A DNA stretch of 64,000 nucleotides from positions 9,548,001 through 9,612,000 of the forward strand of contig NZ_CP108070.1 of NCBI RefSeq assembly GCF_036178845.1, in the 5' to 3' direction. Shown here piece by piece: positions 1-64,000 of this stretch (the first letter of the stretch is position 1; every line of letters begins with the position of its first letter). Source of the DNA: Streptomyces sp. NBC_00271. Its GTDB lineage: Bacteria > Actinomycetota > Actinomycetes > Streptomycetales > Streptomycetaceae. Under the pieces are notes generated by a model that was not told the DNA's origin, made no database searches, and worked only from the letters and a program-made list of their open reading frames with translations. A program made the translations under genes and the position numbers.

Positions 1-330
1 GGCGTGCGCGCCGAACGGTTCGGTTCTGAATCCCGTGCACCAGTCGGCCCACCTGCCGCGTGCCCGGCACAGCAGGACGGTGGCCACGGAACGCTGGAGG
101 CAACCGAGGCCCGCGCAGCGGGTACTGACCGAGACGACGGAGCGGCGGGCCCGCGCCACCTCGGCGTATCCGGCGGGGTGGGACCCCTTGCTGACCACGC
201 CCAGCACGCGGTGCAGTCGGGCCGGCGGCAACCGGACCAGCAGACGGGCCGCCCCCGCGGCGCACCGGGGGGCGAGCTGCCGGTACCAGGGCAGCCGCGG
301 GGCCTGTTCGGCCACGGCGGGGGTGGTCAC
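1..330 (-). CDS. mslB2: Lasso peptide B2 leader peptidase (partial, runs off left edge)
   Basis: Reads on the minus strand from a GTG at 330 to the window edge with no stop, so the C-terminus is missing. About 110 residues are visible. They end in a transglutaminase-like protease core with a CLQRS motif, whose Cys is the expected nucleophile, and a GAHA stretch at the edge carrying the expected His. B2 proteins cut the leader from lasso precursors. The start overlaps the stop of the RRE gene (GTGA), giving translational coupling in the order precursor, cyclase, RRE, protease. The call rests on motif and context. The symbol follows the MS-271 cluster because the precursor core matches that peptide. 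Confidence 0.88.
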   Translation of the reverse strand, partial: MTTPAVAEQAPRLPWYRQLAPRCAAGAARLLVRLPPARLHRVLGVVSKGSHPAGYAEVARARRSVVSVSTRCAGLGCLQRSVATVLLCRARGRWADWCTGFRTEPFGAHA

Positions 331-590
331 GAGGCCACCTCCACGAGCTTGGCCGCGCTGAGCGCGTCGATGAGGGCCTGGACGTCCTGCCGCGCCTGGT
401 CGTCGCTGACCGGGGCCGCGGCGCACAGGCCGGCGGCGGCCGCGTCGGGCGCCTCTCCGTCGAGGAGTTGACGTAGGACGCCCGCGCCGGAGTGGTTCAG
501 CTGCCAGTAGCGGCCGCGGCGCCCGTCGAGCAGGACGGCCCCGGTGTCGACGACGGTGAGGGTGACGTCGCGGGCGAGGGTCAGCTTCAT
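327..590 (-). CDS. mslB1: Lasso peptide B1 / PqqD-like RiPP recognition element protein
   Basis: 87 residues, the usual size for a stand-alone RRE (PqqD family). It begins MKLTLARDVTL and carries the family pattern of two beta strands around LDGRRGRYWQLN followed by a winged-helix part ending KLVEVAS. RRE proteins bind the leader of the precursor and deliver it to the B2 protease. The ATG overlaps the cyclase stop (ATGA at 587-590) and the stop overlaps the B2 start, so all three genes appear translationally coupled. Separate B1 and B2 genes are typical of actinobacterial lasso clusters. Confidence 0.9.
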   Translation of the reverse strand: MKLTLARDVTLTVVDTGAVLLDGRRGRYWQLNHSGAGVLRQLLDGEAPDAAAAGLCAAAPVSDDQARQDVQALIDALSAAKLVEVAS

Positions 591-2428
591 CGGAGTTCTC
601 CCGTAGGCGTGTTCCGGGCGGGTGGCAGGGGGTGTGTCTCCGGGTGTGTCCGCAGCCAGCTTTCGCAGGCCACGGTGGTGTCGATCGGCTGAAGGTGATG
701 GGACATCGGCCCCGGGTTCAGCACCGCGGACCGGAAGGCCGCCGGGTCGATGAGGCCGAGCCGGGCGAGCTGGGAGTCCTCGCACAGCTCCAGGATCCGG
801 GCCCGGTTGCGGGCCAGGCCCCGGAACGCCTCCGCGCTGAACTCGCCCTTGTCGCGGCGGCCCAGGATGTCCGCGGGGACGAGACCCTGTGCGGCCGAGG
901 TGAGCAGCGGCTTGAACCGCCCGCCGAGCAGGCGCTCGTCGATCCGGGTGGCCAGGGCCGCCTCCACCACCCGGTCGTCGAGGAAGGGCGCGTCCCAGGT
1001 GATGCCGGTGTCCCCGAGGGCGGTGTTGACCTGGCGGACGGTGGTTCCCTCGAAGACGAGTGAGGCGAGCGCCTGGTGCCGGGCCCGGTCGGTGTCCAGG
1101 GGTCCGGGCCCCTCGGTGGCGGCGTCGGTGAGCAGGGCACGGACCGCGGCCACGGCGTCGGGGGTCGCCCAGGCCGGCATGCGGGGCGCGAACACCCAGC
1201 CGAAGTCGGGTTCGTCGACGGGCGGGGGCGGGGCGTCGATGCGGGCGGCGACCCGGCCGAGGTTCCGCGCGAACGTCGACCGGTCGAGCAGCGAGCGTAC
1301 GGTCGCCCGCCACGGCCAGCGATTGGCCAGCCGGTAGCGGTTGACCAGCCGCAGGCCGCCGACCGGTGTGGCCCGGGCCAGGGACCAGGCGCAGGCGGGC
1401 ATCCGGCCGAACAACTCGTCACCGCCGAAGCCGGTCAGGTGCAGTGTGGCGCCCTCCGCCGTGGCCCGCTTGGCCAGGTCCTGGATGTGGGCCAGTCCGG
1501 AGGCCCAGGTCGAGGGACCTTCCGGGGCGGCGCCCACGAGGTCGGCGGTGTAGCCGATGTCGAACAGGTTCTCGGCGCGGTCGGCGGACAGCGTGTGGTG
1601 CCGGGCCGCCGGCAGGCACTCCGCGGCCCGGTGGGCCCACATCGTGTCCGCGTTGGCGCTGTCGATCGGCATCACGTGGTACGTGACCAGGTCGGCCCCG
1701 GCCGCGTGGGCGAGGAAGCACAGTGAGGTGGAGTCCAGGCCGCCGGACAGGTCGGCGCTGAGGGTGCCGCCCGCGGCGACCCGGGTCGTGATCGCGTCGT
1801 CCAGCGCCGCACGGACGGCGGCCGCTCCCTCCGAGAGCGTGAGCGCCGGCTCCGGGAGTTCCCACCAGCGGATCTGCCGGGCCCGGCCGTCCGGGTCCAG
1901 TTCCAGCCAGTGGCCGGTGGTGAGCGCCTCGACGCCCCGGCGGACGGGGCGTTGGGCGAGAGGCCAGGGTGGTCCGCCCGGCGCCAGCAGGCGGGCGGCG
2001 AGCGCGGTCTCGTCGAGGCCGGCGCCGGTCAGCCGCAGCAGGGGTTCCACCCCGCTCGCGGCGACGGTCACCCCGTCGACGACGGCCGTGAAGATCTGTC
2101 GTACGCCGACGACCGAACCCTGCACCCTGGTCCTGCCGTCCAGTGACACCGCCAGGTGGACGGCGCCGGGCAGCCGGGACGCGATCGCGTCCACGTCGTG
2201 CAGCGAGCGCAGTCGGCCGAGTGCGGCCGTCGCGGCGGTCTCGTGGAGCCGGGTGCGGCCCAGTACGACCATCCGCCGTGGGCCCGCTTCGACGACGACG
2301 GCCTCGGCCTCGGGCCAGTCGCCGACGATCCAGGGCCGCCCCGACGCGTGGTCGACGCGCCGCGTCGCCCGCAGCCGGCCGGCCGCCGCGGCACCGGCCG
2401 GGCAGTCCGGAAGAACCACGAATTCCAT
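587..2428 (-). CDS. mslC: Lasso peptide macrolactam synthetase (asparagine synthase-like cyclase, C protein)
   Basis: 613 residues, the normal length for lasso C proteins. An N-terminal glutamine-amidotransferase-like region is followed by an asparagine-synthetase domain with the ATP pyrophosphatase motif SGGLDSTS about one third of the way in, and GFGGDELFGR further on. It adenylates the side-chain carboxylate of the ring acidic residue (Asp9 of the core here) and closes the macrolactam on the Cys1 amine. I chose the ATG at 2428 because GAGG lies about 6 bases upstream; an in-frame GTG at 2446 sits directly on a purine run with no spacing. It lies 73 nt downstream of the precursor, separated by a strong stem-loop. 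Confidence 0.92.
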   Translation of the reverse strand: MEFVVLPDCPAGAAAAGRLRATRRVDHASGRPWIVGDWPEAEAVVVEAGPRRMVVLGRTRLHETAATAALGRLRSLHDVDAIASRLPGAVHLAVSLDGRTRVQGSVVGVRQIFTAVVDGVTVAASGVEPLLRLTGAGLDETALAARLLAPGGPPWPLAQRPVRRGVEALTTGHWLELDPDGRARQIRWWELPEPALTLSEGAAAVRAALDDAITTRVAAGGTLSADLSGGLDSTSLCFLAHAAGADLVTYHVMPIDSANADTMWAHRAAECLPAARHHTLSADRAENLFDIGYTADLVGAAPEGPSTWASGLAHIQDLAKRATAEGATLHLTGFGGDELFGRMPACAWSLARATPVGGLRLVNRYRLANRWPWRATVRSLLDRSTFARNLGRVAARIDAPPPPVDEPDFGWVFAPRMPAWATPDAVAAVRALLTDAATEGPGPLDTDRARHQALASLVFEGTTVRQVNTALGDTGITWDAPFLDDRVVEAALATRIDERLLGGRFKPLLTSAAQGLVPADILGRRDKGEFSAEAFRGLARNRARILELCEDSQLARLGLIDPAAFRSAVLNPGPMSHHLQPIDTTVACESWLRTHPETHPLPPARNTPTGELR

Positions 2429-2463
2429 GTCGCCTCGTTCCCCCACTCCTCGTTGCCCCGGGT

Positions 2464-2493
2464 GGTGCCGGTGCGTGTGAACGCACCGGCACC
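2464..2493 (-). promoter_or_regulatory. Perfect 13-bp stem-loop between lasso precursor and cyclase
   Basis: Two perfect 13-base arms (2464-2476 and 2481-2493) enclose a 4-base loop. There is no T-run after the stem in the direction of transcription, so it is unlikely to be a simple full terminator. A plausible role is attenuation or 3'-end protection of the precursor message, giving more precursor than enzyme; that role is inferred from position only. Confidence 0.7.
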
Positions 2494-2501
2494 GGACGTG
2501 A

Positions 2502-2630
2502 TCACCAGAAGCAGACGATCGCGTAGCCGCAGCCGGCGAAGTCGTTGCAGCTTCCGACGCCGAGGCACTTCGTGAGCTCCTCGAAGTCGCCGACTTCCTG
2601 GAGCATGGGGGGTTCGTAGATCGCGGACAT
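2502..2630 (-). CDS. mslA: Lasso peptide precursor, siamycin I/MS-271 type
   Basis: A 42-residue ORF missed by length-filtered gene calling. A 21-residue leader (MSAIYEPPMLQEVGDFEELTK, with the usual Thr two residues before the cut) is followed by a 21-residue core starting CLGVGSCND and ending YAIVCFW. The core has Cys at 1, 7, 13 and 19 and Asp at 9, the class I pattern: ring Cys1-Asp9 and two disulfides. It agrees at every position with the published siamycin I/MS-271 core as I remember it (Val4, Ile17, C-terminal Trp). The RBS GGGAGGA lies about 6 bases before the ATG. In MS-271 the final Trp is the D form, made by an epimerase that would lie left of this window if present. Siamycins are known to affect fusion of enveloped viruses and Gram-positive quorum sensing or cell wall synthesis. 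Confidence 0.96.
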   Translation of the reverse strand: MSAIYEPPMLQEVGDFEELTKCLGVGSCNDFAGCGYAIVCFW

Positions 2631-2706
2631 GGGGGTCCTCCCGTATCGGATCGGTCAGGCCGACCTTGTTCGGCCTGTGATCTGCCACGGAAGTTACGGG
2701 GCTGAA

Positions 2707-2758
2707 TGTCCCACCGGCATGGGGCAGTTGTCCCACGCCCGTCCTGTCAGCTGTCCCA
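2707..2758 (-). promoter_or_regulatory. Three phased TGGGACA direct repeats upstream of the lasso precursor
   Basis: On the plus strand TGTCCCA begins at 2707, 2729 and 2752, i.e. spacings of 22 and 23 bp (two helical turns). As TGGGACA they read toward the precursor start 77-128 bp away. The outermost copy lies within the last codons of the ABC permease gene. Same-face direct repeats are typical binding arrays for LuxR/NarL-type response regulators, one of which is encoded at 5846-6538. The link between the two is an inference. Confidence 0.55.
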
Positions 2759-3499
2759 ACGGCGCTGGCGCACCCAGCCCCATGCGAGGGCGGCGACGGT
2801 CCAGGCGAGCAGCACCGTGAAGCCGAAGGCCGTGTGTGGGGAACGGACGGTGAGCAGTTCGTTTCCCGCCTGGTCGGGGAAGTACCGGGCCATCTCCTTG
2901 GTCGCCCCGATGAGGGACAGGATGTGTGTCCCGGCGAGCACCATAGGCAGCAGCACGGCCAGGGGTACGACGGCGTTGCGGGCGATCGCCGCGATACCGG
3001 CCGCGAACAGGCACATCAGGGTCAGATAGACGACCGCCCCGGCCAGGGCGCGCGGGACTCCGCTCGCACCGAGCGAGGAACCGTGGGACCCGAGGGCCGC
3101 CTGCGTGGCCAGATAGCCGAGGACGGTGACGGGGACGGACACGGCGATCGCCGCCAGGGCGGTGACTCCCATCTTCGCCGCGTAGAGCCGCCCGCGCCGG
3201 GGTACGGCGAGCAGCGAGACACGGATCATGCCGGACGTGTACTCGCTGGTGACGACGAGCACGCCGAACACGATCAGCGCCAACTGGCCGTAGAGGATGC
3301 CGTCGAGACCGGCCTGCTCCGGGGTGAAGTCGGAACGAAGGCTCGGGTTGTCGGACTCCAGCGCCTTCTTCGCGGACCAGCCGTCGAGGGCGGCGATGAG
3401 GACGCTGACCGCGGCGAACAGCAGCAGCGAGATCTGGGTGCCGCGCAGGCCGCGCAGCTTGGTGGTCTCGGCGCGGACGGCCGCGAGGGTCTCAGACAT
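2747..3499 (-). CDS. ABC transporter permease of the lasso cluster
   Basis: 250 residues with about six hydrophobic segments (for example LALIVFGVLVVTSEY and VPLAVLLPMVLAG), typical of ABC-2 type single-domain permeases. The ATG at 3499 overlaps the ATPase stop by 8 bases and has AGGA about 8 bases upstream. Its position directly before the precursor suggests it exports the mature lasso peptide or gives self-protection with the upstream ATPase. The substrate is inferred from context; ABC-2 permeases are otherwise hard to assign. Confidence 0.85.
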   Translation of the reverse strand: MSETLAAVRAETTKLRGLRGTQISLLLFAAVSVLIAALDGWSAKKALESDNPSLRSDFTPEQAGLDGILYGQLALIVFGVLVVTSEYTSGMIRVSLLAVPRRGRLYAAKMGVTALAAIAVSVPVTVLGYLATQAALGSHGSSLGASGVPRALAGAVVYLTLMCLFAAGIAAIARNAVVPLAVLLPMVLAGTHILSLIGATKEMARYFPDQAGNELLTVRSPHTAFGFTVLLAWTVAALAWGWVRQRRWDS

Positions 3500-4415
3500 G
3501 GGTGTTCCTGCCTTCCTCACCCAGGGCGTGGTGGCCTTCTCCGATGACGTCGAGGAAGGTCTCCTCCAACGACCCTGCGTGGGTGGCGAGTTCGTCGAGC
3601 GGGAAGCCGCCCGCCGCGGCGATCCGGCTGACGTCCACGGCCGCCATGCCCACGACGTCCAGGCCGCCGCCGGGGACGCGGCTCACAGTGGCGCCGCGAC
3701 CTTCCAACTCCCTGCCGAGCCGGTCGGGTTCGGCGGTGCGGACCCGGACGTACGACCGTCCGTGGCGCTCGATGAAGTCCGACATCCCCGTGTCAGCGAG
3801 GAGCTGGCCCCCGCTGATGACGACCAGGTGATCGGCGACCAGGGCCATCTCGCTCATCACATGGCTGGAGATGAGGACGGTACGGCCCTCGGCGGCCATC
3901 GAGCGCAGCAGGTCGCGCAGCCAGCGGATGCCCTCGGTGTCCAGGCCGTTGACCGGTTCGTCGAGCACCAGCACGGGCGGGTCGCCGAGGAGCGCGGCGG
4001 CCAGGCCCAGCCGCTGGCCCATGCCGAGGGAGAAGGTGCCGGTCCGGCGCCGGGCCGCGTCCGTGAGCCCGACCGCCTCCAGGACCTCGGCGACCCGGCC
4101 GCGGGCGATCCGGTTGCTCTGGGCGAGCCAGCGCAGATGGTCGCGCGCGGTCAGGCCGCGGTGCGGGGCCGAGGTCTCCAGCAGGGCGCCGATGTGGCGG
4201 AGGGGGTAGGCCAGGTCGCCGTAGGCGTGCCCGTCGATCCGCGCGGTTCCGGCGTCGGGGCGGGTCAGGCCCAGCATCATCCGTAGGGTGGTCGACTTCC
4301 CGGCGCCGTTGGGGCCGAGGAAGCCGGTGACGGCTCCGGGCCGCACCGTGAAGGTCAGGCCGTCCACTACGGTGGCCGGCCCGTACCGCTTGGTCAGGTT
4401 CTGGACGTCAATCAC
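3492..4415 (-). CDS. ABC transporter ATP-binding protein of the lasso cluster
   Basis: 307 residues from a GTG reading VIDVQNLTKRYG. Walker A GPNGAGKST lies near residues 34-42, with signature FSLGMGQR, Walker B LVLDEP and the H-loop in SSHVMSE. The C-terminal extension resembles drug/bacitracin exporter ATPases (DrrA/BcrA type). An upstream in-frame ATG at 4472 would add 19 arginine-rich residues with no family match. It pairs with the permease, whose gene overlaps its 3' end. Likely function is export of, or resistance to, the lasso peptide. Confidence 0.87.
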   Translation of the reverse strand: MIDVQNLTKRYGPATVVDGLTFTVRPGAVTGFLGPNGAGKSTTLRMMLGLTRPDAGTARIDGHAYGDLAYPLRHIGALLETSAPHRGLTARDHLRWLAQSNRIARGRVAEVLEAVGLTDAARRRTGTFSLGMGQRLGLAAALLGDPPVLVLDEPVNGLDTEGIRWLRDLLRSMAAEGRTVLISSHVMSEMALVADHLVVISGGQLLADTGMSDFIERHGRSYVRVRTAEPDRLGRELEGRGATVSRVPGGGLDVVGMAAVDVSRIAAAGGFPLDELATHAGSLEETFLDVIGEGHHALGEEGRNTHV

Positions 4416-4561
4416 GCGACGAGTCTGGCCGCGCCGGCCGCACCACACATCGGACCGGGGTCGGGACGGCACGGGCCGGTTTCGCGGACCGGACCCATAC
4501 CGCAGTATGAGACCGTTTCAGCCATATGCGGTGGGCGGGATGTATGGCGGTTGGCGTGGCA

Positions 4562-5695
4562 CTAGTACGGCAGTGTTGCGAGGATCCGGAAGCCCGCGCC
4601 GGGGCGGGGGCCCGCCGTGAGGGTCCCGCCGTGCGCGACGGCCCGTTCCCTCATCCCGACGAGCCCCATGTCGCCGCCGGGCACGGTCGGCCGGTGCCCG
4701 GGTCCGGGGCCGTCGTCGGTGACGCCGATCGTCAGCACGCCGTCCTGCGCGGTGACGCTGACCAGGCAGCGGGTCGGGGCAGCGTGTTTGACGACGTTGG
4801 TCAGCGCCTCCTGGACGATCCGGAACGCGGTCAGCGCGACCCCGTCGGGCGGTTCCTCGGCGCAGTCGGAGCGCAGGTCGACACTGACGCCCGCCGCCTC
4901 GGCCGTACGGACGAGAGAGGGCAGGTCCGACAGCCCGGGGACCGGCTGGAGGTCCTGCTGCTGGTCGACGGGTTCCCGGCGCAGCACCTTGAGGGTGGCC
5001 CGCATGTCGCGCAACGCCCTGCGGCTGATGTCCTCGATGACTGTGAGGGCCTCTCTGGCCTCCTCGGGGTGGGTGGCGATGACGTGGTTGGCAACCCCGG
5101 CCTTGATCGCGATCAGGCCCACGCTGTGGGTGACGACGTCGTGGATGTCCCGGGCGATCCTCATGCGTTCTTCGACCTTGGCCTGCTCGGCCGCCTGCAC
5201 GATGGTCCGCCGCAGGCTCTCGCGTCGCTCCCGTACGGCCGTCCCTGCGGCCCACGTCGCCCCCAGCACCAAGAGCCCGAACAGCAGTTGCACCGCCAGG
5301 GTGCCGCCTGTGTAGTGCTGCCCGCCCGTCACCGTCAGCAGGGCCGCGCCCGCCGTGCTCGCCCCGCCGACGATCACCGCCGACCGCCCCAGCTGCCGTC
5401 GCCGTGTCGTCGCGACCAGGTACAGGGCGTAGGCCGCGGAGAGGAAGACGGCAGGGCCGAGACCGGCGGCCAGCGCCACGCAGGACGCGACGAGGACGAT
5501 CGCGAACACCGGGACGGGCCACAGCCGCCGTACGGCGAGCGGCAGCGCGGTGGCGAACGAGAGCAGCGACACGGTCAGGCCACCGGGCGCACCGCCGCTG
5601 TCGGGCCGTACCAGCGTCAGTTGCGGAAGCAGGGCGAACCCGAGGGCCGCCGCCCCGTCGAGGAGGACCAGGCGTCGGCGCGAGACATCTCCCAT
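4562..5695 (-). CDS. Membrane sensor histidine kinase (NarL/DesK-type, HisKA_3)
   Basis: 377 residues. An N-terminal membrane part with about five hydrophobic segments (residues roughly 10-155) has no large extracellular domain. A HisKA_3 dimerisation segment carries RDIHDVVTHS (phospho-acceptor His185), followed by an HATPase domain with the N box (AFRIVQEALTNVVKHA) and G box (DDGPGPGH). Kinases of this class pair with LuxR-type regulators. The only regulator nearby is the divergent gene 151 bp away, whose receiver lacks the expected acceptor Asp, so the cognate partner is uncertain. It sits just upstream of the ABC exporter genes in the same orientation. Confidence 0.88.
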   Translation of the reverse strand: MGDVSRRRLVLLDGAAALGFALLPQLTLVRPDSGGAPGGLTVSLLSFATALPLAVRRLWPVPVFAIVLVASCVALAAGLGPAVFLSAAYALYLVATTRRRQLGRSAVIVGGASTAGAALLTVTGGQHYTGGTLAVQLLFGLLVLGATWAAGTAVRERRESLRRTIVQAAEQAKVEERMRIARDIHDVVTHSVGLIAIKAGVANHVIATHPEEAREALTVIEDISRRALRDMRATLKVLRREPVDQQQDLQPVPGLSDLPSLVRTAEAAGVSVDLRSDCAEEPPDGVALTAFRIVQEALTNVVKHAAPTRCLVSVTAQDGVLTIGVTDDGPGPGHRPTVPGGDMGLVGMRERAVAHGGTLTAGPRPGAGFRILATLPY

Positions 5696-5845
5696 GTCCC
5701 GAACCTATGCGCCTGATCAGCCGGACGTCCAACACGGCCGGAACAGGCCCATGACCGCCTAAGTCGGTGCGGTCCGTCCGATTCGTCTGCTTAGGCTGTC
5801 ACCGTCTCTGCAGGCGTTCAACGCTTACCACGGGGGTGCAAAGCT

Positions 5846-6538
5846 ATGCGGATCAACCTGTTCATCCTCAGTGAGGACCCGGTGTCCCTGGCCGGACTCG
5901 AGGCGATCGTCGAACAGGACGACAGCGTCAACCTCATCGGCACAGCGGTCGACGAGTCCCACGGCCTTCGATGTCTGGAGAACAACCCGCTCCGCCCGGA
6001 CGTCGTGCTCATAGGTGAACCGCCGTCAAAACGCGCCATCTGCAGGAACGTTGCGTGGATCGTCTCCCTGTACCGCCAGGAGAAGTCACGGCCACAGATC
6101 GTCGTGGTGTCGCAGAACGACTACGACGACGTGATCGTCTCCGCCCTCCGTCTCGGCGTGAACGGGTATCTCGCGCGGATCGCGTCCCCGGAGGAACTGT
6201 TTCAGTCCCTGCACATCGTGGCGCGCGGGGGTGCCGCGTTCAGCCCGACGATCGCGGCTCGCTTCAGCAGGTTCTTCGCCACCATGCAAAGACTTCCCGA
6301 GCCGCCCGAGTTCTCCCAACTGACCAGCAGGGAGACCGAGATACTGGAACTGCTCGCGGACGGCATGAACAACCGTCAGATCGCCCGGCGCCTCTTCCTC
6401 GCGGAGAAGACCGTACGCAACTACGTCTCCCGCATCTTCAGCAAACTGGAGGTGCACGATCGGGCCGCCGCCGTACTGCGCGCACGCGACGCCGGTTTCG
6501 GCGACCAGCCCGACACCGTACTGCCCCAACACGCTTGA
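5846..6538 (+). CDS. LuxR/NarL-family regulator with an atypical receiver domain
   Basis: 230 residues: an N-terminal receiver-like domain (about 1-120) and a LuxR HTH (LTSRETEILELLADG through KTVRNYVSRIFSKL, about 150-215). The acidic pair is retained (E10, D11), but the position where the phospho-acceptor Asp is expected, after DVVLI, is Gly57, and the conserved Lys region reads GYLARIA with no Lys. It therefore may not be controlled by normal phosphotransfer and could respond to a ligand or be constitutive. It lies at the outer edge of the lasso cluster, divergent from the kinase, and is the natural candidate to bind the phased repeats before the precursor. Confidence 0.88.
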   Translation: MRINLFILSEDPVSLAGLEAIVEQDDSVNLIGTAVDESHGLRCLENNPLRPDVVLIGEPPSKRAICRNVAWIVSLYRQEKSRPQIVVVSQNDYDDVIVSALRLGVNGYLARIASPEELFQSLHIVARGGAAFSPTIAARFSRFFATMQRLPEPPEFSQLTSRETEILELLADGMNNRQIARRLFLAEKTVRNYVSRIFSKLEVHDRAAAVLRARDAGFGDQPDTVLPQHA

Positions 6539-6760
6539 CAACGCCAGGAGATCGAGCGCGCGGCCCTCTGGTCCGTCCGTCGAACTGTCCCGCCTCGCCT
6601 TCCACGATTCCTCGAAGTTCCGCTTCGGTCCCGGCAAGCTCACCCAGGCCATGGACGCCGAGGAGAATGAAGGCAGCCAGCCGGACGGCCTCCGTCAATC
6701 TGAGCTGGGAAAACACCCCGAGAGCGTGGTCCCTGCCGGTCGTCCGACAGGGTGAGCCGC
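6539..6760. other. Intergenic segment, no gene recognised
   Basis: This 222-bp gap between the lasso-cluster regulator and the LacI gene has short open frames on both strands, but none has a convincing RBS, family motif or codon pattern. It marks the border between the lasso cluster and the sugar-uptake genes. Confidence 0.5.
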
Positions 6761-7783
6761 CTATGGCTTGGGCACGGGTTGCTCCCCCGAGCCTCGGACG
6801 ATCAGTCGTGTGGGAACGGTGATGGTGCGGGCGCGGGAGCGGTCGCCGTCGAGTCGTGCCAGCGCCGTGGTCGCCGCTGTTCTGCCGAGTTCTTCCGCGT
6901 CCTGGGCGACGACGGTCAGGGCCGGTTCGAGTGCCTCGGCCAGCGATACGTCGTCGAAGGCGACGACGGCGACATCCTTGCGCTTGCTGCGGGCCAGTTC
7001 GGCGACGATGCCCAGCGCCATGATGTTGTTGCCGGCGAACAGGGCAGTGGGGGGATCGGCCAGGCCGAGGAGCTGGGAGGTCGCGGCCTCGGCGCCCTGC
7101 TGGTCGTGGGCGTTGATGACGAGTGAGCGGTCGTAGGGGATGTCGGCCTCCTGCAGCGCGGAGCGGTAGCCGGCCAGACGTTCACGGCGGGTGTACAGCT
7201 TCGGGGGCAGGTCGCCGACGAAGCTGATGCGCCGGTGACCGTGGGCGATGAGGTGGGCGACGCCGTCGTGGGCTCCGGCGCGGTTGGAGCTGACGATGCT
7301 GTCCGTGGCGAGGCCGGCTCCGGGGCGGTCGAGGAAGACGACGGGCAGTCCCGCCGTGCGGTGGGACTTGAGGTGGGAGTGGTCGGCGCCGACGGACGGA
7401 ACGACGATCAGGATGCTGACCCGCCGGGCGAGGAACTTGTCCGTCAGGGCGCGTTCGCGATCGGGGTCGTCCGCGGAGGAGCCCATGAGCAGGGTCAGTC
7501 CGCGGTCGCGGACGGTGTCCTCGATGGCGCGGGCCACGGCTCCGAAGAAGGGGTTGGCGAGGTCGGGAATGACCAGGCCGATGGTGGTGTCCGGGCCGCC
7601 GACGCGGATGTTGCGGGCCATGAGGTTCGGCTGGAAGCCGAGCTTGGCCACTGCGGCCAGTACCTGTTCCCTGGTCTGCGCGGAAGCGGGTCCGTCCTCG
7701 TTGAGGACTCGGGAGACCGTCTTGGCGCTGACGCCGACTTCGCGGGCGACGTCGGCCAGGGTGGGGCGGCGGTTCGCTGCCAT
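6761..7783 (-). CDS. LacI-family transcriptional regulator of the adjacent sugar genes
   Basis: 340 residues. The N-terminal LacI HTH reads TLADVAREVGVSAKTVSRVLN (residues about 8-28) with a hinge helix near QPNLMARNIR, followed by a periplasmic-binding-protein-like effector domain. It lies 75 bp downstream of the ABC ATPase gene on the same strand, so it may belong to the transporter operon and control it. Four copies of a TGTCATCG-centred operator occur in the neighbouring promoters (10892-10921 and 12126-12155), fitting the symmetric CG-centred sites of this family. The effector is probably a sugar or sugar phosphate. Confidence 0.92.
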   Translation of the reverse strand: MAANRRPTLADVAREVGVSAKTVSRVLNEDGPASAQTREQVLAAVAKLGFQPNLMARNIRVGGPDTTIGLVIPDLANPFFGAVARAIEDTVRDRGLTLLMGSSADDPDRERALTDKFLARRVSILIVVPSVGADHSHLKSHRTAGLPVVFLDRPGAGLATDSIVSSNRAGAHDGVAHLIAHGHRRISFVGDLPPKLYTRRERLAGYRSALQEADIPYDRSLVINAHDQQGAEAATSQLLGLADPPTALFAGNNIMALGIVAELARSKRKDVAVVAFDDVSLAEALEPALTVVAQDAEELGRTAATTALARLDGDRSRARTITVPTRLIVRGSGEQPVPKP

Positions 7784-7858
7784 GGAGAAACCGTCTCCTG
7801 AGGGCTCTCGGTTCCGGCCGCGGCCTCGGCCGGAAACTGCGAGAGCTGGGTTGTGCTG

Positions 7859-8695
7859 TCAGGTGGCCTGGACTCCGGCGGCCTTCGCGGCCTTGGAATC
7901 CGCTACGACAGTATCTCCGGCCTCGTCGATGCTGAGCGCGCCGGTCATGATGGCGACGACCTCGGCCATGGAGTAGTCGGACGGCTTGATCACGGCAGCG
8001 CGCCGGCCCAGCCGGTGGACGTGGATCCGGTCGGCGATCTCGAAGACGTGGGGCATGTTGTGGCTGATCAGAACGACCGGCATGCCCTTGTCGCGAACGC
8101 GGCGGATGAGGTCCAGGACCTGACCGGACTCCTTGACGCCGAGGGCTGCGGTGGGCTCGTCCATGACGACGACGCTGCGGGCCCAGGCGACGGAACGGGC
8201 GACCGCGACGGCCTGCCGCTGTCCGCCGGAGAGCGTCTCCACCGACTGCGTCAGCGAGCGCAGGCCGATCTTCAGGTCGGCCATGTGCTCGGCGGCCTCC
8301 TGCCGCATCCGCTTCTTGTCCAGCATGCGGAAGACACTGCCGAGCACGCCGGGACGGCGGAGCTCACGCCCGAGGAACATGTTCGAGGCGATGTCCATGG
8401 AGGCCGCCACCGCGAGGTCCTGATAGACCGTCTCGATACCGTGGGCGCGGGCACTTTGCGGGCCGGAGAAGGTGATGGGCTTCCCGTTGAGGCGTATCTC
8501 GCCGGCGTCGGGGACCACCGCGCCGGTGAGGGCCTTGATCAGACTGGTCTTGCCGGCGCCGTTGTCGCCGATGACGGCGAGGACCTCGCCGGGGAGCAGG
8601 TCGAAGTCGGCGCCGTCGATGGCGGTGACCTGGCCGTACCGCTTGACCAGACCACGGGCCTGCAGCACGGGCGTGGGGGAAGTGGTGGCGGTCAT
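7859..8695 (-). CDS. Sugar ABC transporter ATP-binding protein (FrcA-like, single ATPase domain)
   Basis: 278 residues from an ATG that overlaps the permease stop (ATGA). Walker A GDNGAGKTS lies near residue 40, with signature LSGGQRQAVAVAR and Walker B VVMDEPTAALG. Unlike RbsA or XylG it has a single nucleotide-binding domain, as in FrcA-type systems. The EPTAALG signature belongs to carbohydrate uptake transporter family 2. It energises the permease upstream. The long open frame continuing past its start into the permease is an artefact of GC content. Confidence 0.92.
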   Translation of the reverse strand: MTATTSPTPVLQARGLVKRYGQVTAIDGADFDLLPGEVLAVIGDNGAGKTSLIKALTGAVVPDAGEIRLNGKPITFSGPQSARAHGIETVYQDLAVAASMDIASNMFLGRELRRPGVLGSVFRMLDKKRMRQEAAEHMADLKIGLRSLTQSVETLSGGQRQAVAVARSVAWARSVVVMDEPTAALGVKESGQVLDLIRRVRDKGMPVVLISHNMPHVFEIADRIHVHRLGRRAAVIKPSDYSMAEVVAIMTGALSIDEAGDTVVADSKAAKAAGVQAT

Positions 8696-9687
8696 CGGGC
8701 CTTCTTCCGGGAGAGCTGGTCGACGGTCACCGCGAGGATCACCAGAACACCGGTGATCAGGGTCTGGTAGATGGAGGCGACGCCCATCAGCTGGAGACCG
8801 TTGCGGAACACGCCGACGATGAGCACGCCGATGAAGGTGCCCAGGACCGAGCCGCGTCCGCCGAAGAGGCTGGTGCCGCCGAGGACCACGGCGGTGATGC
8901 TGTCGAGGTTGTCGGTCTGTCCCGCCTGGGGGTCGCCGACTCCGGTGCGGGAGATGAGCAGCAGGGCGGCGATCCCGTACAGCAGACCCGCCACGGTGTA
9001 GATGCCGATCGTCAGCCGGGAGGTGCGGATGCCGTTCAGCCGCGCCGCTTCCTGGCTGTTGCCCAGGGCGTAGACGTGCCGGCCCCAGCCGGTGCTGCTC
9101 AGCGCGTAGGCGAGCAGGAGGAACAGGGCGATGGTGACCAGGGAGCCGTAGGTGATGTCGGTGTGGCCGAGCGGGAAGGTCAGCCCGAGGGCCGTCAGTG
9201 GGCCGGGCAGGTTGGTGACCGTCTGCTCCTCGGAGTAGATGTGGGTCAGCGCGAACGCCACGTTGAGCATGCCGAGGGTGACGATGAACGGCGGCAGCGG
9301 GATCTTCTGCACCAGCAGCCCGTTGAGCAGCCCGAAGCCCGCGCAGACCGCTATGCCCAGCGCGATGGCGACGAGCGGCGGCAGGGAGCCCTCGGCGGCC
9401 ATCTTGGCGATCATGATGCTGCCGAACGCCATCACGGCTCCGCAGGACAGGTCGATGCCCGCGGTGAGGATGATCAGGGTCTGCCCGATGGCGAGGGTGC
9501 CGACGACCATCACCTGCTGCACGATCAGCGAGAAGTTGCCGCCGGTGAGGAACTGGTCGGTCGAGAGGGAGAAGAAGGCGCAGGCGAGAAGGAGGGCGAC
9601 CAGAGGGCCGGTGGTCGGTGCCGTGAGCAGTCTGCGGGCCGTGGTCGGCGCTTTGAGCTCGGCGTACGGCGTGGTCGTGGCTGTCAT
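8692..9687 (-). CDS. Sugar ABC transporter permease (RbsC/FrcC type)
   Basis: 331 residues from an ATG reading MTATTTPYAEL, about nine hydrophobic segments, including GQTLIILTAGIDLS, the conserved motif of ribose/fructose-type permeases, and a late cytoplasmic loop GGTSLFGGRGS. The stop overlaps the ATPase start. An in-frame extension to 10224 lies antisense-like across the binding-protein gene and has no homology. With the ATPase and binding protein it forms a standard three-part CUT2 importer. Confidence 0.92.
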   Translation of the reverse strand: MTATTTPYAELKAPTTARRLLTAPTTGPLVALLLACAFFSLSTDQFLTGGNFSLIVQQVMVVGTLAIGQTLIILTAGIDLSCGAVMAFGSIMIAKMAAEGSLPPLVAIALGIAVCAGFGLLNGLLVQKIPLPPFIVTLGMLNVAFALTHIYSEEQTVTNLPGPLTALGLTFPLGHTDITYGSLVTIALFLLLAYALSSTGWGRHVYALGNSQEAARLNGIRTSRLTIGIYTVAGLLYGIAALLLISRTGVGDPQAGQTDNLDSITAVVLGGTSLFGGRGSVLGTFIGVLIVGVFRNGLQLMGVASIYQTLITGVLVILAVTVDQLSRKKAR

Positions 9688-9815
9688 GCGAAGTCCTTGT
9701 CGGAAGACAGAGGTCCCGGTGGGAGGACAAGGGGGCGGCCGTCCCCGGTCGGGGAGGTGGGGCCGGCCGTCCCGCTGAGGGGTTTGGAAATGGCGGCCAG
9801 GGGCGGGTGAGCGGC

Positions 9816-10832
9816 TCAGCCCCAGCAGTTGTCCAGGCCGTAGGCGGTGTCCTTCGACGTGACCCCGTCCTGTGCCTTGTCGGTGATCAGCGTGACGCCG
9901 GTGTCGGTGTAACCGGACGCTTTCTTTCCGTCCTTGGCGTACGTCACGACGGCCTTGACGCCCTCGGCGGCCATCTTCAGCGGGTACTGCTGCGAAGTCG
10001 CGGCGATCTTGCCGTCCTTGACGGCCTGGGTGCCGGTGCAGCCGCCGTCGACCGAGACGATCAGGACGTCCTTCTCCCGGCCCTTGGCCTTCAGCGCGGT
10101 GTACGCGCCCAGGGCCGCCGGTTCGTTGATGGTGTAGACGACGTTGATGCCGGGCGCCTTCTGCAGGCAGTTCTCCATCGCGGTCTGGCCCTTGGCCTGG
10201 TCGCCACCCGTGTCCTGGGCGCACACGACGTCCTTGTCGGTGGCGCCGAAGCCCTTCAGGAATCCGTTGTGCCGCTGGACGCCGACGGAGACACCCGGCG
10301 CGAGGTCGAGGGCGGCTATCTTCGCCGTCTTGCCCTTCATGGCGGCCTTGGCGTACTCGCCGATCAGCTGGCCGGCCTTGAGGTTGTCGGTGGCGAAGAG
10401 GGCGTCGACCGCGCTCTCCGGCTCGGTCGGGGTGTCCAGGGCGATGACCACGACACCCTTGGCGCGGGCTTTCTGGATCGCGGGCACGATCGCCTTGGAG
10501 TCGCTCGGGGTGATCAGGATGCCCTTCACGCCGGCGGCGACCATGTTCTCGATGGCCGTGACCTGACCTGCGTTGTCCCCGTCGAACTTGCCTGCCGCCG
10601 TGGACAGTTGGGCGCCGTTCTCCTTGGCTGCCTTCTCCGCGCCCTCCTTCATCTTCACGAAGAACGGGTTGGTGTCGGTCTTGGTGATCAGACCGACCTT
10701 GACGCTGCCCGATCCGGTGCTCGCAGTGCCCGATCCCGATCCGGATCCACAGGCGGTCAGGGCGAGGGCTGCGACACCCGTGCAGGCAGCGGCTCTGATC
10801 AAGGGGGAGGGCAGACGAGAGATGCGTGACAT
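9816..10832 (-). CDS. Sugar-binding lipoprotein of the ABC importer (FrcB/RbsB type)
   Basis: 338 residues. A lipoprotein signal peptide ends in lipobox LTAC (Cys about 28), then a low-complexity Gly/Ser linker, then a periplasmic-binding domain starting [15 protein letters not shown] and containing [10 protein letters not shown]. Start ATG at 10832 has AGGAG 7 bases upstream. It binds the sugar outside the membrane. Homology of the core is with fructose/ribose binders. The divergent kinase resembles fructokinases, so fructose or a related ketose is a reasonable but unproven substrate. Confidence 0.92.
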
Positions 10833-10891
10833 GAACGACTCCTGCGGGATTGCGGGCGAACGGGCCGGCATCGGGGCATGCCGTCCCTCGG

Positions 10892-10921
10892 TGTCATCGT
10901 TGACTTATGTCATCGTTGACA
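10892..10921. promoter_or_regulatory. Two tandem LacI-type operators between transporter and kinase genes
   Basis: TGTCATCGTTGACT (10892-10905) and TGTCATCGTTGACA (10908-10921) are near-palindromes 16 bp apart in the divergent promoter region. They match the perfect palindrome at 12126-12139. Control by the LacI protein at 6761-7783 is inferred. Confidence 0.7.
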
Positions 10922-11080
10922 CTGCTTGGCGAGGATGATGGACTCCGTTCCCCGGCAACGTCAATGCCTTGCACCCGTCACAAATCGGCAACGCCCGCGG
11001 CCGTCGTCCGCCCGAAGCCGTTCACCGGCTGCCCGGGACGTGCTTGTTTCTGTCCGCGCATTCCGAGAGAAGAGCAGCCC

Positions 11081-12043
11081 ATGAGCCCGCGCCAGATCAC
11101 CGTCCTGGGGGAGTGCGTCGCGGACGCCTTCACCGAACCCGCAAGCGTCCCGGATGAGCTCGCCCTGCGGGTGCTGCCCGGTGGCGGACCTGCGAACACG
11201 GCGGTGGCCCTGGCCAGGCTGGGTACCCCGGCCCGCTTCCTGGCACGCCTGTCCGGCGATGTGTTCGGCCGCATGTTCCGGGCTCATCTCGAGGCGTCCG
11301 GCGTGGACCTGTCGTACGCCGTCGCGGCCGCCGAGCCCAGCACGCTGGCTGTTGCCGAACTGGACGCCGAGGGTCAGGCTGCGTTCTCCTTCCATGCGCA
11401 GGCCACCGCCGACTGGCAGTGGACCAGTGCGGAGCTGGTCGGCGTCGACCTGGCCGACACCGCCTGTGTGCACACCGGCTCGCTGGCCCTGGTCAAGGAG
11501 CCTGGTGCGGCCGTGCTGGAGGACTTCCTGGCTGCCGCCGTGCCTCGGGCCACGATCAGCATCGACCCCAACGTCCGCCCGCTCCTGGTGCACCCCGAGG
11601 TCTACCGCGCCCGGCTGGCGCACTGGTGTGCCCTCGCGGATGTACTGCGGCTGAGCGAGGACGACCTGGAACTCCTCCTGCCCGGAACACCGCCCGAGCA
11701 GGCGTGCGACATCTGGCATGCCGCCGGTGCGCGGCTCGTCGTGATCACGCGCGGTGCCGACGGCGCCCTGGCCTCACTCGACGGGGAGCGGGTGCAGGTG
11801 CCCGCGGTGGCGACGCCGGTCGTCGACACGGTCGGTGCAGGTGACTCTTTCACCGCGGGACTGCTGCACCACCTCGGCACCCACGGACTCCTCGGCGGCA
11901 GGCTGACGGACCTGCGTCTCGGCGACGTCGAGGCAGCCTGCCTGTTCGCCGCGCAGGTCGCGGCCCTGACCTGCGCGGTTGCCGGCCCCAACCCGCCGTG
12001 GTCGAACCAGTTGGCGCAGTTCGCGACCGTCGGCGACGCCTGA
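11081..12043 (+). CDS. PfkB-family carbohydrate kinase (fructokinase-like)
   Basis: 320 residues. The N-terminal sugar-binding signature GGGPANTAVALARLG (residues about 34-48) and the C-terminal PfkB motif DTVGAGDSFTAGLL, with the catalytic Asp in GAGD, are intact. It phosphorylates a sugar imported by the divergent transporter, most likely a ketohexose. I chose the ATG at 11081 (MSPRQITVLGE), preceded by a GAGAGAAGAG purine run; an upstream in-frame start would run through the operators. Two operator-like sites lie in its promoter region. Confidence 0.92.
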   Translation: MSPRQITVLGECVADAFTEPASVPDELALRVLPGGGPANTAVALARLGTPARFLARLSGDVFGRMFRAHLEASGVDLSYAVAAAEPSTLAVAELDAEGQAAFSFHAQATADWQWTSAELVGVDLADTACVHTGSLALVKEPGAAVLEDFLAAAVPRATISIDPNVRPLLVHPEVYRARLAHWCALADVLRLSEDDLELLLPGTPPEQACDIWHAAGARLVVITRGADGALASLDGERVQVPAVATPVVDTVGAGDSFTAGLLHHLGTHGLLGGRLTDLRLGDVEAACLFAAQVAALTCAVAGPNPPWSNQLAQFATVGDA

Positions 12044-12125
12044 TGGTCTGTCGGTCCGCACCGGAGCAATCGCGCCCGAACCGTTGACGCACTGGCCGGA
12101 CTGCGCTTCATAATCGGACACTCGA

Positions 12126-12155
12126 TGTCATCGATGACACAAGTCGACGATGACA
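12126..12155. promoter_or_regulatory. Two tandem LacI-type operators downstream of the kinase gene
   Basis: A perfect palindrome TGTCATCGATGACA (12126-12139) is followed 16 bp later by AGTCGACGATGACA (12142-12155), the reverse complement of a TGTCATCGTCGACT site. The spacing equals that of the pair at 10892-10921, so a second transcription unit starting here probably belongs to the same regulon. About 100 bp of leader without a recognisable gene follows. Confidence 0.65.
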
Positions 12156-12261
12156 CCTCTGGTCGGCGGCGTGGACGCCGGCCTCGGCCCGGGGCTTTCG
12201 GTCCGTCCGCGCCGGGGCCGCAGTCACCGCTGCGCGGACAGCAGGGGGACAAGGAGACATC

Positions 12262-12360
12262 CTGAGCCCTGTACGCGTAACCCGGCATGCCCGCATGCGA
12301 GGGATCGGCTCGCTGAATCTGGACAAGCCCGTCGCCTGGCACCTCGACTTCGCTCACTGA
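12262..12360 (+). CDS. Possible small ORF behind a strong RBS (non-standard CTG start or lost ATG)
   Basis: A near-ideal ribosome binding site (AAGGAGA at about 12251) is followed at normal distance by CTG AGC CCT and an open frame of 32 codons ending at the TGA at 12358. An internal ATG at 12295 would leave 21 codons. No family is recognised. It could be a small protein of the LacI regulon, or the start of a former gene whose ATG was lost before the monooxygenase gene 15 bp downstream. Listed as uncertain. Confidence 0.25.
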   Translation: MSPVRVTRHARMRGIGSLNLDKPVAWHLDFAH

Positions 12361-12375
12361 CAAGGACACGGAACC

Positions 12376-12678
12376 GTGAAGAAGACCCTGCTCGCCGAGT
12401 TCACCGCCCGAGAGGGAGCGGAGGACGAGGTCGCCCGCCTGATCCGGGACTACGCTCTGAGGGTGCGCGAAGAGGAAGGCAACCTGGCCTTCGACGTCTA
12501 CACCAAGGCGGCAAACCCGCGCGGATACTGGATCTTCGAGGTCTACCGGGACGAGGACGCCTTCAAGACGCACCTGGACGCCCCGTACGGTGCCCCGTTC
12601 AACGCCGCCCTCACCCCGCTGATCGAGGAGGACGCCTCCGTACTGACGTTCCTCGATCCGCTGGCCACGCATCCGTAA
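12376..12678 (+). CDS. Putative quinol monooxygenase / ABM-domain protein
   Basis: 100 residues, a single antibiotic-biosynthesis monooxygenase (YgiN/LsrG-like) domain: KKTLLAEFTAREGAEDEVARLI at the N-terminus, the YTKAANPRGYWIFEVYRDEDAF strand region, and LTFLDPLA at the end. GTG start with AAGGA upstream. Such proteins are small dimeric ferredoxin-like folds acting on quinones or small signalling molecules, or with unknown substrates. It lies downstream of the operator pair at 12126-12155 and may be co-regulated with the sugar genes. Confidence 0.8.
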   Translation: MKKTLLAEFTAREGAEDEVARLIRDYALRVREEEGNLAFDVYTKAANPRGYWIFEVYRDEDAFKTHLDAPYGAPFNAALTPLIEEDASVLTFLDPLATHP

Positions 12679-12867
12679 CGGGCGCTGAACACCGGCAGCG
12701 ACCCGGAGCTGGAGCGCAGAAAGATCGAACTGCTGCTCCGACTCCGGGTCGACGGGGTTTGTACGCGCGCATGTACCACAGGGTCGCGGAGGTGCCGGAG
12801 CAGTTGTGGCGGAACGGCCCGCCTGTGTACAAGTAGGGGGGCAGGGGGCATCAGGCCTTGGGTCAAG

Positions 12868-13050
12868 CCCCGTGCACGGATGGGGCTCGCCTCTGTACCG
12901 GTTCGTCGATCCTTGGCACCGGCCGCGCTGATCTATCAGCACATGACCAATGATCGTGATCGGGCCATCGCCGACCGGCTTGGCGCGATGATCCGCGACG
13001 GTGGGGGAGACCCCTCGGGCAAGGTCGACAAGGACTCCACCCGGACGTAG
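12868..13050 (+). pseudogene. Tyrosine integrase C-terminal remnant
   Basis: The frame ending at the TAG at 13048 reads AALIYQHMTNDRDRAIADRLG, the typical C-terminus of actinobacterial tyrosine recombinases and containing the Tyr nucleophile of the R...HxxR...Y family. The upstream part (RMGLASVPVRR) resembles the preceding RMGH region but is disrupted, and no catalytic Arg or His boxes are visible. It is thus the tail of a lost integrated element. It sits next to a tRNA 3'-end fragment, as expected for an int/att junction. Confidence 0.7.
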
Positions 13051-13082
13051 TGGCACGCGTGTGGCACGGCGCCGGAAAGGGT

Positions 13083-13125
13083 GAAGGGCCGGCCTGGGAG
13101 GTGAATCCTCCTGAGCCGGCCCTTC
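13083..13125 (+). terminator. Strong hairpin after the integrase remnant
   Basis: Perfect 11-bp arms (13083-13093 and 13115-13125) with a further GAGG/CCTC inner pairing form a large stem. It probably terminated the integrase transcript and may still insulate the sigma factor gene on the other strand. Confidence 0.7.
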
Positions 13126-13131
13126 TCGCTC

Positions 13132-13163
13132 TGCCCCCGGCAGAATTCGAACCTGCGACACCC
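13132..13163 (-). other. tRNA 3'-end fragment, probable attachment-site scar
   Basis: On the minus strand this reads as the T-arm and acceptor 3' strand of a tRNA: GCAGGTTCGAATTCTGC followed by CGGGGGCA. The 5' half (D-arm, anticodon) is absent; the sequence passes into the sigma factor stop region instead. Integrative elements recombine at tRNA 3' ends and leave such copies. The adjacent integrase remnant supports att-site origin. Confidence 0.65.
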
Positions 13164-13181
13164 GTTGCGGGAGTGGGGGGA

Positions 13182-14198
13182 TCAGCTGACGTCGAGGTAG
13201 TCCCGTAGGGCCTGGGAGCGGGAGGGGTGGCGCAGTTTGGACATCGTCTTGGACTCGATCTGACGGATGCGCTCACGTGTCACCCCGTACACCTGCCCTA
13301 TCTCCTCCAGGGTCCGGGCCTGCCCGTCGATGAGGCCGTAGCGCAGGGAGATGATCCCGGCCTCGCGTGCGGTCATGTTCGCGAGGACGGCCTGGATGGC
13401 GTCCTTGAGGAGGAGGAAAGTGACCATGTCCGCGGGGGAGATGGTCTCGCTGTCCTCCAGGATGTCACCGAGTTCCGTGCCGCCGTCCTCGCCGAGCGGG
13501 GTGTGGAGTGAGACCGGCTGCTTGCTGTAGCCCTCTATCTCGGTGATCTTCTCGACGGGGACGTCCAGCTTGTCCGCGAGTTGTTCCGGTGTGGGTTCGG
13601 CCCCGGTGTCCTGGAGTATTTCCCGGCGGACCTTGGCCATGCGGTTGATGACCTCGACCATGTGGACGGGAATGCGGATCGTCCGGCTCTGGTCGGCCAG
13701 GGCGCGTGAGATCGCCTGCCGGATCCACCAGGTCGCATAGGTCGAGAACTTGAACCCTTTGGTGTAGTCGAACTTCTCCACCGCGCGGATCAGTCCCGTG
13801 TTTCCCTCCTGGATCAGATCCAGGAAAAGCATTCCCCGCCTGCTGTACCGCTTGGCGATGGAGACGACCAGGCGCAGGTTCGCCTCGACGAGATGGGACT
13901 TCGCCACATGTCCGTCCGCGGCGAGAATCTCCAGTTCGCGTTGGAATTCGGGGCTGATGTGCGGCTCTTCCGTCAGCCTCCGCTCGGCGAACAGGCCCGC
14001 CTCGATCCGCTTCGCCAGCTCCACCTCCTTCTCGGCGTCGAGGAGGGAGACCCGGGCGATCTGCTTGAGGTAGTCGCGCACCTGATCGATCGTGGCGCCG
14101 CCGGAGGTGAGCCGGGGGCTGGGCGCGTCGTCGTCCTCGTCCGCATACGCGGCGGGATTGGGCGACTCCAGTTCCCATGCCTGAGTGTCCGTTTCCAT
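13182..14198 (-). CDS. Group 2 sigma-70 family RNA polymerase sigma factor (HrdA/C/D type)
   Basis: 338 residues with regions 1.2 to 4.2: [12 protein letters not shown], the region 2 core [27 protein letters not shown] and [13 protein letters not shown], region 3, and region 4.2 [21 protein letters not shown]. The short N-terminus lacks the long 1.1 extension of the principal factor HrdB, so it is a non-essential group 2 factor. Start ATG 14198 has GAGGAG 9 bases upstream; a TTG at 14207 directly abuts that RBS and is less likely. It lies between mobile-element scars and a decayed uvrA copy. Which Hrd paralogue it is cannot be decided from sequence alone. Confidence 0.93.
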
Positions 14199-14203
14199 GG
14201 CGC

Positions 14204-15399
14204 TCAACTCCTCTCCAGAAGCGGTCGGAGGAACTGCCCGGTGTAGGACCGAGGCTGGGCCGCCACCTGTTCGGGGGTGCCCTCGGCGATCACTGTGCCG
14301 CCGCGGTGGCCGCCTTCGGGACCGATGTCGACGATCCGGTCGGCAGTCTTGATCACGTCGAGGTCGTGCTCGATGACGACGACCGTGTTGCCTTGGTCGA
14401 CGAGTCGGTGGAGCACGGCCAGCAGTTGGCGGACGTCGTCGACATGCGGGCCGTTGGTCGGCTCGTCGAGGACGTAGAGCGTTCTTCCCTTGGTGCGTTT
14501 CTGCAGTTCGGCGGCGAGCTTGACGCGCTGTGCCTCGCCGCCGGAGAGCGTCGTGGCGGACTGGCCGAGTTTCACATGGCCCAGACCCACGTCATGGAGC
14601 GTCCTGAGGTGCCGGGAGATGATCGCGTGTTCCGCGAAGAAATCCAGGCTGTCCTCGATGGCCATGCCCAGTACGTCGGCGATGGACCTGCATTTGAAGT
14701 GTACGTCCAGGGTCTCCCGGTTGTACTGCGCTCCGTGACACACCTCACACGGCACGTAGATGTCAGGGAGGAAGTTCATCTCGACCTTGCGGGTGCCGTC
14801 GCCGTAGCAGTGCTCGCAGCGGCCGTCCACCTGGACCACCTTGTCGATCTGCTCGACACCGGTGATCGCGCGCCCCTCCGTGCGGGGCCTGCGTGCCGCG
14901 GGCAGCGGTATCCGCCGTCGGCCGGACAGGCAGGCGTCGGTGAGGGAGGTCGGATGGTCGAGGAGTTCGCGCGCGGTACCCGAGTGCACCACGTGTCCGC
15001 CGTGCGCGCCCGCGCCCGGCCCGACGTCGAGAAGGAACCGCGGTCGCTCGCCGATCTCCGCGACGACGGCGTCGGCGAGCACAGCGGGTTTCAACCGGGC
15101 GCTGCGACAGGCCGGGCAGGTGATGTGGACCTGCTCCCGGAACCCGTGCAGTACCACCTTCTTCGCGGCGTCGGGCAGTTGACGCCAGGGGGCGGCGGTG
15201 CTGAACCTGGCCGCCGCCGGCCACCGCTTCGAGCAGCCGGGTGAACTACTCGGCGCCGGTCGTGTTCGTCCACGGCGCGACGGCGCCCTCGGACGGCGAC
15301 TTCTCCTCTGAAAGCGATCAGCGCATTCCTGGGCAACTCCACGGAGATGTCACGCAGGTTGTGCCGGCGGGCGCCCTTGATGACGAGTCGGTCTTTCAC
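14204..15399 (-). pseudogene. uvrA: Decayed uvrA paralogue with several internal deletions
   Basis: The N-terminal start of UvrA ([17 protein letters not shown]) is present, but where the first Walker A should be the frame reads unrelated basic residues and breaks. A later frame carries scattered UvrA pieces: [33 protein letters not shown], the zinc-finger half CEHCYGDG...CEVCHG, and then an intact C-terminal ATPase half with [12 protein letters not shown] and [10 protein letters not shown]. Total coding is about 400 codons against about 950 in UvrA. The signature TTGLH has become TNGPH. The chromosome should carry a normal uvrA elsewhere. Confidence 0.85.
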
Positions 15400-15492
15400 A
15401 TGTCCGAACCCTACGACGCGGTAGAGCGTGCGGTTGTCGAATCGTTATCGACTGGTTCCGCCCTCGATGACGCTCCGCCCGCCGCCGCGACC

Positions 15493-16299
15493 TCACGCTT
15501 CGACGAGCTCGCGGACGTCGTCCCGCACCTGCTGCTCCTGCTCCTGCTCCTGCGCCCGCTCCGCCTCCTGCTCCCGCTCCTCGACAGGGTGGCGGTGGCG
15601 GTACAGCCAGGTGATGTCACGGCCGAACGACCAGATGAGTGAGGCGAGCGCGAGGAGCACCGCGGCGGCGTTGCCCTCCAGGGGCATGATCCCGGCGCCC
15701 GCGACGAGCAGCACGATCCCCTGAAGGGCCGCCACGGTCTTGCGCGCCATGCTGTGCGGCAGGGCCGCGTTCAGCCAGGGCAGCACCCGGGCCGCCGCCA
15801 CGAACGCGTACCGCATGGTGCCGATCAGCAACACCCACGGGCCGAGCGACATCGAGACGTACACGCTCAGCACCAGGATCAGGAACGCGTCCACCTCCAT
15901 GTCGAAGCGGGCGCCCAGCGCGGTCGAGGTGCCAGTGCGACGGGCGACCTTGCCGTCCACCCCGTCGAGGATCAGGGCGACCGCCGTGAGACCGACGAGC
16001 AGACTGACCGGGGGCGAGCTCTCGAAGGAGTCCGCGACCAGGGCGGTGACCCCGCCGACCAGGATGGCCCGGCCGAGCGTCACCCGATTGGCCGGTCCGA
16101 AGGAACGGGGCCGTGAGCGACGCAGGGCACGGGTCAGCACCGCCCAGGTGGCGAGCGCGAAGGCCAGACCGGTCAGCCAGCCCGCGGGCCCCATCCCGAT
16201 CGCTGTGCCCAGCAGAGCCAGCACCAGGAGCTGCAGACCCGCTCCCACCGTGGTCTCCTGCGCCAAGAGCCTCGCGTCGTACGTGTTGTTCAGGGCCAC
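15493..16299 (-). CDS. CDP-alcohol phosphatidyltransferase family membrane enzyme
   Basis: 268 residues. The family motif DG-x2-AR-x8-G-x3-D-x3-D is complete in DGKVARRTG...GARFDMEVD. About six hydrophobic segments surround it. It transfers a phospho-alcohol from a CDP-activated donor to an acceptor alcohol in the membrane, as in phospholipid head-group or lipid-linked intermediate synthesis. GTG at 16299 has GGAGG 7 bases upstream; longer in-frame reading to 16485 has no family match. The C-terminus is a Glu/Gln-rich tail. It is divergent from the dehydrogenase gene and may contribute a lipid acceptor to the cluster. Confidence 0.9.
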   Translation of the reverse strand: MALNNTYDARLLAQETTVGAGLQLLVLALLGTAIGMGPAGWLTGLAFALATWAVLTRALRRSRPRSFGPANRVTLGRAILVGGVTALVADSFESSPPVSLLVGLTAVALILDGVDGKVARRTGTSTALGARFDMEVDAFLILVLSVYVSMSLGPWVLLIGTMRYAFVAAARVLPWLNAALPHSMARKTVAALQGIVLLVAGAGIMPLEGNAAAVLLALASLIWSFGRDITWLYRHRHPVEEREQEAERAQEQEQEQQVRDDVRELVEA

Positions 16300-16405
16300 C
16301 GCACATCCTCCGGCCGTATGACAGAGTCGATCAACGCCGCGTACAGTGCGCGGCTTGTCACCGCTCCGTACGTGAAGATCTGCTGAATCGTTCAGGGGGA
16401 CGCTC

Positions 16406-17386
16406 ATGGAACTCACAGCTCGTGCCTTCTGGCTGAGCTCGCCCGGCCACGCCGAGATACGCGAGGTCGCCTTGTCGGCCCCCACCGAGGGGGAGGTGCT
16501 CGTGCGGACGCTCTACTCGGGAGTGAGCCGGGGCACCGAGACCCTCGTCTTTCGCGGCGGCGTTCCGGAAAGTCAGCATGCTTCGATGCGTGCACCGTTC
16601 CAGGAAGGGGATTTCCCCGCACCGGTGAAGTACGGCTATTTGAGCGTCGGCCAGGTGGAAGAAGGCCCGGCGGGTCTGCGCGGCCGGACCGTCTTCTGCC
16701 TGTATCCGCACCAGACGCGCTACGTCGTGCCGCTGAGCGCCGTGACCGTCGTACCGGACTCCGTCCCCGCCCCGCGCGCTGTACTCGCCGGGACCGTGGA
16801 GACCGCGGTGAACGCCCTCTGGGACGCGGCACCGCTGGTCGGCGACCGGATCGCCGTGGTGGGCGGCGGCATGGTCGGCTGCTCCATCGCCGCGCTCCTC
16901 GCCCGCTTCCCGGGCGTACGCGTCCAGCTCGTCGACGCCGACCCCGCGCGCGCCGACATCGCGCGCGCCCTGGGCGTGGACTTCGCGCTTCCCGCGGACG
17001 CCGCGGGCGAGTGCGACCTCGTCGTCCACGCCAGCGCCACCGAGGCCGGGCTCACCCGGTCGCTGGAGCTGCTCGCCCAGGAGGGCACCGTCCTGGAGAT
17101 GAGCTGGTACGGCGACCGGCGGGTCAGCCTGCCGCTGGGCGAGGCCTTCCACTCACGGCGCCTGGTCGTGCGCAGCAGCCAGGTGGGTTCCGTTTCCCCG
17201 GCGCGGCGCGCCAGTCGGACGTACGCCGATCGGCTGGCACTCGCCCTGGAACTGCTCGCCGAGCCCGCCTTCGACGCGCTCGTCACCGGTGAGTGCGGCT
17301 TCGACGAACTGCCCGACGTGATGCCGAAGTTGGCCTCCGGATCGATACCCGGCCTGTGCCATCGCGTCGTCTACGAAGGCGTTTGA
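16406..17386 (+). CDS. MDR-superfamily zinc-type alcohol dehydrogenase-like oxidoreductase
   Basis: 326 residues. An N-terminal GroES-like part (VLVRTLYSGVSRGTETL) and a Rossmann part with IAVVGGGMVGCSIAALLA, then VVHASATEAGL and LEMSWYGD. The usual catalytic zinc Cys/His set and the structural-zinc Cys cluster are not evident, so it may not be a classical zinc dehydrogenase. It resembles the MDR proteins found next to PTPS homologues and glycosyltransferases in actinomycetes. RBS AGGGGG lies upstream of the ATG. It precedes the PTPS-like gene by 113 bp on the same strand; the substrate is unknown. Confidence 0.82.
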   Translation: MELTARAFWLSSPGHAEIREVALSAPTEGEVLVRTLYSGVSRGTETLVFRGGVPESQHASMRAPFQEGDFPAPVKYGYLSVGQVEEGPAGLRGRTVFCLYPHQTRYVVPLSAVTVVPDSVPAPRAVLAGTVETAVNALWDAAPLVGDRIAVVGGGMVGCSIAALLARFPGVRVQLVDADPARADIARALGVDFALPADAAGECDLVVHASATEAGLTRSLELLAQEGTVLEMSWYGDRRVSLPLGEAFHSRRLVVRSSQVGSVSPARRASRTYADRLALALELLAEPAFDALVTGECGFDELPDVMPKLASGSIPGLCHRVVYEGV

Positions 17387-17499
17387 GCGCTGAACAGCCT
17401 GCCTGACCTCCAAAAACTGCAAAGAAAGGGGAACAGGCAGCTGAACAAGGAGAACGGGGCAGCCGTACTACACGGCATGGTCCCGGCAGGGGATCAGAC

Positions 17500-17922
17500 G
17501 TGCCGCACCTGGAGGGTCGTCCGTTGTTCAGCATCACCGTCCGCGATCACCTGATGATCGCCCACAGCTTCCGTGGCGAGGTCTTCGGGCCCGCGCAACG
17601 CCTGCACGGGGCGACGTTCCTGGTGGACGCCACATTTCGCCGGGCCGAGCTGGACGACGACAACATCGTCGTCGACATCGGTCTGGCCACGCAGGAACTC
17701 GGCGCCGTCGTGAGCGCGCTGAACTACCGCAACCTCGACAACGAACCGGACTTCAAGAACACCAACACCTCGACGGAGTTCCTGGCGAAGGTCATCGCCG
17801 ACCGCCTCGCCGAGCGCGTGCACGCCGGGGGCCTCGGTGAGGGCGCCCACGGCCTCGCGGGCATCACGGTCACCCTGCACGAGTCGCACATCGCCTGGGC
17901 GAGTTACGAGCGTGCGTTGTGA
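17500..17922 (+). CDS. 6-pyruvoyltetrahydropterin synthase/QueD homologue lacking catalytic residues
   Basis: 140 residues with the PTPS fold ([14 protein letters not shown] at the start, [16 protein letters not shown] near the end). In true PTPS/QueD the central motif is C-x3-HGH; here it reads AQRLHGATF, so the catalytic Cys position is Ala32 and the second His of HGH, a zinc ligand, is Ala38. His22 and His36 remain. It is therefore unlikely to do standard PTPS chemistry. An S. coelicolor homologue of this group (SCO6650) has been crystallised, as I recall. The GTG start is chosen; a TTG at about 17524 with GGAGG upstream is an alternative. Its stop overlaps the glycosyltransferase start. 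Confidence 0.85.
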
Positions 17923-19205
17923 CCGACACGACCATGGACCAGGCGTCCCCCAAGACCGGCCAGGCGTCCCCGAAGTCCGGGCATGCGTCCCCGAAGACCG
18001 GCCAGGCGTCTGCGAAGTCCGGCCAGGCGGCCGCGAACGGCGACCAGACCGCCCTGAACTACGTGCCCGTGCAGCACACGGCTCTCAAGAACGCCGAGAT
18101 CATCCCCATGTCCCTGCGCTCCGTGCACTTCGTGATGCCGGGCGGTGTCGACGACACGTCCGCGCCCAGCGGCGGCAACGCCTACGACCGGCGGCTCTGC
18201 CTCGACCTGCCCGGCTTCGGCTGGCAGGTCCACAAGCACGCCGTCGCGGGCAGCTGGCCCCGGCCGTCGGCCTCCGCCCGTACCGAGCTGGCCCGCACGC
18301 TCAGTGAGTTCCCGGACGACTCGGTCGTCCTCCTCGACGGGCTCGTCGCCTGCGGCGTCCCCGAGATCATCGTCCCCGAGGCCGAACGGCTGCGTCTCGC
18401 CGTCCTGGTGCACCTGCCGCTCGGCGACGAGACCGGGCTCGCGCCCGCCGTGGCCGCCGAGCTGGACGCGAAGGAACGGGCGACGCTGCGGGCCGTGTCC
18501 GCCGTCGTCGCCACCAGCGACTGGGCCGTCCGCCGACTGGTCGCCCACCACGGGCTCGCCCCGGAACGGGTCCATGTCGCCGCCCCGGGCGCCGACATCG
18601 CGCCCCTCGCCTCCGGCACCGACGGCGTCTCCCGGCTGCTGTGCGTCGCCGCGGTCACCCCGCGCAAGGGCCAGCACCGGCTGATCGAGGCCCTCGCCAC
18701 CGTCACCGACCTGCCCTGGAGCTGCGTCTGCGTCGGCGGACTCACCCAGGACCCGACGTACGTCGCCCAGCTGCGCGGCCTGATCGAGAAGTACGGACTC
18801 GGCGACCGGCTGCACCTCGCGGGACCGCAGGCGGGCGCGGAACTCGACGCGAGCTACGCGGCGGCCGACCTCATGGTCCTCACCTCCTACGCCGAGACGT
18901 ACGGCATGGCCGTCACCGAGGCGCTCGCGCGCGGGATCCCGGTGCTGGCGACCGACGTGGGCGGGCTCCCCGAGGCGGTCGGGCGCGCGCCCGACGGCGG
19001 GGTCCCCGGCATCCTCGTACCCCCGGAGAACCCGGCGGCGCTCGCCGCGGAACTGCGCGGCTGGTTCGGCGAGGCCGATGTGCGCCGTCGGCTGAAGGCC
19101 GCAGCGCGCAGTCGCCGGGCCGCACTGGACGGCTGGGCGACCACCGCCCGCAGCCTGGCCGGTGTGCTGGGACGTCTTCCGCAGCAGCCTCGGAGGGCGG
19201 CATGA
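17919..19205 (+). CDS. GT4-family glycosyltransferase with N-terminal heptapeptide repeats
   Basis: 428 residues. The first 40 are a low-complexity region of QASPKTG-like repeats, followed by a GT-B fold: donor domain [19 protein letters not shown], then [28 protein letters not shown], the conserved EX7E-type sugar-nucleotide binding region. It transfers an activated sugar to an acceptor probably made by neighbouring enzymes. GTG start overlaps the stop of the PTPS-like gene (GTGA), and the stop overlaps the methyltransferase ATG, so the genes are coupled. The acceptor is unknown. Confidence 0.9.
17940..18023 (+). repeat. Four in-frame 21-bp tandem repeats in the glycosyltransferase N-terminus
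   Basis: Four consecutive copies encode [21 protein letters not shown] and QASAKSG, followed by a partial fifth (QAAANG). The 21-bp unit keeps frame, so copy number could vary without disrupting the protein. Confidence 0.9.
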
Positions 19206-20146
19206 GTATGACTGCGACTCCGTCGGGAGTTCCGGAACAGGGCGTGTCGGAGGTGGGCGTGCAGGGTGGTGTGTCCGGGGTTCCGGGGCAGCGCGCGAGC
19301 GCGCCCGACGACGACGTGCCCCGCTACGCCCCCCAGTGGCTCCAGCTGCGGGAGCCCGCGGACGCCGCCGCGCGGGCGCCCGAACTGCTCGACCCGCTGC
19401 GCATCCGGCTGGCCAACCGGCCGGGCCGCGGCGGCGACCTGGTGATCCACGACCTCGGCTGCGGCACCGGCTCCATGGGCCGCTGGCTCGCCCCCCGGCT
19501 CGACGGCGCCCAGCACTGGATCCTGCACGACCGGGACCCCTATCTGCTGCATTTCGCGACCGTGGGCGCACCGCGCGCGGCCGCCGACGGCAGCCGGGTG
19601 ACGGTCACCACCCAGCGCGGTGACATCGGCCGGCTGACCGCGGACGCCCTGACCGGGGCGTCCCTGGTGACGGCGTCCGCCCTGCTCGACGTGCTGACCC
19701 GGGAGGAGATCGACCGGCTCGCGGCGGCCTGCGCCGGCGCCGGGGTGCCGGCCCTGCTCACGCTCTCCGTCGTGGGGCGCGTCGAGTTCACACCGGCCGA
19801 TCCGCTGGACGCCGAGTTCGCCGAGGCGTTCAACGCCCACCAGCGGCGCGGGGACCTGCTCGGCCCCGACGCGATCACGGCGGCCTGCGAGGCCTTCGAC
19901 CGGCACGGCGCGACGGTACGGGTGCATCCGAGCCCCTGGCGGCTCGGCGCCGACGAGGCCGACCTCACGGCGGAGTGGCTGCGCGGCTGGGTCGGCGCGG
20001 CCGTCGAGGAGCAGCCCGCGCTGGCCGCCCGTGCAGAGTCGTATCTGCAGTCCCGCCTCGCCGCCTGCGCCGCGGGTGAACTGCACGTACAGGTCCACCA
20101 CAGCGACGTACTGGCGCTGCCGCGGCCGACCGGCGGTGCGGTGTGA
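19202..20146 (+). CDS. SAM-dependent methyltransferase (class I)
   Basis: 314 residues. SAM-binding motif I VIHDLGCGTGSMGRWLA is near residue 80, after a Pro/Gly/Val-rich N-terminus; motif II/III regions HWILHDRDPYLL and GASLVTASALLDVL follow. It begins at an ATG overlapping the glycosyltransferase stop (ATGA), and ends overlapping the GTG of the membrane-protein gene. It probably methylates a product of the same operon; the accepting atom cannot be predicted. Confidence 0.88.
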   Translation: MSMTATPSGVPEQGVSEVGVQGGVSGVPGQRASAPDDDVPRYAPQWLQLREPADAAARAPELLDPLRIRLANRPGRGGDLVIHDLGCGTGSMGRWLAPRLDGAQHWILHDRDPYLLHFATVGAPRAAADGSRVTVTTQRGDIGRLTADALTGASLVTASALLDVLTREEIDRLAAACAGAGVPALLTLSVVGRVEFTPADPLDAEFAEAFNAHQRRGDLLGPDAITAACEAFDRHGATVRVHPSPWRLGADEADLTAEWLRGWVGAAVEEQPALAARAESYLQSRLAACAAGELHVQVHHSDVLALPRPTGGAV

Positions 20147-21606
20147 GCGCCGCGGCGGGGACGGCGGAAGCGGTCGGCGTGGACGTGGGCACCTCCAGCC
20201 CGCGCGGTGCGGCGACCGCTGTCCGGGTCCACGCCGACGCGGACCTGGTTTCGGCGCGCGGCGACGTCAGTCCGGCGGACACGGCACCGACCGGTGGCGA
20301 GGCGGGTGAGCCGCGCGCCGAGGGGAACGTGGCGCCGGCCCGCGGCGCGACGGAGCTCCCCCGTTCCCGCCCCGGCGCGGTTCACGTCGATGCCGAGACG
20401 CCCCCGGCCCCGGCCCGACAGGAAGCCGACCCGACCCCCGCCCGCCGCAAGGGGGGCTCCCTGCGCACGCACATCGGTTCCGTCGCCGGTGTCCTCATTC
20501 TCGGTGTGCTGCTCTGGCGGCTGGGTACCGGAGTCTTCCTGGACGGCCTGCGACGGGTCGACGGCCCGACCCTGCTGGCAGGGCTGGGGCTCGGTCTGCT
20601 GACCACCGTGTTCAGCGCCTGGCGCTGGTGCCTGGTGGCACGTGGACTGCGGATCCGGCTGCCGCTGGGCGGCGCCGTCGCGGACTACTACCGCGCGCTG
20701 TTCCTGAACGCGGCGCTGCCCGGCGGTGTCCTCGGCGATGTGCACCGCGCCGTACGACACGGCCAGAGCACCGGGGACGTCGGCCGCGGGGTACGCGCGG
20801 TGGTCCTCGAACGGACCGCGGGCCAGGTGGTCCTGGTGGCCGTCGGCGCGGTGGTCCTGCTTACCTTCCCGTCACCGGTCCTCGCGGACGCCCGCCAATT
20901 CGCCGTGATCCTGGCGATCGTCTCGGTGTGCGGAGTCGTCACGGCGGGCGCGGTCCGCAGGGGCAGGGCCCGGTCCGGCCCGTCCCGGCGCTACGGAGCC
21001 GTCCGCGCCGCGCTCACCGAGGCGCGCGGCGCGCTGCTCGCCCGCGGCAACTGGCCTGGCGTGCTCATCTCGTCGGTCGTGGTGCTGGCGGGACATCTCG
21101 CGATGTTCCTGCTCGCCGCCCGCGTCGCCGGATCCCACGCCTCCGCCGCCGTACTGCTGCCGCTGGCCCTGCTGGCCCTGCTCGCCATGGGCCTGCCGCT
21201 GAACATCGGTGGCTGGGGCCCCAGGGAAGGCGTCATGGCCTGGGCCTTCGGCGCCGCTGGGCTGGGTGCCGGCATGGGCCTGAGCGTCGCGGTGATCTAC
21301 GGAGTGCTCAGCTTCGCCGCCGCCCTGCCCGGCGTCGCGGTCCTGGTCGTCCGGTGGTTCGCGGCGCTGCGGCGCCCCCGGCAGGAGAACGCAGGAGGGC
21401 ACGATCAATGCCGAGCGTCAGAGACCGCCGAAGTTCACGCTCCGGAAGTCCCCTTGGCCGGGGCCGCGTCGGAGGCGGTGGGCAGTGTCTTCGCCGTCAC
21501 CAAGGAGAAGTACGCCCCGAAGGCCTCGGTCAGCCCCGCCAGGAGCTCCTTCCCCTTCTCGGCGGACGCCTTCGAGGGACGACCGATGACGCCGGACTCG
21601 GTATAG
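20143..21606 (+). CDS. Lysylphosphatidylglycerol synthase TM-domain / flippase-like membrane protein
   Basis: 487 residues. A disordered Ala/Pro-rich N-terminus of about 105 residues is followed by about eight hydrophobic segments of the UPF0104/LPG-synthase transmembrane family, with family motifs WRWCLVARGL, DYYRALFLNAALPGGVLGD and the late LPLNIGGWGPREG. There is no cytoplasmic aminoacyl-transfer domain, so it is more likely a lipid or glycolipid translocase than an MprF enzyme. Its last about 57 codons run antisense through the end of the creatininase gene, giving a 172-bp tail-to-tail overlap. GTG start overlaps the methyltransferase stop. Confidence 0.85.
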   Translation: MSAAAGTAEAVGVDVGTSSPRGAATAVRVHADADLVSARGDVSPADTAPTGGEAGEPRAEGNVAPARGATELPRSRPGAVHVDAETPPAPARQEADPTPARRKGGSLRTHIGSVAGVLILGVLLWRLGTGVFLDGLRRVDGPTLLAGLGLGLLTTVFSAWRWCLVARGLRIRLPLGGAVADYYRALFLNAALPGGVLGDVHRAVRHGQSTGDVGRGVRAVVLERTAGQVVLVAVGAVVLLTFPSPVLADARQFAVILAIVSVCGVVTAGAVRRGRARSGPSRRYGAVRAALTEARGALLARGNWPGVLISSVVVLAGHLAMFLLAARVAGSHASAAVLLPLALLALLAMGLPLNIGGWGPREGVMAWAFGAAGLGAGMGLSVAVIYGVLSFAAALPGVAVLVVRWFAALRRPRQENAGGHDQCRASETAEVHAPEVPLAGAASEAVGSVFAVTKEKYAPKASVSPARSSFPFSADAFEGRPMTPDSV

Positions 21607-22238
21607 CCGGCCATTCCGAGGGTGAGCAGATGACGCCGGTCGTCGGCGACGAAGTCAGAGGTCTCGTAACCGGGCCGGACCAATTCAGGATGCGTGTGCA
21701 GAAGAATGGAGGTCTCGATTTCACCGGCGTGCATATCGGTGAGCAACGAGGTCTCCACACCTGCCCGTTCCAGCGCCGCCTCCCAGTCCTCCATGGCCGG
21801 GAAAAGCGCCATACGCGTACCGGTGCCGACGGATTCCTGAACCACATTGCCGAGCACGTAATTTCCGCCGTGCCCGTTCACCAGTACCAGGGTGTCGACG
21901 CCGGAGTGGCGCAGCGATGCGGCTATGTCCCGGACCACCGCGTGCAGCGTGACGGCGGAAATGCTGACGGTACCCGGCCAGGCCGCGTGCTCGTGCGAGC
22001 AGGAGATCGTCACCGGAGGAAGGAGATGGACCGGATGAGCGGCGGCGATCCGTTCCGCGATGGCGCACGCGACCAGGGTGTCCGTCGCCAACGGAAGGTA
22101 GGCACCGTGCTGTTCGAAACTCCCGACGGGAAGCACGGCGACCTCACGGGCGACACCGGCCCCCCGCTCGCGTACATCCTCCGTGGTGTCCGCCGGCAAC
22201 AGACCGGATACCGCCGAGCGCGTTCCCGAACCACTCAT
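21435..22238 (-). CDS. Creatininase-family amidohydrolase (possible ArfB/MftE-like)
   Basis: 267 residues with the family metal site: PVGSFEQHGAYLPL (E42, H44), ATDT (D53), NGHGGN and DMHAGEIETS. Members include creatininase, the mycofactocin protein MftE and archaeal ArfB, which removes the formyl group from the pyrimidine made by formyl-retaining GTP cyclohydrolases. It is divergent from a GTP cyclohydrolase II predicted here to keep the formyl group, so an ArfB-like deformylase role fits well. That assignment is inference. It shares a 172-bp antisense overlap with the flippase-like gene. Confidence 0.88.
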   Translation of the reverse strand: MSGSGTRSAVSGLLPADTTEDVRERGAGVAREVAVLPVGSFEQHGAYLPLATDTLVACAIAERIAAAHPVHLLPPVTISCSHEHAAWPGTVSISAVTLHAVVRDIAASLRHSGVDTLVLVNGHGGNYVLGNVVQESVGTGTRMALFPAMEDWEAALERAGVETSLLTDMHAGEIETSILLHTHPELVRPGYETSDFVADDRRHLLTLGMAGYTESGVIGRPSKASAEKGKELLAGLTEAFGAYFSLVTAKTLPTASDAAPAKGTSGA

Positions 22239-22287
22239 GTCTCACGGCCTTTCGACGCTGCTTTCGACTCTGCTTAGGAACCAGATC

Positions 22288-22977
22288 ATGACAGATAACT
22301 TTGGAGTACTCGCCGGGACCGCACGCCTCACAGGTGTCGAACGAGTCGTGAATGCCCCTTTGCCCACCGTGTACGGCGACTTCCAGGCGGTCGGCTTCCT
22401 GGATCACGATCGCGGAGAGGAGCAAGTGGCCCTGGTTTACGGGGAGGTCGGCGATCTCAGCAACAGCGGGGAAGACGCCACGAAGGAAGGTGTCCTCACC
22501 CGGCTCCATTCGGAGTGCCTCACCGGGGACGCCTTCGGCTCCACCCACTGCGAGTGCGGTGACCAGCTCGCCGCCGCGTTGCGCGCCATCGTCGCGGAGG
22601 GCCGTGGCGTCCTCGTCTACCTCCGCGGCCACGAGGGCCGCGGCATCGGCCTGCTCGCGAAGCTGCAGGCGATGAAGCTCCAGTCGGAGGGCCTCGACAC
22701 CGTCGAGGCGAATGTCGCCCTCGGCCTCCCGGTCGACGCCCGTGACTACCGCGTCGCGGCGGACATCCTGCACGACCTCGGCGTCCGCTCCGTACGCCTG
22801 CTCTCGAACAACCCGCGCAAGCGGGAGTCGCTCCAGCGCAACGGCATCAAGGTCGCCGAGCAGGTCCCGCTGCTCATACCGCCGTGCCCGCAGAACATCA
22901 CCTATCTGCGCACCAAGCGGGAGCGCCTCGACCACTTCCTGCCGCATCTGGACGTGGTGGTCTCCCACTCCTCCTGA
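22288..22977 (+). CDS. ribA: GTP cyclohydrolase II with Met at the catalytic Tyr position
   Basis: 229 residues. Zinc ligands C77, C88 and C90 lie in HSECLTGDAFGSTHCECG; the GTP/arginine region YLRGHEGRGIGL and the C-terminal LLSNNPRK are intact. In E. coli RibA the sequence KIRAYALQ contains Tyr105; here the aligned stretch is KLQAMKLQ, giving Met129 in its place. An S. coelicolor paralogue with this Tyr-to-Met change (SCO6655) was reported to stop at the formylated product FAPy. The start ATG 22288 has AGGA 8 bases upstream. It is divergent from the creatininase gene and stands apart from riboflavin genes, so it probably serves a specialised pathway rather than riboflavin supply. Confidence 0.93.
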   Translation: MTDNFGVLAGTARLTGVERVVNAPLPTVYGDFQAVGFLDHDRGEEQVALVYGEVGDLSNSGEDATKEGVLTRLHSECLTGDAFGSTHCECGDQLAAALRAIVAEGRGVLVYLRGHEGRGIGLLAKLQAMKLQSEGLDTVEANVALGLPVDARDYRVAADILHDLGVRSVRLLSNNPRKRESLQRNGIKVAEQVPLLIPPCPQNITYLRTKRERLDHFLPHLDVVVSHSS

Positions 22978-23052
22978 GCGCGGGCGCCCGAGGGCGTCAC
23001 CCGGAGGCGTCGGCTGTGGTGAGAGAGGTGCGCGCGGGGAAAGGTACAAGGA

Positions 23053-24030
23053 ATGACCGACGACGTCCTGTACCTCTCCCGGGACCGGGTGACGGAGCTG
23101 TTGGACACCGATGCGGCGATCGCCTCGCAGCGCGCGGCGTTCACCGCGCTCGGTGACGGCACCGCCGAGCTCCCCGGCAAGATCATGCACCCCAGCCGAT
23201 TCGACGACAGCGTCGTCTTCGCCTACCTCGCCCGGCTGTCCGCCGACACCGGGGCCGTCGCCAAGTTCGGCAGTGTCAACCCGGCCAACACGGCGGCCGG
23301 GCTGCCGACCGTGCACGCCGTGATCAACGCGCTCGATCCGGTGACCGGGCAACTCGCCGCCGTCATGGACGGTACGGCGGTCACGACCCTGCGCACCGCC
23401 GCGGCGAGCGCCGTCGCCCTCGACGCGCTGGCCACCGCCGACAGCGCGGAGCTGGGCCTGCTCGGCTCCGGCACCCAGGCCCTCGCCCACGCGCGCGCCG
23501 TCGCCCGGGTGCGGGACCTCCGGTCCGTACGGGTGTGGAGCCCGAATCCGGCCCGACGGGCGCGGGCGGCGCGGCGCCTCGCGACGGAACTCGGGGTCGC
23601 GACCAAGGCCGTCGACACGGCGGAGGAAGCCGTCGCGGGCCTGCCCATGGTCGCCGCCTGCACGCTCAGCAGCACACCCGTCGTACGGGGCGCGTGGCTG
23701 GCGCCCGGGTGCGCGGTCGTCAGCGTCGGCTCCTTCGAGCCCACCCGCAGCGAGGTCGACACGGAGGTCGTACGGCGGGCGGCGGCGGTCGTGGTCGACG
23801 ACCCGGAGACGGCGGCGGAGCACGCCGGGCCGATCGTGGACGCGCTGCGGGAGGGAGTACTCACCCGCGCCGACCTGATCCCGCTCGGCGGGGTCCTCAC
23901 CGGCAGCCACCCGGCCCGCACCCACCCCGACGACATCGTCTTCTACAACAGCGTCGGGCTCGGCATCCAGGACGCCGCCGCGGCCTGGGCCGTGATCGCG
24001 GCCGCTCGTGCCCGGGAGGCGCGCCGATGA
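23053..24030 (+). CDS. Ornithine cyclodeaminase / mu-crystallin family protein
   Basis: 325 residues. A Rossmann motif GLLGSGTQALAHARAVARV is near residue 137, preceded by the substrate-side segment KFGSVNP and TVHAVINALDPVTGQLAAVMDGTAVTTLRTAA. The family contains ornithine and lysine cyclodeaminases, alanine dehydrogenases and ketimine reductases that reduce piperideine-2-carboxylate to pipecolate. It heads a four-gene coupled operon with a DAO-type flavoenzyme and two saccharopine dehydrogenase-like proteins, which favours a cyclic-imine or lysine-related role. Its stop overlaps the next ATG. Confidence 0.88.
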   Translation: MTDDVLYLSRDRVTELLDTDAAIASQRAAFTALGDGTAELPGKIMHPSRFDDSVVFAYLARLSADTGAVAKFGSVNPANTAAGLPTVHAVINALDPVTGQLAAVMDGTAVTTLRTAAASAVALDALATADSAELGLLGSGTQALAHARAVARVRDLRSVRVWSPNPARRARAARRLATELGVATKAVDTAEEAVAGLPMVAACTLSSTPVVRGAWLAPGCAVVSVGSFEPTRSEVDTEVVRRAAAVVVDDPETAAEHAGPIVDALREGVLTRADLIPLGGVLTGSHPARTHPDDIVFYNSVGLGIQDAAAAWAVIAAARAREARR

Positions 24031-25172
24031 CCGGCAGCGCGCGGGTCGTCGTCATCGGCGGCGGGGTGATGGGCACGAGCATCGCCTACCACCTGGCCCG
24101 GGCCGGTGTACCGGACGTGGTGCTCGTCGAGCGCGACGAACTCGCCTCCGGGTCCACCTCGCGGGCCGCGGGCGGGGTCCGGGCGCAGTTCTCCGACGAG
24201 CTGAACATCCAGCTGGGTGCCCGGAGTCTGGAGGCGTTCGCCCGTTTCGGTGAGGAACCGGGCCAGGACATCGGGCTGCGCCGGGTGGGCTATCTGTTCC
24301 TGCTCTCCACGCCCGAGGAGGTCACCGCCTTCGAGGACGGCGTACGGCGGCAGAACGCGCTCGGGGTGCCCAGCCGTCTGATCGACCCGGCCGAGGCCCG
24401 GCGGCTGTCCCCGCTGATCACCACCGACGGGTTGCTGGCGGCGGCCTTCTCCCCGGACGACGGGCACTGCACGCCCGAGTCCGTCGTGCAGGGCTACGCG
24501 GCCGGGGCCCGCCGGTACGGCGCGACCGTGCTGCGGCACCACGAGGTCACCGGCATCGAGACCCGCGGCGACGAGATCACCGCGGTCGTCACCAGCCAGG
24601 GGCGGATCGCCACCGACACGGTCGTCTGCGCGGCCGGTGCCTGGTCGCGGGCGGTCGGCGCGATGGTGGGCGTGGACCTGCCGGTGGAACCGCTGCGCCG
24701 CCAGATCGCCGTCACCGAAGCCGTCCCGGGCCTGCCGCCAGACCTCCCCATGACCATCGACTTCACCACCAGCCTCTACTTCCACAGCGAGGGCCCCGGC
24801 CTCCTCCTCGGCATGTCCGACCCCGACGAGATCCCCGGTTTCGCCACCACGCCCCACGACCGCTGGATCCCCCGTCTGTCCGAGGCGATGGAGCGCCGTG
24901 CCCCGGCCCTGCTCGACCTGCGCCGGACGGGCGGCTGGGCGGGCCTGTACGAGATCACTCCGGACCACAACGCCCTGATCGGCGAGGCGCGTTCGTGCGC
25001 ACGCTTCCTGTACGCGACCGGGTTCTCGGGCCACGGCTTCCTCCAGGGACCGGCGGTCGGCGAGGTGATCCGTGATCTGTACCTGGGCCGCGTACCCTTC
25101 GTCGACATCAGCCCCCTGAGCGTCGAGCGCTTCACCGCCGACGCCCCGCGCCCGGAGGTCAACCTCGTATGA
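24027..25172 (+). CDS. FAD-dependent oxidoreductase, DAO family
   Basis: 381 residues. Dinucleotide-binding motif VVVIGGGVMGTSIAYHLA is at residues 7-24, ERDELASGSTSRAAGG follows, and a C-terminal FAD contact lies in ATGFSGHGFLQGPAVGE. DAO relatives include sarcosine oxidase, glycine oxidase and pipecolate oxidase. Substrate probably is an amino acid or imino acid made or consumed by the coupled neighbours (ATGA overlap at the start, another at the stop). Oxidation of pipecolate or of saccharopine-like compounds is possible. Confidence 0.88.
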   Translation: MTGSARVVVIGGGVMGTSIAYHLARAGVPDVVLVERDELASGSTSRAAGGVRAQFSDELNIQLGARSLEAFARFGEEPGQDIGLRRVGYLFLLSTPEEVTAFEDGVRRQNALGVPSRLIDPAEARRLSPLITTDGLLAAAFSPDDGHCTPESVVQGYAAGARRYGATVLRHHEVTGIETRGDEITAVVTSQGRIATDTVVCAAGAWSRAVGAMVGVDLPVEPLRRQIAVTEAVPGLPPDLPMTIDFTTSLYFHSEGPGLLLGMSDPDEIPGFATTPHDRWIPRLSEAMERRAPALLDLRRTGGWAGLYEITPDHNALIGEARSCARFLYATGFSGHGFLQGPAVGEVIRDLYLGRVPFVDISPLSVERFTADAPRPEVNLV

Positions 25173-26260
25173 CCGAGCTCCACTTGTGGCTGCGCCACGA
25201 GATCCGTACGACCGAACGGCGTACCCCGATCGTGCCCTCGGACGCCCGACGGCTCGTCGAGAGCGGTGTGACGCTCACGGTCGAGGAGTCGCCGCAGCGG
25301 GTCTTTCCCATCGAGGCGTACGAGGACGCCGGCTGCCGGGTCGCGGAGGCGGGCTCCTGGGTGTCGGCGCCGCCCGAAACGGTCGTCGTGGGTCTGAAAG
25401 AACTCCCCGACGGGCCACCGGCCCTGACACATCGCCATGTCTTCTTCGGGCATGCCTACAAGCGGCAGCCGGGGGCAGCGGCGCTGCTCCGCAGGTTCCT
25501 CGCCGGGGGCGGGGCCCTGCTGGACATCGAGTACCTGGTGCACGACGACGGGCGCAGGCTCGCCGCGTTCGGCTACTGGGCCGGATACCTGGGCGCCGCC
25601 CTGGCGGTGCTGCACCACCGGGGCAGCCTCAAGGCACCGTTGCGGCCCATGTCGAAGGAGGAGCTGGACGCCGAACTCGCCTCGGAGGTGGGGGAGTTGC
25701 GTGCCCTCGTCATCGGCGCGCTCGGCCGCAGCGGCCGGGGTGCCCGGGTGGCGCTGGGTGTGGCCGGGGTCGAGCCCACCTGCTGGGATCTCGCCGAGAC
25801 CCGTGAGCTGGACCGACCGGCGCTGCTGGCGCACGAGTTGATGGTCAACACCGTGCTCACCACCCGGCCGATCCCGCCCTTCCTCACGGACAGGGACCTC
25901 GACGAGCCCGGCCGCCGGCTGCGCACCCTGTGCGACGTCACCTGCGACGTCGGCTCCCCCCTGAACGTGCTGCCGATCTACGACACCACGACGGACTGGG
26001 CGCACCCCGCCCGCCGCATCCGCGAGCGGCCCGCCCTCGACCTGATCGCCATCGACAATCTGCCGTCGCTGCTGCCGCTGGAGGCGAGCGTCGACTTCTC
26101 GGCGTCGCTGCTGCCCCAGCTGCTGGAGTTCGGGGTCGGCGGACCGTGGGGGCGCTGCCTGGACCGCTTCCACGAGGCGTGCCGCGCCCTCGAAGCCGAG
26201 GAAGCCGAGGAAGCCGAGCAAGTCGAGCAAGCAGAGGAAGGGGAGTCGCGTGATGTCTGA
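25169..26260 (+). CDS. Saccharopine dehydrogenase, L-lysine-forming type (LYS1-like)
   Basis: 363 residues. The N-terminal AlaDH/PNT-like part (LRHEIRTTERRTPIVPSDARRL, then VVGLKELPD and HRHVFFGHAYKRQPG) is characteristic of LYS1-type enzymes that interconvert saccharopine with lysine and 2-oxoglutarate. DVTCDVGSPLNVLPIYD matches the C-terminal family motif. It carries an acidic repeat tail (AEEAEEAEQVEQAEEGE). ATG overlaps the preceding stop; its stop overlaps the LYS9-like start by 8 bases. The genes together could make a saccharopine route. Confidence 0.87.
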   Translation: MTELHLWLRHEIRTTERRTPIVPSDARRLVESGVTLTVEESPQRVFPIEAYEDAGCRVAEAGSWVSAPPETVVVGLKELPDGPPALTHRHVFFGHAYKRQPGAAALLRRFLAGGGALLDIEYLVHDDGRRLAAFGYWAGYLGAALAVLHHRGSLKAPLRPMSKEELDAELASEVGELRALVIGALGRSGRGARVALGVAGVEPTCWDLAETRELDRPALLAHELMVNTVLTTRPIPPFLTDRDLDEPGRRLRTLCDVTCDVGSPLNVLPIYDTTTDWAHPARRIRERPALDLIAIDNLPSLLPLEASVDFSASLLPQLLEFGVGGPWGRCLDRFHEACRALEAEEAEEAEQVEQAEEGESRDV

Positions 26261-27404
26261 GGTGACGGCCGCGAGCGGCACCGTCCACTGGATCGGCGCG
26301 GGCCTGTCCACCGGCAGCGGTCTCGCCGCGACCTGCGACGCCGCCGACGGCGTACGCCTGTGGCACCGCACCGAGGAGCGTGCCGCGCGCAGCCTGGAGG
26401 CGCTGGGCCTGACCGGGCGGGCCGAGCCCCGCGCGTACACACGGGAGGCGCTCGCCGCCGAGCTCGCCCCCGGAGACGTCGTCGTCTCCATGCTGCCCGC
26501 ACCCGAACACGCCCCGCTGCTCGCCGTCTGTGTCGAGCGCGGCGCCCACTTCGCCTGCTCCAGCTATGTGTCGGACGCGGTCCTCGACCAGGTGCCCGCG
26601 GCCGAGGCGGCGGGAGTGGTGGTGCTGACCGAGTGCGGGCTCGACCCGGGCATCGACCACCTCTTCGCGCACAGTCTGATCGCCCGGGCCGAGGCCGAGA
26701 TCGGCGCCGGGTCGGCCGCCTCGTACCGCCTCACCTCGTACTGCGGCGGCATCCCCGCCGTGCCCAACGACTTCAAGTACCGCTTCAGCTGGGCACCCGC
26801 GGGCGTGCTCAACGCTCTGCGCTCGCCCGCCCGCTATGTCGAGGACGGCGCCGAGACCACCGCCGACCGCCCCTGGGAGGCCACCCGCGCCCACCTGATC
26901 GACGGCGAGACCTTCGAGGTCTACCCCAACCGCGACAGCGTGCCCTTCGTCGAGCAGTACGGGCTTCCCGGCACCTGGAAGCCGGAGACCTTCGTGCGCG
27001 GCACCCTGCGCCTCGACGGCTGGCTGCGGGCCTGGGACGCGGTCTTCGAGGAGTTGAAGGCGGGCGACGACCGGCGGATCACCGCCCTCGCCCAGGAGCT
27101 GGCCAACACCTATCCGACCACCGACGCGGACCGTGACCGGGTCGTCCTCGCCGTCTGTCTCGACGTGCGCGGCGGCTCCGGCGCGACCTGGTCGGGGCGC
27201 TACCTCCTCGACCTCGTGGGCACCGCCGAGGAGAGCGCCATGGCCCGCTGCGTCTCCCGCACGCTCGCCCTCGGGGTCCGCCACATCCTGGACGGTTCGC
27301 TCCCGCCGGGGCTCGCCCGCGCCGCGGAGACGGCGGAGCGCTCCGAGCGGTGGCTGGCCGAACTCGCCCGGGAGGGAGTGCCCTTCACCCTGCGCGCGGG
27401 GTAG
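26253..27404 (+). CDS. Saccharopine reductase-like protein (LYS9-like)
   Basis: 383 residues. An N-terminal NAD(P) Rossmann start VHWIGAGLSTGSGLAA, then VVSMLPAPEHAPLLAVCVERGAHF and ECGLDPGIDHLFA, with the substrate loop TSYCGGIPAVPNDFKYRFSWAP, all features of saccharopine reductases that join or split saccharopine and aminoadipate semialdehyde plus glutamate. The ATG at 26253 has GGGGAG 7 bases before it; a GTG just upstream at 26250 is possible. Together with the LYS1-like protein, both halves of saccharopine metabolism are present, unusual outside eukaryotes. Confidence 0.87.
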   Translation: MSEVTAASGTVHWIGAGLSTGSGLAATCDAADGVRLWHRTEERAARSLEALGLTGRAEPRAYTREALAAELAPGDVVVSMLPAPEHAPLLAVCVERGAHFACSSYVSDAVLDQVPAAEAAGVVVLTECGLDPGIDHLFAHSLIARAEAEIGAGSAASYRLTSYCGGIPAVPNDFKYRFSWAPAGVLNALRSPARYVEDGAETTADRPWEATRAHLIDGETFEVYPNRDSVPFVEQYGLPGTWKPETFVRGTLRLDGWLRAWDAVFEELKAGDDRRITALAQELANTYPTTDADRDRVVLAVCLDVRGGSGATWSGRYLLDLVGTAEESAMARCVSRTLALGVRHILDGSLPPGLARAAETAERSERWLAELAREGVPFTLRAG

Positions 27405-27410
27405 CCGGGC

Positions 27411-28637
27411 TCAGTCGAGCACCGCCTCGTGCACGAGTCGCTTGAGCTCGGGATAGATCGAGTGGGACGAGGTCGGGCGGACCTGGGTGTAGAACTGCAC
27501 GGTCAGGTCGTGGCGCGGGTCGACCCAGAAGGTCGTACTGGCGACCCCGCTCCAGCCGAACGCGCCCTCGCTGGACGGCGACCGGGTGATCTCGGGGTCC
27601 ACCACGACGGAGACCCCGAGCCCGAAGCCGAGCCCCGCGTTGCCGGGCTCGCGGTGCAGCGCGCTGCCGAAGGTGCGGCGGTCGACGCCGCCCGGGAGGT
27701 GGTTGGCGGCCATCGTGTCCACGGTCTCCGGCTTCAGCAGCCGGGCCCCGTCGAGTTCGCCGCGACGGCGGAGCATCTCCATGAAGCGGTGGTAGTCGTA
27801 CGCGGAGGCCACCATGCCGCCGCTTCCGGAGAGGAAGCGCGGGCGGCCGTGCAGAGGGAGCCCGGCGATCGGGGTGATACGGCCCTCGGCGTCCTCGCCG
27901 TACAGCTCGGCGAGCCGCCCGGCCTGCTCGTCGGTGACGCAGAACCCGGCGTCCGTCATCCCCAGCGGCCCGAAGATCCGCTCGGCGAGGAACGCGTCGA
28001 GGTCCTGCCCCGACACCACCTCGATCAGGCGGCCGAGCACATTGGTGGAGACCGAGTAGTTCCACTCGGTGCCCGGCTCGAACTGCAGGGGCAGGCCCGC
28101 GTACACGTCGCAGGTCCCGGCCAGGTCCGCGCCCGGCGCCACCGACGACTCCAGACCGGCGTCGCGGTAGAGCGCGTCGACGGGGTGGGAGTGGTAGAAG
28201 CCGAAGGTCAGACCCGAGGTGTGGGTCAACAGGTGTCGGATCAGGAGGGGTTGCCCGGCCGGGCGGGTCTTCATGTCGGCGCCCGACCCGCTGACGTACA
28301 CCCGGGGGTCGGCGAAGGCGGGGAGGAAACGGGCGACGGGGTCGTCGAGCCGGAAGCGTCCCTCCTCCAGGAGCATCAGCGCGGCGACCGAGGTGACCGG
28401 CTTCGTCATCGAGTAGATCCGCCACAAGGTGTCGGTCTCGACGGGGAGTCGGGCCTCGCGGTCGCGGTGGCCGTACGTGGTGAGGTGCGCGACCCGGCCG
28501 TGCCGGGACACGGACACGAGGTAGCCGGGCAGCCGGAGGTCGTCGACCAGGTGGGAGAAGTGCTGGTCCAGTCGGGCCAGCGCCTTCGGATCAAGGCCGG
28601 CCTCGCGCGGCTCGACCTCTTGTCGCAGATGTCCCAT
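27411..28637 (-). CDS. Serine hydrolase of the beta-lactamase/esterase class C family
   Basis: 408 residues, no signal peptide. The catalytic SxxK is in YSMTKPVTS (about residue 77) and the YxN-type motif in WNYSVSTNVLG; GLHG-like GFGLG is near the C-terminus. Such proteins act as esterases, D-aminopeptidases or transesterases such as LovD homologues rather than as true beta-lactamases. It is convergent with the LYS9-like gene, 6 bp apart. The substrate is unknown. Confidence 0.87.
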   Translation of the reverse strand: MGHLRQEVEPREAGLDPKALARLDQHFSHLVDDLRLPGYLVSVSRHGRVAHLTTYGHRDREARLPVETDTLWRIYSMTKPVTSVAALMLLEEGRFRLDDPVARFLPAFADPRVYVSGSGADMKTRPAGQPLLIRHLLTHTSGLTFGFYHSHPVDALYRDAGLESSVAPGADLAGTCDVYAGLPLQFEPGTEWNYSVSTNVLGRLIEVVSGQDLDAFLAERIFGPLGMTDAGFCVTDEQAGRLAELYGEDAEGRITPIAGLPLHGRPRFLSGSGGMVASAYDYHRFMEMLRRRGELDGARLLKPETVDTMAANHLPGGVDRRTFGSALHREPGNAGLGFGLGVSVVVDPEITRSPSSEGAFGWSGVASTTFWVDPRHDLTVQFYTQVRPTSSHSIYPELKRLVHEAVLD

Positions 28638-28694
28638 GGTTCTCCTCCGGACTGCGGCTCTCGGACTCGCTCGTCCTCATCGTCTCGCTCGCCC

Positions 28695-30107
28695 TCATCG
28701 TCTCGTACGGACTTCGCGGGCGGCGTCGCCGGGTGGGTGACCGGCGGGTCGCCGCTCGGCGACCGGTGCGTCGCCGCGGCCCGGAAGCCGCAGCGCCGAC
28801 AGCGCGCCGACCGCCGTGAGGGCCGCGAGGACGGTCAGCGCGGGGCCCATGTCGACGCCGGCCAGGCCGACGAGCGTGGTCGCGACGGCCACCCCCACCG
28901 TCGGTCCGACGTTCATCGCGGTCTGCTGGAGCCCGCCCGCCACCCCGGCCGACCCGGCGGACGCGCAGCGCACGACGACGGCCGTCGCGCTCACCATCAC
29001 CGCGACGAACCCCGCGCCCAGGAGCAGGAATCCGGCGCCGATCGCCAGGTCCGTCGAGGCGCGGTCGAGCCGGGACAGCAGCAGGACGCCGAGGAGGAGC
29101 AGCAGCATCGCGGTCCCGGTCGTGCGGCGCGGGCCGTAGCGGCGCAGCAGTACGGCGGAAACCGGCGCGCCAAGGACCATCATCACGGCCAGCGGGAGCG
29201 CACGCAGACTGCTCTGGAGCGGGTCGAGGCCGAGCACGTCCTGAAGGTAGTAGGTGCTGACGAAGAGCGTGCCGAACAGCGCCGCGGAGGCGCACACGAG
29301 GGTGCCGAGCGCCGCGCCGACCGTGGGGGAGCCGAGCAGGCCGGGCGGCACCAGCGGGCTCGCCGCGCGCCGTTCGTGCCGTACGAACGCGGCTGCCGCG
29401 ACCGTCGCGACGACCGGACCGAGCACGGTCTCCGTGAGCCGGCCGGTCTCCGGCTGCACGACGAGCGTGCGCACCAGGGCGACCAGGGCCACCGCGAGCA
29501 GCGCCGCGCCGGTCAGGTCGAGTCCGGCCGCCGAGCCTGTGACCCGGGGCGCGTCCCGGACGGTCAGGGCCAGGGCGGCCATGACGAGCGCGGGTACGAC
29601 GTTCAGGAAGAAGAGGGCCCGCCAGCCCAGCTGGGTGACCAGCGCCCCGCCGAGGAGGGGACCCGCGGCGGCCGCGAGACCGATGGCGCTGGTGCGCAGC
29701 GCGATGGGCATGCCGAGCCGGTCGGGCGGGTAGGCCGCGCGCAGCATCCCGAGCGTGGCGGGCTGCGACAGCGCGCCGAAGACCCCCTGGGCGACCCGCA
29801 GTCCGATCACCCAGCCGATGTCGGGCGCAAGCCCGATCCCCGCCGACGCCGCCCCGAACCCCACCATCCCCACGGCGAAGACCTGTTGGTGGCCGTACCG
29901 GTCCCCGAGTCGCCCCGCGAACACCAACAGACTGGCCACCGCGATGAGATAGCCGGTACTGGTCCACTGCACCTGCGCGAACGACGCGTGCAGGTCGCGC
30001 CGCAGCGTGGGCTGCGCGACGGTGAGGACGGTTCCGTCCAGCGCGACGATCACGGCCCCGACGACGCTGTTGGCCAGCGTGAGACGGCGCCGCGCCGAGG
30101 GGTTCAC
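28695..30107 (-). CDS. MFS transporter, DHA2 (14-TMS) drug efflux type
   Basis: 470 residues with about 14 hydrophobic segments, DHA motif A-like GRLGDRYGHQQVFAVG, and motif C-like ALRTSAIGLAAAAGPLLGG. GTG at 30107 overlaps the TetR stop (GTGA), so the two are coupled; the longer frame to 30203 lies over the TetR gene without homology. A TetR/MFS pair like this usually is a self-regulated efflux system. The substrate is unknown. Confidence 0.9.
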   Translation of the reverse strand: MNPSARRRLTLANSVVGAVIVALDGTVLTVAQPTLRRDLHASFAQVQWTSTGYLIAVASLLVFAGRLGDRYGHQQVFAVGMVGFGAASAGIGLAPDIGWVIGLRVAQGVFGALSQPATLGMLRAAYPPDRLGMPIALRTSAIGLAAAAGPLLGGALVTQLGWRALFFLNVVPALVMAALALTVRDAPRVTGSAAGLDLTGAALLAVALVALVRTLVVQPETGRLTETVLGPVVATVAAAAFVRHERRAASPLVPPGLLGSPTVGAALGTLVCASAALFGTLFVSTYYLQDVLGLDPLQSSLRALPLAVMMVLGAPVSAVLLRRYGPRRTTGTAMLLLLLGVLLLSRLDRASTDLAIGAGFLLLGAGFVAVMVSATAVVVRCASAGSAGVAGGLQQTAMNVGPTVGVAVATTLVGLAGVDMGPALTVLAALTAVGALSALRLPGRGDAPVAERRPAGHPPGDAAREVRTRR

Positions 30108-30682
30108 CGCTCCTCCGGCCCGAGGTGCGCGTCCAGCGCGGCATCCAACAGGGCTACGAAGTCGGTTGTTCCCGTGGCGAGTTGGAGGCTGCCCCAGCCC
30201 CACAGCTGGGCGATCCCGTGCAGGTTCGCCCAGAGGGCGCCCGCGACGAGCGCGGCGTCGGCCTCGGGGCGTGCCCGGCCGACCAGGTCCACCAGGACGC
30301 CGAACAGCGGCAGGCTGGTCTCCCGGAGCCCCAATGTCCCACTCTCCAAGAGATCATGACGGAACATCAGCTCGTACATCCCGGGCTGAGTGAAGGCGAA
30401 ATCGAGATAGACCCTCCCCAGCGTCGTGAGCTGGGCGCGGGGACTCGCACCTCCGTCGGCCAGCGCCTCCGTCGCCCGGGCCCCCAGGTCGGCGAAGCCC
30501 CGGCGCGCGATGGCGGAGAGCAGTTCCAGATGGGTCGGGAAGTAGCGGCGCGGGGCACCGTGGGAGACGCCCGCGCGACGGGCGATCTCCCGCAGGGTCA
30601 GAACCTGCGCGCCCTGCGTGGTCACCAGGTCCACGCCCACCTCGATCAACCGGGCCCGCAGCCCCGTGTCCGCTTCACTCAT
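30104..30682 (-). CDS. TetR-family repressor of the adjacent efflux pump
   Basis: 192 residues. The HTH reads LTLREIARRAGVSHGAPRRYFPTHLELL (residues about 28-55), followed by a TetR_C-like helical domain. ATG at 30682 is preferred; GTG at 30688 is an alternative. Two perfect palindromic sites at 30704-30740 lie just upstream between this gene and the divergent PPOX gene, so it probably represses itself, the MFS gene and the PPOX gene. Confidence 0.92.
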   Translation of the reverse strand: MSEADTGLRARLIEVGVDLVTTQGAQVLTLREIARRAGVSHGAPRRYFPTHLELLSAIARRGFADLGARATEALADGGASPRAQLTTLGRVYLDFAFTQPGMYELMFRHDLLESGTLGLRETSLPLFGVLVDLVGRARPEADAALVAGALWANLHGIAQLWGWGSLQLATGTTDFVALLDAALDAHLGPEER

Positions 30683-30703
30683 GGACACTGTCTACCAGTA
30701 CTC

Positions 30704-30740
30704 GTAGACGGTGTCTACGATTTTGGTAGACGGTGTCTAC
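30704..30740. promoter_or_regulatory. Two palindromic TetR operators
   Basis: Two identical copies of GTAGACGGTGTCTAC (30704-30718 and 30726-30740), each a perfect 6-3-6 inverted repeat, have centres 22 bp apart. A related half-site GTCTAC lies at 30688-30694. They fill the divergent promoter between the TetR and PPOX genes. Confidence 0.85.
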
Positions 30741-30781
30741 GTGACGGGAATGGCCATGCGTTCCCCGGGGTTGAGCGATAC

Positions 30782-31222
30782 ATGACTCAGGACGCGACGC
30801 AGGACACACTGCTCAAGCTGCTCTCCGAGTACGACGGCGGAGTGCTGGTCACCCTCAAGAAGGACGGCCGGCCCCAGCTGTCCAACGTGAACCACGCCTA
30901 CGATCCCGATGAGCGGATCGTCCGGGTCTCGGTCACGGACGACCGCGCCAAGACCCGCAATCTGCGCCGGGATCCGCGGGCCTCCTACCATGTGACGGCC
31001 GAGGACCGTTGGGCGTACACGGTCGCCGAGGGCACCGCCGAGCTCACTCCCGTCGCCCGGGACCCCCACGACGAGACCGTCGAGGAACTGGTGCGGCTCT
31101 ACCGGGCGGTCCGGGGCGAGCACCCCGACTGGGACGACTACCGGGCCGCCATGGTCAGCGACGGCCGGCTCGTCCTACGGCTCCACGTGGAGCGCGCGTA
31201 CGGCGTCCCCCGCGGACGCTGA
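30782..31222 (+). CDS. PPOX-class F420-dependent oxidoreductase-like protein
   Basis: 146 residues, a split-barrel FMN/F420-binding domain: LLSEYDGGVLVTLKKDGRPQLSNVNHAYD, then VRVSVTDDRAKTRNLRRDPRASYHVT and the C-terminal AMVSDGRLVLRLHVERAYG, the signature of the actinobacterial PPOX family. It likely reduces small quinone or nitro-type compounds using F420. Its promoter contains the TetR operators, so it probably is co-controlled with the pump. ATG start at 30782 has a weak RBS. Confidence 0.85.
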   Translation: MTQDATQDTLLKLLSEYDGGVLVTLKKDGRPQLSNVNHAYDPDERIVRVSVTDDRAKTRNLRRDPRASYHVTAEDRWAYTVAEGTAELTPVARDPHDETVEELVRLYRAVRGEHPDWDDYRAAMVSDGRLVLRLHVERAYGVPRGR

Positions 31223-31240
31223 GCCGAGGGTCGAAGGGAT

Positions 31241-31286
31241 CTCCGCGCACACCGGCCGCCCCTGAACCCGGCCGGGGTGCGCGGAG
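31241..31286. terminator. Bidirectional hairpin terminator between convergent genes
   Basis: Arms of 10 bp (CTCCGCGCAC / GTGCGCGGAG) plus an inner 7-bp stem (CCGGCCG / CGGCCGG) separated by one A-G mismatch. It lies between the PPOX gene and the convergent MHS transporter gene. Confidence 0.75.
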
Positions 31287-31380
31287 TGGCTCTGTGTAAC
31301 CGCGCTGTTTCTTTCCGCTTGTTCCGGGCGATGTTCTTGCCGAAAGCGTCCGCTGTCAACCGTGCCCCCCTGTCGGGCGG

Positions 31381-32733
31381 TCAGGCGGTCACGGCCTCGT
31401 GCTTCGCGGCGTCCTGGGGCGCCCGCTCGCCCAGTTGCTCCGTCGGCACCGTGTGCGTCTCGCGGGCGGTGAGCGCGGCGAGCACCGGCGGGACGCACAG
31501 CGCCGCGGTGAACAGTGCCACGGACGACCAGTCGTCGCCGCCCGGCCCCGCGATCTGCGCGGCGAAGGTGACCGCGAACCCGGCGACGGCGAAGCCGATC
31601 TGCGTGCCGATCGCCATACCGGAGAGCCGGACGCGGGTGGAGAACATCTCGCCGTAGAAGGACGGCCAGACACCGTTGGCCGCGCTGTACACGACACCGA
31701 AGGCGAGGATGCCGAAGAGCAGGACGAGGGGGTACGAGCCGGTCGAGATGGCCCACAGGTAGGCGAACATCAGCACGGCGCTGCCCGCGGCGCCGATCAG
31801 AAAGACCGGACGGCGGCCGATCCGGTCGGAGAGCGTGGCCCAGGCGGGGATCGCGCCGAGGGCCACGATGTTGGCGAGCGCGCCCACCCACAGCATCTGC
31901 GTGCGCGACAGCCCGACCGAGTCGCTCGTGCCGTACGCCAGCGCCCAGACCGTGAAGATCGTGCTGACCGAGGCGATCAGGGCGCCCGCCACGACCCGCA
32001 GGACGTCCGCCCAGTGCTCGCGGAGGAGCACGAGGAGCGGCAGCTTGGGAACGCCCTCGCTCGCGGCCTGCTGGGTGAAGGCCGGCGTCTCCTGGAGCGT
32101 GCGGCGGATGACATAGCCGACCACGGCGACCGCGACGCTCGCCCAGAACGGCACGCGCCAGCCCCAGGAGAGCAGTTGGTCCTCGGGCAGCGCGGCGACC
32201 GGCAGGAACACCAGGGTCGCCAGGAGCTGGCCGCCCTGGGTGCCGCTGAGGGTGAAGCTGGTGAAGAAGCCCCGGCGGTGGGGCGGCGCGTGCTCCAGCG
32301 TCATGGAGTTGGCGCTCGCCTGCTCACCGGCCGCGGAGATGCCCTGGAGGACGCGGCAGAGCACCAGCAGGACCGGGGCGAGGCCGCCGACCTGGGCGCG
32401 GGTGGGCAGACAGCCGATGAGGAACGTCGACAGGCCCATCAGGATCAGCGTGAAGACCATGATCTTCTTACGGCCGACTCGGTCGCCGAAGTGGCCGAGG
32501 AAGAGCGCGCCGACCGGGCGGGCCGCATACGCGACGCCGAACGTGGCCAGCGAGAGGAGGGTCGCGGTGGCCGGGTCCGACTCGTCGAAGAAGACCTTCG
32601 GGAAGATCAGGGCCGCGGCGCTGCCGTAGATGAAGAAGTCGTAGTACTCCAGGGCGCTGCCGATCCAGGCGGCCATGGCGGCCTTCCGGGGCTGGCCGGG
32701 TGGCGCGTCGAGCGGGACGGCGGGGACAGACAC
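31381..32733 (-). CDS. MHS-family MFS transporter (shikimate/aromatic acid type)
   Basis: 450 residues, 12 predicted membrane segments. It starts KAAMAAWIGSALEYYDFFIYGSAAAL, the metabolite:H+ symporter pattern, followed by GALFLGHFGDRVGRKKIMVFTL. GTG at 32733 has AAGGAG 6 bases upstream; the longer frame to 32868 has no family match. It lies near a shikimate dehydrogenase and a 3-dehydroshikimate dehydratase, with a shared operator, so it likely imports shikimate, quinate or protocatechuate-type acids. Confidence 0.92.
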   Translation of the reverse strand: MSVPAVPLDAPPGQPRKAAMAAWIGSALEYYDFFIYGSAAALIFPKVFFDESDPATATLLSLATFGVAYAARPVGALFLGHFGDRVGRKKIMVFTLILMGLSTFLIGCLPTRAQVGGLAPVLLVLCRVLQGISAAGEQASANSMTLEHAPPHRRGFFTSFTLSGTQGGQLLATLVFLPVAALPEDQLLSWGWRVPFWASVAVAVVGYVIRRTLQETPAFTQQAASEGVPKLPLLVLLREHWADVLRVVAGALIASVSTIFTVWALAYGTSDSVGLSRTQMLWVGALANIVALGAIPAWATLSDRIGRRPVFLIGAAGSAVLMFAYLWAISTGSYPLVLLFGILAFGVVYSAANGVWPSFYGEMFSTRVRLSGMAIGTQIGFAVAGFAVTFAAQIAGPGGDDWSSVALFTAALCVPPVLAALTARETHTVPTEQLGERAPQDAAKHEAVTA

Positions 32734-32882
32734 GGCGTGCTCCTTCGAGGGAACTCCGGGGACGGGAGTGACGGAGTGACGGAGGGGAGAGGTGCCGGGA
32801 CCCTGGGGGTGTACGGGTCGGCCGTGCCGGATGCGACGAGTCTGCTCGACGGTGGGAGGTCTGCTCAACGTAGCGCGTCCGG

Positions 32883-32906
32883 CTAATTAACCCACTGGAT
32901 AGTTAG
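32883..32906. promoter_or_regulatory. Operator-like CTAA-N16-TTAG site upstream of the transporter
   Basis: CTAA and TTAG half-sites are 16 bp apart. The same arrangement, exactly the same length, occurs at 33815-33838 upstream of the shikimate dehydrogenase gene. This suggests one regulator, presumably the TetR protein between them. Confidence 0.55.
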
Positions 32907-33037
32907 TAGCGGATGGCTACGGATGTTGCGCCCACGTTTCCCGGGTGTCAAGAGGTCGTACTGAAGGATCTTTCCCGGCCGTGCCCCGGCCCGGCCCCGG
33001 AGCGAGGCACGGAGAGGGGGTGACGGTCCTGCCGTTC

Positions 33038-33703
33038 TCAGTCCTCCGTGCGGTCCGCCGTCAGATAGGCGATGACCATGTCGCCGAGCATGGTCCGGTA
33101 GTGCTCCCGCTGGTCGGGGGCGACCAGGTCACGGCCGAAGAGGGCGCCGAAGGTATGCCGGTTGGAGACCCGGAAGAAGCAGAACGAGCTGATCATCGCG
33201 TGCAGGTCCACGGCGTCGACGTCGGCCGTGAACAGCCCCGACTTCCGGCCGGTCTCCAGGATGCGGCGGATCACCTCCAGCGCGGGCGAACCGATCTTCC
33301 CGAGTTCCTCGGACGCCGCTATGTGCTCCGCCTCGTGGATGTTCTCGATGCTGACCAGCCGGATGAAGTCCGGATGCGCCTCATGGTGGTCGAAGGTCAG
33401 CTCGGCGAGCCTGCGGATGGCCGCGACCGGGTCCAAGTGCTCGACGTCCAGATCCTGTTCGGCCCTCCGGATCGCGGAGTACGCGCGCTCCAGAACGGCC
33501 GTGAACAGCTGCTCCTTGCCGCCGAAGTAGTAATAGATCATCCGCTTGGTGGTGCGGGTGCGGGCGGCGATCTCGTCGACGCGGGCACCGGCGAAGCCGG
33601 CGCGGGAGAACTCCTGGGTCGCCACGTCGAGAATCTCGGCCTTGGTCCGGGCGGCGTCGCGGATGCGCCCGACGGGCCGTGCAGGTTCTTCGACGCTGGT
33701 CAT
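33038..33703 (-). CDS. TetR-family regulator of quinate/shikimate genes
   Basis: 221 residues. The HTH region reads ILDVATQEFSRAGFAGARVDEIAARTRTTKRMIYYYFGGKEQL (residues about 24-66), followed by a TetR_C domain. It lies between the transporter gene and the divergent dehydrogenase gene, and a matching inverted repeat occurs at both promoters. It probably represses the shikimate/quinate genes until the inducer, such as dehydroshikimate or protocatechuate, is present. The family resembles regulators of aromatic acid catabolism. Confidence 0.9.
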   Translation of the reverse strand: MTSVEEPARPVGRIRDAARTKAEILDVATQEFSRAGFAGARVDEIAARTRTTKRMIYYYFGGKEQLFTAVLERAYSAIRRAEQDLDVEHLDPVAAIRRLAELTFDHHEAHPDFIRLVSIENIHEAEHIAASEELGKIGSPALEVIRRILETGRKSGLFTADVDAVDLHAMISSFCFFRVSNRHTFGALFGRDLVAPDQREHYRTMLGDMVIAYLTADRTED

Positions 33704-33814
33704 CGGCTTCCTTCGGGCGAGGGGGTCAGTGCCCGCGATTGTAGAAGCAGGGTCTGCCGCCGTGGTCCCGAGTTCCGGGGCGGGCCTTCCCGCGAGCTCG
33801 GGATGCTGATATAG

Positions 33815-33838
33815 CTAACGTACTAGTTCGTACATTAG
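33815..33838. promoter_or_regulatory. Operator-like CTAA-N16-TTAG site upstream of the dehydrogenase
   Basis: CTAA and TTAG 16 bp apart, with an additional inner inverted repeat GTACTAGTTCGTAC. It lies between the TetR gene and the shikimate dehydrogenase gene and overlaps the likely promoter, 22 bp before the GTG. Confidence 0.6.
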
Positions 33839-33859
33839 TGAGCGCTCAGGAGGTCCGCC

Positions 33860-34741
33860 GTGACCATGGACACGTATCTCGTCGGCCTCATCGGTTCCGG
33901 CATCGGCCCCTCGCTCAGCCCCGCGCTGCACGAGCGGGAGGCCGACCGGCAGGGACTGCGCTATCTGTACCGGCTGATCGACATCGACGTGCTCGGCGTC
34001 GGGCCGGAGGCGGTGGGCGATCTCGTACGGGCCGCGCGGGACCTCGGCTTCGACGGGCTGAACATCACGCACCCCTGCAAGCAACTGGTCATCGACCACC
34101 TCGACGAGCTCGCTCCGCAGGCGGCGGCCCTCGGCGCGGTCAACACCGTCGTCTTCGAGGGGGGCCGCGCGGTCGGGCACAACACCGATGTCACCGGGTT
34201 CGCGGCGTCCTTCGCGCGCGGGCTGCCCGATGTCCCGCTGGAGCGGGTCGTGCAGCTGGGTGCGGGCGGGGCGGGGGCGGCCGTCGCCCACGCCGTGCTG
34301 ACGCTGGGCGCGGGGCACGTCACCGTCGTGGACGCGATGCCGGACCGGGCGGCGGATCTCGCCGCCGGGCTGAACCGGCACTTCGGTGCGGGGCGGGCGG
34401 CGGCCGCGGCGCCGGACGCGCTCGGGGGGCTGCTCGGCCGCGGCGACGGGGTGGTGCACGCGACGCCCACCGGGATGGCGGCCCATCCCGGGCTGCCCTT
34501 CCCGGCCGAGCTGCTGCATCCCGGTCTGTGGGTCGCCGAGGTGGTGTACCGGCCGCTGGAGACCGAGTTGCTGCGCACGGCCCGGGCGGTGGGGTGCGCG
34601 ACGCTGGACGGCGGGGGCATGGCCGTGTTCCAGGCGGCGGACGCGTTTCGGCTGTTCACGGGGCGGGAGCCGGATGCCGTTCGGATGCTGGCGGACATTG
34701 CCGAGCTGGCGGGTGTATCGGGTGCGGGTGTTGGTGGCTGA
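33860..34741 (+). CDS. Shikimate/quinate dehydrogenase family protein (AroE-like, catabolic)
   Basis: 293 residues. Substrate-site motif IGSGIGPSLSPALHE, catalytic-Lys segment NITHPCKQL, and NTDVTGF with catalytic Asp are intact; the nucleotide motif is VVQLGAGGAGAAVAHA. GTG start 33860 has AGGAGG 6 bases before it. Next to a dehydroshikimate dehydratase and an MHS transporter, it is best read as the catabolic NAD(P)-dependent dehydrogenase converting shikimate or quinate to 3-dehydroshikimate or 3-dehydroquinate, as QsuD does. Confidence 0.9.
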   Translation: MTMDTYLVGLIGSGIGPSLSPALHEREADRQGLRYLYRLIDIDVLGVGPEAVGDLVRAARDLGFDGLNITHPCKQLVIDHLDELAPQAAALGAVNTVVFEGGRAVGHNTDVTGFAASFARGLPDVPLERVVQLGAGGAGAAVAHAVLTLGAGHVTVVDAMPDRAADLAAGLNRHFGAGRAAAAAPDALGGLLGRGDGVVHATPTGMAAHPGLPFPAELLHPGLWVAEVVYRPLETELLRTARAVGCATLDGGGMAVFQAADAFRLFTGREPDAVRMLADIAELAGVSGAGVGG

Positions 34742-34789
34742 GGTCGCCTGATGGGTGGGGTGGCTCGGGTTGTGTGGCGGGGTGCGGGG

Positions 34790-34960
34790 CGTGGGGGCTG
34801 GTCGCGCAGTGCCCCGCGCCCCTTACGGGGCGGTGGGGGTTGATCGCGCAGCCCCCGCGCCCCCTGCGGGGCGGGTGCGCGGGTGCGGGGCGCGCCCACG
34901 CGGCGGAGCCGCACTTTTCACAGCCCCGCGCCCCGTACGGGGCGCGCCTGAGCCGGCGGC
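34790..34960. repeat. Three degenerate copies of a GC-rich palindromic REP-like element
   Basis: Three segments of about 30-35 bp, each ending in a CCCCGCGCCCC-TAC-GGGGCG-type hairpin preceded by CGCGCAG, occur in the 263-bp gap between the dehydrogenase and dehydratase genes. Similar units are common in Streptomyces intergenic DNA. They would form successive stems in RNA and may reduce transcription into the downstream gene. Confidence 0.7.
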
Positions 34961-35004
34961 TCTCGCCGTGCCTCTCTGTGGAGCGACAGCTAAGGAGTAT
35001 CGAC

Positions 35005-36807
35005 GTGCGTACGTCCATTGCCACTGTCTCGCTCAGTGGGTCCCTGACCGAGAAGCTCACGGCTGCGGGACGGGCCGGGTTCGACGGGGTGGAGATCTTC
35101 GAGAACGATCTGCTCGCGAGCCCCCTCACCCCCGAGGAGATCCGGGCCCGCACCGCGGACCTCGGTCTGAGCATCGACCTGTACCAGCCGATGCGGGACA
35201 TCGAAGCGGTGCCCGAAGAAGAGTTCGCCCGCAATCTGCGCCGCGCCCGGCACAAGTTCGAACTCATGCGCCGCCTCGGCACCGACACGGTCCTGGTCTG
35301 CTCCAGCGTCTCCCCGCTCGCCGTGGACGACGACGCGCTCGCGGCCGACCAGCTGCGCCGGCTCGCGGACCTCGCACAGGACTTCGGTATGCGCGTCGCC
35401 TACGAGGCGCTCGCGTGGGGCCGCCATGTGAGTACGTACGACCACGCCTGGAGCATCGTCGAAGCCGCGGACCACCCCGCCCTCGGCACCTGCCTGGACA
35501 GCTTCCACATCCTCGCCCGCGGCGGCGACCCCAAGGGCATCGAGGACATCCCCGGCGAGAAGATCTTCTTCCTGCAACTGGCCGACGCCCCCCTGATGGC
35601 GATGGACGTCCTGCAGTGGAGCCGCCACTACCGTTGCTTCCCGGGCCAGGGCGGCTTCGACATCGCGGGGTTCCTCGGACACGTCCTGCGGGCCGGATAC
35701 CGCGGACCGCTCTCCCTCGAGGTCTTCAACGACGTCTTCCGGCAGGCCGAGGCCGGACCGACCGCCGTGGACGCGCGTCGCTCCCTCCTCGTCCTCCAGG
35801 AGGCGACGGGACTCGCGGCCCCGCCCGCGCCCGTGGTGCCGACCGGTGTCGCCTTCGCCGAGCTCGTCACCCCCGACGTCGAACCCGTCACCGCCCTCCT
35901 CGGCGCCCTCGGCTTCACCCGCAGGGCCAGGCACCGCAGCAAGCCCGTCGATCTCTGGCAGCAGGGCGAGGCCCGTGTCCTCGTGAACACCGGACCGGCC
36001 GCCCGGCGCGACGGCACCTCCCTCGCCGCCGTCGGCCTGGAGTCCCCGGACCCGGCCGCCGCGGCCCGGCGCGCCGAATCCCTCCTCGCCCCGGTCCTGC
36101 CCCGCCGCCGCGCCCCCGAGGACGCACCGCTGGACGCGGTGGCCGCCCCCGACGGCACCGAACTCTTCTTCTGTGTCACGGACCGCTCCGGGCACCCCGA
36201 ACTCGCGCGGTGGACGGGCGACTTCGTGCCGGTCCCGCACGAACGACTCCCGCAGCACGTGGCCCGCATCGACCACCTGGCCCTCACCCAGCCCTGGCAC
36301 CAGTTCGACGAGGCGGCCCTCTTCCACCGCAGTGTGCTCGGGCTGAGCGCACAGGACAGCGTCGATGTCGCCGACCCGTACGGACTGCACCGCAGCCGCG
36401 CGGTCACCAACGCCGACGGCAGCGTCCGTATCGCCCTCGGCGTCGGGCCCGCCCCCACCGACGAGGGCGCCCGCGCCCAGCACATCGCCCTCGCCACCGA
36501 CGACGTGGTCACCGCGGCCCGCCGCTTCCGCGAGGCCGGCGGGCGACTGCTGGCGATGCCCGCGAACTACTACGACGACCTCGCCGCACGGTATGAGTTT
36601 GCCGACGGCGAGCCGGAGACGTACCGCGAACTCGGCATCCTCTACGACCGTGACGCGGAGGGCGAGTTCCGCCACTGCTACACGGAGACGGTGGGCCGCG
36701 TCTTCTTCGAGCTCGTCCAGCGTGACGGCGGTTACCGGGGCTACGGAGCGCAGAACGCCCCGGTGCGGCTGGCCGCGCAGCACCTGCCGCGCCGAGCGGG
36801 GCGCTGA
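35005..36807 (+). CDS. qsuB: 3-dehydroshikimate dehydratase with C-terminal HPPD-like domain (QsuB/QuiC1 type)
   Basis: 600 residues, close to the about 620 of C. glutamicum QsuB. N-terminal sugar-isomerase-like TIM barrel (about 1-285) with metal ligands in AYEALAWG, GTCLDSFHI, FFLQLAD and SLEVFND; C-terminal vicinal-oxygen-chelate domain (about 290-600) with HPPD-type metal ligands in RIDHLAL, ARAQHIALATDD and RVFFELVQR. The barrel makes protocatechuate from 3-dehydroshikimate. GTG start has AAGGAG 7 bases upstream. It follows REP-like elements after the dehydrogenase and completes the peripheral quinate/shikimate pathway except 3-dehydroquinate dehydratase. Confidence 0.93.
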   Translation: MRTSIATVSLSGSLTEKLTAAGRAGFDGVEIFENDLLASPLTPEEIRARTADLGLSIDLYQPMRDIEAVPEEEFARNLRRARHKFELMRRLGTDTVLVCSSVSPLAVDDDALAADQLRRLADLAQDFGMRVAYEALAWGRHVSTYDHAWSIVEAADHPALGTCLDSFHILARGGDPKGIEDIPGEKIFFLQLADAPLMAMDVLQWSRHYRCFPGQGGFDIAGFLGHVLRAGYRGPLSLEVFNDVFRQAEAGPTAVDARRSLLVLQEATGLAAPPAPVVPTGVAFAELVTPDVEPVTALLGALGFTRRARHRSKPVDLWQQGEARVLVNTGPAARRDGTSLAAVGLESPDPAAAARRAESLLAPVLPRRRAPEDAPLDAVAAPDGTELFFCVTDRSGHPELARWTGDFVPVPHERLPQHVARIDHLALTQPWHQFDEAALFHRSVLGLSAQDSVDVADPYGLHRSRAVTNADGSVRIALGVGPAPTDEGARAQHIALATDDVVTAARRFREAGGRLLAMPANYYDDLAARYEFADGEPETYRELGILYDRDAEGEFRHCYTETVGRVFFELVQRDGGYRGYGAQNAPVRLAAQHLPRRAGR

Positions 36808-37069
36808 CCCCTCGGCCGTGTCACGGCGCCACTCGCGTCACGATGCCGTTCGTCCGAGCCCCAGGCGGCGCATATTACCCGTCAGTTGACATTGAAACAC
36901 CAATGACCACCGCTATCATCACACCACCCGCGGAACACCTCTGCGGAGCGACCGTCGGCCGATGACAGCGGCAGCACGGTATCGCCCCCAGTCTGCTGCC
37001 CAGGACGTGGAGCAATCGGCCTCCGGCTCCGAGGCCGGTTTCAGTGCTTCACGTTTTGAGAGGGAGCCC

Positions 37070-38032
37070 ATGCCGGGAGACCGCTTCACCCCCGACTTCG
37101 ACCCCGACTACGGGGACGCGCCCCTCAGCACCGCACGCAAGGACATCGCCAACGGGCGCTGGCAGGGTCTGCGGGATCTGCTGCGGGTGACCGGCCCCGC
37201 ATGGTCCGTGCGCGCCCACCGGATCCGGCTGCTCGCGCCCGCGTGCGCGGGCAACTCCGCGGTCGAGTCCTGGCTCGCCGCGGAGCCGCGCAGCCCCGAC
37301 GCCCTGGTACTGCGGGCCGCGACCGAGGTGGCCAGGGCCTTCACCCTCGCCACCGCCGCGGGCGGGAGCGCACCCGTCGAGCAGCGGCGCGTCGACCGGG
37401 CGGTGATGGCCTGTCTGCAGGGCGCCGAGGCCTACCCCGATGACCCCACACCGTGGATCTGCCTCATCTCCGTCGCCCGGCTCTACGCCGCCGGGGTGCG
37501 CCGCCAGGAACTCGGCCGCTGGTGGGACGAGTTGCACGCCCGCGACCCCTACACGATCGAGGGGCACCTCCATGTGCTGCGCTACTACTCGGCGCGCTGG
37601 CACGGCACCCACGGTCTGATGTACGACTTCGCCCGCGACGCGGCGGCCGTCGCCCCACCGGGCTGCGCGCTGCCGGTCCTGGTGCAGTTCGCCCGCGTGG
37701 AGGAGTACCGCTTTCTGCAGGAGGAGGCGAACGGGCGGCCGGACGCGCCCGTCGACCTCGACGGGCACTGGAACCACGAGGGAGCCGTCGACGACGTACG
37801 GCGTACCTGGCAGCGCTGGATCGCCGCGCGCCCGGACGGCCAGCCCGCGCCGGAGGAGGTGCGCGACCTCAACTACCTGGCGCACGCCGCCAGCTACGCG
37901 GGCCTGCCGGACCTCGCGGCCCCGCTCTTCAAGACCCTGGGGGTGCGCGCCAGCCGGATGCCCTGGTCCCGCACCGGCGATCCGGAGGCGGAGTACGTGA
38001 AGTGGCGCAGGCGCGCCACGCGCGGCGCCTGA
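37070..38032 (+). CDS. Conserved hypothetical protein, possibly helical (TPR-like)
   Basis: 320 residues from the ATG at 37070 (MPGDRFTPDFDPDYGD), which has GAGAGG 6 bases upstream; an upstream in-frame ATG at 36962 gives 356 residues but no clear RBS. The body is rich in Arg/Trp/Leu helices with repeated alpha-helical pairs (WLAAEPRSPDALVLRAATEVARAF and AEAYPDDPTPWICLISVARLYA), suggesting a TPR-like solenoid. No signal peptide or membrane segment. I do not recognise a function. It is convergent with the TerB-like gene. Confidence 0.72.
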   Translation: MPGDRFTPDFDPDYGDAPLSTARKDIANGRWQGLRDLLRVTGPAWSVRAHRIRLLAPACAGNSAVESWLAAEPRSPDALVLRAATEVARAFTLATAAGGSAPVEQRRVDRAVMACLQGAEAYPDDPTPWICLISVARLYAAGVRRQELGRWWDELHARDPYTIEGHLHVLRYYSARWHGTHGLMYDFARDAAAVAPPGCALPVLVQFARVEEYRFLQEEANGRPDAPVDLDGHWNHEGAVDDVRRTWQRWIAARPDGQPAPEEVRDLNYLAHAASYAGLPDLAAPLFKTLGVRASRMPWSRTGDPEAEYVKWRRRATRGA

Positions 38033-38046
38033 GCCACCTCACGTGT

Positions 38047-38073
38047 CCCGGCCGCAGAGGTGGCACGGCCGGG
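38047..38073. terminator. Hairpin between convergent hypothetical and TerB-like genes
   Basis: Perfect 8-bp arms (CCCGGCCG / CGGCCGGG) around an 11-base loop lie 14 bp after one stop and 11 bp before the other. It could serve both strands. Confidence 0.6.
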
Positions 38074-38084
38074 CCGGTGGGGAA

Positions 38085-38540
38085 CTACAGGTCGAACTCG
38101 TGCGGCGGCAGGTCGAGGGTGAAGCACGCCTCGCGCACGACGGCCTGCTCGGTCTTGTCGAAGTCGCCGTCGGCGCCGCCGATGACGATGCCGATCTGGA
38201 TGACGGCGCGCGCCTCGGCCGGCTTCTTCTTCGCCTTGGCGATCTCCTGGAGGACGCTGACCTTGCCGAAGGCGAAGTCGGCGGTCAGCTTGTTCAGGTT
38301 GTCGTCGAAGCGGCGGCGCAGGTCGTCGGCGTCGAAGTTCTGCAACACCTCGTTCGTGGCGATGAGCTGCGCGACGCGCTGGCGCTCGGAGGGATCGACC
38401 GTCCCGTCCGCCGCGGCGACGAGCGCGCACATCGCCATGCTCGCGTCGCGGAAGGCACCGCTCTTCAGATCGTTCTTCTTCGCCACGAGCTGGGTCTGCA
38501 TCGTCGACGCGGACTCCTTGATGCGGTCCCACAGGGCCAT
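38085..38540 (-). CDS. TerB-family tellurite-resistance-like protein
   Basis: 151 residues, all helical. Two acidic EF-hand-like loops typical of TerB are present: AAADGTVDPSERQ and GGADGDFDKTEQ. TerB proteins bind metal ions and take part in stress or membrane-associated ter systems; genes of a full ter operon are not in the window. ATG start has GGAG 5 bases upstream. Confidence 0.9.
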   Translation of the reverse strand: MALWDRIKESASTMQTQLVAKKNDLKSGAFRDASMAMCALVAAADGTVDPSERQRVAQLIATNEVLQNFDADDLRRRFDDNLNKLTADFAFGKVSVLQEIAKAKKKPAEARAVIQIGIVIGGADGDFDKTEQAVVREACFTLDLPPHEFDL

Positions 38541-38621
38541 GAGAGCTCCATACGTTGGGAGAGGCCCGGCCCGCCCCGGAGGGCGGACCGTGCCTCGTCG
38601 ATTTCTACAGCAATGTAGAAA

Positions 38622-39227
38622 CTAGCGAACCGCCGCAGAAGTTCCGGTGGCGTTCCACTCGGCGATCACAGGATGCCCGTGCTCGGTGGACAGCCGGCTG
38701 ACGGTACCCGTCGCGAGCTGGAACAGCCGCCCGTCCGCGGGGGACAGCCCCAGCCGACGGGCCGTCAGCACGCGCAGGAAGTGGGCGTGTGCCACGAGGA
38801 TCACGTCGCCGTCGGCGAGCGCCGGCCCGACGCGGGACAGCACGCGGTCCGCGCGCTCTCCCACCTCCGCCGGTGACTCGCCGGGATGGCCGTCGGGGCC
38901 GGGCGGCACGCCGTCGTTCCACAGGAACCAGTCGGGCCGGGTGCGGTGTATCTCGACGGTCGTGATGCCTTCGTACGCGCCGTAGTCCCACTCGTGCAGA
39001 TCGGCATGGGCCTCGGCCCCGTACACGCCCGCGAGTTCCGCCGTGCGTATCGCGCGGCCGAGCGGGCTGGTCAGGGCCAGGGCGAAGGTCCGGCCTGCGA
39101 GCAGCGGGGCGAGGGACTTGGCCTGTTCCTCGCCGTGCTGGGTGAGGGGGAGGTCGGTCCAGCTGGTGTGCTGGCCCGACACGCTCCACTCGGTCTCGCC
39201 GTGGCGGACCAGCAGGAGGTCGCCCAT
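38622..39227 (-). CDS. Histidine phosphatase (phosphoglycerate mutase-like)
   Basis: 201 residues. Catalytic RHG motif LVRHGETEW at residues 6-14, the proton-donor Glu in LHEWDYGAYEG, and VAHAHFLRVL as the second His. It begins 5 bp after the gnd stop on the same strand and so is probably the last gene of the pentose-phosphate operon. It may hydrolyse a sugar phosphate or phosphoglycerate; the substrate is unproven. Confidence 0.9.
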   Translation of the reverse strand: MGDLLLVRHGETEWSVSGQHTSWTDLPLTQHGEEQAKSLAPLLAGRTFALALTSPLGRAIRTAELAGVYGAEAHADLHEWDYGAYEGITTVEIHRTRPDWFLWNDGVPPGPDGHPGESPAEVGERADRVLSRVGPALADGDVILVAHAHFLRVLTARRLGLSPADGRLFQLATGTVSRLSTEHGHPVIAEWNATGTSAAVR

Positions 39228-39232
39228 GGTCG

Positions 39233-40111
39233 CTACTTCGCCGCCTCGACGGCGTGGCCGCCGAACTGGTTGCGCAGTGCCGCGATCATCTTCATCTGCG
39301 GGGAGTCGTCCTGGCGGGAGGCGAACCGGGCGAAGAGGGAGGCGGTGATGGCGGGCAGCGGGACGGCGTTGTCGATGGCCGCCTCGACGGTCCAGCGGCC
39401 CTCGCCGGAGTCGTCCGCGTAGCCGCGCAGCTTCTCCAGGTGCTCGTCGTCGTCCAGCGCGTTGACGGCGAGGTCGAGCAGCCAGGAGCGGATGACGGTG
39501 CCTTCCTGCCAGGAGCGGAAGACCTCGCGCACGTCGGTGACGGAGTGGACCTTCTCCAGGAGCTCCCAGCCCTCGGCGTAGGCCTGCATCATGGCGTACT
39601 CGATGCCGTTGTGGACCATCTTGGAGAAGTGGCCCGCGCCGACCTTGCCGGCGTGCACGAAGCCGGCGTCACCCTCGGGCTTGAGGGCGTCGAAGATCGG
39701 CTGCACCTTGGCGATGTTCTCGGCGTCGCCGCCGACCATCAGCGCGTAGCCGTTCTTGAGGCCCCAGACGCCGCCGGAGACGCCCGCGTCGACGAACCCG
39801 ATGCCCTTGGCGGCCAGTTCCTCCGCGTGCTTCTCGTCGTCGGTCCAGCGGGAGTTGCCGCCGTCGACGACGGTGTCACCGGGCTCCAGGAGCTCGCCGA
39901 GCTGGTCGATGGTGGACTGCGTGGCGGCGCCGGCGGGGACCATCACCCACACCACGCGCGGGCCTTCGAGCGCGCTCACGAGTTCGGTGAGGCTGCCCAC
40001 GTCCGAGACCTCGGGGTTGCGGTCGTAGCCGACGACCGTGTGGCCCGCGCGGCGGATCCGCTCGCGCATGTTGCCGCCCATCTTGCCGAGGCCGATGAGT
40101 CCGAGCTGCAT
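39233..40111 (-). CDS. gnd: 6-phosphogluconate dehydrogenase, short NAD-type
   Basis: 292 residues, the short form (about 300) rather than the 470-residue enzyme. It starts MQLGLIGLGKMGGNM (Rossmann), then VVDGGNSRWTDD, GVSGGVWGLKNGYALMVGG and the catalytic Lys/Asn region FVHAGKVGAGHFSKMVHNGIEY. It decarboxylates 6-phosphogluconate to ribulose 5-phosphate. The ATG lies 5 bp after the pgi stop. Start context lies within the end of pgi. Confidence 0.95.
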   Translation of the reverse strand: MQLGLIGLGKMGGNMRERIRRAGHTVVGYDRNPEVSDVGSLTELVSALEGPRVVWVMVPAGAATQSTIDQLGELLEPGDTVVDGGNSRWTDDEKHAEELAAKGIGFVDAGVSGGVWGLKNGYALMVGGDAENIAKVQPIFDALKPEGDAGFVHAGKVGAGHFSKMVHNGIEYAMMQAYAEGWELLEKVHSVTDVREVFRSWQEGTVIRSWLLDLAVNALDDDEHLEKLRGYADDSGEGRWTVEAAIDNAVPLPAITASLFARFASRQDDSPQMKMIAALRNQFGGHAVEAAK

Positions 40112-40116
40112 GACAG

Positions 40117-41766
40117 TCACTTCTTTCGGAGGGTGCGGTACGCGGCCACGAGGGCGGCGGTGGAGGGGTCGAGGCCGGGCACGTCGGCGCCTTCGGTGAG
40201 CGCGGGTTCGACGCGCTTGGCGAGGACCTTGCCGAGTTCGACGCCCCACTGGTCGAAGGAGTCGATGTTCCAGATCGCGCCCTGGACGAACACCTTGTGC
40301 TCGTAGAGGGCGATGAGCTGGCCGAGGACCGACGGCGTCAGCTCGCTCGCGAGGATCGTCGTCGTCGGGTGGTTGCCCTTGAACGTCTTGTGCGGGACCA
40401 GTTCCTCGGGCACGCCCTCGGCGCGCACCTCGTCGGGCGTCTTGCCGAAGGCGAGGGCCTGGGTCTGCGCGAAGAAGTTCGCCATCAACAGGTCGTGCTG
40501 GGCGGCGAGTTCGGGCTCCAGCTCGTCGACCGGGTTGGCGAAGCCAATGAAGTCGGCCGGGATCAGCTTCGTGCCCTGGTGGATGAGCTGGTAGTAGGCG
40601 TGCTGCCCGTTGGTGCCGGGTGTGCCCCACACCACCGGACCGGTCTGCCATTCCACCGGGTCGCCTTCGCGGTCCACCGACTTGCCGTTGGACTCCATGT
40701 CCAACTGCTGCAGGTAGGCGGTGAACTTGGACAGGTAGTGCGAGTACGGCAGTACGGCGTGCGACTGGGCGTCGAAGAAGTTGCCGTACCAGACGCCCAA
40801 CAGGCCCAGCAGCAAAGGCGCGTTGGCCTCGGCGGGAGCCGTACGGAAGTGCTCGTCGACGAGCCTGAACCCGTCGAGCAGCTCCCGGAACCGGTCCGGG
40901 CCGATCGCGATCATCAACGACAGGCCGATCGCCGAGTCGAAGGAGTAGCGTCCGCCGACCCAGTCCCAGAACCCGAACATGTTGGCCGTGTCGATGCCGA
41001 AGTCCGACACCTTCCCGGCGTTCGTCGACAGCGCCACGAAGTGCTTGGCGACGGCCTTCTCGTCGCCGTCGAACCTGTCCAGCAGCCAGGTCCGCGCCGA
41101 GGTGGCGTTGGTGATCGTCTCGATCGTGGTGAACGTCTTCGAGGCGATGATGAACAGCGTCTCGGCCGGGTCGAGGTCGCGGACGGCCTCGTGCAGATCG
41201 GCGCCGTCCACGTTCGACACGAACCGCACGGTCAGCGAGCGGTCGGTGAAGGCCCGCAGCGCCTCGTACGCCATCGCCGGACCGAGGTCGGAGCCGCCGA
41301 TACCGATGTTCACGACGTTCTTGATGCGCTTGCCGGTGTGACCGGTCCACTCACCCGAACGGACCCGCTCGGCGAAGTCGGCCATCTTGTCGAGCACGGC
41401 GTGCACGCCAGGGACGACGTTCTCCCCGTCGACCTCGATCACCGCGTTCCGCGGGGCCCGCAGGGCGGTGTGCAGCACCGCCCTGTCCTCGGTGACGTTG
41501 ATCCTCTCGCCGCGGAACATCGCGTCCCGCAGCCCGAACACGTCGGTGGCGGTGGCCAGTTCCTGGAGGAGGGCGAGGGTCTCGTCCGTGATCAGATGCT
41601 TGGAGTAGTCGATCCGCAGATCGCCGACCCGCACGACATAGCGCTCGGCGCGGGCGGGATCGGCGGCGAACAGCTCACGCAGCCGCGGGTGGAGCAGACC
41701 GTCCGCGCGGTGGTCCTCCAGGGCCACCCACTCCGGACGCCGCGTGAGCTTGGGGGAGTCAGGCAT
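40117..41766 (-). CDS. pgi: Glucose-6-phosphate isomerase
   Basis: 549 residues, full length. Family signatures [29 protein letters not shown] and the active-site Lys segment near [23 protein letters not shown] are intact. It interconverts glucose and fructose 6-phosphates. ATG overlaps the opcA stop by 8 bases. The presence of pgi rather than the lactonase gene distinguishes this operon from the usual zwf-opcA-pgl order. Confidence 0.96.
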
Positions 41767-42697
41767 GACGGGGGGTCTCCTTGGTGCCGCTCTCGCCCCG
41801 CAGGGCGACGGCGTACATCTCGTCCGCGTCGAGGCGGCGCAGCTCCTCGGCGATCAGCTCGGAAGTGCTGCGCACCTTCAGCGCGAGGGTGCGGGAGGGC
41901 TGCCCGGGCAGCGACAGGGTGGCCAGCGGTCCCTCGGGCCGGTCGATCACGATCTCGCCGTTCGCCGTGCCGAGCCGCACCGCGGTCACCACCGGACCGG
42001 CGGTGACGACCCGCTCGACCGACACTTCGAGCCGGGCGCCCAGCCAGCGGGCGAGCAGCTCGGCGCTCGGGTTGTCGGCCTCGCTCTCGACGGCGGCCGA
42101 GATCACCTTCGTACGGGCCTGGTCGAGCGCGGCGGCCAGCATCGAGCGCCAGGGCGTCAGCCGGGTCCACGCCAGGTCGGTGTCGCCCGGCGCGTAGGAG
42201 TTGACGCGGGCCTCCAGGGCCGTGAGGGGCGCCTCGACGGCGTACATGTCGGTGATCCTGCGCTGCGCGAGGGCTCCCAGCGGGTCCTTGGCGGGCACCT
42301 TGGGGGCGTCCACCGGCCACCAGACGACGACGGGCGCGTCCGGCAGCAGCAGCGGCAGGACCACGGAGTCGGCGTGGTCGGACACCTCGCCGTAGGTCCG
42401 CAGCACGACGGTCTCACCGGCACCGGAGTCGGCGCCCACCCGGACCTCGGCGTCGAGGCGCGAGTTGGTGCGGTCGCGCGGGGTGCGGGCGTGTCGCTTG
42501 ATGACGACCAGGGTGCGTGAGGGGTGCTCGCGCGAGGCCTCCTCGGCGGCCTTGATCGAGTCGTACGCGTTCTCTTCGTCGGTGACGATGACCATCGTCA
42601 GGACCATGCCCACGGCGGGGGTGCCGATGGCGCGGCGCCCCTGCACGAGCGCCTTGTTGATCTTGCTTGCCGTGGTGTCGGTCAGGTCGATCTTCAT
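41759..42697 (-). CDS. opcA: Glucose-6-phosphate dehydrogenase assembly protein OpcA
   Basis: 312 residues with the OpcA N-terminal segment [17 protein letters not shown] and the body [18 protein letters not shown] and YSG-like region. OpcA helps assemble active Zwf oligomers and is redox responsive in cyanobacteria and actinobacteria. ATG overlaps the zwf stop (ATGA). Confidence 0.95.
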
Positions 42698-44379
42698 GGC
42701 CTGCGCCAGCTCCGTCCGTCTCGTGCGAGCATCTCGTCGGCTTCCTTCGGACCCCAGCTGCCCGAGGGGTACTGCGCGGGCTTGCCATGGGTCTCCCAGT
42801 ACTCCTCGATCGGGTCGAGGACCTTCCAGGACTCTTCCACCTCCTGATGACGGGGGAAGAGATTGGCGTCGCCGAGCAGGACATCCAGAATCAGCCGTTC
42901 GTACGCCTCCGGGCTGGACTCGGTGAACGACTCGCCGTAGGCGAAGTCCATCGTGACGTCCCGGATCTCCATCGACGTACCCGGGACCTTCGATCCGAAG
43001 CGCACCGTCATGCCCTCGTCGGGCTGGACGCGGATCACGATCGCGTTCTGGCCGAGCTCCTCGGTGGCGGTCGAGTCGAACGGTGAGTGCGGGGCGCGCT
43101 GGAAGACCACCGCGATCTCCGTCACCCGCCGGCCCAGGCGCTTGCCGGTGCGCAGATAGAAGGGGACGCCCGCCCAGCGGCGGTTGTCGACCTCCAGCTT
43201 GACGGCCGCGTAGGTGTCGGTCGTCGACTTGGGGTCGATGCCCTCCTCCTGCAGATAGCCGCGCACCTTCTCGCCGCCCTGCCAGGCCGCCGCGTACTGG
43301 CCGCGCACCGTGTGCTCGCCCAGGTTCTCCGGCAGCTTCACCGACTTGAGGACCTTGAGCTTCTCGGTCAGCAGCGACTCGGCGTCGAAGGCGATCGGCT
43401 CCTCCATGGCGGTCAGCGCCATCAGCTGGAGCAGGTGGTTCTGGATCACGTCACGGGCCGAACCGATGCCGTCGTAGTAGCCGGCCCGGCCGCCGATGCC
43501 GATGTCCTCCGCCATGGTGATCTGCACGTGGTCGACGTACGACCGGTTCCAGATCGGCTCGTACATCTGGTTGGCGAAGCGGAGCGCCAGGATGTTCTGG
43601 ACGGTCTCCTTGCCGAGGTAGTGGTCGATGCGGAAGACCTGCTCCGGGTCGAACACGTCGTGCACGAGCGCGTTCAGCTCGCGCGCGCTCTCGAGGTCGT
43701 GGCCGAACGGCTTCTCGATGACCGCGCGCCGCCAGGAACCCTCCGGCGGGCTCGCGAGCCCGTGCTTCTTGAGCTGCTGGACGACCTTCGGGAAGAACTT
43801 CGGGGGCACGGAGAGGTAGAACGCGTAGTTGCCGCTGGTGCCCCGGGCCGCGTCCAGCTCCTCGATGGCGGAGCGCAGCTGCTTGAACGCCGTGTCGTCG
43901 TCGAAGGTGCCCGGGATGAACCGCATGCCCTCGGCGAGCTGCTGCCAGACCTCCTCCCGGAACGGGGTGCGCGCGTGTTCCTTCACCGAGTCGTGCACGA
44001 TCTGCGCGAAGTCCTCGTCCTCCCAGTCGCGGCGGGCGAACCCGACGAGCGAGAAGCCCGGCGGCAGCAGACCGCGGTTGGCGAGGTCGTAGACGGCCGG
44101 CATCAGCTTCTTGCGGGACAGGTCGCCGGTGACACCGAAGATGACGAGGCCCGAGGGGCCCGCGATACGGGGGAGGCGGCGGTCACGGGGGTCACGGAGC
44201 GGGTTCTCCCATTCCGCCACCGGAACAGGGCCGTTGCTCTTGGCCTCGGCCTTCGCCTCGACAGCCTTCGCATCGACCGGCTTCACACCGTCCGGTTCCA
44301 CGGTCGTGTCACCAGATCCCTCCGGCGCGGTGGCCGCATCCTGCGGGGTACCGCCGGGAAGCGCTTCAAGCTTGGTCAT
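42694..44379 (-). CDS. zwf: Glucose-6-phosphate 1-dehydrogenase
   Basis: 561 residues. NADP motif [20 protein letters not shown] is near residue 78 and the active-site segment [14 protein letters not shown] is intact. It has an unusual charged and Ala-rich N-terminal extension of about 55 residues before [15 protein letters not shown], compared with the usual about 510-residue form. ATG overlaps the tal stop (ATGA); an internal start near the VPVAEW stretch is possible. It makes 6-phosphogluconolactone; no lactonase gene is present in the operon. Confidence 0.95.
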
Positions 44380-45521
44380 TCCCCTTCAACTCCCTTGCTG
44401 CTCAGCGAGGTCGCAACCGCGTCGAGCAGGTCATCCCAGGCCGCCTCGAACTTCGAGACGCCCTCGTCCTCCAGCTGGTTGACCACCTCGTCGTAGGAGA
44501 TCCCGAGCCCTTCCACGGCGGCCAGGTCGGCGCGCGCCTGGGCGTAGCCGCCGGTCACCGCGTCGCCGTGGATGTCACCGTGGTCGGCCGTGGCGTTGAG
44601 CGTCGCCTCCGGCATGGTGTTGACCGTGCCCGGCGCGACCAGCTCGTCGACGTACAACGTGTCCTTGTACGAGGGGTCCTTGACGCCCGTCGAGGCCCAC
44701 AGCGGGCGCTGCTTGTTGGCGCCGGCCGGGGCGAGCGCGGTCCAGCGGGCGGAGGCGAACACCTCTTCGTACGCCTCGTAGGCGAGCCGCGCGTTGGCGA
44801 GCGCCGCCCTGCCCTTGAGGGCGAGGGCCTCGTCGGTCCCGACCTTCGTCAGCCGCTTGTCGATCTCGCTGTCGACGCGGGAGACGAAGAAGGAGGCGAC
44901 GGAGTGGATGGTGGCGAGGTCGATGCCCGCCGCCTGGGCCTTCTCCAGGCCCGCCAGATAGGCGTCCATCACCTCGCGGTAGCGCTCCAGGGAGAAGATC
45001 AGCGTCACGTTGACGCTGATGCCGAGGCCGATGACCTCGGTGATCGCCGGGAGACCGGCCTTCGTCGCCGGGATCTTGATCATCACGTTCGGGCGGTCGA
45101 CGAGCCAGGAGAGCTGCTTGGCCTCGGCGACGGTCGCCCCGGTGTTGTGGGCGAGGCGCGGGTCGACCTCGATGGAGACCCGGCCGTCACGGCCGGCGGT
45201 CGCGTCGTGGACCGGGCGCAGGATGTCGGCGGCGGCACGGACGTCGGCCGTCGTCATCATCCGCACGGCCTCGTCGACCGTCACGCCGCGCTCGGCCAGG
45301 TCGCCGAGCTGCTCCTCGTACCCCTCACCGGAGCCGATGGCGGCCTGGAAGATGGAGGGGTTGGTGGTGACGCCCACCACGTGCCTGGTCGCTACGAGTT
45401 CGGCGAGGTTGCCGGAGGCGATGCGCTTGCGGGAGAGGTCGTCCAGCCAGATGGAGACGCCTTCGTCGGAGAGGCGCTTCAGGGTTACCGCGGTCGCGGT
45501 TGCTTCGGTCACAGTGATCAT
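44376..45521 (-). CDS. tal: Transaldolase
   Basis: 381 residues, the long actinobacterial form. [12 protein letters not shown] near residue 53, and the catalytic Lys segment [15 protein letters not shown] (Lys Schiff base) are intact. It transfers dihydroxyacetone between sugar phosphates. It begins 19 bp after the tkt stop. Confidence 0.96.
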
Positions 45522-45540
45522 CTTCCTTCGTGCGATCGGA

Positions 45541-47616
45541 TCAACCGCGGGCGGCGGTCAGGGATTCCCGGGCGGCGGCGGCGACGTTCTCGGCGGTGAA
45601 ACCGAACTCGGCGAACAGGGTCTTGGCGTCGGCGGAGGCACCGAAGTGCTCGAGGGAGACAATGCGTCCGTGGTCACCGACGTAGCGGTACCAGGTCAGG
45701 CCGATGCCCGCCTCGACCGCCACGCGGGCCTTCACGGACGGCGGCAGGACGCTCGCCCGGTACTCCGGGGACTGCTCCTCGAACCACTCCACGGACGGCA
45801 TCGACACGACCCGGGTGCCGATCCCCTCGGCCTCCAGCAGCTCACGCGCCTCGACGGCGAGGTGCACCTCGGAGCCGGTGGCGATCAGGACCAGGTCGGG
45901 CGTCTCGGTGGAGGAGTCACGCAGCACGTAACCACCCTTGGCGGCCTCGGAGTTGGCCTCGTAGGTGGGTACGCCCTGGCGGGTCAGGGCCAGGCCGTGC
46001 GGGGCGGGGTGGGTGGCGTGCCGCTTGAGGATCTCGGCCCAGGCGATCGCCGTCTCGTTGGCGTCGGCCGGGCGGACGATGTTCAGGCCCGGGATGGCGC
46101 GCAGCGAGGCCAGGTGTTCGACCGGCTGGTGGGTCGGGCCGTCCTCGCCGAGCCCGATGGAGTCGTGCGTCCACACGTAGGTGACGGGGAGCTGCATCAG
46201 CGCGGACAGGCGCACGGCGTTGCGCATGTAGTCGGAGAAGACCAGGAAGGTGCCTCCGTAGATGCGGGTGTTGCCGTGCAGCGCGATGCCGTTCATCTCC
46301 GCGGCCATGGAGTGCTCGCGGATGCCGAAGTGGACGGTACGGCCGTACGGGTCGGCCTCCGGCAGCGGGTTGCCCTTCGGCAGGAAGGAGGACGTCTTGT
46401 CGATGGTGGTGTTGTTGGAGCCGGCCAGGTCGGCGGAGCCGCCCCACAGTTCGGGGATCACCGAGCCGAGCGCCTGCAGGACCTTGCCGGAGGCGGCGCG
46501 GGTGGCGACGGACGTGCCGGCCTCGAACGCCGGGAGCTTGTCCTGCCAGCCCTCGGGAAGCTGGCCGGCGACGACCCTGTCGAACAGCCTGGCCCGCTCG
46601 GGCTGTGCGGTGCGCCACTCGGCGATCCGCTTGTCCCAGGCGGCGTGTGCCTCGGCACCCCGGTCCAGGGCCTGGCGGGCGTGGGCGAGGACCTCGCCCG
46701 CGACCTCGAAGGACTTCTCCGCGTCGAAGCCCAGCAGCCGCTTGGTGGCGGCGACCTCGTCCGCGCCCAGCGCGGAGCCGTGCGAAGCCTCGGTGTTCCG
46801 GGCGTTCGGCGCGGGCCAGGCGATGATGGTGCGCATCGCGATGATCGAGGGCCGTCCGGTCTCGGCCTGCGCCGCCTTCAGCGCCGTGTACAGCGCGCGG
46901 ACGTCGATGTCGCCGTCGGCCGAGGGCTCGATGCGCTGCACATGCCAGCCGTAGGCCTCGTAGCGCTTCAGCACGTCCTCGGAGAAGGCGGTGGCGGTGT
47001 CGCCCTCGATGGAGATGTGGTTGTCGTCGTAGACGAAGACCAGGTTGCCCAGCTTCTGGTGGCCCGCGAGGGAGGAGGCCTCGGCGGAGATGCCCTCCTC
47101 CAGGTCGCCGTCCGAGACGATGCCCCAGATGGTGTGGTCGAAGGGCGACTCGCCCTCCGGCGTCTCGGGGTCGAACAGGCCGCGCTCGTAGCGGGCGGCC
47201 ATCGCCATGCCCACCGCGTTCGCGACACCCTGCCCCAGCGGACCGGTGGTGGTCTCCACGCCCGCGGTGTGCCCGTACTCGGGGTGACCCGGCGTCTTCG
47301 AACCGTGCGTGCGGAACGCCTTCAGATCGTCCAGCCCGAGTTCGTAGCCGGAGAGGAAGAGCTGCGTGTAAAGGGTCAGCGAGGTGTGACCGGGGGACAG
47401 GACGAACCGGTCGCGGCCGGTCCACTCCGGGTCGGCGGGGTCGTGTCGCATCACCTTCTGAAAGATCGTGTACGCGGCCGGGGCCAGGCTCATCGCTGTG
47501 CCCGGGTGGCCGTTTCCGACCTTCTGAACGGCGTCAGCGGCCAGGATGCGGGCAGTGTCGACGGCCCGGCGGTCCAGCTCGGTCCATTCGAAGCCGTCGG
47601 GGCTCTGCGTACTCAT
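45541..47616 (-). CDS. tkt: Transketolase
   Basis: 691 residues. Thiamin diphosphate motif [13 protein letters not shown] region (SDGDLEEGI), [16 protein letters not shown] near the start, and the pyrimidine domain [16 protein letters not shown] are all present. ATG at 47616 (MSTQSPDG) is preferred; a TTG two codons upstream is closer to the RBS GAGGA. First gene of the pentose-phosphate operon. An inverted repeat at 47670-47684 lies in its promoter region. Confidence 0.96.
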
Positions 47617-47669
47617 CTTCAAGAAGTCCTCACTGGATCGGGAATCGCTGGTGGAACGCCTTCAAAACT

Positions 47670-47684
47670 AAAAGTCTGACTTTT
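47670..47684. promoter_or_regulatory. Inverted repeat AAAAGT-CTG-ACTTTT in the tkt/AraC divergent promoter
   Basis: Perfect 6-bp arms with 3-bp spacer, AT-rich in an otherwise GC-rich region, between divergent tkt and AraC genes. A regulator site or promoter element is possible. Confidence 0.45.
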
Positions 47685-47762
47685 GCCGGGGAAGGTGCCC
47701 GTGTGTCAGCCTTCGGTGAAAGTGGGACACGGAGTGCTGCAGCGAGCCGACGCGAGAGGGAC

Positions 47763-48674
47763 ATGACGGACAGAACCACCCAAGGCGGTGCAGGGGGTGA
47801 AGGCGGGCCCCGGGACGGGATCAGGACCTTCCCCTTCCCGGTCGATCTGAGCCTGTCCGGCGTCGGGATGCAGGTCGGCGCGATGGGGAGCGGGCGCGTC
47901 TGGCACGCGGACGCCCCGCTGGAACGCGTGCACCGCATCGACTTCCACGTCGTGATGCTCTTCCACGAGGGCCCGGTCAGACACATGATCGACTTCGCCG
48001 AGTACGAGGCGTCCCCGGGCGACATCCTGTGGATCCGCCCCGGTCAGGTGCACCGCTTCTCCCGCACCGACCGCTACCGCGGCACCGTCCTGATCATGCA
48101 GCCCGGCTTCCTGCCGCGCGCGACCGTCGAGGCGACCGGCCTCTACCGCTACGACCAGCCGCCGCTGCTGCGCCCCGGCGCCGCCCAGCTGACCGCCCTG
48201 GAGCACTCGCTCACCCAGCTGGAACGCGAGTACGTCGACACCACCACGCTGCCGCTCAGCCTGCACACCTCGGTGCTGCGGCACTCCCTCACCGCGTTCC
48301 TGCTGCGCCTCGCCCATCTCGCGGCCAGCTCCGCCGAAGCGGCCCGCGAGCAGAGCGACACCACCTTCACGCGCTTCCGGGACGCGGTCGAGAAGGACTT
48401 CGCCACCAACCACAGCGTCAGCGCGTACGCCGACGCCCTCGGCTACTCCCGCCGCACCCTGGTCCGCGCGGTGCGCGCGGCCACCGGTGAGACCCCGAAG
48501 GGATTCATCGACAAGCGGGTGATCCTGGAGGCCAAGCGGCTGCTGGCCCACACGGAGATGCCCATCGGCCGCATCGGCGTCGCCGTGGGCTTCCCCGACT
48601 CGGCGAACTTCTCCAAGTTCTTCCACCAGCACACGGGCACGAGTCCCGTGGTGTTCCGGGCGGAGCTGCGCTGA
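47763..48674 (+). CDS. AraC-family transcriptional regulator
   Basis: 303 residues. N-terminal cupin-type sensor (FHVVMLFHEGPVRHMIDFAEYEASPGDILWIRPGQVHRF) and C-terminal double HTH (YADALGYSRRTLVRAVRAATGETPKGFIDKRVILEAKRLL, then IGVAVGFPDSANFSKFF). ATG 47763 has a GAGAGGGA purine run directly upstream; a GTG at 47703 is an alternative. Divergent from the pentose-phosphate operon, so it may control it; its ligand is unknown. Confidence 0.92.
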   Translation: MTDRTTQGGAGGEGGPRDGIRTFPFPVDLSLSGVGMQVGAMGSGRVWHADAPLERVHRIDFHVVMLFHEGPVRHMIDFAEYEASPGDILWIRPGQVHRFSRTDRYRGTVLIMQPGFLPRATVEATGLYRYDQPPLLRPGAAQLTALEHSLTQLEREYVDTTTLPLSLHTSVLRHSLTAFLLRLAHLAASSAEAAREQSDTTFTRFRDAVEKDFATNHSVSAYADALGYSRRTLVRAVRAATGETPKGFIDKRVILEAKRLLAHTEMPIGRIGVAVGFPDSANFSKFFHQHTGTSPVVFRAELR

Positions 48675-48758
48675 GTCGGTGCCGAGGAAAAGCTGAGTCC
48701 GTCCCGAAGAAGAGTTGAGATCGTCCCGAAGAAGAGCCGAGACCGCGCCCAAGGAAAG
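48671..48758. repeat. Four tandem 22-bp repeats after the AraC gene
   Basis: Four consecutive 22-bp units (48671-48692, 48693-48714, 48715-48736, 48737-48758) of form CTGAGTCCGTCCCGAAGAAG with substitutions; the two central ones differ at 3 positions. The first overlaps the AraC stop codon, and the array ends at the terminator hairpin. Confidence 0.85.
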
Positions 48759-48781
48759 GGGCGGGCCCGCGGGCCCGCCCC
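48758..48781. terminator. GC palindrome terminator between AraC and GH16 genes
   Basis: A perfect 24-bp palindrome (GGGGCGGGCCCG and its complement) lies between convergent genes; both strands could use it. Confidence 0.65.
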
Positions 48782-48817
48782 GTCACTCCTCGTGCCGCTC
48801 GTCGAGGAACCTCCTCG

Positions 48818-50203
48818 TCAGTGGCCGAAGTCGAACCAGTTGACGTTCACGAAGTCGGCCGGCTGACCGCTGGTGAAGGTCAGATAGACGTCATGGGTGC
48901 CGGTGACGCCGGTGATGTTGGCCGGGACCGTCCGCCAGCTCTGCCAGCCGCCGGTGTTGCCCACCGCGAAACTGCCGATGGGGGTGCTCGTACGGCTGTC
49001 GAGGCGCACCTCGACCAGACCGCTGACCCCGCTCGCCGCACCGCTCGCGACCCGCCCGTAGAACTGCGTGGCCGCCGTGGAGCCGAAGTTGACGCCCTTG
49101 TAGAGCGCCCAGTCGCCGCCGGCCAGCGAGCCGATGTCCTGGCCGCCGCCGGTGTCCGTGGTGGTCTCGGTGCTGGTGCCCGACTGGCTGTCGTACGACT
49201 CGGCCTGGATGGCGCTGTAGGCGTCACGGTTGCCGGTCGGAGGCGGTGTGGTACCGCTCCCACTGGCCTGCAGCACCTGGACGTAGTCCACGACCAGCGG
49301 GTGGCCGGGCTCGGTGCCGCTGTCGGGACCGCCGCCGAACGCGTCGGGGAAGCCGCCGCCCATCGCCACGTTCAGGATGACGAAGTAGCCGTGGTTGGTG
49401 GCGTTCGCCCAGGTGGTCGCGTCGACCTGGTTCGCCTTGACCGTGTGGAAGTTGACGCCGTCGAGGTAGAACCGGATCTCCTCGGGGCTCGTCGAGCGGT
49501 CCCACTCCATGGCGTACGTGTGGAAGCCGGCCTGACATGTGGTGCCGGCGCACGGGGTGTTGCCGCCGATGCCGCTGGTCTCGTTGCACGGGCCGCCCGG
49601 GTTGGTGCCGCAGTGCATGGTGGCCCACTCGGTGTTGAGGCCCTGGACGTTCTCCATGATGTCCAGCTCGCCGACGCTCGGCCAGTTCTGGTAGTTGCCG
49701 CGGTAAGGGGCGCCCAGCGTCCAGAAGGCCGGCCAGTAGCCCTTGGCGGCGGCGCCGGTCACGTTCGGCATCTGGAGGCGCGCCTCGACGCGGAGTTTGC
49801 CGCCCGCGGGTGGCTGGAAGTCGGTGCGGGTGGTCTCGATACGGCCCGAGGTCCAGTTGCCGGAGGCGTCCCGGCGCGGGGTGATCAGCAGGTTGCCGTT
49901 GCCGTCGAGCGCCACGTTGTTGGTGCTGGAGGTCATCGTCTCGACCTCGCCGGTGCCCCAGTTGGCGGCGCCGCCCGGGTAACTGGTGCCGGTGTCGTAC
50001 TGCCAGTTGGAGGTGTTGACGCCGGAGCCGGCCGCCCCGTTGAAGTCGTCGACGAAGACCTGGGACCAGCCGGCCGGGGGAGTGGGCGCGGACGCGTTCG
50101 CGGGGAGGACCGCGGCCACGGCCAGGGTCAGTGTGCCGACCGCGGCCAGAATGACGCGCCGCAGAGGGCCGCGTCTGACAGGTGTGCCGGAGGGTTCACT
50201 CAT
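48818..50203 (-). CDS. Secreted GH16 beta-glucanase with C-terminal CBM6
   Basis: 461 residues. Signal peptide (RRVILAAVGTLTLAVAAVLPANASA), then a GH16 catalytic domain (about 40-310) with the active-site motif GELDIMENVQ (nucleophile Glu, acid/base Glu), and after a TPPPTG linker a CBM6-like carbohydrate-binding module (AIQAESYDSQSGTSTET...). It probably hydrolyses beta-1,3-glucan or mixed-linked glucans outside the cell. ATG 50203 has GAGG 7 bases before it. A LacI-type palindrome at 50244-50259 sits in its promoter. Confidence 0.94.
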   Translation of the reverse strand: MSEPSGTPVRRGPLRRVILAAVGTLTLAVAAVLPANASAPTPPAGWSQVFVDDFNGAAGSGVNTSNWQYDTGTSYPGGAANWGTGEVETMTSSTNNVALDGNGNLLITPRRDASGNWTSGRIETTRTDFQPPAGGKLRVEARLQMPNVTGAAAKGYWPAFWTLGAPYRGNYQNWPSVGELDIMENVQGLNTEWATMHCGTNPGGPCNETSGIGGNTPCAGTTCQAGFHTYAMEWDRSTSPEEIRFYLDGVNFHTVKANQVDATTWANATNHGYFVILNVAMGGGFPDAFGGGPDSGTEPGHPLVVDYVQVLQASGSGTTPPPTGNRDAYSAIQAESYDSQSGTSTETTTDTGGGQDIGSLAGGDWALYKGVNFGSTAATQFYGRVASGAASGVSGLVEVRLDSRTSTPIGSFAVGNTGGWQSWRTVPANITGVTGTHDVYLTFTSGQPADFVNVNWFDFGH

Positions 50204-50243
50204 GGATGCCTCTTCGGTACGGAGTGGGGGTGCGCGGGTGCTG

Positions 50244-50259
50244 TTGAGAGCGCTCTCAA
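50244..50259. promoter_or_regulatory. CebR-type LacI operator upstream of the glucanase
   Basis: TTGAGAGCGCTCTCAA is a perfect 16-bp palindrome with the AGCGCT core of CebR-like operators (the CebR consensus TGGGAGCGCTCCCA shares the core). It lies 41 bp before the glucanase ATG, suggesting repression by a cello- or glucan-responsive LacI protein encoded elsewhere. Confidence 0.75.
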
Positions 50260-50376
50260 GCAAGGTGCGCGGCCAATGTGCTCTCTGTCACTCCGAGCGT
50301 CAAGAGGTAAAGCCGAGAAACTCCTTTCCCTGTGCGGGAGTTCAGGCAATGAAGAGTGGGATGTGCGGGGCCTTGC

Positions 50377-51648
50377 CTAGAGGGCGCTGCCCGCCTTCCA
50401 GTCGGACCAGGACAGGTTCCAGCCGTTGAGGCCGTTGGACGCCTCGACGGTCTTCTCGCCCGAGTTCTTGACGACGACGACATCGCCGAGCATCGAACTG
50501 GCGTAGAACTTGTAGCCCGGCACGGAGCTGTCGTTCGCGCCCTTGGCGTCGTGCAGGCCGATACATCCGTGGCTGGTGTTGGTGGAGCCGAAGACCGAGG
50601 TCGAGCCCCAGTAGTTGCCGTGGATGAAGGTGCCGGAGGTGGTCAGGCGCTGGGCGTGCGGGACGTCCGAGATGTCGTACTCGTCGCCGAGCCCGACGGT
50701 CGAGGACTCCATCCGGGTCTGCTTGAACCGCTCGCTGATGACCATGATCCCGGACCAGGTGGTGTGGTCGGCGTCGCCGCCGCTCACCGGATAGGTGGCG
50801 AGGGTGGAGCCGTCGCGCTGGACGGTCATGGTCTTCTTCGCCAGGTCGACCGTGCTGATCTGACGGCGGCCGATGTGGAAGGTGACGTCCTTGGACTGGG
50901 TGCCGTAGACGCCGGCCGTGCCCTCGACGTCCTTCAGACGCAGGCTCAGCGTGATCTTCGTGCCCGCGGCCCAGTACTCCTCGGGCCGGAAGTCGAGGCG
51001 CGTGTCGCTGAACCAGTGGCCGACCACCTCGACCGCGGGCTCCGCCGTCACCGTGATCGCCTTTTCCACGGCGGCCCGGTCCTTCACGGCCTCGGTGAAA
51101 TTGATCGACACGGGCATGCCGACACCGGAGGTCGAATTCGCCTCGGGCGTGAAATAGCCCACGAACGTTTCCGAGGGCTGCTTCGTGACGAAGCTCGCGC
51201 TCTGCGCGGCGGCGCCCTTCGGCGTGGCCGTGACCGTGTATTTGGTACCCGAGTAAGGGTTTTTCGTGGACGTCCATTTCGTACGGGCGTCATTGAAGGA
51301 TCCGGCCAGGGTGGAGCCGTCGTTTCCGCTGACCTCGACGCTCGCGAGCGTGCCGTCGCTGACGGTGACCTCGACCGGGCTCGTGAAACCGGCCTTCTTC
51401 GTGCCGTCGGCCGGGGTGACGGTCACGGTCGGGGCTTTGGCCTTGGCTTTCGTGCTCGCGCCGGCCGTCGCGCCCGCCTTCGCGTCCGTTCCCTCCGAGG
51501 CGTCCGCCGAGCCGCTGCAGCCCGAAAGGATGCCCACGGCCGGTACGGCCCCGAGCGCGGCCAGCACCCCGCGCCGCGACCAGGCCTGCCGCTCGGACCG
51601 GTTCGCCGTCCACCGCTCGGACCGGTTCGAATTCTTCGCGAAGCCCAC
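50377..51648 (-). CDS. L,D-transpeptidase lipoprotein (YkuD domain with Ig-like domains)
   Basis: 423 residues. N-terminal signal with SRRGVLAALG and lipobox LSGC (Cys about 44), then two Ig-like domains typical of actinobacterial Ldts, then a YkuD domain with the catalytic motif HGNYWG...TSHGCIGLHDA (Cys nucleophile). It forms 3-3 cross-links in peptidoglycan, acting on the outer face of the membrane. GTG 51648 has AAAGG before it. It stands upstream of the glucanase on the same strand, but with its own spacing of 173 bp. Confidence 0.93.
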   Translation of the reverse strand: MGFAKNSNRSERWTANRSERQAWSRRGVLAALGAVPAVGILSGCSGSADASEGTDAKAGATAGASTKAKAKAPTVTVTPADGTKKAGFTSPVEVTVSDGTLASVEVSGNDGSTLAGSFNDARTKWTSTKNPYSGTKYTVTATPKGAAAQSASFVTKQPSETFVGYFTPEANSTSGVGMPVSINFTEAVKDRAAVEKAITVTAEPAVEVVGHWFSDTRLDFRPEEYWAAGTKITLSLRLKDVEGTAGVYGTQSKDVTFHIGRRQISTVDLAKKTMTVQRDGSTLATYPVSGGDADHTTWSGIMVISERFKQTRMESSTVGLGDEYDISDVPHAQRLTTSGTFIHGNYWGSTSVFGSTNTSHGCIGLHDAKGANDSSVPGYKFYASSMLGDVVVVKNSGEKTVEASNGLNGWNLSWSDWKAGSAL

Positions 51649-51808
51649 GGCGCGCCTTTCCTGGATGACCACCACGACTGCTGGTGCATCCTGCGCCGCT
51701 TTCCTGGGGTGATTCTTTGAAACCCGGGGCTGCCGCCTGAGATTTACGTGAAGAGGACCTGAGAATCGGCCTGAAGGAACGGCGTACGGAAATGTGCTCC
51801 GGGGAGCC

Positions 51809-52576
51809 TCAGGTGCCCGGCTCGGGCCGGGTCTGCGGCTGCCACCCCAGGGCGCGGGAGATCCCCCGCGCCGCCAGCCGTACCGCCGGAATCAACGCCG
51901 GTACCTGGGCGTCGTGTTCGGGGACCACGACGGAGACCGCCGCGACCACCGCGCCGGCCGCGCCGCGCACCGGGGCGGCGACCGACAGGGCGTCGTCGGT
52001 GACCTGACGGCTGCTCACCGCCACGCCGGTGCGGCGGACCTCGGCGAGCGCGCGGCGCAGGCGCGCCCCGTCGGTGAGGGTGTGCGGGGTGAACGCGGCC
52101 AACGGCACTGAGCAGTAGGCCTCTTGGAACGCCGAGTCACTGTGGGCCAGCAGCGCGAGGCCCACGCCCGTCGCGTGCAGTGGCCAGCGGGCGCCCACCT
52201 GGATGCGTACACCGACCGCGGAGCGTCCGGAGATCCACTCGATGTAGACGACCTCGGCGCCGTCGCGGACCGCCATCTGCACGTTCTCGTGCGTGGCCTC
52301 GTACAGGTCCTCCAGGTACGGCAGCGCGACCTGGCGCAGGGCGAGGCCACGGGGTGCGAGGGCCGCGATCTCCCAGAGGCGCAGGCCCACGTGGTAGACG
52401 CCGTCCGCGTCCCGCTCCAGCGCGCCCCAGTCGGTGAGGGCGCCGACCAGCCGGTGCGCCGTGGTGAGGGTCAGTCCGGCCCGGCGGCTGATTCCCGTCA
52501 GGGAGAGCGCCGGGTGCTGGTGGTCGAAGGCGGCGAGCACGGCGAGCAGACGGTCGGGCGCGGACAGCGTGGTCAT
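51809..52576 (-). CDS. IclR-family transcriptional regulator
   Basis: 255 residues. Winged HTH at the N-terminus (LLAVLAAFDHQHPALSLTGISRRAGLTLTTAHRLVGAL) and the IclR effector domain, with REGAEVVYIEWISG and HATGVGLALLAH. The ATG overlaps the MarR stop (ATGA), making a coupled regulator pair next to the catabolic operon on the other strand. Confidence 0.93.
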   Translation of the reverse strand: MTTLSAPDRLLAVLAAFDHQHPALSLTGISRRAGLTLTTAHRLVGALTDWGALERDADGVYHVGLRLWEIAALAPRGLALRQVALPYLEDLYEATHENVQMAVRDGAEVVYIEWISGRSAVGVRIQVGARWPLHATGVGLALLAHSDSAFQEAYCSVPLAAFTPHTLTDGARLRRALAEVRRTGVAVSSRQVTDDALSVAAPVRGAAGAVVAAVSVVVPEHDAQVPALIPAVRLAARGISRALGWQPQTRPEPGT

Positions 52577-53001
52577 GAGTCCAGTTCGGCTTCCGCGACC
52601 CGTTGCAGGAGCGTGTGCAGGGTGTCCCGCTCGGCGGGGGCGAGCGGCTGGAGCAGGTCGTTGGTGACGCGCAGGCCCGCCTCGTCCGTGTCGCGCAGGA
52701 ACGCCCGGCCGTCGTCCGTGAGGACGACGATCCGGCTGCGGCGGTCGTCCGGCGACGGGCGGCGCTCGGCGAAACCGAGCTTCTCCAGGTCGTCGACGAG
52801 TCCGACGATCGCACTCGGGTCGTAGCCGAGCCGCGAGCTCAGCTCCCGCTGGAGCGCGCCCTCGGAGGTGGCCAGGAAGCGCAGCAGCGCGTAGTGGCGC
52901 AGCCGCAGTCCCGACTCCTGGAGGAAGGTGTTGAACAGCTGCCCCGAGCGAAGGCCCAGTCGGTACAGCAGATAGCCGGTGTCGGCGTGCAGTCCGCGCA
53001 T
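52573..53001 (-). CDS. MarR-family transcriptional regulator
   Basis: 142 residues from ATG 53001, which has AGGAG 7 bases upstream. Helical MarR core: QLFNTFLQESGLRLRHYALLRFLATSEGALQRELSSRLGYDPSAIVGLVDDLEKLGFAERRPSPDDRRS, the last part being the wing. Frames that start as far up as 53193 would begin inside the operator-like palindrome at 53192-53211 and are rejected. It probably controls the divergent SDR operon and itself. Confidence 0.9.
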   Translation of the reverse strand: MRGLHADTGYLLYRLGLRSGQLFNTFLQESGLRLRHYALLRFLATSEGALQRELSSRLGYDPSAIVGLVDDLEKLGFAERRPSPDDRRSRIVVLTDDGRAFLRDTDEAGLRVTNDLLQPLAPAERDTLHTLLQRVAEAELDS

Positions 53002-53120
53002 CCACGGCTCCTGGGCGTCGATGGGGACGGGGCCGGTGGCCGGGCTGGTGGAGTGCTGCTGGCCTGCGATGGCGGGCTCCCTGGGCCGGGCCCCGGGCGG
53101 GGCGGTTCCTTCGTGCCGGG

Positions 53121-53134
53121 TACGGCATGCCGTA
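53121..53134. promoter_or_regulatory. Perfect 14-bp palindrome upstream of the MarR gene
   Basis: TACGGCATGCCGTA is a perfect palindrome in the regulator/SDR intergenic region; related fragments GCCGTACT and GCATGCCG follow within 40 bp. A second regulator site, possibly for the IclR protein. Confidence 0.4.
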
Positions 53135-53191
53135 CTGCGTACAGCATCACGCCGTACTCCGCACAGCATGCCGCACGGATGAGTCGGCAAC

Positions 53192-53211
53192 AACTATTGA
53201 CGTCAACAATT
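53192..53211. promoter_or_regulatory. Operator-like palindrome in the MarR/SDR divergent promoter
   Basis: AACTATTGAC and GTCAACAATT form a 20-bp inverted repeat matching at 8 of 10 positions with core TTGACGTCAA, 83 bp before the SDR start, in an unusually AT-rich stretch. It fits a MarR operator. Confidence 0.6.
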
Positions 53212-53293
53212 ATTGTCCTTAGCTTCGATCTCCTAGCCGCAGCTCGGCATCGCACGCCGCGCTCCGGACCCTCAGCGTCGAAGGGACCCCCTC

Positions 53294-54211
53294 GTGCCCA
53301 GCATCGATCTCACCGGCAAGGTGGCCGTCGTCACCGGCAGCGGCCGTGGCCTGGGCCTGGCCTACGCACACGCTCTTGCGGCCGTCGGTGCCTGCGTGGT
53401 CGTCAACGACATCGACGAGGCCGTGGCCGAGCAGGCCGTGAAGTCCATCACCGCCGCGGGCGGCAAGGCCGTGGCCGAGGTGGTCCCGGTCGGCACCACC
53501 GAGGCGGCCGACCGGCTCGTCGCCCGTGCGGTGCGGGAGTTCGGACGGCTCGACATCCTGGTCACCAACGCGGGCATCCTGCGCGACAAGGTGCTGTGGA
53601 AGATGACCGACGAGGACTTCGACGCGGTGATCACCACGCATCTGAAGGGCACCTTCACCTGCGCCCGCGCCGCCGCCGTGCGCATGCGCGAGCAGGGCGA
53701 CGGCGGCTCGCTGATCCTGGTCGGCTCGCCGGCCGGGCAGCGCGGGAACTTCGGCCAGACGAACTACGCCGCCGCGAAGGCGGGCATCGCCGCCATGGCC
53801 CGTACCTGGTCGATGGAGCTGGGCCGCGCGGGCATCACCGTCAACGCGATCGTGCCGGTCGCCGCCACCGCGATGACCGAGACCATCCCCGCGTTCGCCC
53901 CGTACGTCGAGGCCATGAGGAACGGCGAGCCGCTGCCCGACTTCCTCCGCAAGGGCGAGGGCTTCGGCACCCCCGAGGACTGCGCCGCCCTCGTCCCGTT
54001 CCTCGCCTCCGACGCCGCCCGCGGTGTCACCGGCCAGGCCATCGGCATCGGCGGCGACAAGGTGGCACTCTGGTCGCACCCGCAGGAGGTCAGGGCGGCG
54101 TACGCGGACGGCGGCTGGACCCCCGACACCCTGGCCGACGCCTGGGCCACGTCGGTCGGCGCCGAGCCGCAGACCGTCGGGATCCCCGCGCCGAAGCTTC
54201 CGGAGGCGTGA
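53294..54211 (+). CDS. SDR-family oxidoreductase (3-hydroxyacyl-CoA dehydrogenase-like)
   Basis: 305 residues. Cofactor motif VVTGSGRGLGLAYAHALA, structural NAG in VTNAGILRDK, and catalytic Ser/Tyr/Lys in VGSPAGQRGN and NYAAAK. The length and the long C-terminal extension resemble the dehydrogenase part of multifunctional enzyme type 2. It heads a four-gene operon with an amidohydrolase, acyl-CoA synthetase and MaoC hydratase. GTG start at 53294; its stop overlaps the next ATG by one base. Confidence 0.92.
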   Translation: MPSIDLTGKVAVVTGSGRGLGLAYAHALAAVGACVVVNDIDEAVAEQAVKSITAAGGKAVAEVVPVGTTEAADRLVARAVREFGRLDILVTNAGILRDKVLWKMTDEDFDAVITTHLKGTFTCARAAAVRMREQGDGGSLILVGSPAGQRGNFGQTNYAAAKAGIAAMARTWSMELGRAGITVNAIVPVAATAMTETIPAFAPYVEAMRNGEPLPDFLRKGEGFGTPEDCAALVPFLASDAARGVTGQAIGIGGDKVALWSHPQEVRAAYADGGWTPDTLADAWATSVGAEPQTVGIPAPKLPEA

Positions 54212-55083
54212 TGGACCTGAACGAACTCGTCGCGATCGACGTCCACACCCACGCGGAGGTGTCCTCGAAGGGCCATGCCTCGCTCGACGACGATCTGCAC
54301 GAAGCCTCCAGCGCCTACTTCAAGGTCGAGGGCAAGCGGAAGCCCACCCTGGAGGAGACGGCCGCCTACTACCGCGAGCGGAAGATGGCCGCCGTGATCT
54401 TCACGGTGGACGCCGAGTCCGCCACCGGCACCGCGCCCGTCCCGAACGAGGAGGTCGCCGAGGCCGCCGCCGCGCATCCGGACGTGCTGATCCCCTTCGC
54501 CTCCATCGACCCCTTCCGCGGCAGGGCGGGCGTCAAGCAGGCCCGCCGGCTCGTCGAGGAGTACGGGGTCAAGGGCTTCAAGTTCCACCCCAGCATCCAG
54601 GGCTTCTTCCCCAACGACAGGTCGGTGGCGTACGAGCTGTACGAGGTGATCGAGGAGACCGGCACCATCGCCCTCTTCCACACCGGGCAGACGGGGATCG
54701 GGGCCGGGGTTCCGGGAGGTGGCGGCATCCGGCTGAAGTACTCCAACCCCCTGCACGTGGACGACGTGGCCGCCGACTTCCCGCACCTCAAGATCATCCT
54801 GGCGCACCCCTCCTTCCCCTGGCAGGACGAGGCGCTGGCCGTCGCCACCCACAAGCCGGGTGTGCACATCGACCTGTCCGGCTGGTCGCCCAAGTACTTC
54901 CCGCCGCAACTCGTGCAGTACGCCAACACGTTGCTCAAGGACAAGGTGCTCTTCGGCTCCGACTACCCCGTCCTCACCCCCGACCGCTGGCTCGCCGACT
55001 TCGACAAGCTGACGATCAAGGACGAGGTCAAGCCGAAGATCCTCAAGGAGAACGCCGCCCGGCTGCTCGGGCTGACACCGTAA
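54211..55083 (+). CDS. Amidohydrolase-superfamily protein (decarboxylase-like, COG2159)
   Basis: 290 residues. Starts VAIDVHTHAEVSS with metal-binding HxH; further metal or active-site segments KGFKFHPSIQGFFPND, FHTGQTGIG, ILAHPSFPWQDE and LFGSDYPVLT. Superfamily members in this class include gamma-resorcylate and ACMS decarboxylases as well as hydrolases. In an operon with acyl-CoA ligase, SDR and MaoC, it probably decarboxylates or hydrolyses an aromatic or ring-cleavage acid. Confidence 0.9.
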   Translation: MDLNELVAIDVHTHAEVSSKGHASLDDDLHEASSAYFKVEGKRKPTLEETAAYYRERKMAAVIFTVDAESATGTAPVPNEEVAEAAAAHPDVLIPFASIDPFRGRAGVKQARRLVEEYGVKGFKFHPSIQGFFPNDRSVAYELYEVIEETGTIALFHTGQTGIGAGVPGGGGIRLKYSNPLHVDDVAADFPHLKIILAHPSFPWQDEALAVATHKPGVHIDLSGWSPKYFPPQLVQYANTLLKDKVLFGSDYPVLTPDRWLADFDKLTIKDEVKPKILKENAARLLGLTP

Positions 55084-55093
55084 GGGGCCACAG

Positions 55094-56602
55094 ATGCGCA
55101 ATGAGGGACTGGGGTCGTGGCCCGCACGCCGGGCCCGCAAGACCCCGCACCGCACCGCCCTGATCCACGGCGACACCACCGTCAGTTACGCCGAGCTGTA
55201 CGCCCGCACCACCCGCCTCGCCCACGCGCTGCGCGCGCTCGGCCTGCGCCGCGGCGACCGCATCGCCTATCTCGGCCCCAACCACCCCTCCTACCTCGAA
55301 ACCCTCTTCGCGGCGGGCACGCTCGGCGCGGTCTTCGTGCCGCTCAACCCCCGCCTCGCCGGACCCGAGATCGCCTACCAGCTCGGCGACTCGGGCGCCA
55401 AGGTCCTCGTGTACGGGCCCTCGCTGGCCGGACTCGTCGCGGGGCTGCCGGGCAACGCGCACGTCCGGACGTTCGTCGAAGTCGGCTCCTGGTACGAAGA
55501 GTTGATCGACCAAGCCGCCGAGGAGCCGATCGACCAGCCCGTCACCGCCGAGGACATGTGCATCATCATGTACACCTCGGGCACGACGGGCCGCCCCAAG
55601 GGCGCCATGCTCACCCACGGCAATCTGACCTGGAACGCGGTCAACGTCCTCGTCGACCACGACCTGATCGCCGACGAACGCGCCCTGGTCTCGGCCCCGT
55701 TGTTCCACACGGCGGGGCTGAACATGCTGACCCTGCCGGTGCTGCTCAAGGGCGGCACCTGTGTCCTGGTCGAGTCCTTCGACCCGGCGGCCACCCTCGA
55801 CCTGATCGCACGGCACCGGATCACCTTCATGTTCGGGGTGCCGACCATGTTCGACCAGGTGGCCCGGCATCCCCGGTGGTCCGACGCCGACCTGTCCTCG
55901 TTGCGCATCCTGACCTGCGGCGGCTCGCCCGTACCGACCCCGCTCATCACCGCCTACCAGGAGCGCGGGCTCACCTTCCTGCAGGGCTACGGCATGACCG
56001 AGGCCTCGCCCGGCACCCTCTTCCTGGACGCGGAACACGCGGTCGGCAAGGCGGGCTCGGCGGGCGTGCCGCACTTCTTCAGCGATGTCCGGGTCGTGCG
56101 GCCCGACCTCACGCCGGTCGACATCGGGGAGACGGGCGAGGTGGTCGTCCGCGGGCCGCACGTCATGCCCGGCTACTGGGGGCTGCCCGACGAGACGGCC
56201 GCGGTGTTCGCCGACGGCTGGTTCCGCAGCGGGGACGCCGCCCGGGTCGACGAGGACGGCTATGTCTTCATCGTCGACCGCATCAAGGACATGATCATCT
56301 CGGGCGGCGAGAACATCTACCCCGCCGAGATCGAGGACCTGCTCCTCGGCCACCCCGGCATCGTCGAGTGCGCCGTCATCGGAGTCGCCGACGACAAGTG
56401 GGGCGAGGTGCCGCGCGCGGTCGTCGTCCCCCGCGAGGGCGTCGAGCTCGACCCGGACGAGGTCCTCGCCTCGCTCGCCGGACGCCTCGCCAAGTACAAG
56501 ATCCCGAAGTCGGTGGTCGTCGTGGACGAACTCCCGCGCACCGCCTCCGGAAAGCTCCTCAAGGCCCGGGTCCGTACGCGGTACGGCACCACCGACTCGT
56601 AA
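55094..56602 (+). CDS. Long-chain/aryl acyl-CoA synthetase (AMP-forming)
   Basis: 502 residues. Motif MYTSGTTGRPKGAMLTH (phosphate binding), GYGMTEASPG, and WFRSGDAARVDEDGYVFIVDRIKDMI (ANL domain A5/A8), plus the C-terminal PRTASGKLLKARV Lys. It activates a carboxylic acid to its CoA ester. Starts 11 bp after the amidohydrolase stop; supplies the CoA ester for MaoC and SDR steps. Confidence 0.95.
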   Translation: MRNEGLGSWPARRARKTPHRTALIHGDTTVSYAELYARTTRLAHALRALGLRRGDRIAYLGPNHPSYLETLFAAGTLGAVFVPLNPRLAGPEIAYQLGDSGAKVLVYGPSLAGLVAGLPGNAHVRTFVEVGSWYEELIDQAAEEPIDQPVTAEDMCIIMYTSGTTGRPKGAMLTHGNLTWNAVNVLVDHDLIADERALVSAPLFHTAGLNMLTLPVLLKGGTCVLVESFDPAATLDLIARHRITFMFGVPTMFDQVARHPRWSDADLSSLRILTCGGSPVPTPLITAYQERGLTFLQGYGMTEASPGTLFLDAEHAVGKAGSAGVPHFFSDVRVVRPDLTPVDIGETGEVVVRGPHVMPGYWGLPDETAAVFADGWFRSGDAARVDEDGYVFIVDRIKDMIISGGENIYPAEIEDLLLGHPGIVECAVIGVADDKWGEVPRAVVVPREGVELDPDEVLASLAGRLAKYKIPKSVVVVDELPRTASGKLLKARVRTRYGTTDS

Positions 56603-56616
56603 GCAAGGAAGTACAC

Positions 56617-57072
56617 ATGAGCATCACCGTGAACGGTCTCGACGAACTCAAGAAGCTCGCCGGCGGCGACCTCGGCACCAGCGAGTGGATCGAGGTCACC
56701 CAGGAGCGGATCAACACCTTCGCCGACGCCACCGGCGACCACCAGTGGATCCACGTCGACCCGCGGAAGGCGGCCGAGGGCCCCTTCGGCGCGCCCATCG
56801 CGCACGGCTATCTGACCCTCTCCCTCTTCATCCCGCTCTTCACCGGGCTGCTGGAGGTCGAGGGCGTGTCGACGAAGGTCAACTACGGTCTGAACAAGGT
56901 GCGTTTCCCCGCCCCGGTGAAGGTCGGCTCGCGCATCCGGCTGGTCGCGAGGCTCGCCTCGGTCGAGGACGTGCCGGGCGGGGTGCAGATCGCCGTCGAC
57001 GGGACGATAGAGATCGACGGCGGCGGGAAGCCCGCCGCCGTCCTCCAGAGCCTGTCGCGCTTCTACGCCTGA
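56617..57072 (+). CDS. MaoC-like (R)-specific enoyl-CoA hydratase
   Basis: 151 residues. A hot-dog fold with the hydratase motif FADATGDHQWIHVDPRKAAEGPFGAPIAHGYLTLSL, containing the catalytic Asp and His. It hydrates an enoyl-CoA, making the substrate for the SDR. ATG at 56617 has AAGGAA upstream, 15 bp after the ligase stop. The four genes form a beta-oxidation-like module. Confidence 0.95.
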   Translation: MSITVNGLDELKKLAGGDLGTSEWIEVTQERINTFADATGDHQWIHVDPRKAAEGPFGAPIAHGYLTLSLFIPLFTGLLEVEGVSTKVNYGLNKVRFPAPVKVGSRIRLVARLASVEDVPGGVQIAVDGTIEIDGGGKPAAVLQSLSRFYA

Positions 57073-57083
57073 CGGTCCACGCC

Positions 57084-57111
57084 GGACGGCATTTCTCCCT
57101 ACCGGCCGTCC
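57084..57111. terminator. Weak hairpin between convergent MaoC and PHP genes
   Basis: GGACGGC (57084-57090) and GCCGTCC (57105-57111) could pair across the 14-base loop that includes the stop of the PHP gene. Moderate strength only. Confidence 0.4.
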
Positions 57112-58769
57112 ACCACGTCGACGAACACGGGGTTCGCGTAGAACCACGTGTCGACCCACGGGTCACCGTTTCCGGGCACGTGCGGAATCGGGCCGTGCGG
57201 GTCGATCGAGGCGCCCAGGTAGCCCGTACCGTTGCGGTTGCCGTCGCTGCCGCGCAGCCGGACGTAGAAGGACTCGTCGCCGGCGACCAGCGGGATGCGC
57301 AGGGTGTACGTGCCCTTGCGGCCGCTCACGTCCACCGTGCGGACGACCTTGGTGTCGGGCGCGCGCCAGTCGTCGCGGTCGGCGGCAGGTCCGCGCACCG
57401 CGCCACGGATGACGTCGACGTGCGCCAACTCCGGCAGGATCCCGTGGGGGTTGGCGCGCGAGGCGGTCGTCACGGTGACCGACAGCGTGAGCTTCTCGCC
57501 CTTGCGGACGCGGATCCGGCCACCCATGGTGACACCCGGACCGTGGTCGCAGTCCCGCTTCACCCGGACGTCGAGCCCGTCGAGCAGGTGCCCGTGGTCG
57601 AGCCAGACGCGGCCCGCGCGCAGGCCCGCCATCACGGCGCGGTAGCCGTAGCGGGTCACGCCCACGTGGGTGCGGCTGAACTGGCCGGGCCAGAAGTCGC
57701 CGCCCGGCTGCTGGGAGTCGGTGTTCACCGGGTCGGGAACGTGCCCGGTGTTGTCGAAGTTCTGCCCGGGCGCCCAGTCGCCGTTCTTCCAGGTGTCGAA
57801 GACGACGCGGTGCACGTCGGAGTTGGTGGTGATGGTGAACAGCCTGCCCTCGGCGAGCATCGCGTCCCACATGCCGCCGACGGTCGCCGTCATCCAGTCG
57901 AAGCCGCCGTACAGGACGTACGCGTTCTCCGGGTACCCGGCGAAGGAGTTCTCGGACGGCTTGTTGGTGTACTCGCCGCGCTGCTGGCCCGAGCCGACCC
58001 AGCCGGGGATGCCGCCGCCCTGGGCGCCGGGCGCGCCCTCCATGCCGATCATGATCTCGGGCGCCGCGTCCCGCCAGCTCCGCATCTCGTGCGGGGAGTC
58101 GATGCCCAGGCGCGTGGGGTGGTTGGCGATGACGAGCACATCGTCGACGTAACCGGTGCGGCGCTGCTCCGCGAGCCACTTGATGGCCTTGACCGCGTGG
58201 GCCTCGTTGCGGGCCGTGTCGGGGCTGGTCGGCGAGCCCGCCGTGTAGCCCAGCAGCTTGCCGTCGTAGGCGAGTTCGAACTTCGTGAGCAGATCCACCT
58301 CGTGCCGGCCGGGCGCCGCGAAGACCGTGGCGTGTTCGGCGCCCGGTATGTACCACTCCAGACCCTGGAAGATCAGCTGACGCGGGTTCGCGGCGCGCGC
58401 CTTCAGGATCTCCTGGTGCTCCAACTGGGCGCCGTAGTTGGCGTGCCCGAAGTTGGAGTGCTCGTTGAAGACCATCCAGTCCAGGCCGTACTTGGCGCTC
58501 GCCTGGGCGAGCTGGGAGAACGTGTACTTCGCGTCGTGGCTGTACACGGAGTGGACGTGGTGGTCGCCGACGAGATAGGCGAGGCGCGGGTCGTCGCCGC
58601 CGAGGCGCCGGGAGCCGGCCGTCGCGGGGGTGGCGAGCGAGCCCACCGCGAAGGCCGCCCCGAACAGGCCGGCGCTGCGCAGCAGCCCGCGCCGTGACAC
58701 GCCCTGCGGGTCCAGCGCGGCGGGGGACACGGATGGATCGGCCCAGGCGGGCAGTTGCTGCTCGGACAT
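57099..58769 (-). CDS. Tat-exported PHP/CehA-McbA-family metallohydrolase
   Basis: 556 residues. Tat signal VSRRGLLRSAGLFGAAFAVG (residues about 24-43) precedes a PHP-like metal domain starting YLVGDHHVHSVYSHDAKYT and continuing FNEHSNFGHANY, VIANHPTRLGI and TTNSDVHR. A C-terminal beta domain follows. CehA/McbA enzymes hydrolyse phosphate esters or carbamate-type bonds. ATG 58769 has GAGGGAG upstream. The gene is downstream of the phosphoesterase gene on the same strand, 58 bp away. Confidence 0.88.
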   Translation of the reverse strand: MSEQQLPAWADPSVSPAALDPQGVSRRGLLRSAGLFGAAFAVGSLATPATAGSRRLGGDDPRLAYLVGDHHVHSVYSHDAKYTFSQLAQASAKYGLDWMVFNEHSNFGHANYGAQLEHQEILKARAANPRQLIFQGLEWYIPGAEHATVFAAPGRHEVDLLTKFELAYDGKLLGYTAGSPTSPDTARNEAHAVKAIKWLAEQRRTGYVDDVLVIANHPTRLGIDSPHEMRSWRDAAPEIMIGMEGAPGAQGGGIPGWVGSGQQRGEYTNKPSENSFAGYPENAYVLYGGFDWMTATVGGMWDAMLAEGRLFTITTNSDVHRVVFDTWKNGDWAPGQNFDNTGHVPDPVNTDSQQPGGDFWPGQFSRTHVGVTRYGYRAVMAGLRAGRVWLDHGHLLDGLDVRVKRDCDHGPGVTMGGRIRVRKGEKLTLSVTVTTASRANPHGILPELAHVDVIRGAVRGPAADRDDWRAPDTKVVRTVDVSGRKGTYTLRIPLVAGDESFYVRLRGSDGNRNGTGYLGASIDPHGPIPHVPGNGDPWVDTWFYANPVFVDVVDGR

Positions 58770-58827
58770 GCGGAACTTCTCCCTCGGGGAGTCGGAAGGT
58801 CTTCGGGTCACCGGTGGCCGAGACGGC

Positions 58828-60672
58828 TCAGTGGTTCATGAACTGCGAGACGGACAGCGCCCGTTCGACGATCCGTACGTCGCCGAGCCGTCCGTGCAGG
58901 ATCTGGTCGATCTTGCCCGCGTACTCGTAGCCGCCGAGCAGCCAGGGCAGCCCGAGCGAGGTGAGACCGACGGCGACGGTGTGCGGGTTGCGGGCGACCG
59001 GGCAGCCCTGGACGTACATCGTGGTGTGCGAGCCGTCGTTGACGACGGCGACGTGCCACCACTGCTCGCGGGCCGTCTCGTCGCCCCAGTTGGTGACGAT
59101 GCCCTGCTGGTTGAGCGGCCGGGCGGCCCACTGCGGGCCGGGCCCGTCGGAGAGGGAGAGCGTGGCGAGCGGCTCGTCCGGGTCGTCGGCGGTCTTGCCC
59201 GCGCCACCGCCCGTGCCGGTACGGCTGATCAGCGAGGCCCAGGCGTTGTGCGAGGCGTCCCAGTCGGCGGGGAGCTGGTAGAAGGCCTCGATGGTGTAAC
59301 CGCGCTTGAAGGTCGCCGAGTTGAGGGGCGCCCCGTCGACCGTGCGCAGATACGCGCCCTTCAGCGGGGGCTTGCCGCCCTGGAAGAAGAGGCTGCCGTG
59401 ACCCGGCTGGTCGGGGTGGTGGGCCGAGGACCAGGTGAGGGGGCTGTCGCCGACCTTGACCACGGTCAGGTCGTTGCCGTGCCCGGACTGGTCGCGCACC
59501 GTGCCCCCGACCGCCGTACCGTCCGTGTGTCCGTCGAAGCGCCAGTACGCGAGTGTGCCCCGGACCAGCATCTCGGACACCGGGCGCGTTGGGCGGGCGG
59601 GCACCGGCGCGAAGCCCGCGAAGCGGTCCTCGAAGTCGACGGCGACCGAGAACCGGTCGGCGTCACCGCTGAGTTCGATCTCCTGCCGCTCCAGCTCGTT
59701 GAGACCCTTGGCCGCCCGGCCCAGGATCCACGGCGAGATGGTCTCGACGTCGATGGTGTTGCGGTCGAGGTCGAAGCGGTAGAGGCGGATCATCGCCGCG
59801 CCGCCGTAGTAGCGGTTCTGGTAGTTCGTCAGGTGGAGGTGGACGTCGTGCCCGGCCGCGTTGGTACGGGTGGCGCGGGCGGCGGGCCAGTAGTGCCCGT
59901 TCAGGGTCAGGAAGATCTGGTCGTGGTCGTGGATCAGCTGGTCCCAGAGCTGCTGCCCGTACGAGGACAGGGTGTCGTCGTCCACGACCAGCTCGTGCGT
60001 GGTGAGGATGACCGGCGTCTTGGGATGCTGGGAGATGACGTCCTTCGCCCACGCGTAGCCCTGCGCCGACAGCCGCCAGTCCAGGGCGAGGACGAGCCAC
60101 TCCCTGCCCGCCGCCCTGAACAGGTGGAAGGTGTTGTAGCCGTCCGGCGAGGCGCCGCCGAAGGTGCGCTTGCTCCGGAAGCGCTGCGGGCCGAAGACGT
60201 CCAGGTAGGGGGTCGCGCCCCGCTGGTCGTTCGTGGACGACCTGATGTCGTGGTTGCCCGCGAGCACGCTGTAGCCGACGCCGCGCCGGTCGAGCAGCTC
60301 GAACGCCTTGCCCGCGGCCGCGAATTCGGCCTGGCCGCCGTTCTCCGTGATGTCGCCCAGGTGCGAGAGGAAGACGATGTTCTCGTCCTTCCCGTGCTCC
60401 AGGAGATAGCGCAGCGAGGCCTCGATCGGCGCGGGGTTGATGCTCGGCCCGTCGAAGAGGTACTGCGTGTCGGGCATGACGGCGAGCGTGAAGCGGCGGC
60501 TGTCGGCGTCGGGCCGCCAGTTCGCCTCACGCGTCGCCGCCTGTGCCGTCACCGCGGGCAGGGCGGCCGAGGTGGTGGCCGCCGCGCCGATCAGGGCCGT
60601 GGCCCGCAGGAAGTTGCGTCTGCCGGCGCCGGCCTGCTCGGCCTCCGTCGCCTGGTCATGCGAAGTACACAC
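58828..60672 (-). CDS. Tat-exported calcineurin-like metallophosphoesterase with LamG-like domain
   Basis: 614 residues. Tat signal RRNFLRATALIGAAATTSAA; calcineurin-like domain with metal motifs AVMPDTQYL, LSHLGDITENGG, LAGNHDIRSS and LTTHELVVDD/LNGHYW; C-terminal concanavalin/LamG-like domain (about 375-614) that includes AYWRFDGHTDGTAVGG. GTG start at 60672 has GGAG upstream. It would act outside the cell on a phosphorylated or sulfated glycan or phosphodiester. It is the next gene after lacZ and is probably in the same operon. Confidence 0.9.
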   Translation of the reverse strand: MCTSHDQATEAEQAGAGRRNFLRATALIGAAATTSAALPAVTAQAATREANWRPDADSRRFTLAVMPDTQYLFDGPSINPAPIEASLRYLLEHGKDENIVFLSHLGDITENGGQAEFAAAGKAFELLDRRGVGYSVLAGNHDIRSSTNDQRGATPYLDVFGPQRFRSKRTFGGASPDGYNTFHLFRAAGREWLVLALDWRLSAQGYAWAKDVISQHPKTPVILTTHELVVDDDTLSSYGQQLWDQLIHDHDQIFLTLNGHYWPAARATRTNAAGHDVHLHLTNYQNRYYGGAAMIRLYRFDLDRNTIDVETISPWILGRAAKGLNELERQEIELSGDADRFSVAVDFEDRFAGFAPVPARPTRPVSEMLVRGTLAYWRFDGHTDGTAVGGTVRDQSGHGNDLTVVKVGDSPLTWSSAHHPDQPGHGSLFFQGGKPPLKGAYLRTVDGAPLNSATFKRGYTIEAFYQLPADWDASHNAWASLISRTGTGGGAGKTADDPDEPLATLSLSDGPGPQWAARPLNQQGIVTNWGDETAREQWWHVAVVNDGSHTTMYVQGCPVARNPHTVAVGLTSLGLPWLLGGYEYAGKIDQILHGRLGDVRIVERALSVSQFMNH

Positions 60673-60783
60673 GTCTGCTCCATGAAGGTGCGAAAGGGTC
60701 GGTGAGGAGTTCGAGTCAGGTCGAGCGTCGAGTCACGTCGAACGGGTCGAGCCGGTGGGACGGGCGGCGCGCCGCGTGCGGGG

Positions 60784-63701
<2,918 letters not shown>

Positions 63702-63702
<1 letters not shown>

Positions 63703-64000
63703 CAGCGGATGGCTCCCTTGCCGAGGTCCGCGATGATCTGCTTGGCGCCGATCGCGAAGACGATCAGCAGTGGGATGAGGGCGAGAAGTGCGCCGGTCAT
63801 GACCATTCCGTAGTCGGTGGTGCCGTGGACACCGTTCAGCTGGGAGAGCGCGACCTGGAGGGTCACGTTGTTCGGGTTGGTGAGGGCGATCAGCGGCCAG
63901 GCGTAGTCGTTCCACTGGCCCATGAAGGTGAAGATGCCGAGGAAGGCGAGGCCCGGCCGGACCACCGGGAGCGCCACGTGCCAGTACTGGCGCAGGAAGC
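63702..64000 (-). CDS. Carbohydrate ABC transporter permease (MalG/AraQ type, partial)
   Basis: The C-terminal 99 codons of a permease; the 5' end lies beyond the right edge. Reading FLRQYWHVALPVVRPGLA, then FTFMGQWNDYAWPLIAL, it matches the EAA-loop end and last membrane segments of CUT1 permeases, with FAIGAKQIIADLGKGAIR at the C-terminus. It overlaps the lacZ start, so uptake and hydrolysis of a beta-galactoside are coupled. Confidence 0.9.

Follow-up and report, generated by a model that had tools for sequence, protein, structure and literature searches.

A predicted siamycin I (MS-271) precursor gene in a complete msl-type lasso peptide cluster of Streptomyces sp. NBC_00271

A short open reading frame (ORF) in the genome of Streptomyces sp. 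NBC_00271 is, judging from its sequence, almost certainly an mslA-type gene for the precursor of siamycin I, which is the same as MS-271, and it lies in a complete, intact-looking msl-type cluster; siamycin I and MS-271 are handled as a single compound in PMC7549694. In the window analyzed here, a stretch of 64,000 nucleotides at positions 9548001-9612000 of a contig in a 12.28 Mb genome, this gene (A) runs on the minus strand from 2630 to 2502, with an ATG start, 42 codons and a TGA stop. A first-pass annotation, made from the DNA letters, had already placed a 42-codon ORF there, without giving the strand. The translation is MSAIYEPPMLQEVGDFEELTKCLGVGSCNDFAGCGYAIVCFW. From this translation, and from comparison with PDB sequences and related clusters, we assign residues 1–21 to the leader and residues 22–42 to a core of 21 residues, CLGVGSCNDFAGCGYAIVCFW, which includes Cys1, Cys7, Cys13, Cys19, Val4, Asn8, Asp9, Ile17 and Trp21.

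By sequence, this core is that of siamycin I/MS-271. The first-pass annotation had proposed as much from residues including the four Cys, Val4, Asp9, Ile17 and the C-terminal Trp, and the alignment agreed with it: the core is the same as the MslA core of PDB 8GQA chain B at all 20 positions present in that entry (which lacks Trp21), with no mismatch, and ends in Trp21, while it differs from RP 71955/aborycin (1RPB) at positions 4 and 17 only. Compared with the sequences of the PDB at E up to 10, the core matched five distinct ones: 1RPB, 8GQA, 6AK0, whose core ends in D-Trp, 8ITG, an MslA precursor with its last residue altered, and the distant 2LS1 (E 0.011). Aligned with 8ITG chain B, the full precursor had the same residue at 39 of 41 positions, with a phmmer E-value of 2.3e-25, which rules out a chance match. 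The sequence also has the features of a class I lasso peptide, with Cys at positions 1, 7, 13 and 19 and Asp9 as acceptor, and those of a lasso leader, with a YxxPxL motif and a Thr at the penultimate leader position; both the leader motif and the class I linkages are given in PMC7168211. The NCBIfam leader model NF033521 matched the precursor with 36.3 bits (cut-off 19), and a search against Pfam gave no match. Since the leader and the cluster type are common to the whole siamycin family, they would equally suit a related but distinct member (aborycin, siamycin II, specialicin or humidimycin). This alternative has a negligible probability, however: the other members differ at position 4, 8 or 17 (PMC7549694), aborycin having Ile4/Val17 where siamycin has Val4/Ile17 (PMC6409603), and the core found here has Val4, Asn8 and Ile17. 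We thus rejected other siamycin variants on the core residues. A second copy of the precursor in the genome was likewise rejected, as the genome-wide search found one match.

Naming was mixed among the six protein matches to the precursor: one of them, at 88% identity, is called “aborycin family tricyclic lasso peptide” by NCBI, and JGI lists three only as hypothetical proteins. Annotation of this family is thus patchy.

The genes around A form the rest of the cluster. From high to low coordinates, the minus strand reads kinase, D3, D4, A, C, B1, B2, D1, D2, E, F, H and R2, and R1, at the high-coordinate end, is read in the opposite direction from the plus strand. The claim of a complete cluster, also made in the first-pass annotation, holds for the genome but not for the window alone, which cuts B2 and lacks D1, D2, E, F, H and R2; the window and the flank from the same genome (L006) together contain the full siamycin/aborycin set of 14 genes. 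This is the number given for the aborycin cluster in PMC10608281 (14 ORFs, R1 through R2). A is adjoined by a C cyclase and a split B (B1 RRE and B2 peptidase), as expected of a lasso cluster and as the annotation had it. C (587..2428, minus strand) is a predicted lasso cyclase of 613 amino acids with an asparagine-synthase domain (PF00733) and SGGLDS at residue 228. B1 (327..590, minus) is a leader-binding RRE protein (PqqD-like) of 87 amino acids, with 98.5 bits to NF033530 (cut-off 70), and its start overlaps the end of C by 4 bases. B2, the leader peptidase, is present with its first part (1..330, minus; NF033537, 109.2 bits, cut-off 33). It starts with a GTG at 330, overlapping the B1 stop, and extends 162 bases past the window start; the whole gene (L006 14839-15330) encodes 163 amino acids. 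With the starts chosen here, the genes are tightly packed, each one in the C-to-H run sharing 4 bases (ATGA or GTGA) with the gene after it. On the other side of A are D4 (2747..3499, minus), an ABC-2 type permease with a putative role in export/immunity, D3 (3492..4415, minus), an ABC transporter ATPase, a sensor histidine kinase of MslG/HumG type (4562..5695, minus), and R1 (5846..6538, plus), a NarL-type regulator with a degenerate receiver in which the phospho-acceptor Asp is replaced. C scored below the cut-off of the NCBIfam macrolactam cyclase model NF033561 (225.3 vs 300 bits), and E and F reached no NCBIfam model cut-off; the assignments of C, E and F are predictions from Pfam domains and synteny. 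We found SGGLDS in C, CLQRS and HAW in B2, and CPEC in F, which we take to be the motifs of these proteins. Beside the cluster, the window (6761-12043) contains a LacI-type regulator and, after it, an apparent ABC transporter for sugars and an apparent sugar kinase, the latter two judged by eye.

Silence in culture is common among Streptomyces clusters, and it is conceivable that this one, too, is silent or decayed, with the right sequence and no product in the strain. We consider this unlikely. Sequence features that speak against it are the lack of internal stops in A, C, B1 and B2, the open frames of the other cluster genes, the 95% identity of H with the Streptomyces olivochromogenes protein, the phospho-acceptor retained in R2, and the lack of TTA codons across all 14 genes.

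The product of this siamycin I cluster is likely the D-Trp form, as predicted from the epimerase gene. H aligned with 8GQ9 over 440 of 440 residues (1-440) without gaps, scored 906 bits with the NCBIfam epimerase model NF038314 (cut-off 700), and retains the eight metal-binding or catalytic residues of MslH (D11, E44, N87, H88, D91, H259, H261 and H295); the Ca ligands and the His/Asp dyad of MslH are named in PMC10406935. H thus has both the family score and the key residues of a C-terminal Trp epimerase of MslH type. Siamycin was originally assumed to be all-L, and the same was believed of siamycin II and, initially, of humidimycin (PMC7168211, section 2.3), which speaks for a product with L-Trp21. 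Such a product is nonetheless very improbable here, given an MslH orthologue with all eight key residues, the D-Trp of humidimycin and MS-271 (PMC7168211, PMC10406935), and the D-Trp at the end of the PDB peptide 6AK0. For the mature peptide we predict an [M+H]+ of 2162.8591 and an [M+2H]2+ of 1081.933; the same calculation for humidimycin gives 2177.8588, the value reported in PMC7168211.

From orthology with the systems described in PMC10406935, PMC9266682 and PMC7168211, we infer the following pathway in this genome. B1 would bind the leader via the YxxPxL motif, and H, with B1, would invert the C-terminal Trp21 on the leader-bound precursor. B2 would then cleave after Lys21, with the Thr at the penultimate leader position, and C would close the ring around the threaded tail by joining the amine of Cys1 with the side chain of Asp9. 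The two disulfides, Cys1-Cys13 and Cys7-Cys19, may form with the aid of E and F; since knock-outs of mslE or mslF still made MS-271, at lower yield (PMC9266682), the role of E and F would be assistance at most. D1-D4 would carry out export, and the kinase and R2 would activate the cluster, with R1 damping it.

To place the cluster among its relatives, we searched genomes at two taxonomic levels. Within the genus (392 genomes, the window's own included; precursor matches at E up to 0.001), 12 genomes had a precursor match, of which 8 were siamycin-like and 4 distant (G035, G213, G298 and G368; 46-64% identity). Within the order, 9 of 391 genomes exceeded the family cut-off of H, and 301 of 391 had an H match of some kind with E no higher than 0.001; of the matches listed, nearly all were weak. 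A search of genome contigs with H gave 17 loci, eight with a siamycin-type cluster (L030-L036, L043) and nine without. Once L032-L035 were left out, because their contigs equal in length those of loci already in the set, 17 distinct clusters with both A and H remained, window included. The siamycin I core is present in nine of these (window, L019, L020, L030, L031, L077, L079, L080 and L081) and the aborycin core in three; five other cores occur in one cluster each. The core of Streptomyces sp. CB02056 (L036) ends in Phe21 and corresponds to the siamycin N1 of PMC7168211 (section 2.4). Gene content and order were the same over all 14 genes in 15 of 16 comparable clusters, including that of Streptomyces griseorubiginosus, stated to be an MS-271 producer in PMC10406935; in the sixteenth (L043), the contig starts only at D3, so that the kinase and R1 are missing. 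Four more distant lasso clusters (L026-L029) had no H match in the stretch examined, and one of them (L028 9267-9749) has three tandem lasso-type precursor ORFs after B2. We also observed that Streptomyces cellulosae (L037 10001-11284, the same place as L082 11797-13080) encodes a protein resembling MslH, with 51% identity, and that the flanks examined gave no match to a lasso precursor, C or B genes.

The alignment of these clusters revealed possible RNA elements on both sides of A. Between A and C, at 2464..2493 (minus strand), fold and alignment indicate a hairpin with a 13 bp stem and a 4 nt loop. It is kept in 17/17 clusters, with pairing in 221/221 cells; two pairs are changed on both sides and 10 are invariant. 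The observed pairing and covariation scores were reached by none of 500 shuffles (statistics that ignore kinship), the count of both-side changes by 95 and the count of further pair types by 463. The window's own fold had a z-score of -4.2, with none of 200 shuffles as low. The sequence has no T-run after the hairpin, and no Rfam match for the RNA elements was found up to E 1 in window positions 1-8000. We rejected a dispersed repeat, as exact matches to the 24 fixed stem bases are confined to a single place in the genome. The idea of a hairpin between precursor and enzyme genes is probably not new: the hairpin removed from astexin-1 reportedly lay in this position. A table entry in PMC7549694 records that removal for astexin-1 expression.

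Upstream, the 5’ leader of A (2637..2693, minus strand) has a conserved hairpin (2677-2656) and a predicted closing helix (2693-2684 with 2647-2637) that would pair the Shine-Dalgarno sequence. In the hairpin, a single pair has both of its sides changed, which is seen in 4 of the 11 distinct rows. This count of both-side changes was reached by 458/500 shuffles, the count of further pair types by 500/500 and the covariation score by 4/500; the fold had a z-score of -3.0 (3/200 shuffles as low). In 17/17 folds, three or more of the five Shine-Dalgarno bases are bound to sequence further upstream, in 13 of the folds to the proposed strand and in the other four (L021, L022, L023, L078) to another stretch; in L023 the closing helix has only 3 bp. 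When own strands were compared with swapped ones over 14 distinct pairs, 85 of 20000 permutations by duplex energy and 52 of 20000 by helix length did as well, in a comparison that leans towards structure, as the strands were hand-picked after viewing the folds, and that ignores relatedness. We consider the support for the Shine-Dalgarno-pairing helix to be moderate. Its anti-Shine-Dalgarno strand overlaps a -10-like TAACTT, and thus may lie outside the transcript. None of the titles and abstracts listed in literature searches, which took in little of the subscription literature, concerned a leader RNA of a siamycin cluster; this does not establish novelty. Further upstream are three TGGGACA direct repeats (2707-2713, 2729-2735 and 2752-2758, minus strand), spaced 22 and 23 bases, which are putative regulator sites. 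In an alignment of 12 clusters, the copy nearest A is TGGGACA in 12/12 and the far copy TGGGAC in 12/12, and the middle copy is not conserved.

The two response regulators differ in their receivers. With the Asp position placed by eye from a shared PDVVL stretch, R1 lacks the receiver Asp in 16/16 aligned sequences, having Gly, Ala or Ser instead, and R2 keeps it in 16/16. This fits the report that extra MslR1 lowered the MS-271 yield and extra MslR2 and MslG raised it (PMC7168211). A speculative reading, to which we give a low probability, is that the mslA message has its own conserved RNA controls (the Shine-Dalgarno-covering 5’ leader, and the 3’ hairpin separating mslA from the enzyme genes) that might tune translation and stability of the precursor message, perhaps on cell-envelope stress or the peptide, alongside an R1 repressor independent of phosphorylation. 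As small leads on how the dose of precursor is set relative to the enzymes, the conserved RNA elements around A and the degenerate receiver of R1 can be put to the test.

The siamycin I cluster described here is a further occurrence, in a new host, of a cluster that is already known and published; its core is one of the two most often detected in its family according to PMC7168211 (section 2.4). With this finding, an antibiotic family that is already well studied, for its lipid II binding, its inhibition of histidine kinases and its D-Trp epimerisation, gains one more host and a clean cluster for expression; no open question is altered by it. The msl cluster (Streptomyces sp. M-271, S. griseorubiginosus) has an identical core and the same 14-gene set, in a comparison based on 8ITG/8GQA and S. 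griseorubiginosus sequences. The H protein of S. griseorubiginosus is 86% identical to the one found here, and the precursor found here differs from that of 8ITG by two leader substitutions, Ile4 for Val and Glu17 for Asp. Closer still are S. olivochromogenes DSM 40451 (L030) and Streptomyces diastatochromogenes ATCC 12309 (L031), which are other species: their precursors are identical at 42/42 residues, H is 95% and 94% identical, respectively, and R2 99.6%, and the most divergent proteins are E and B2 (86% and 88%; 90% and 93%). Aborycin (abo/gul), specialicin (spe) and humidimycin (hum) share the cluster type, including a gene for the H epimerase (PMC7168211, PMC9266682), but their cores differ at positions 4, 8 or 17. 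Sviceucin, also a lasso peptide of class I, likewise has two disulfides and E/F homologues (PMC9266682, PMC11872507); in contrast to the siamycin-type clusters, however, its cluster is described in PMC9266682 as lacking H, and its product as lacking D-Trp.
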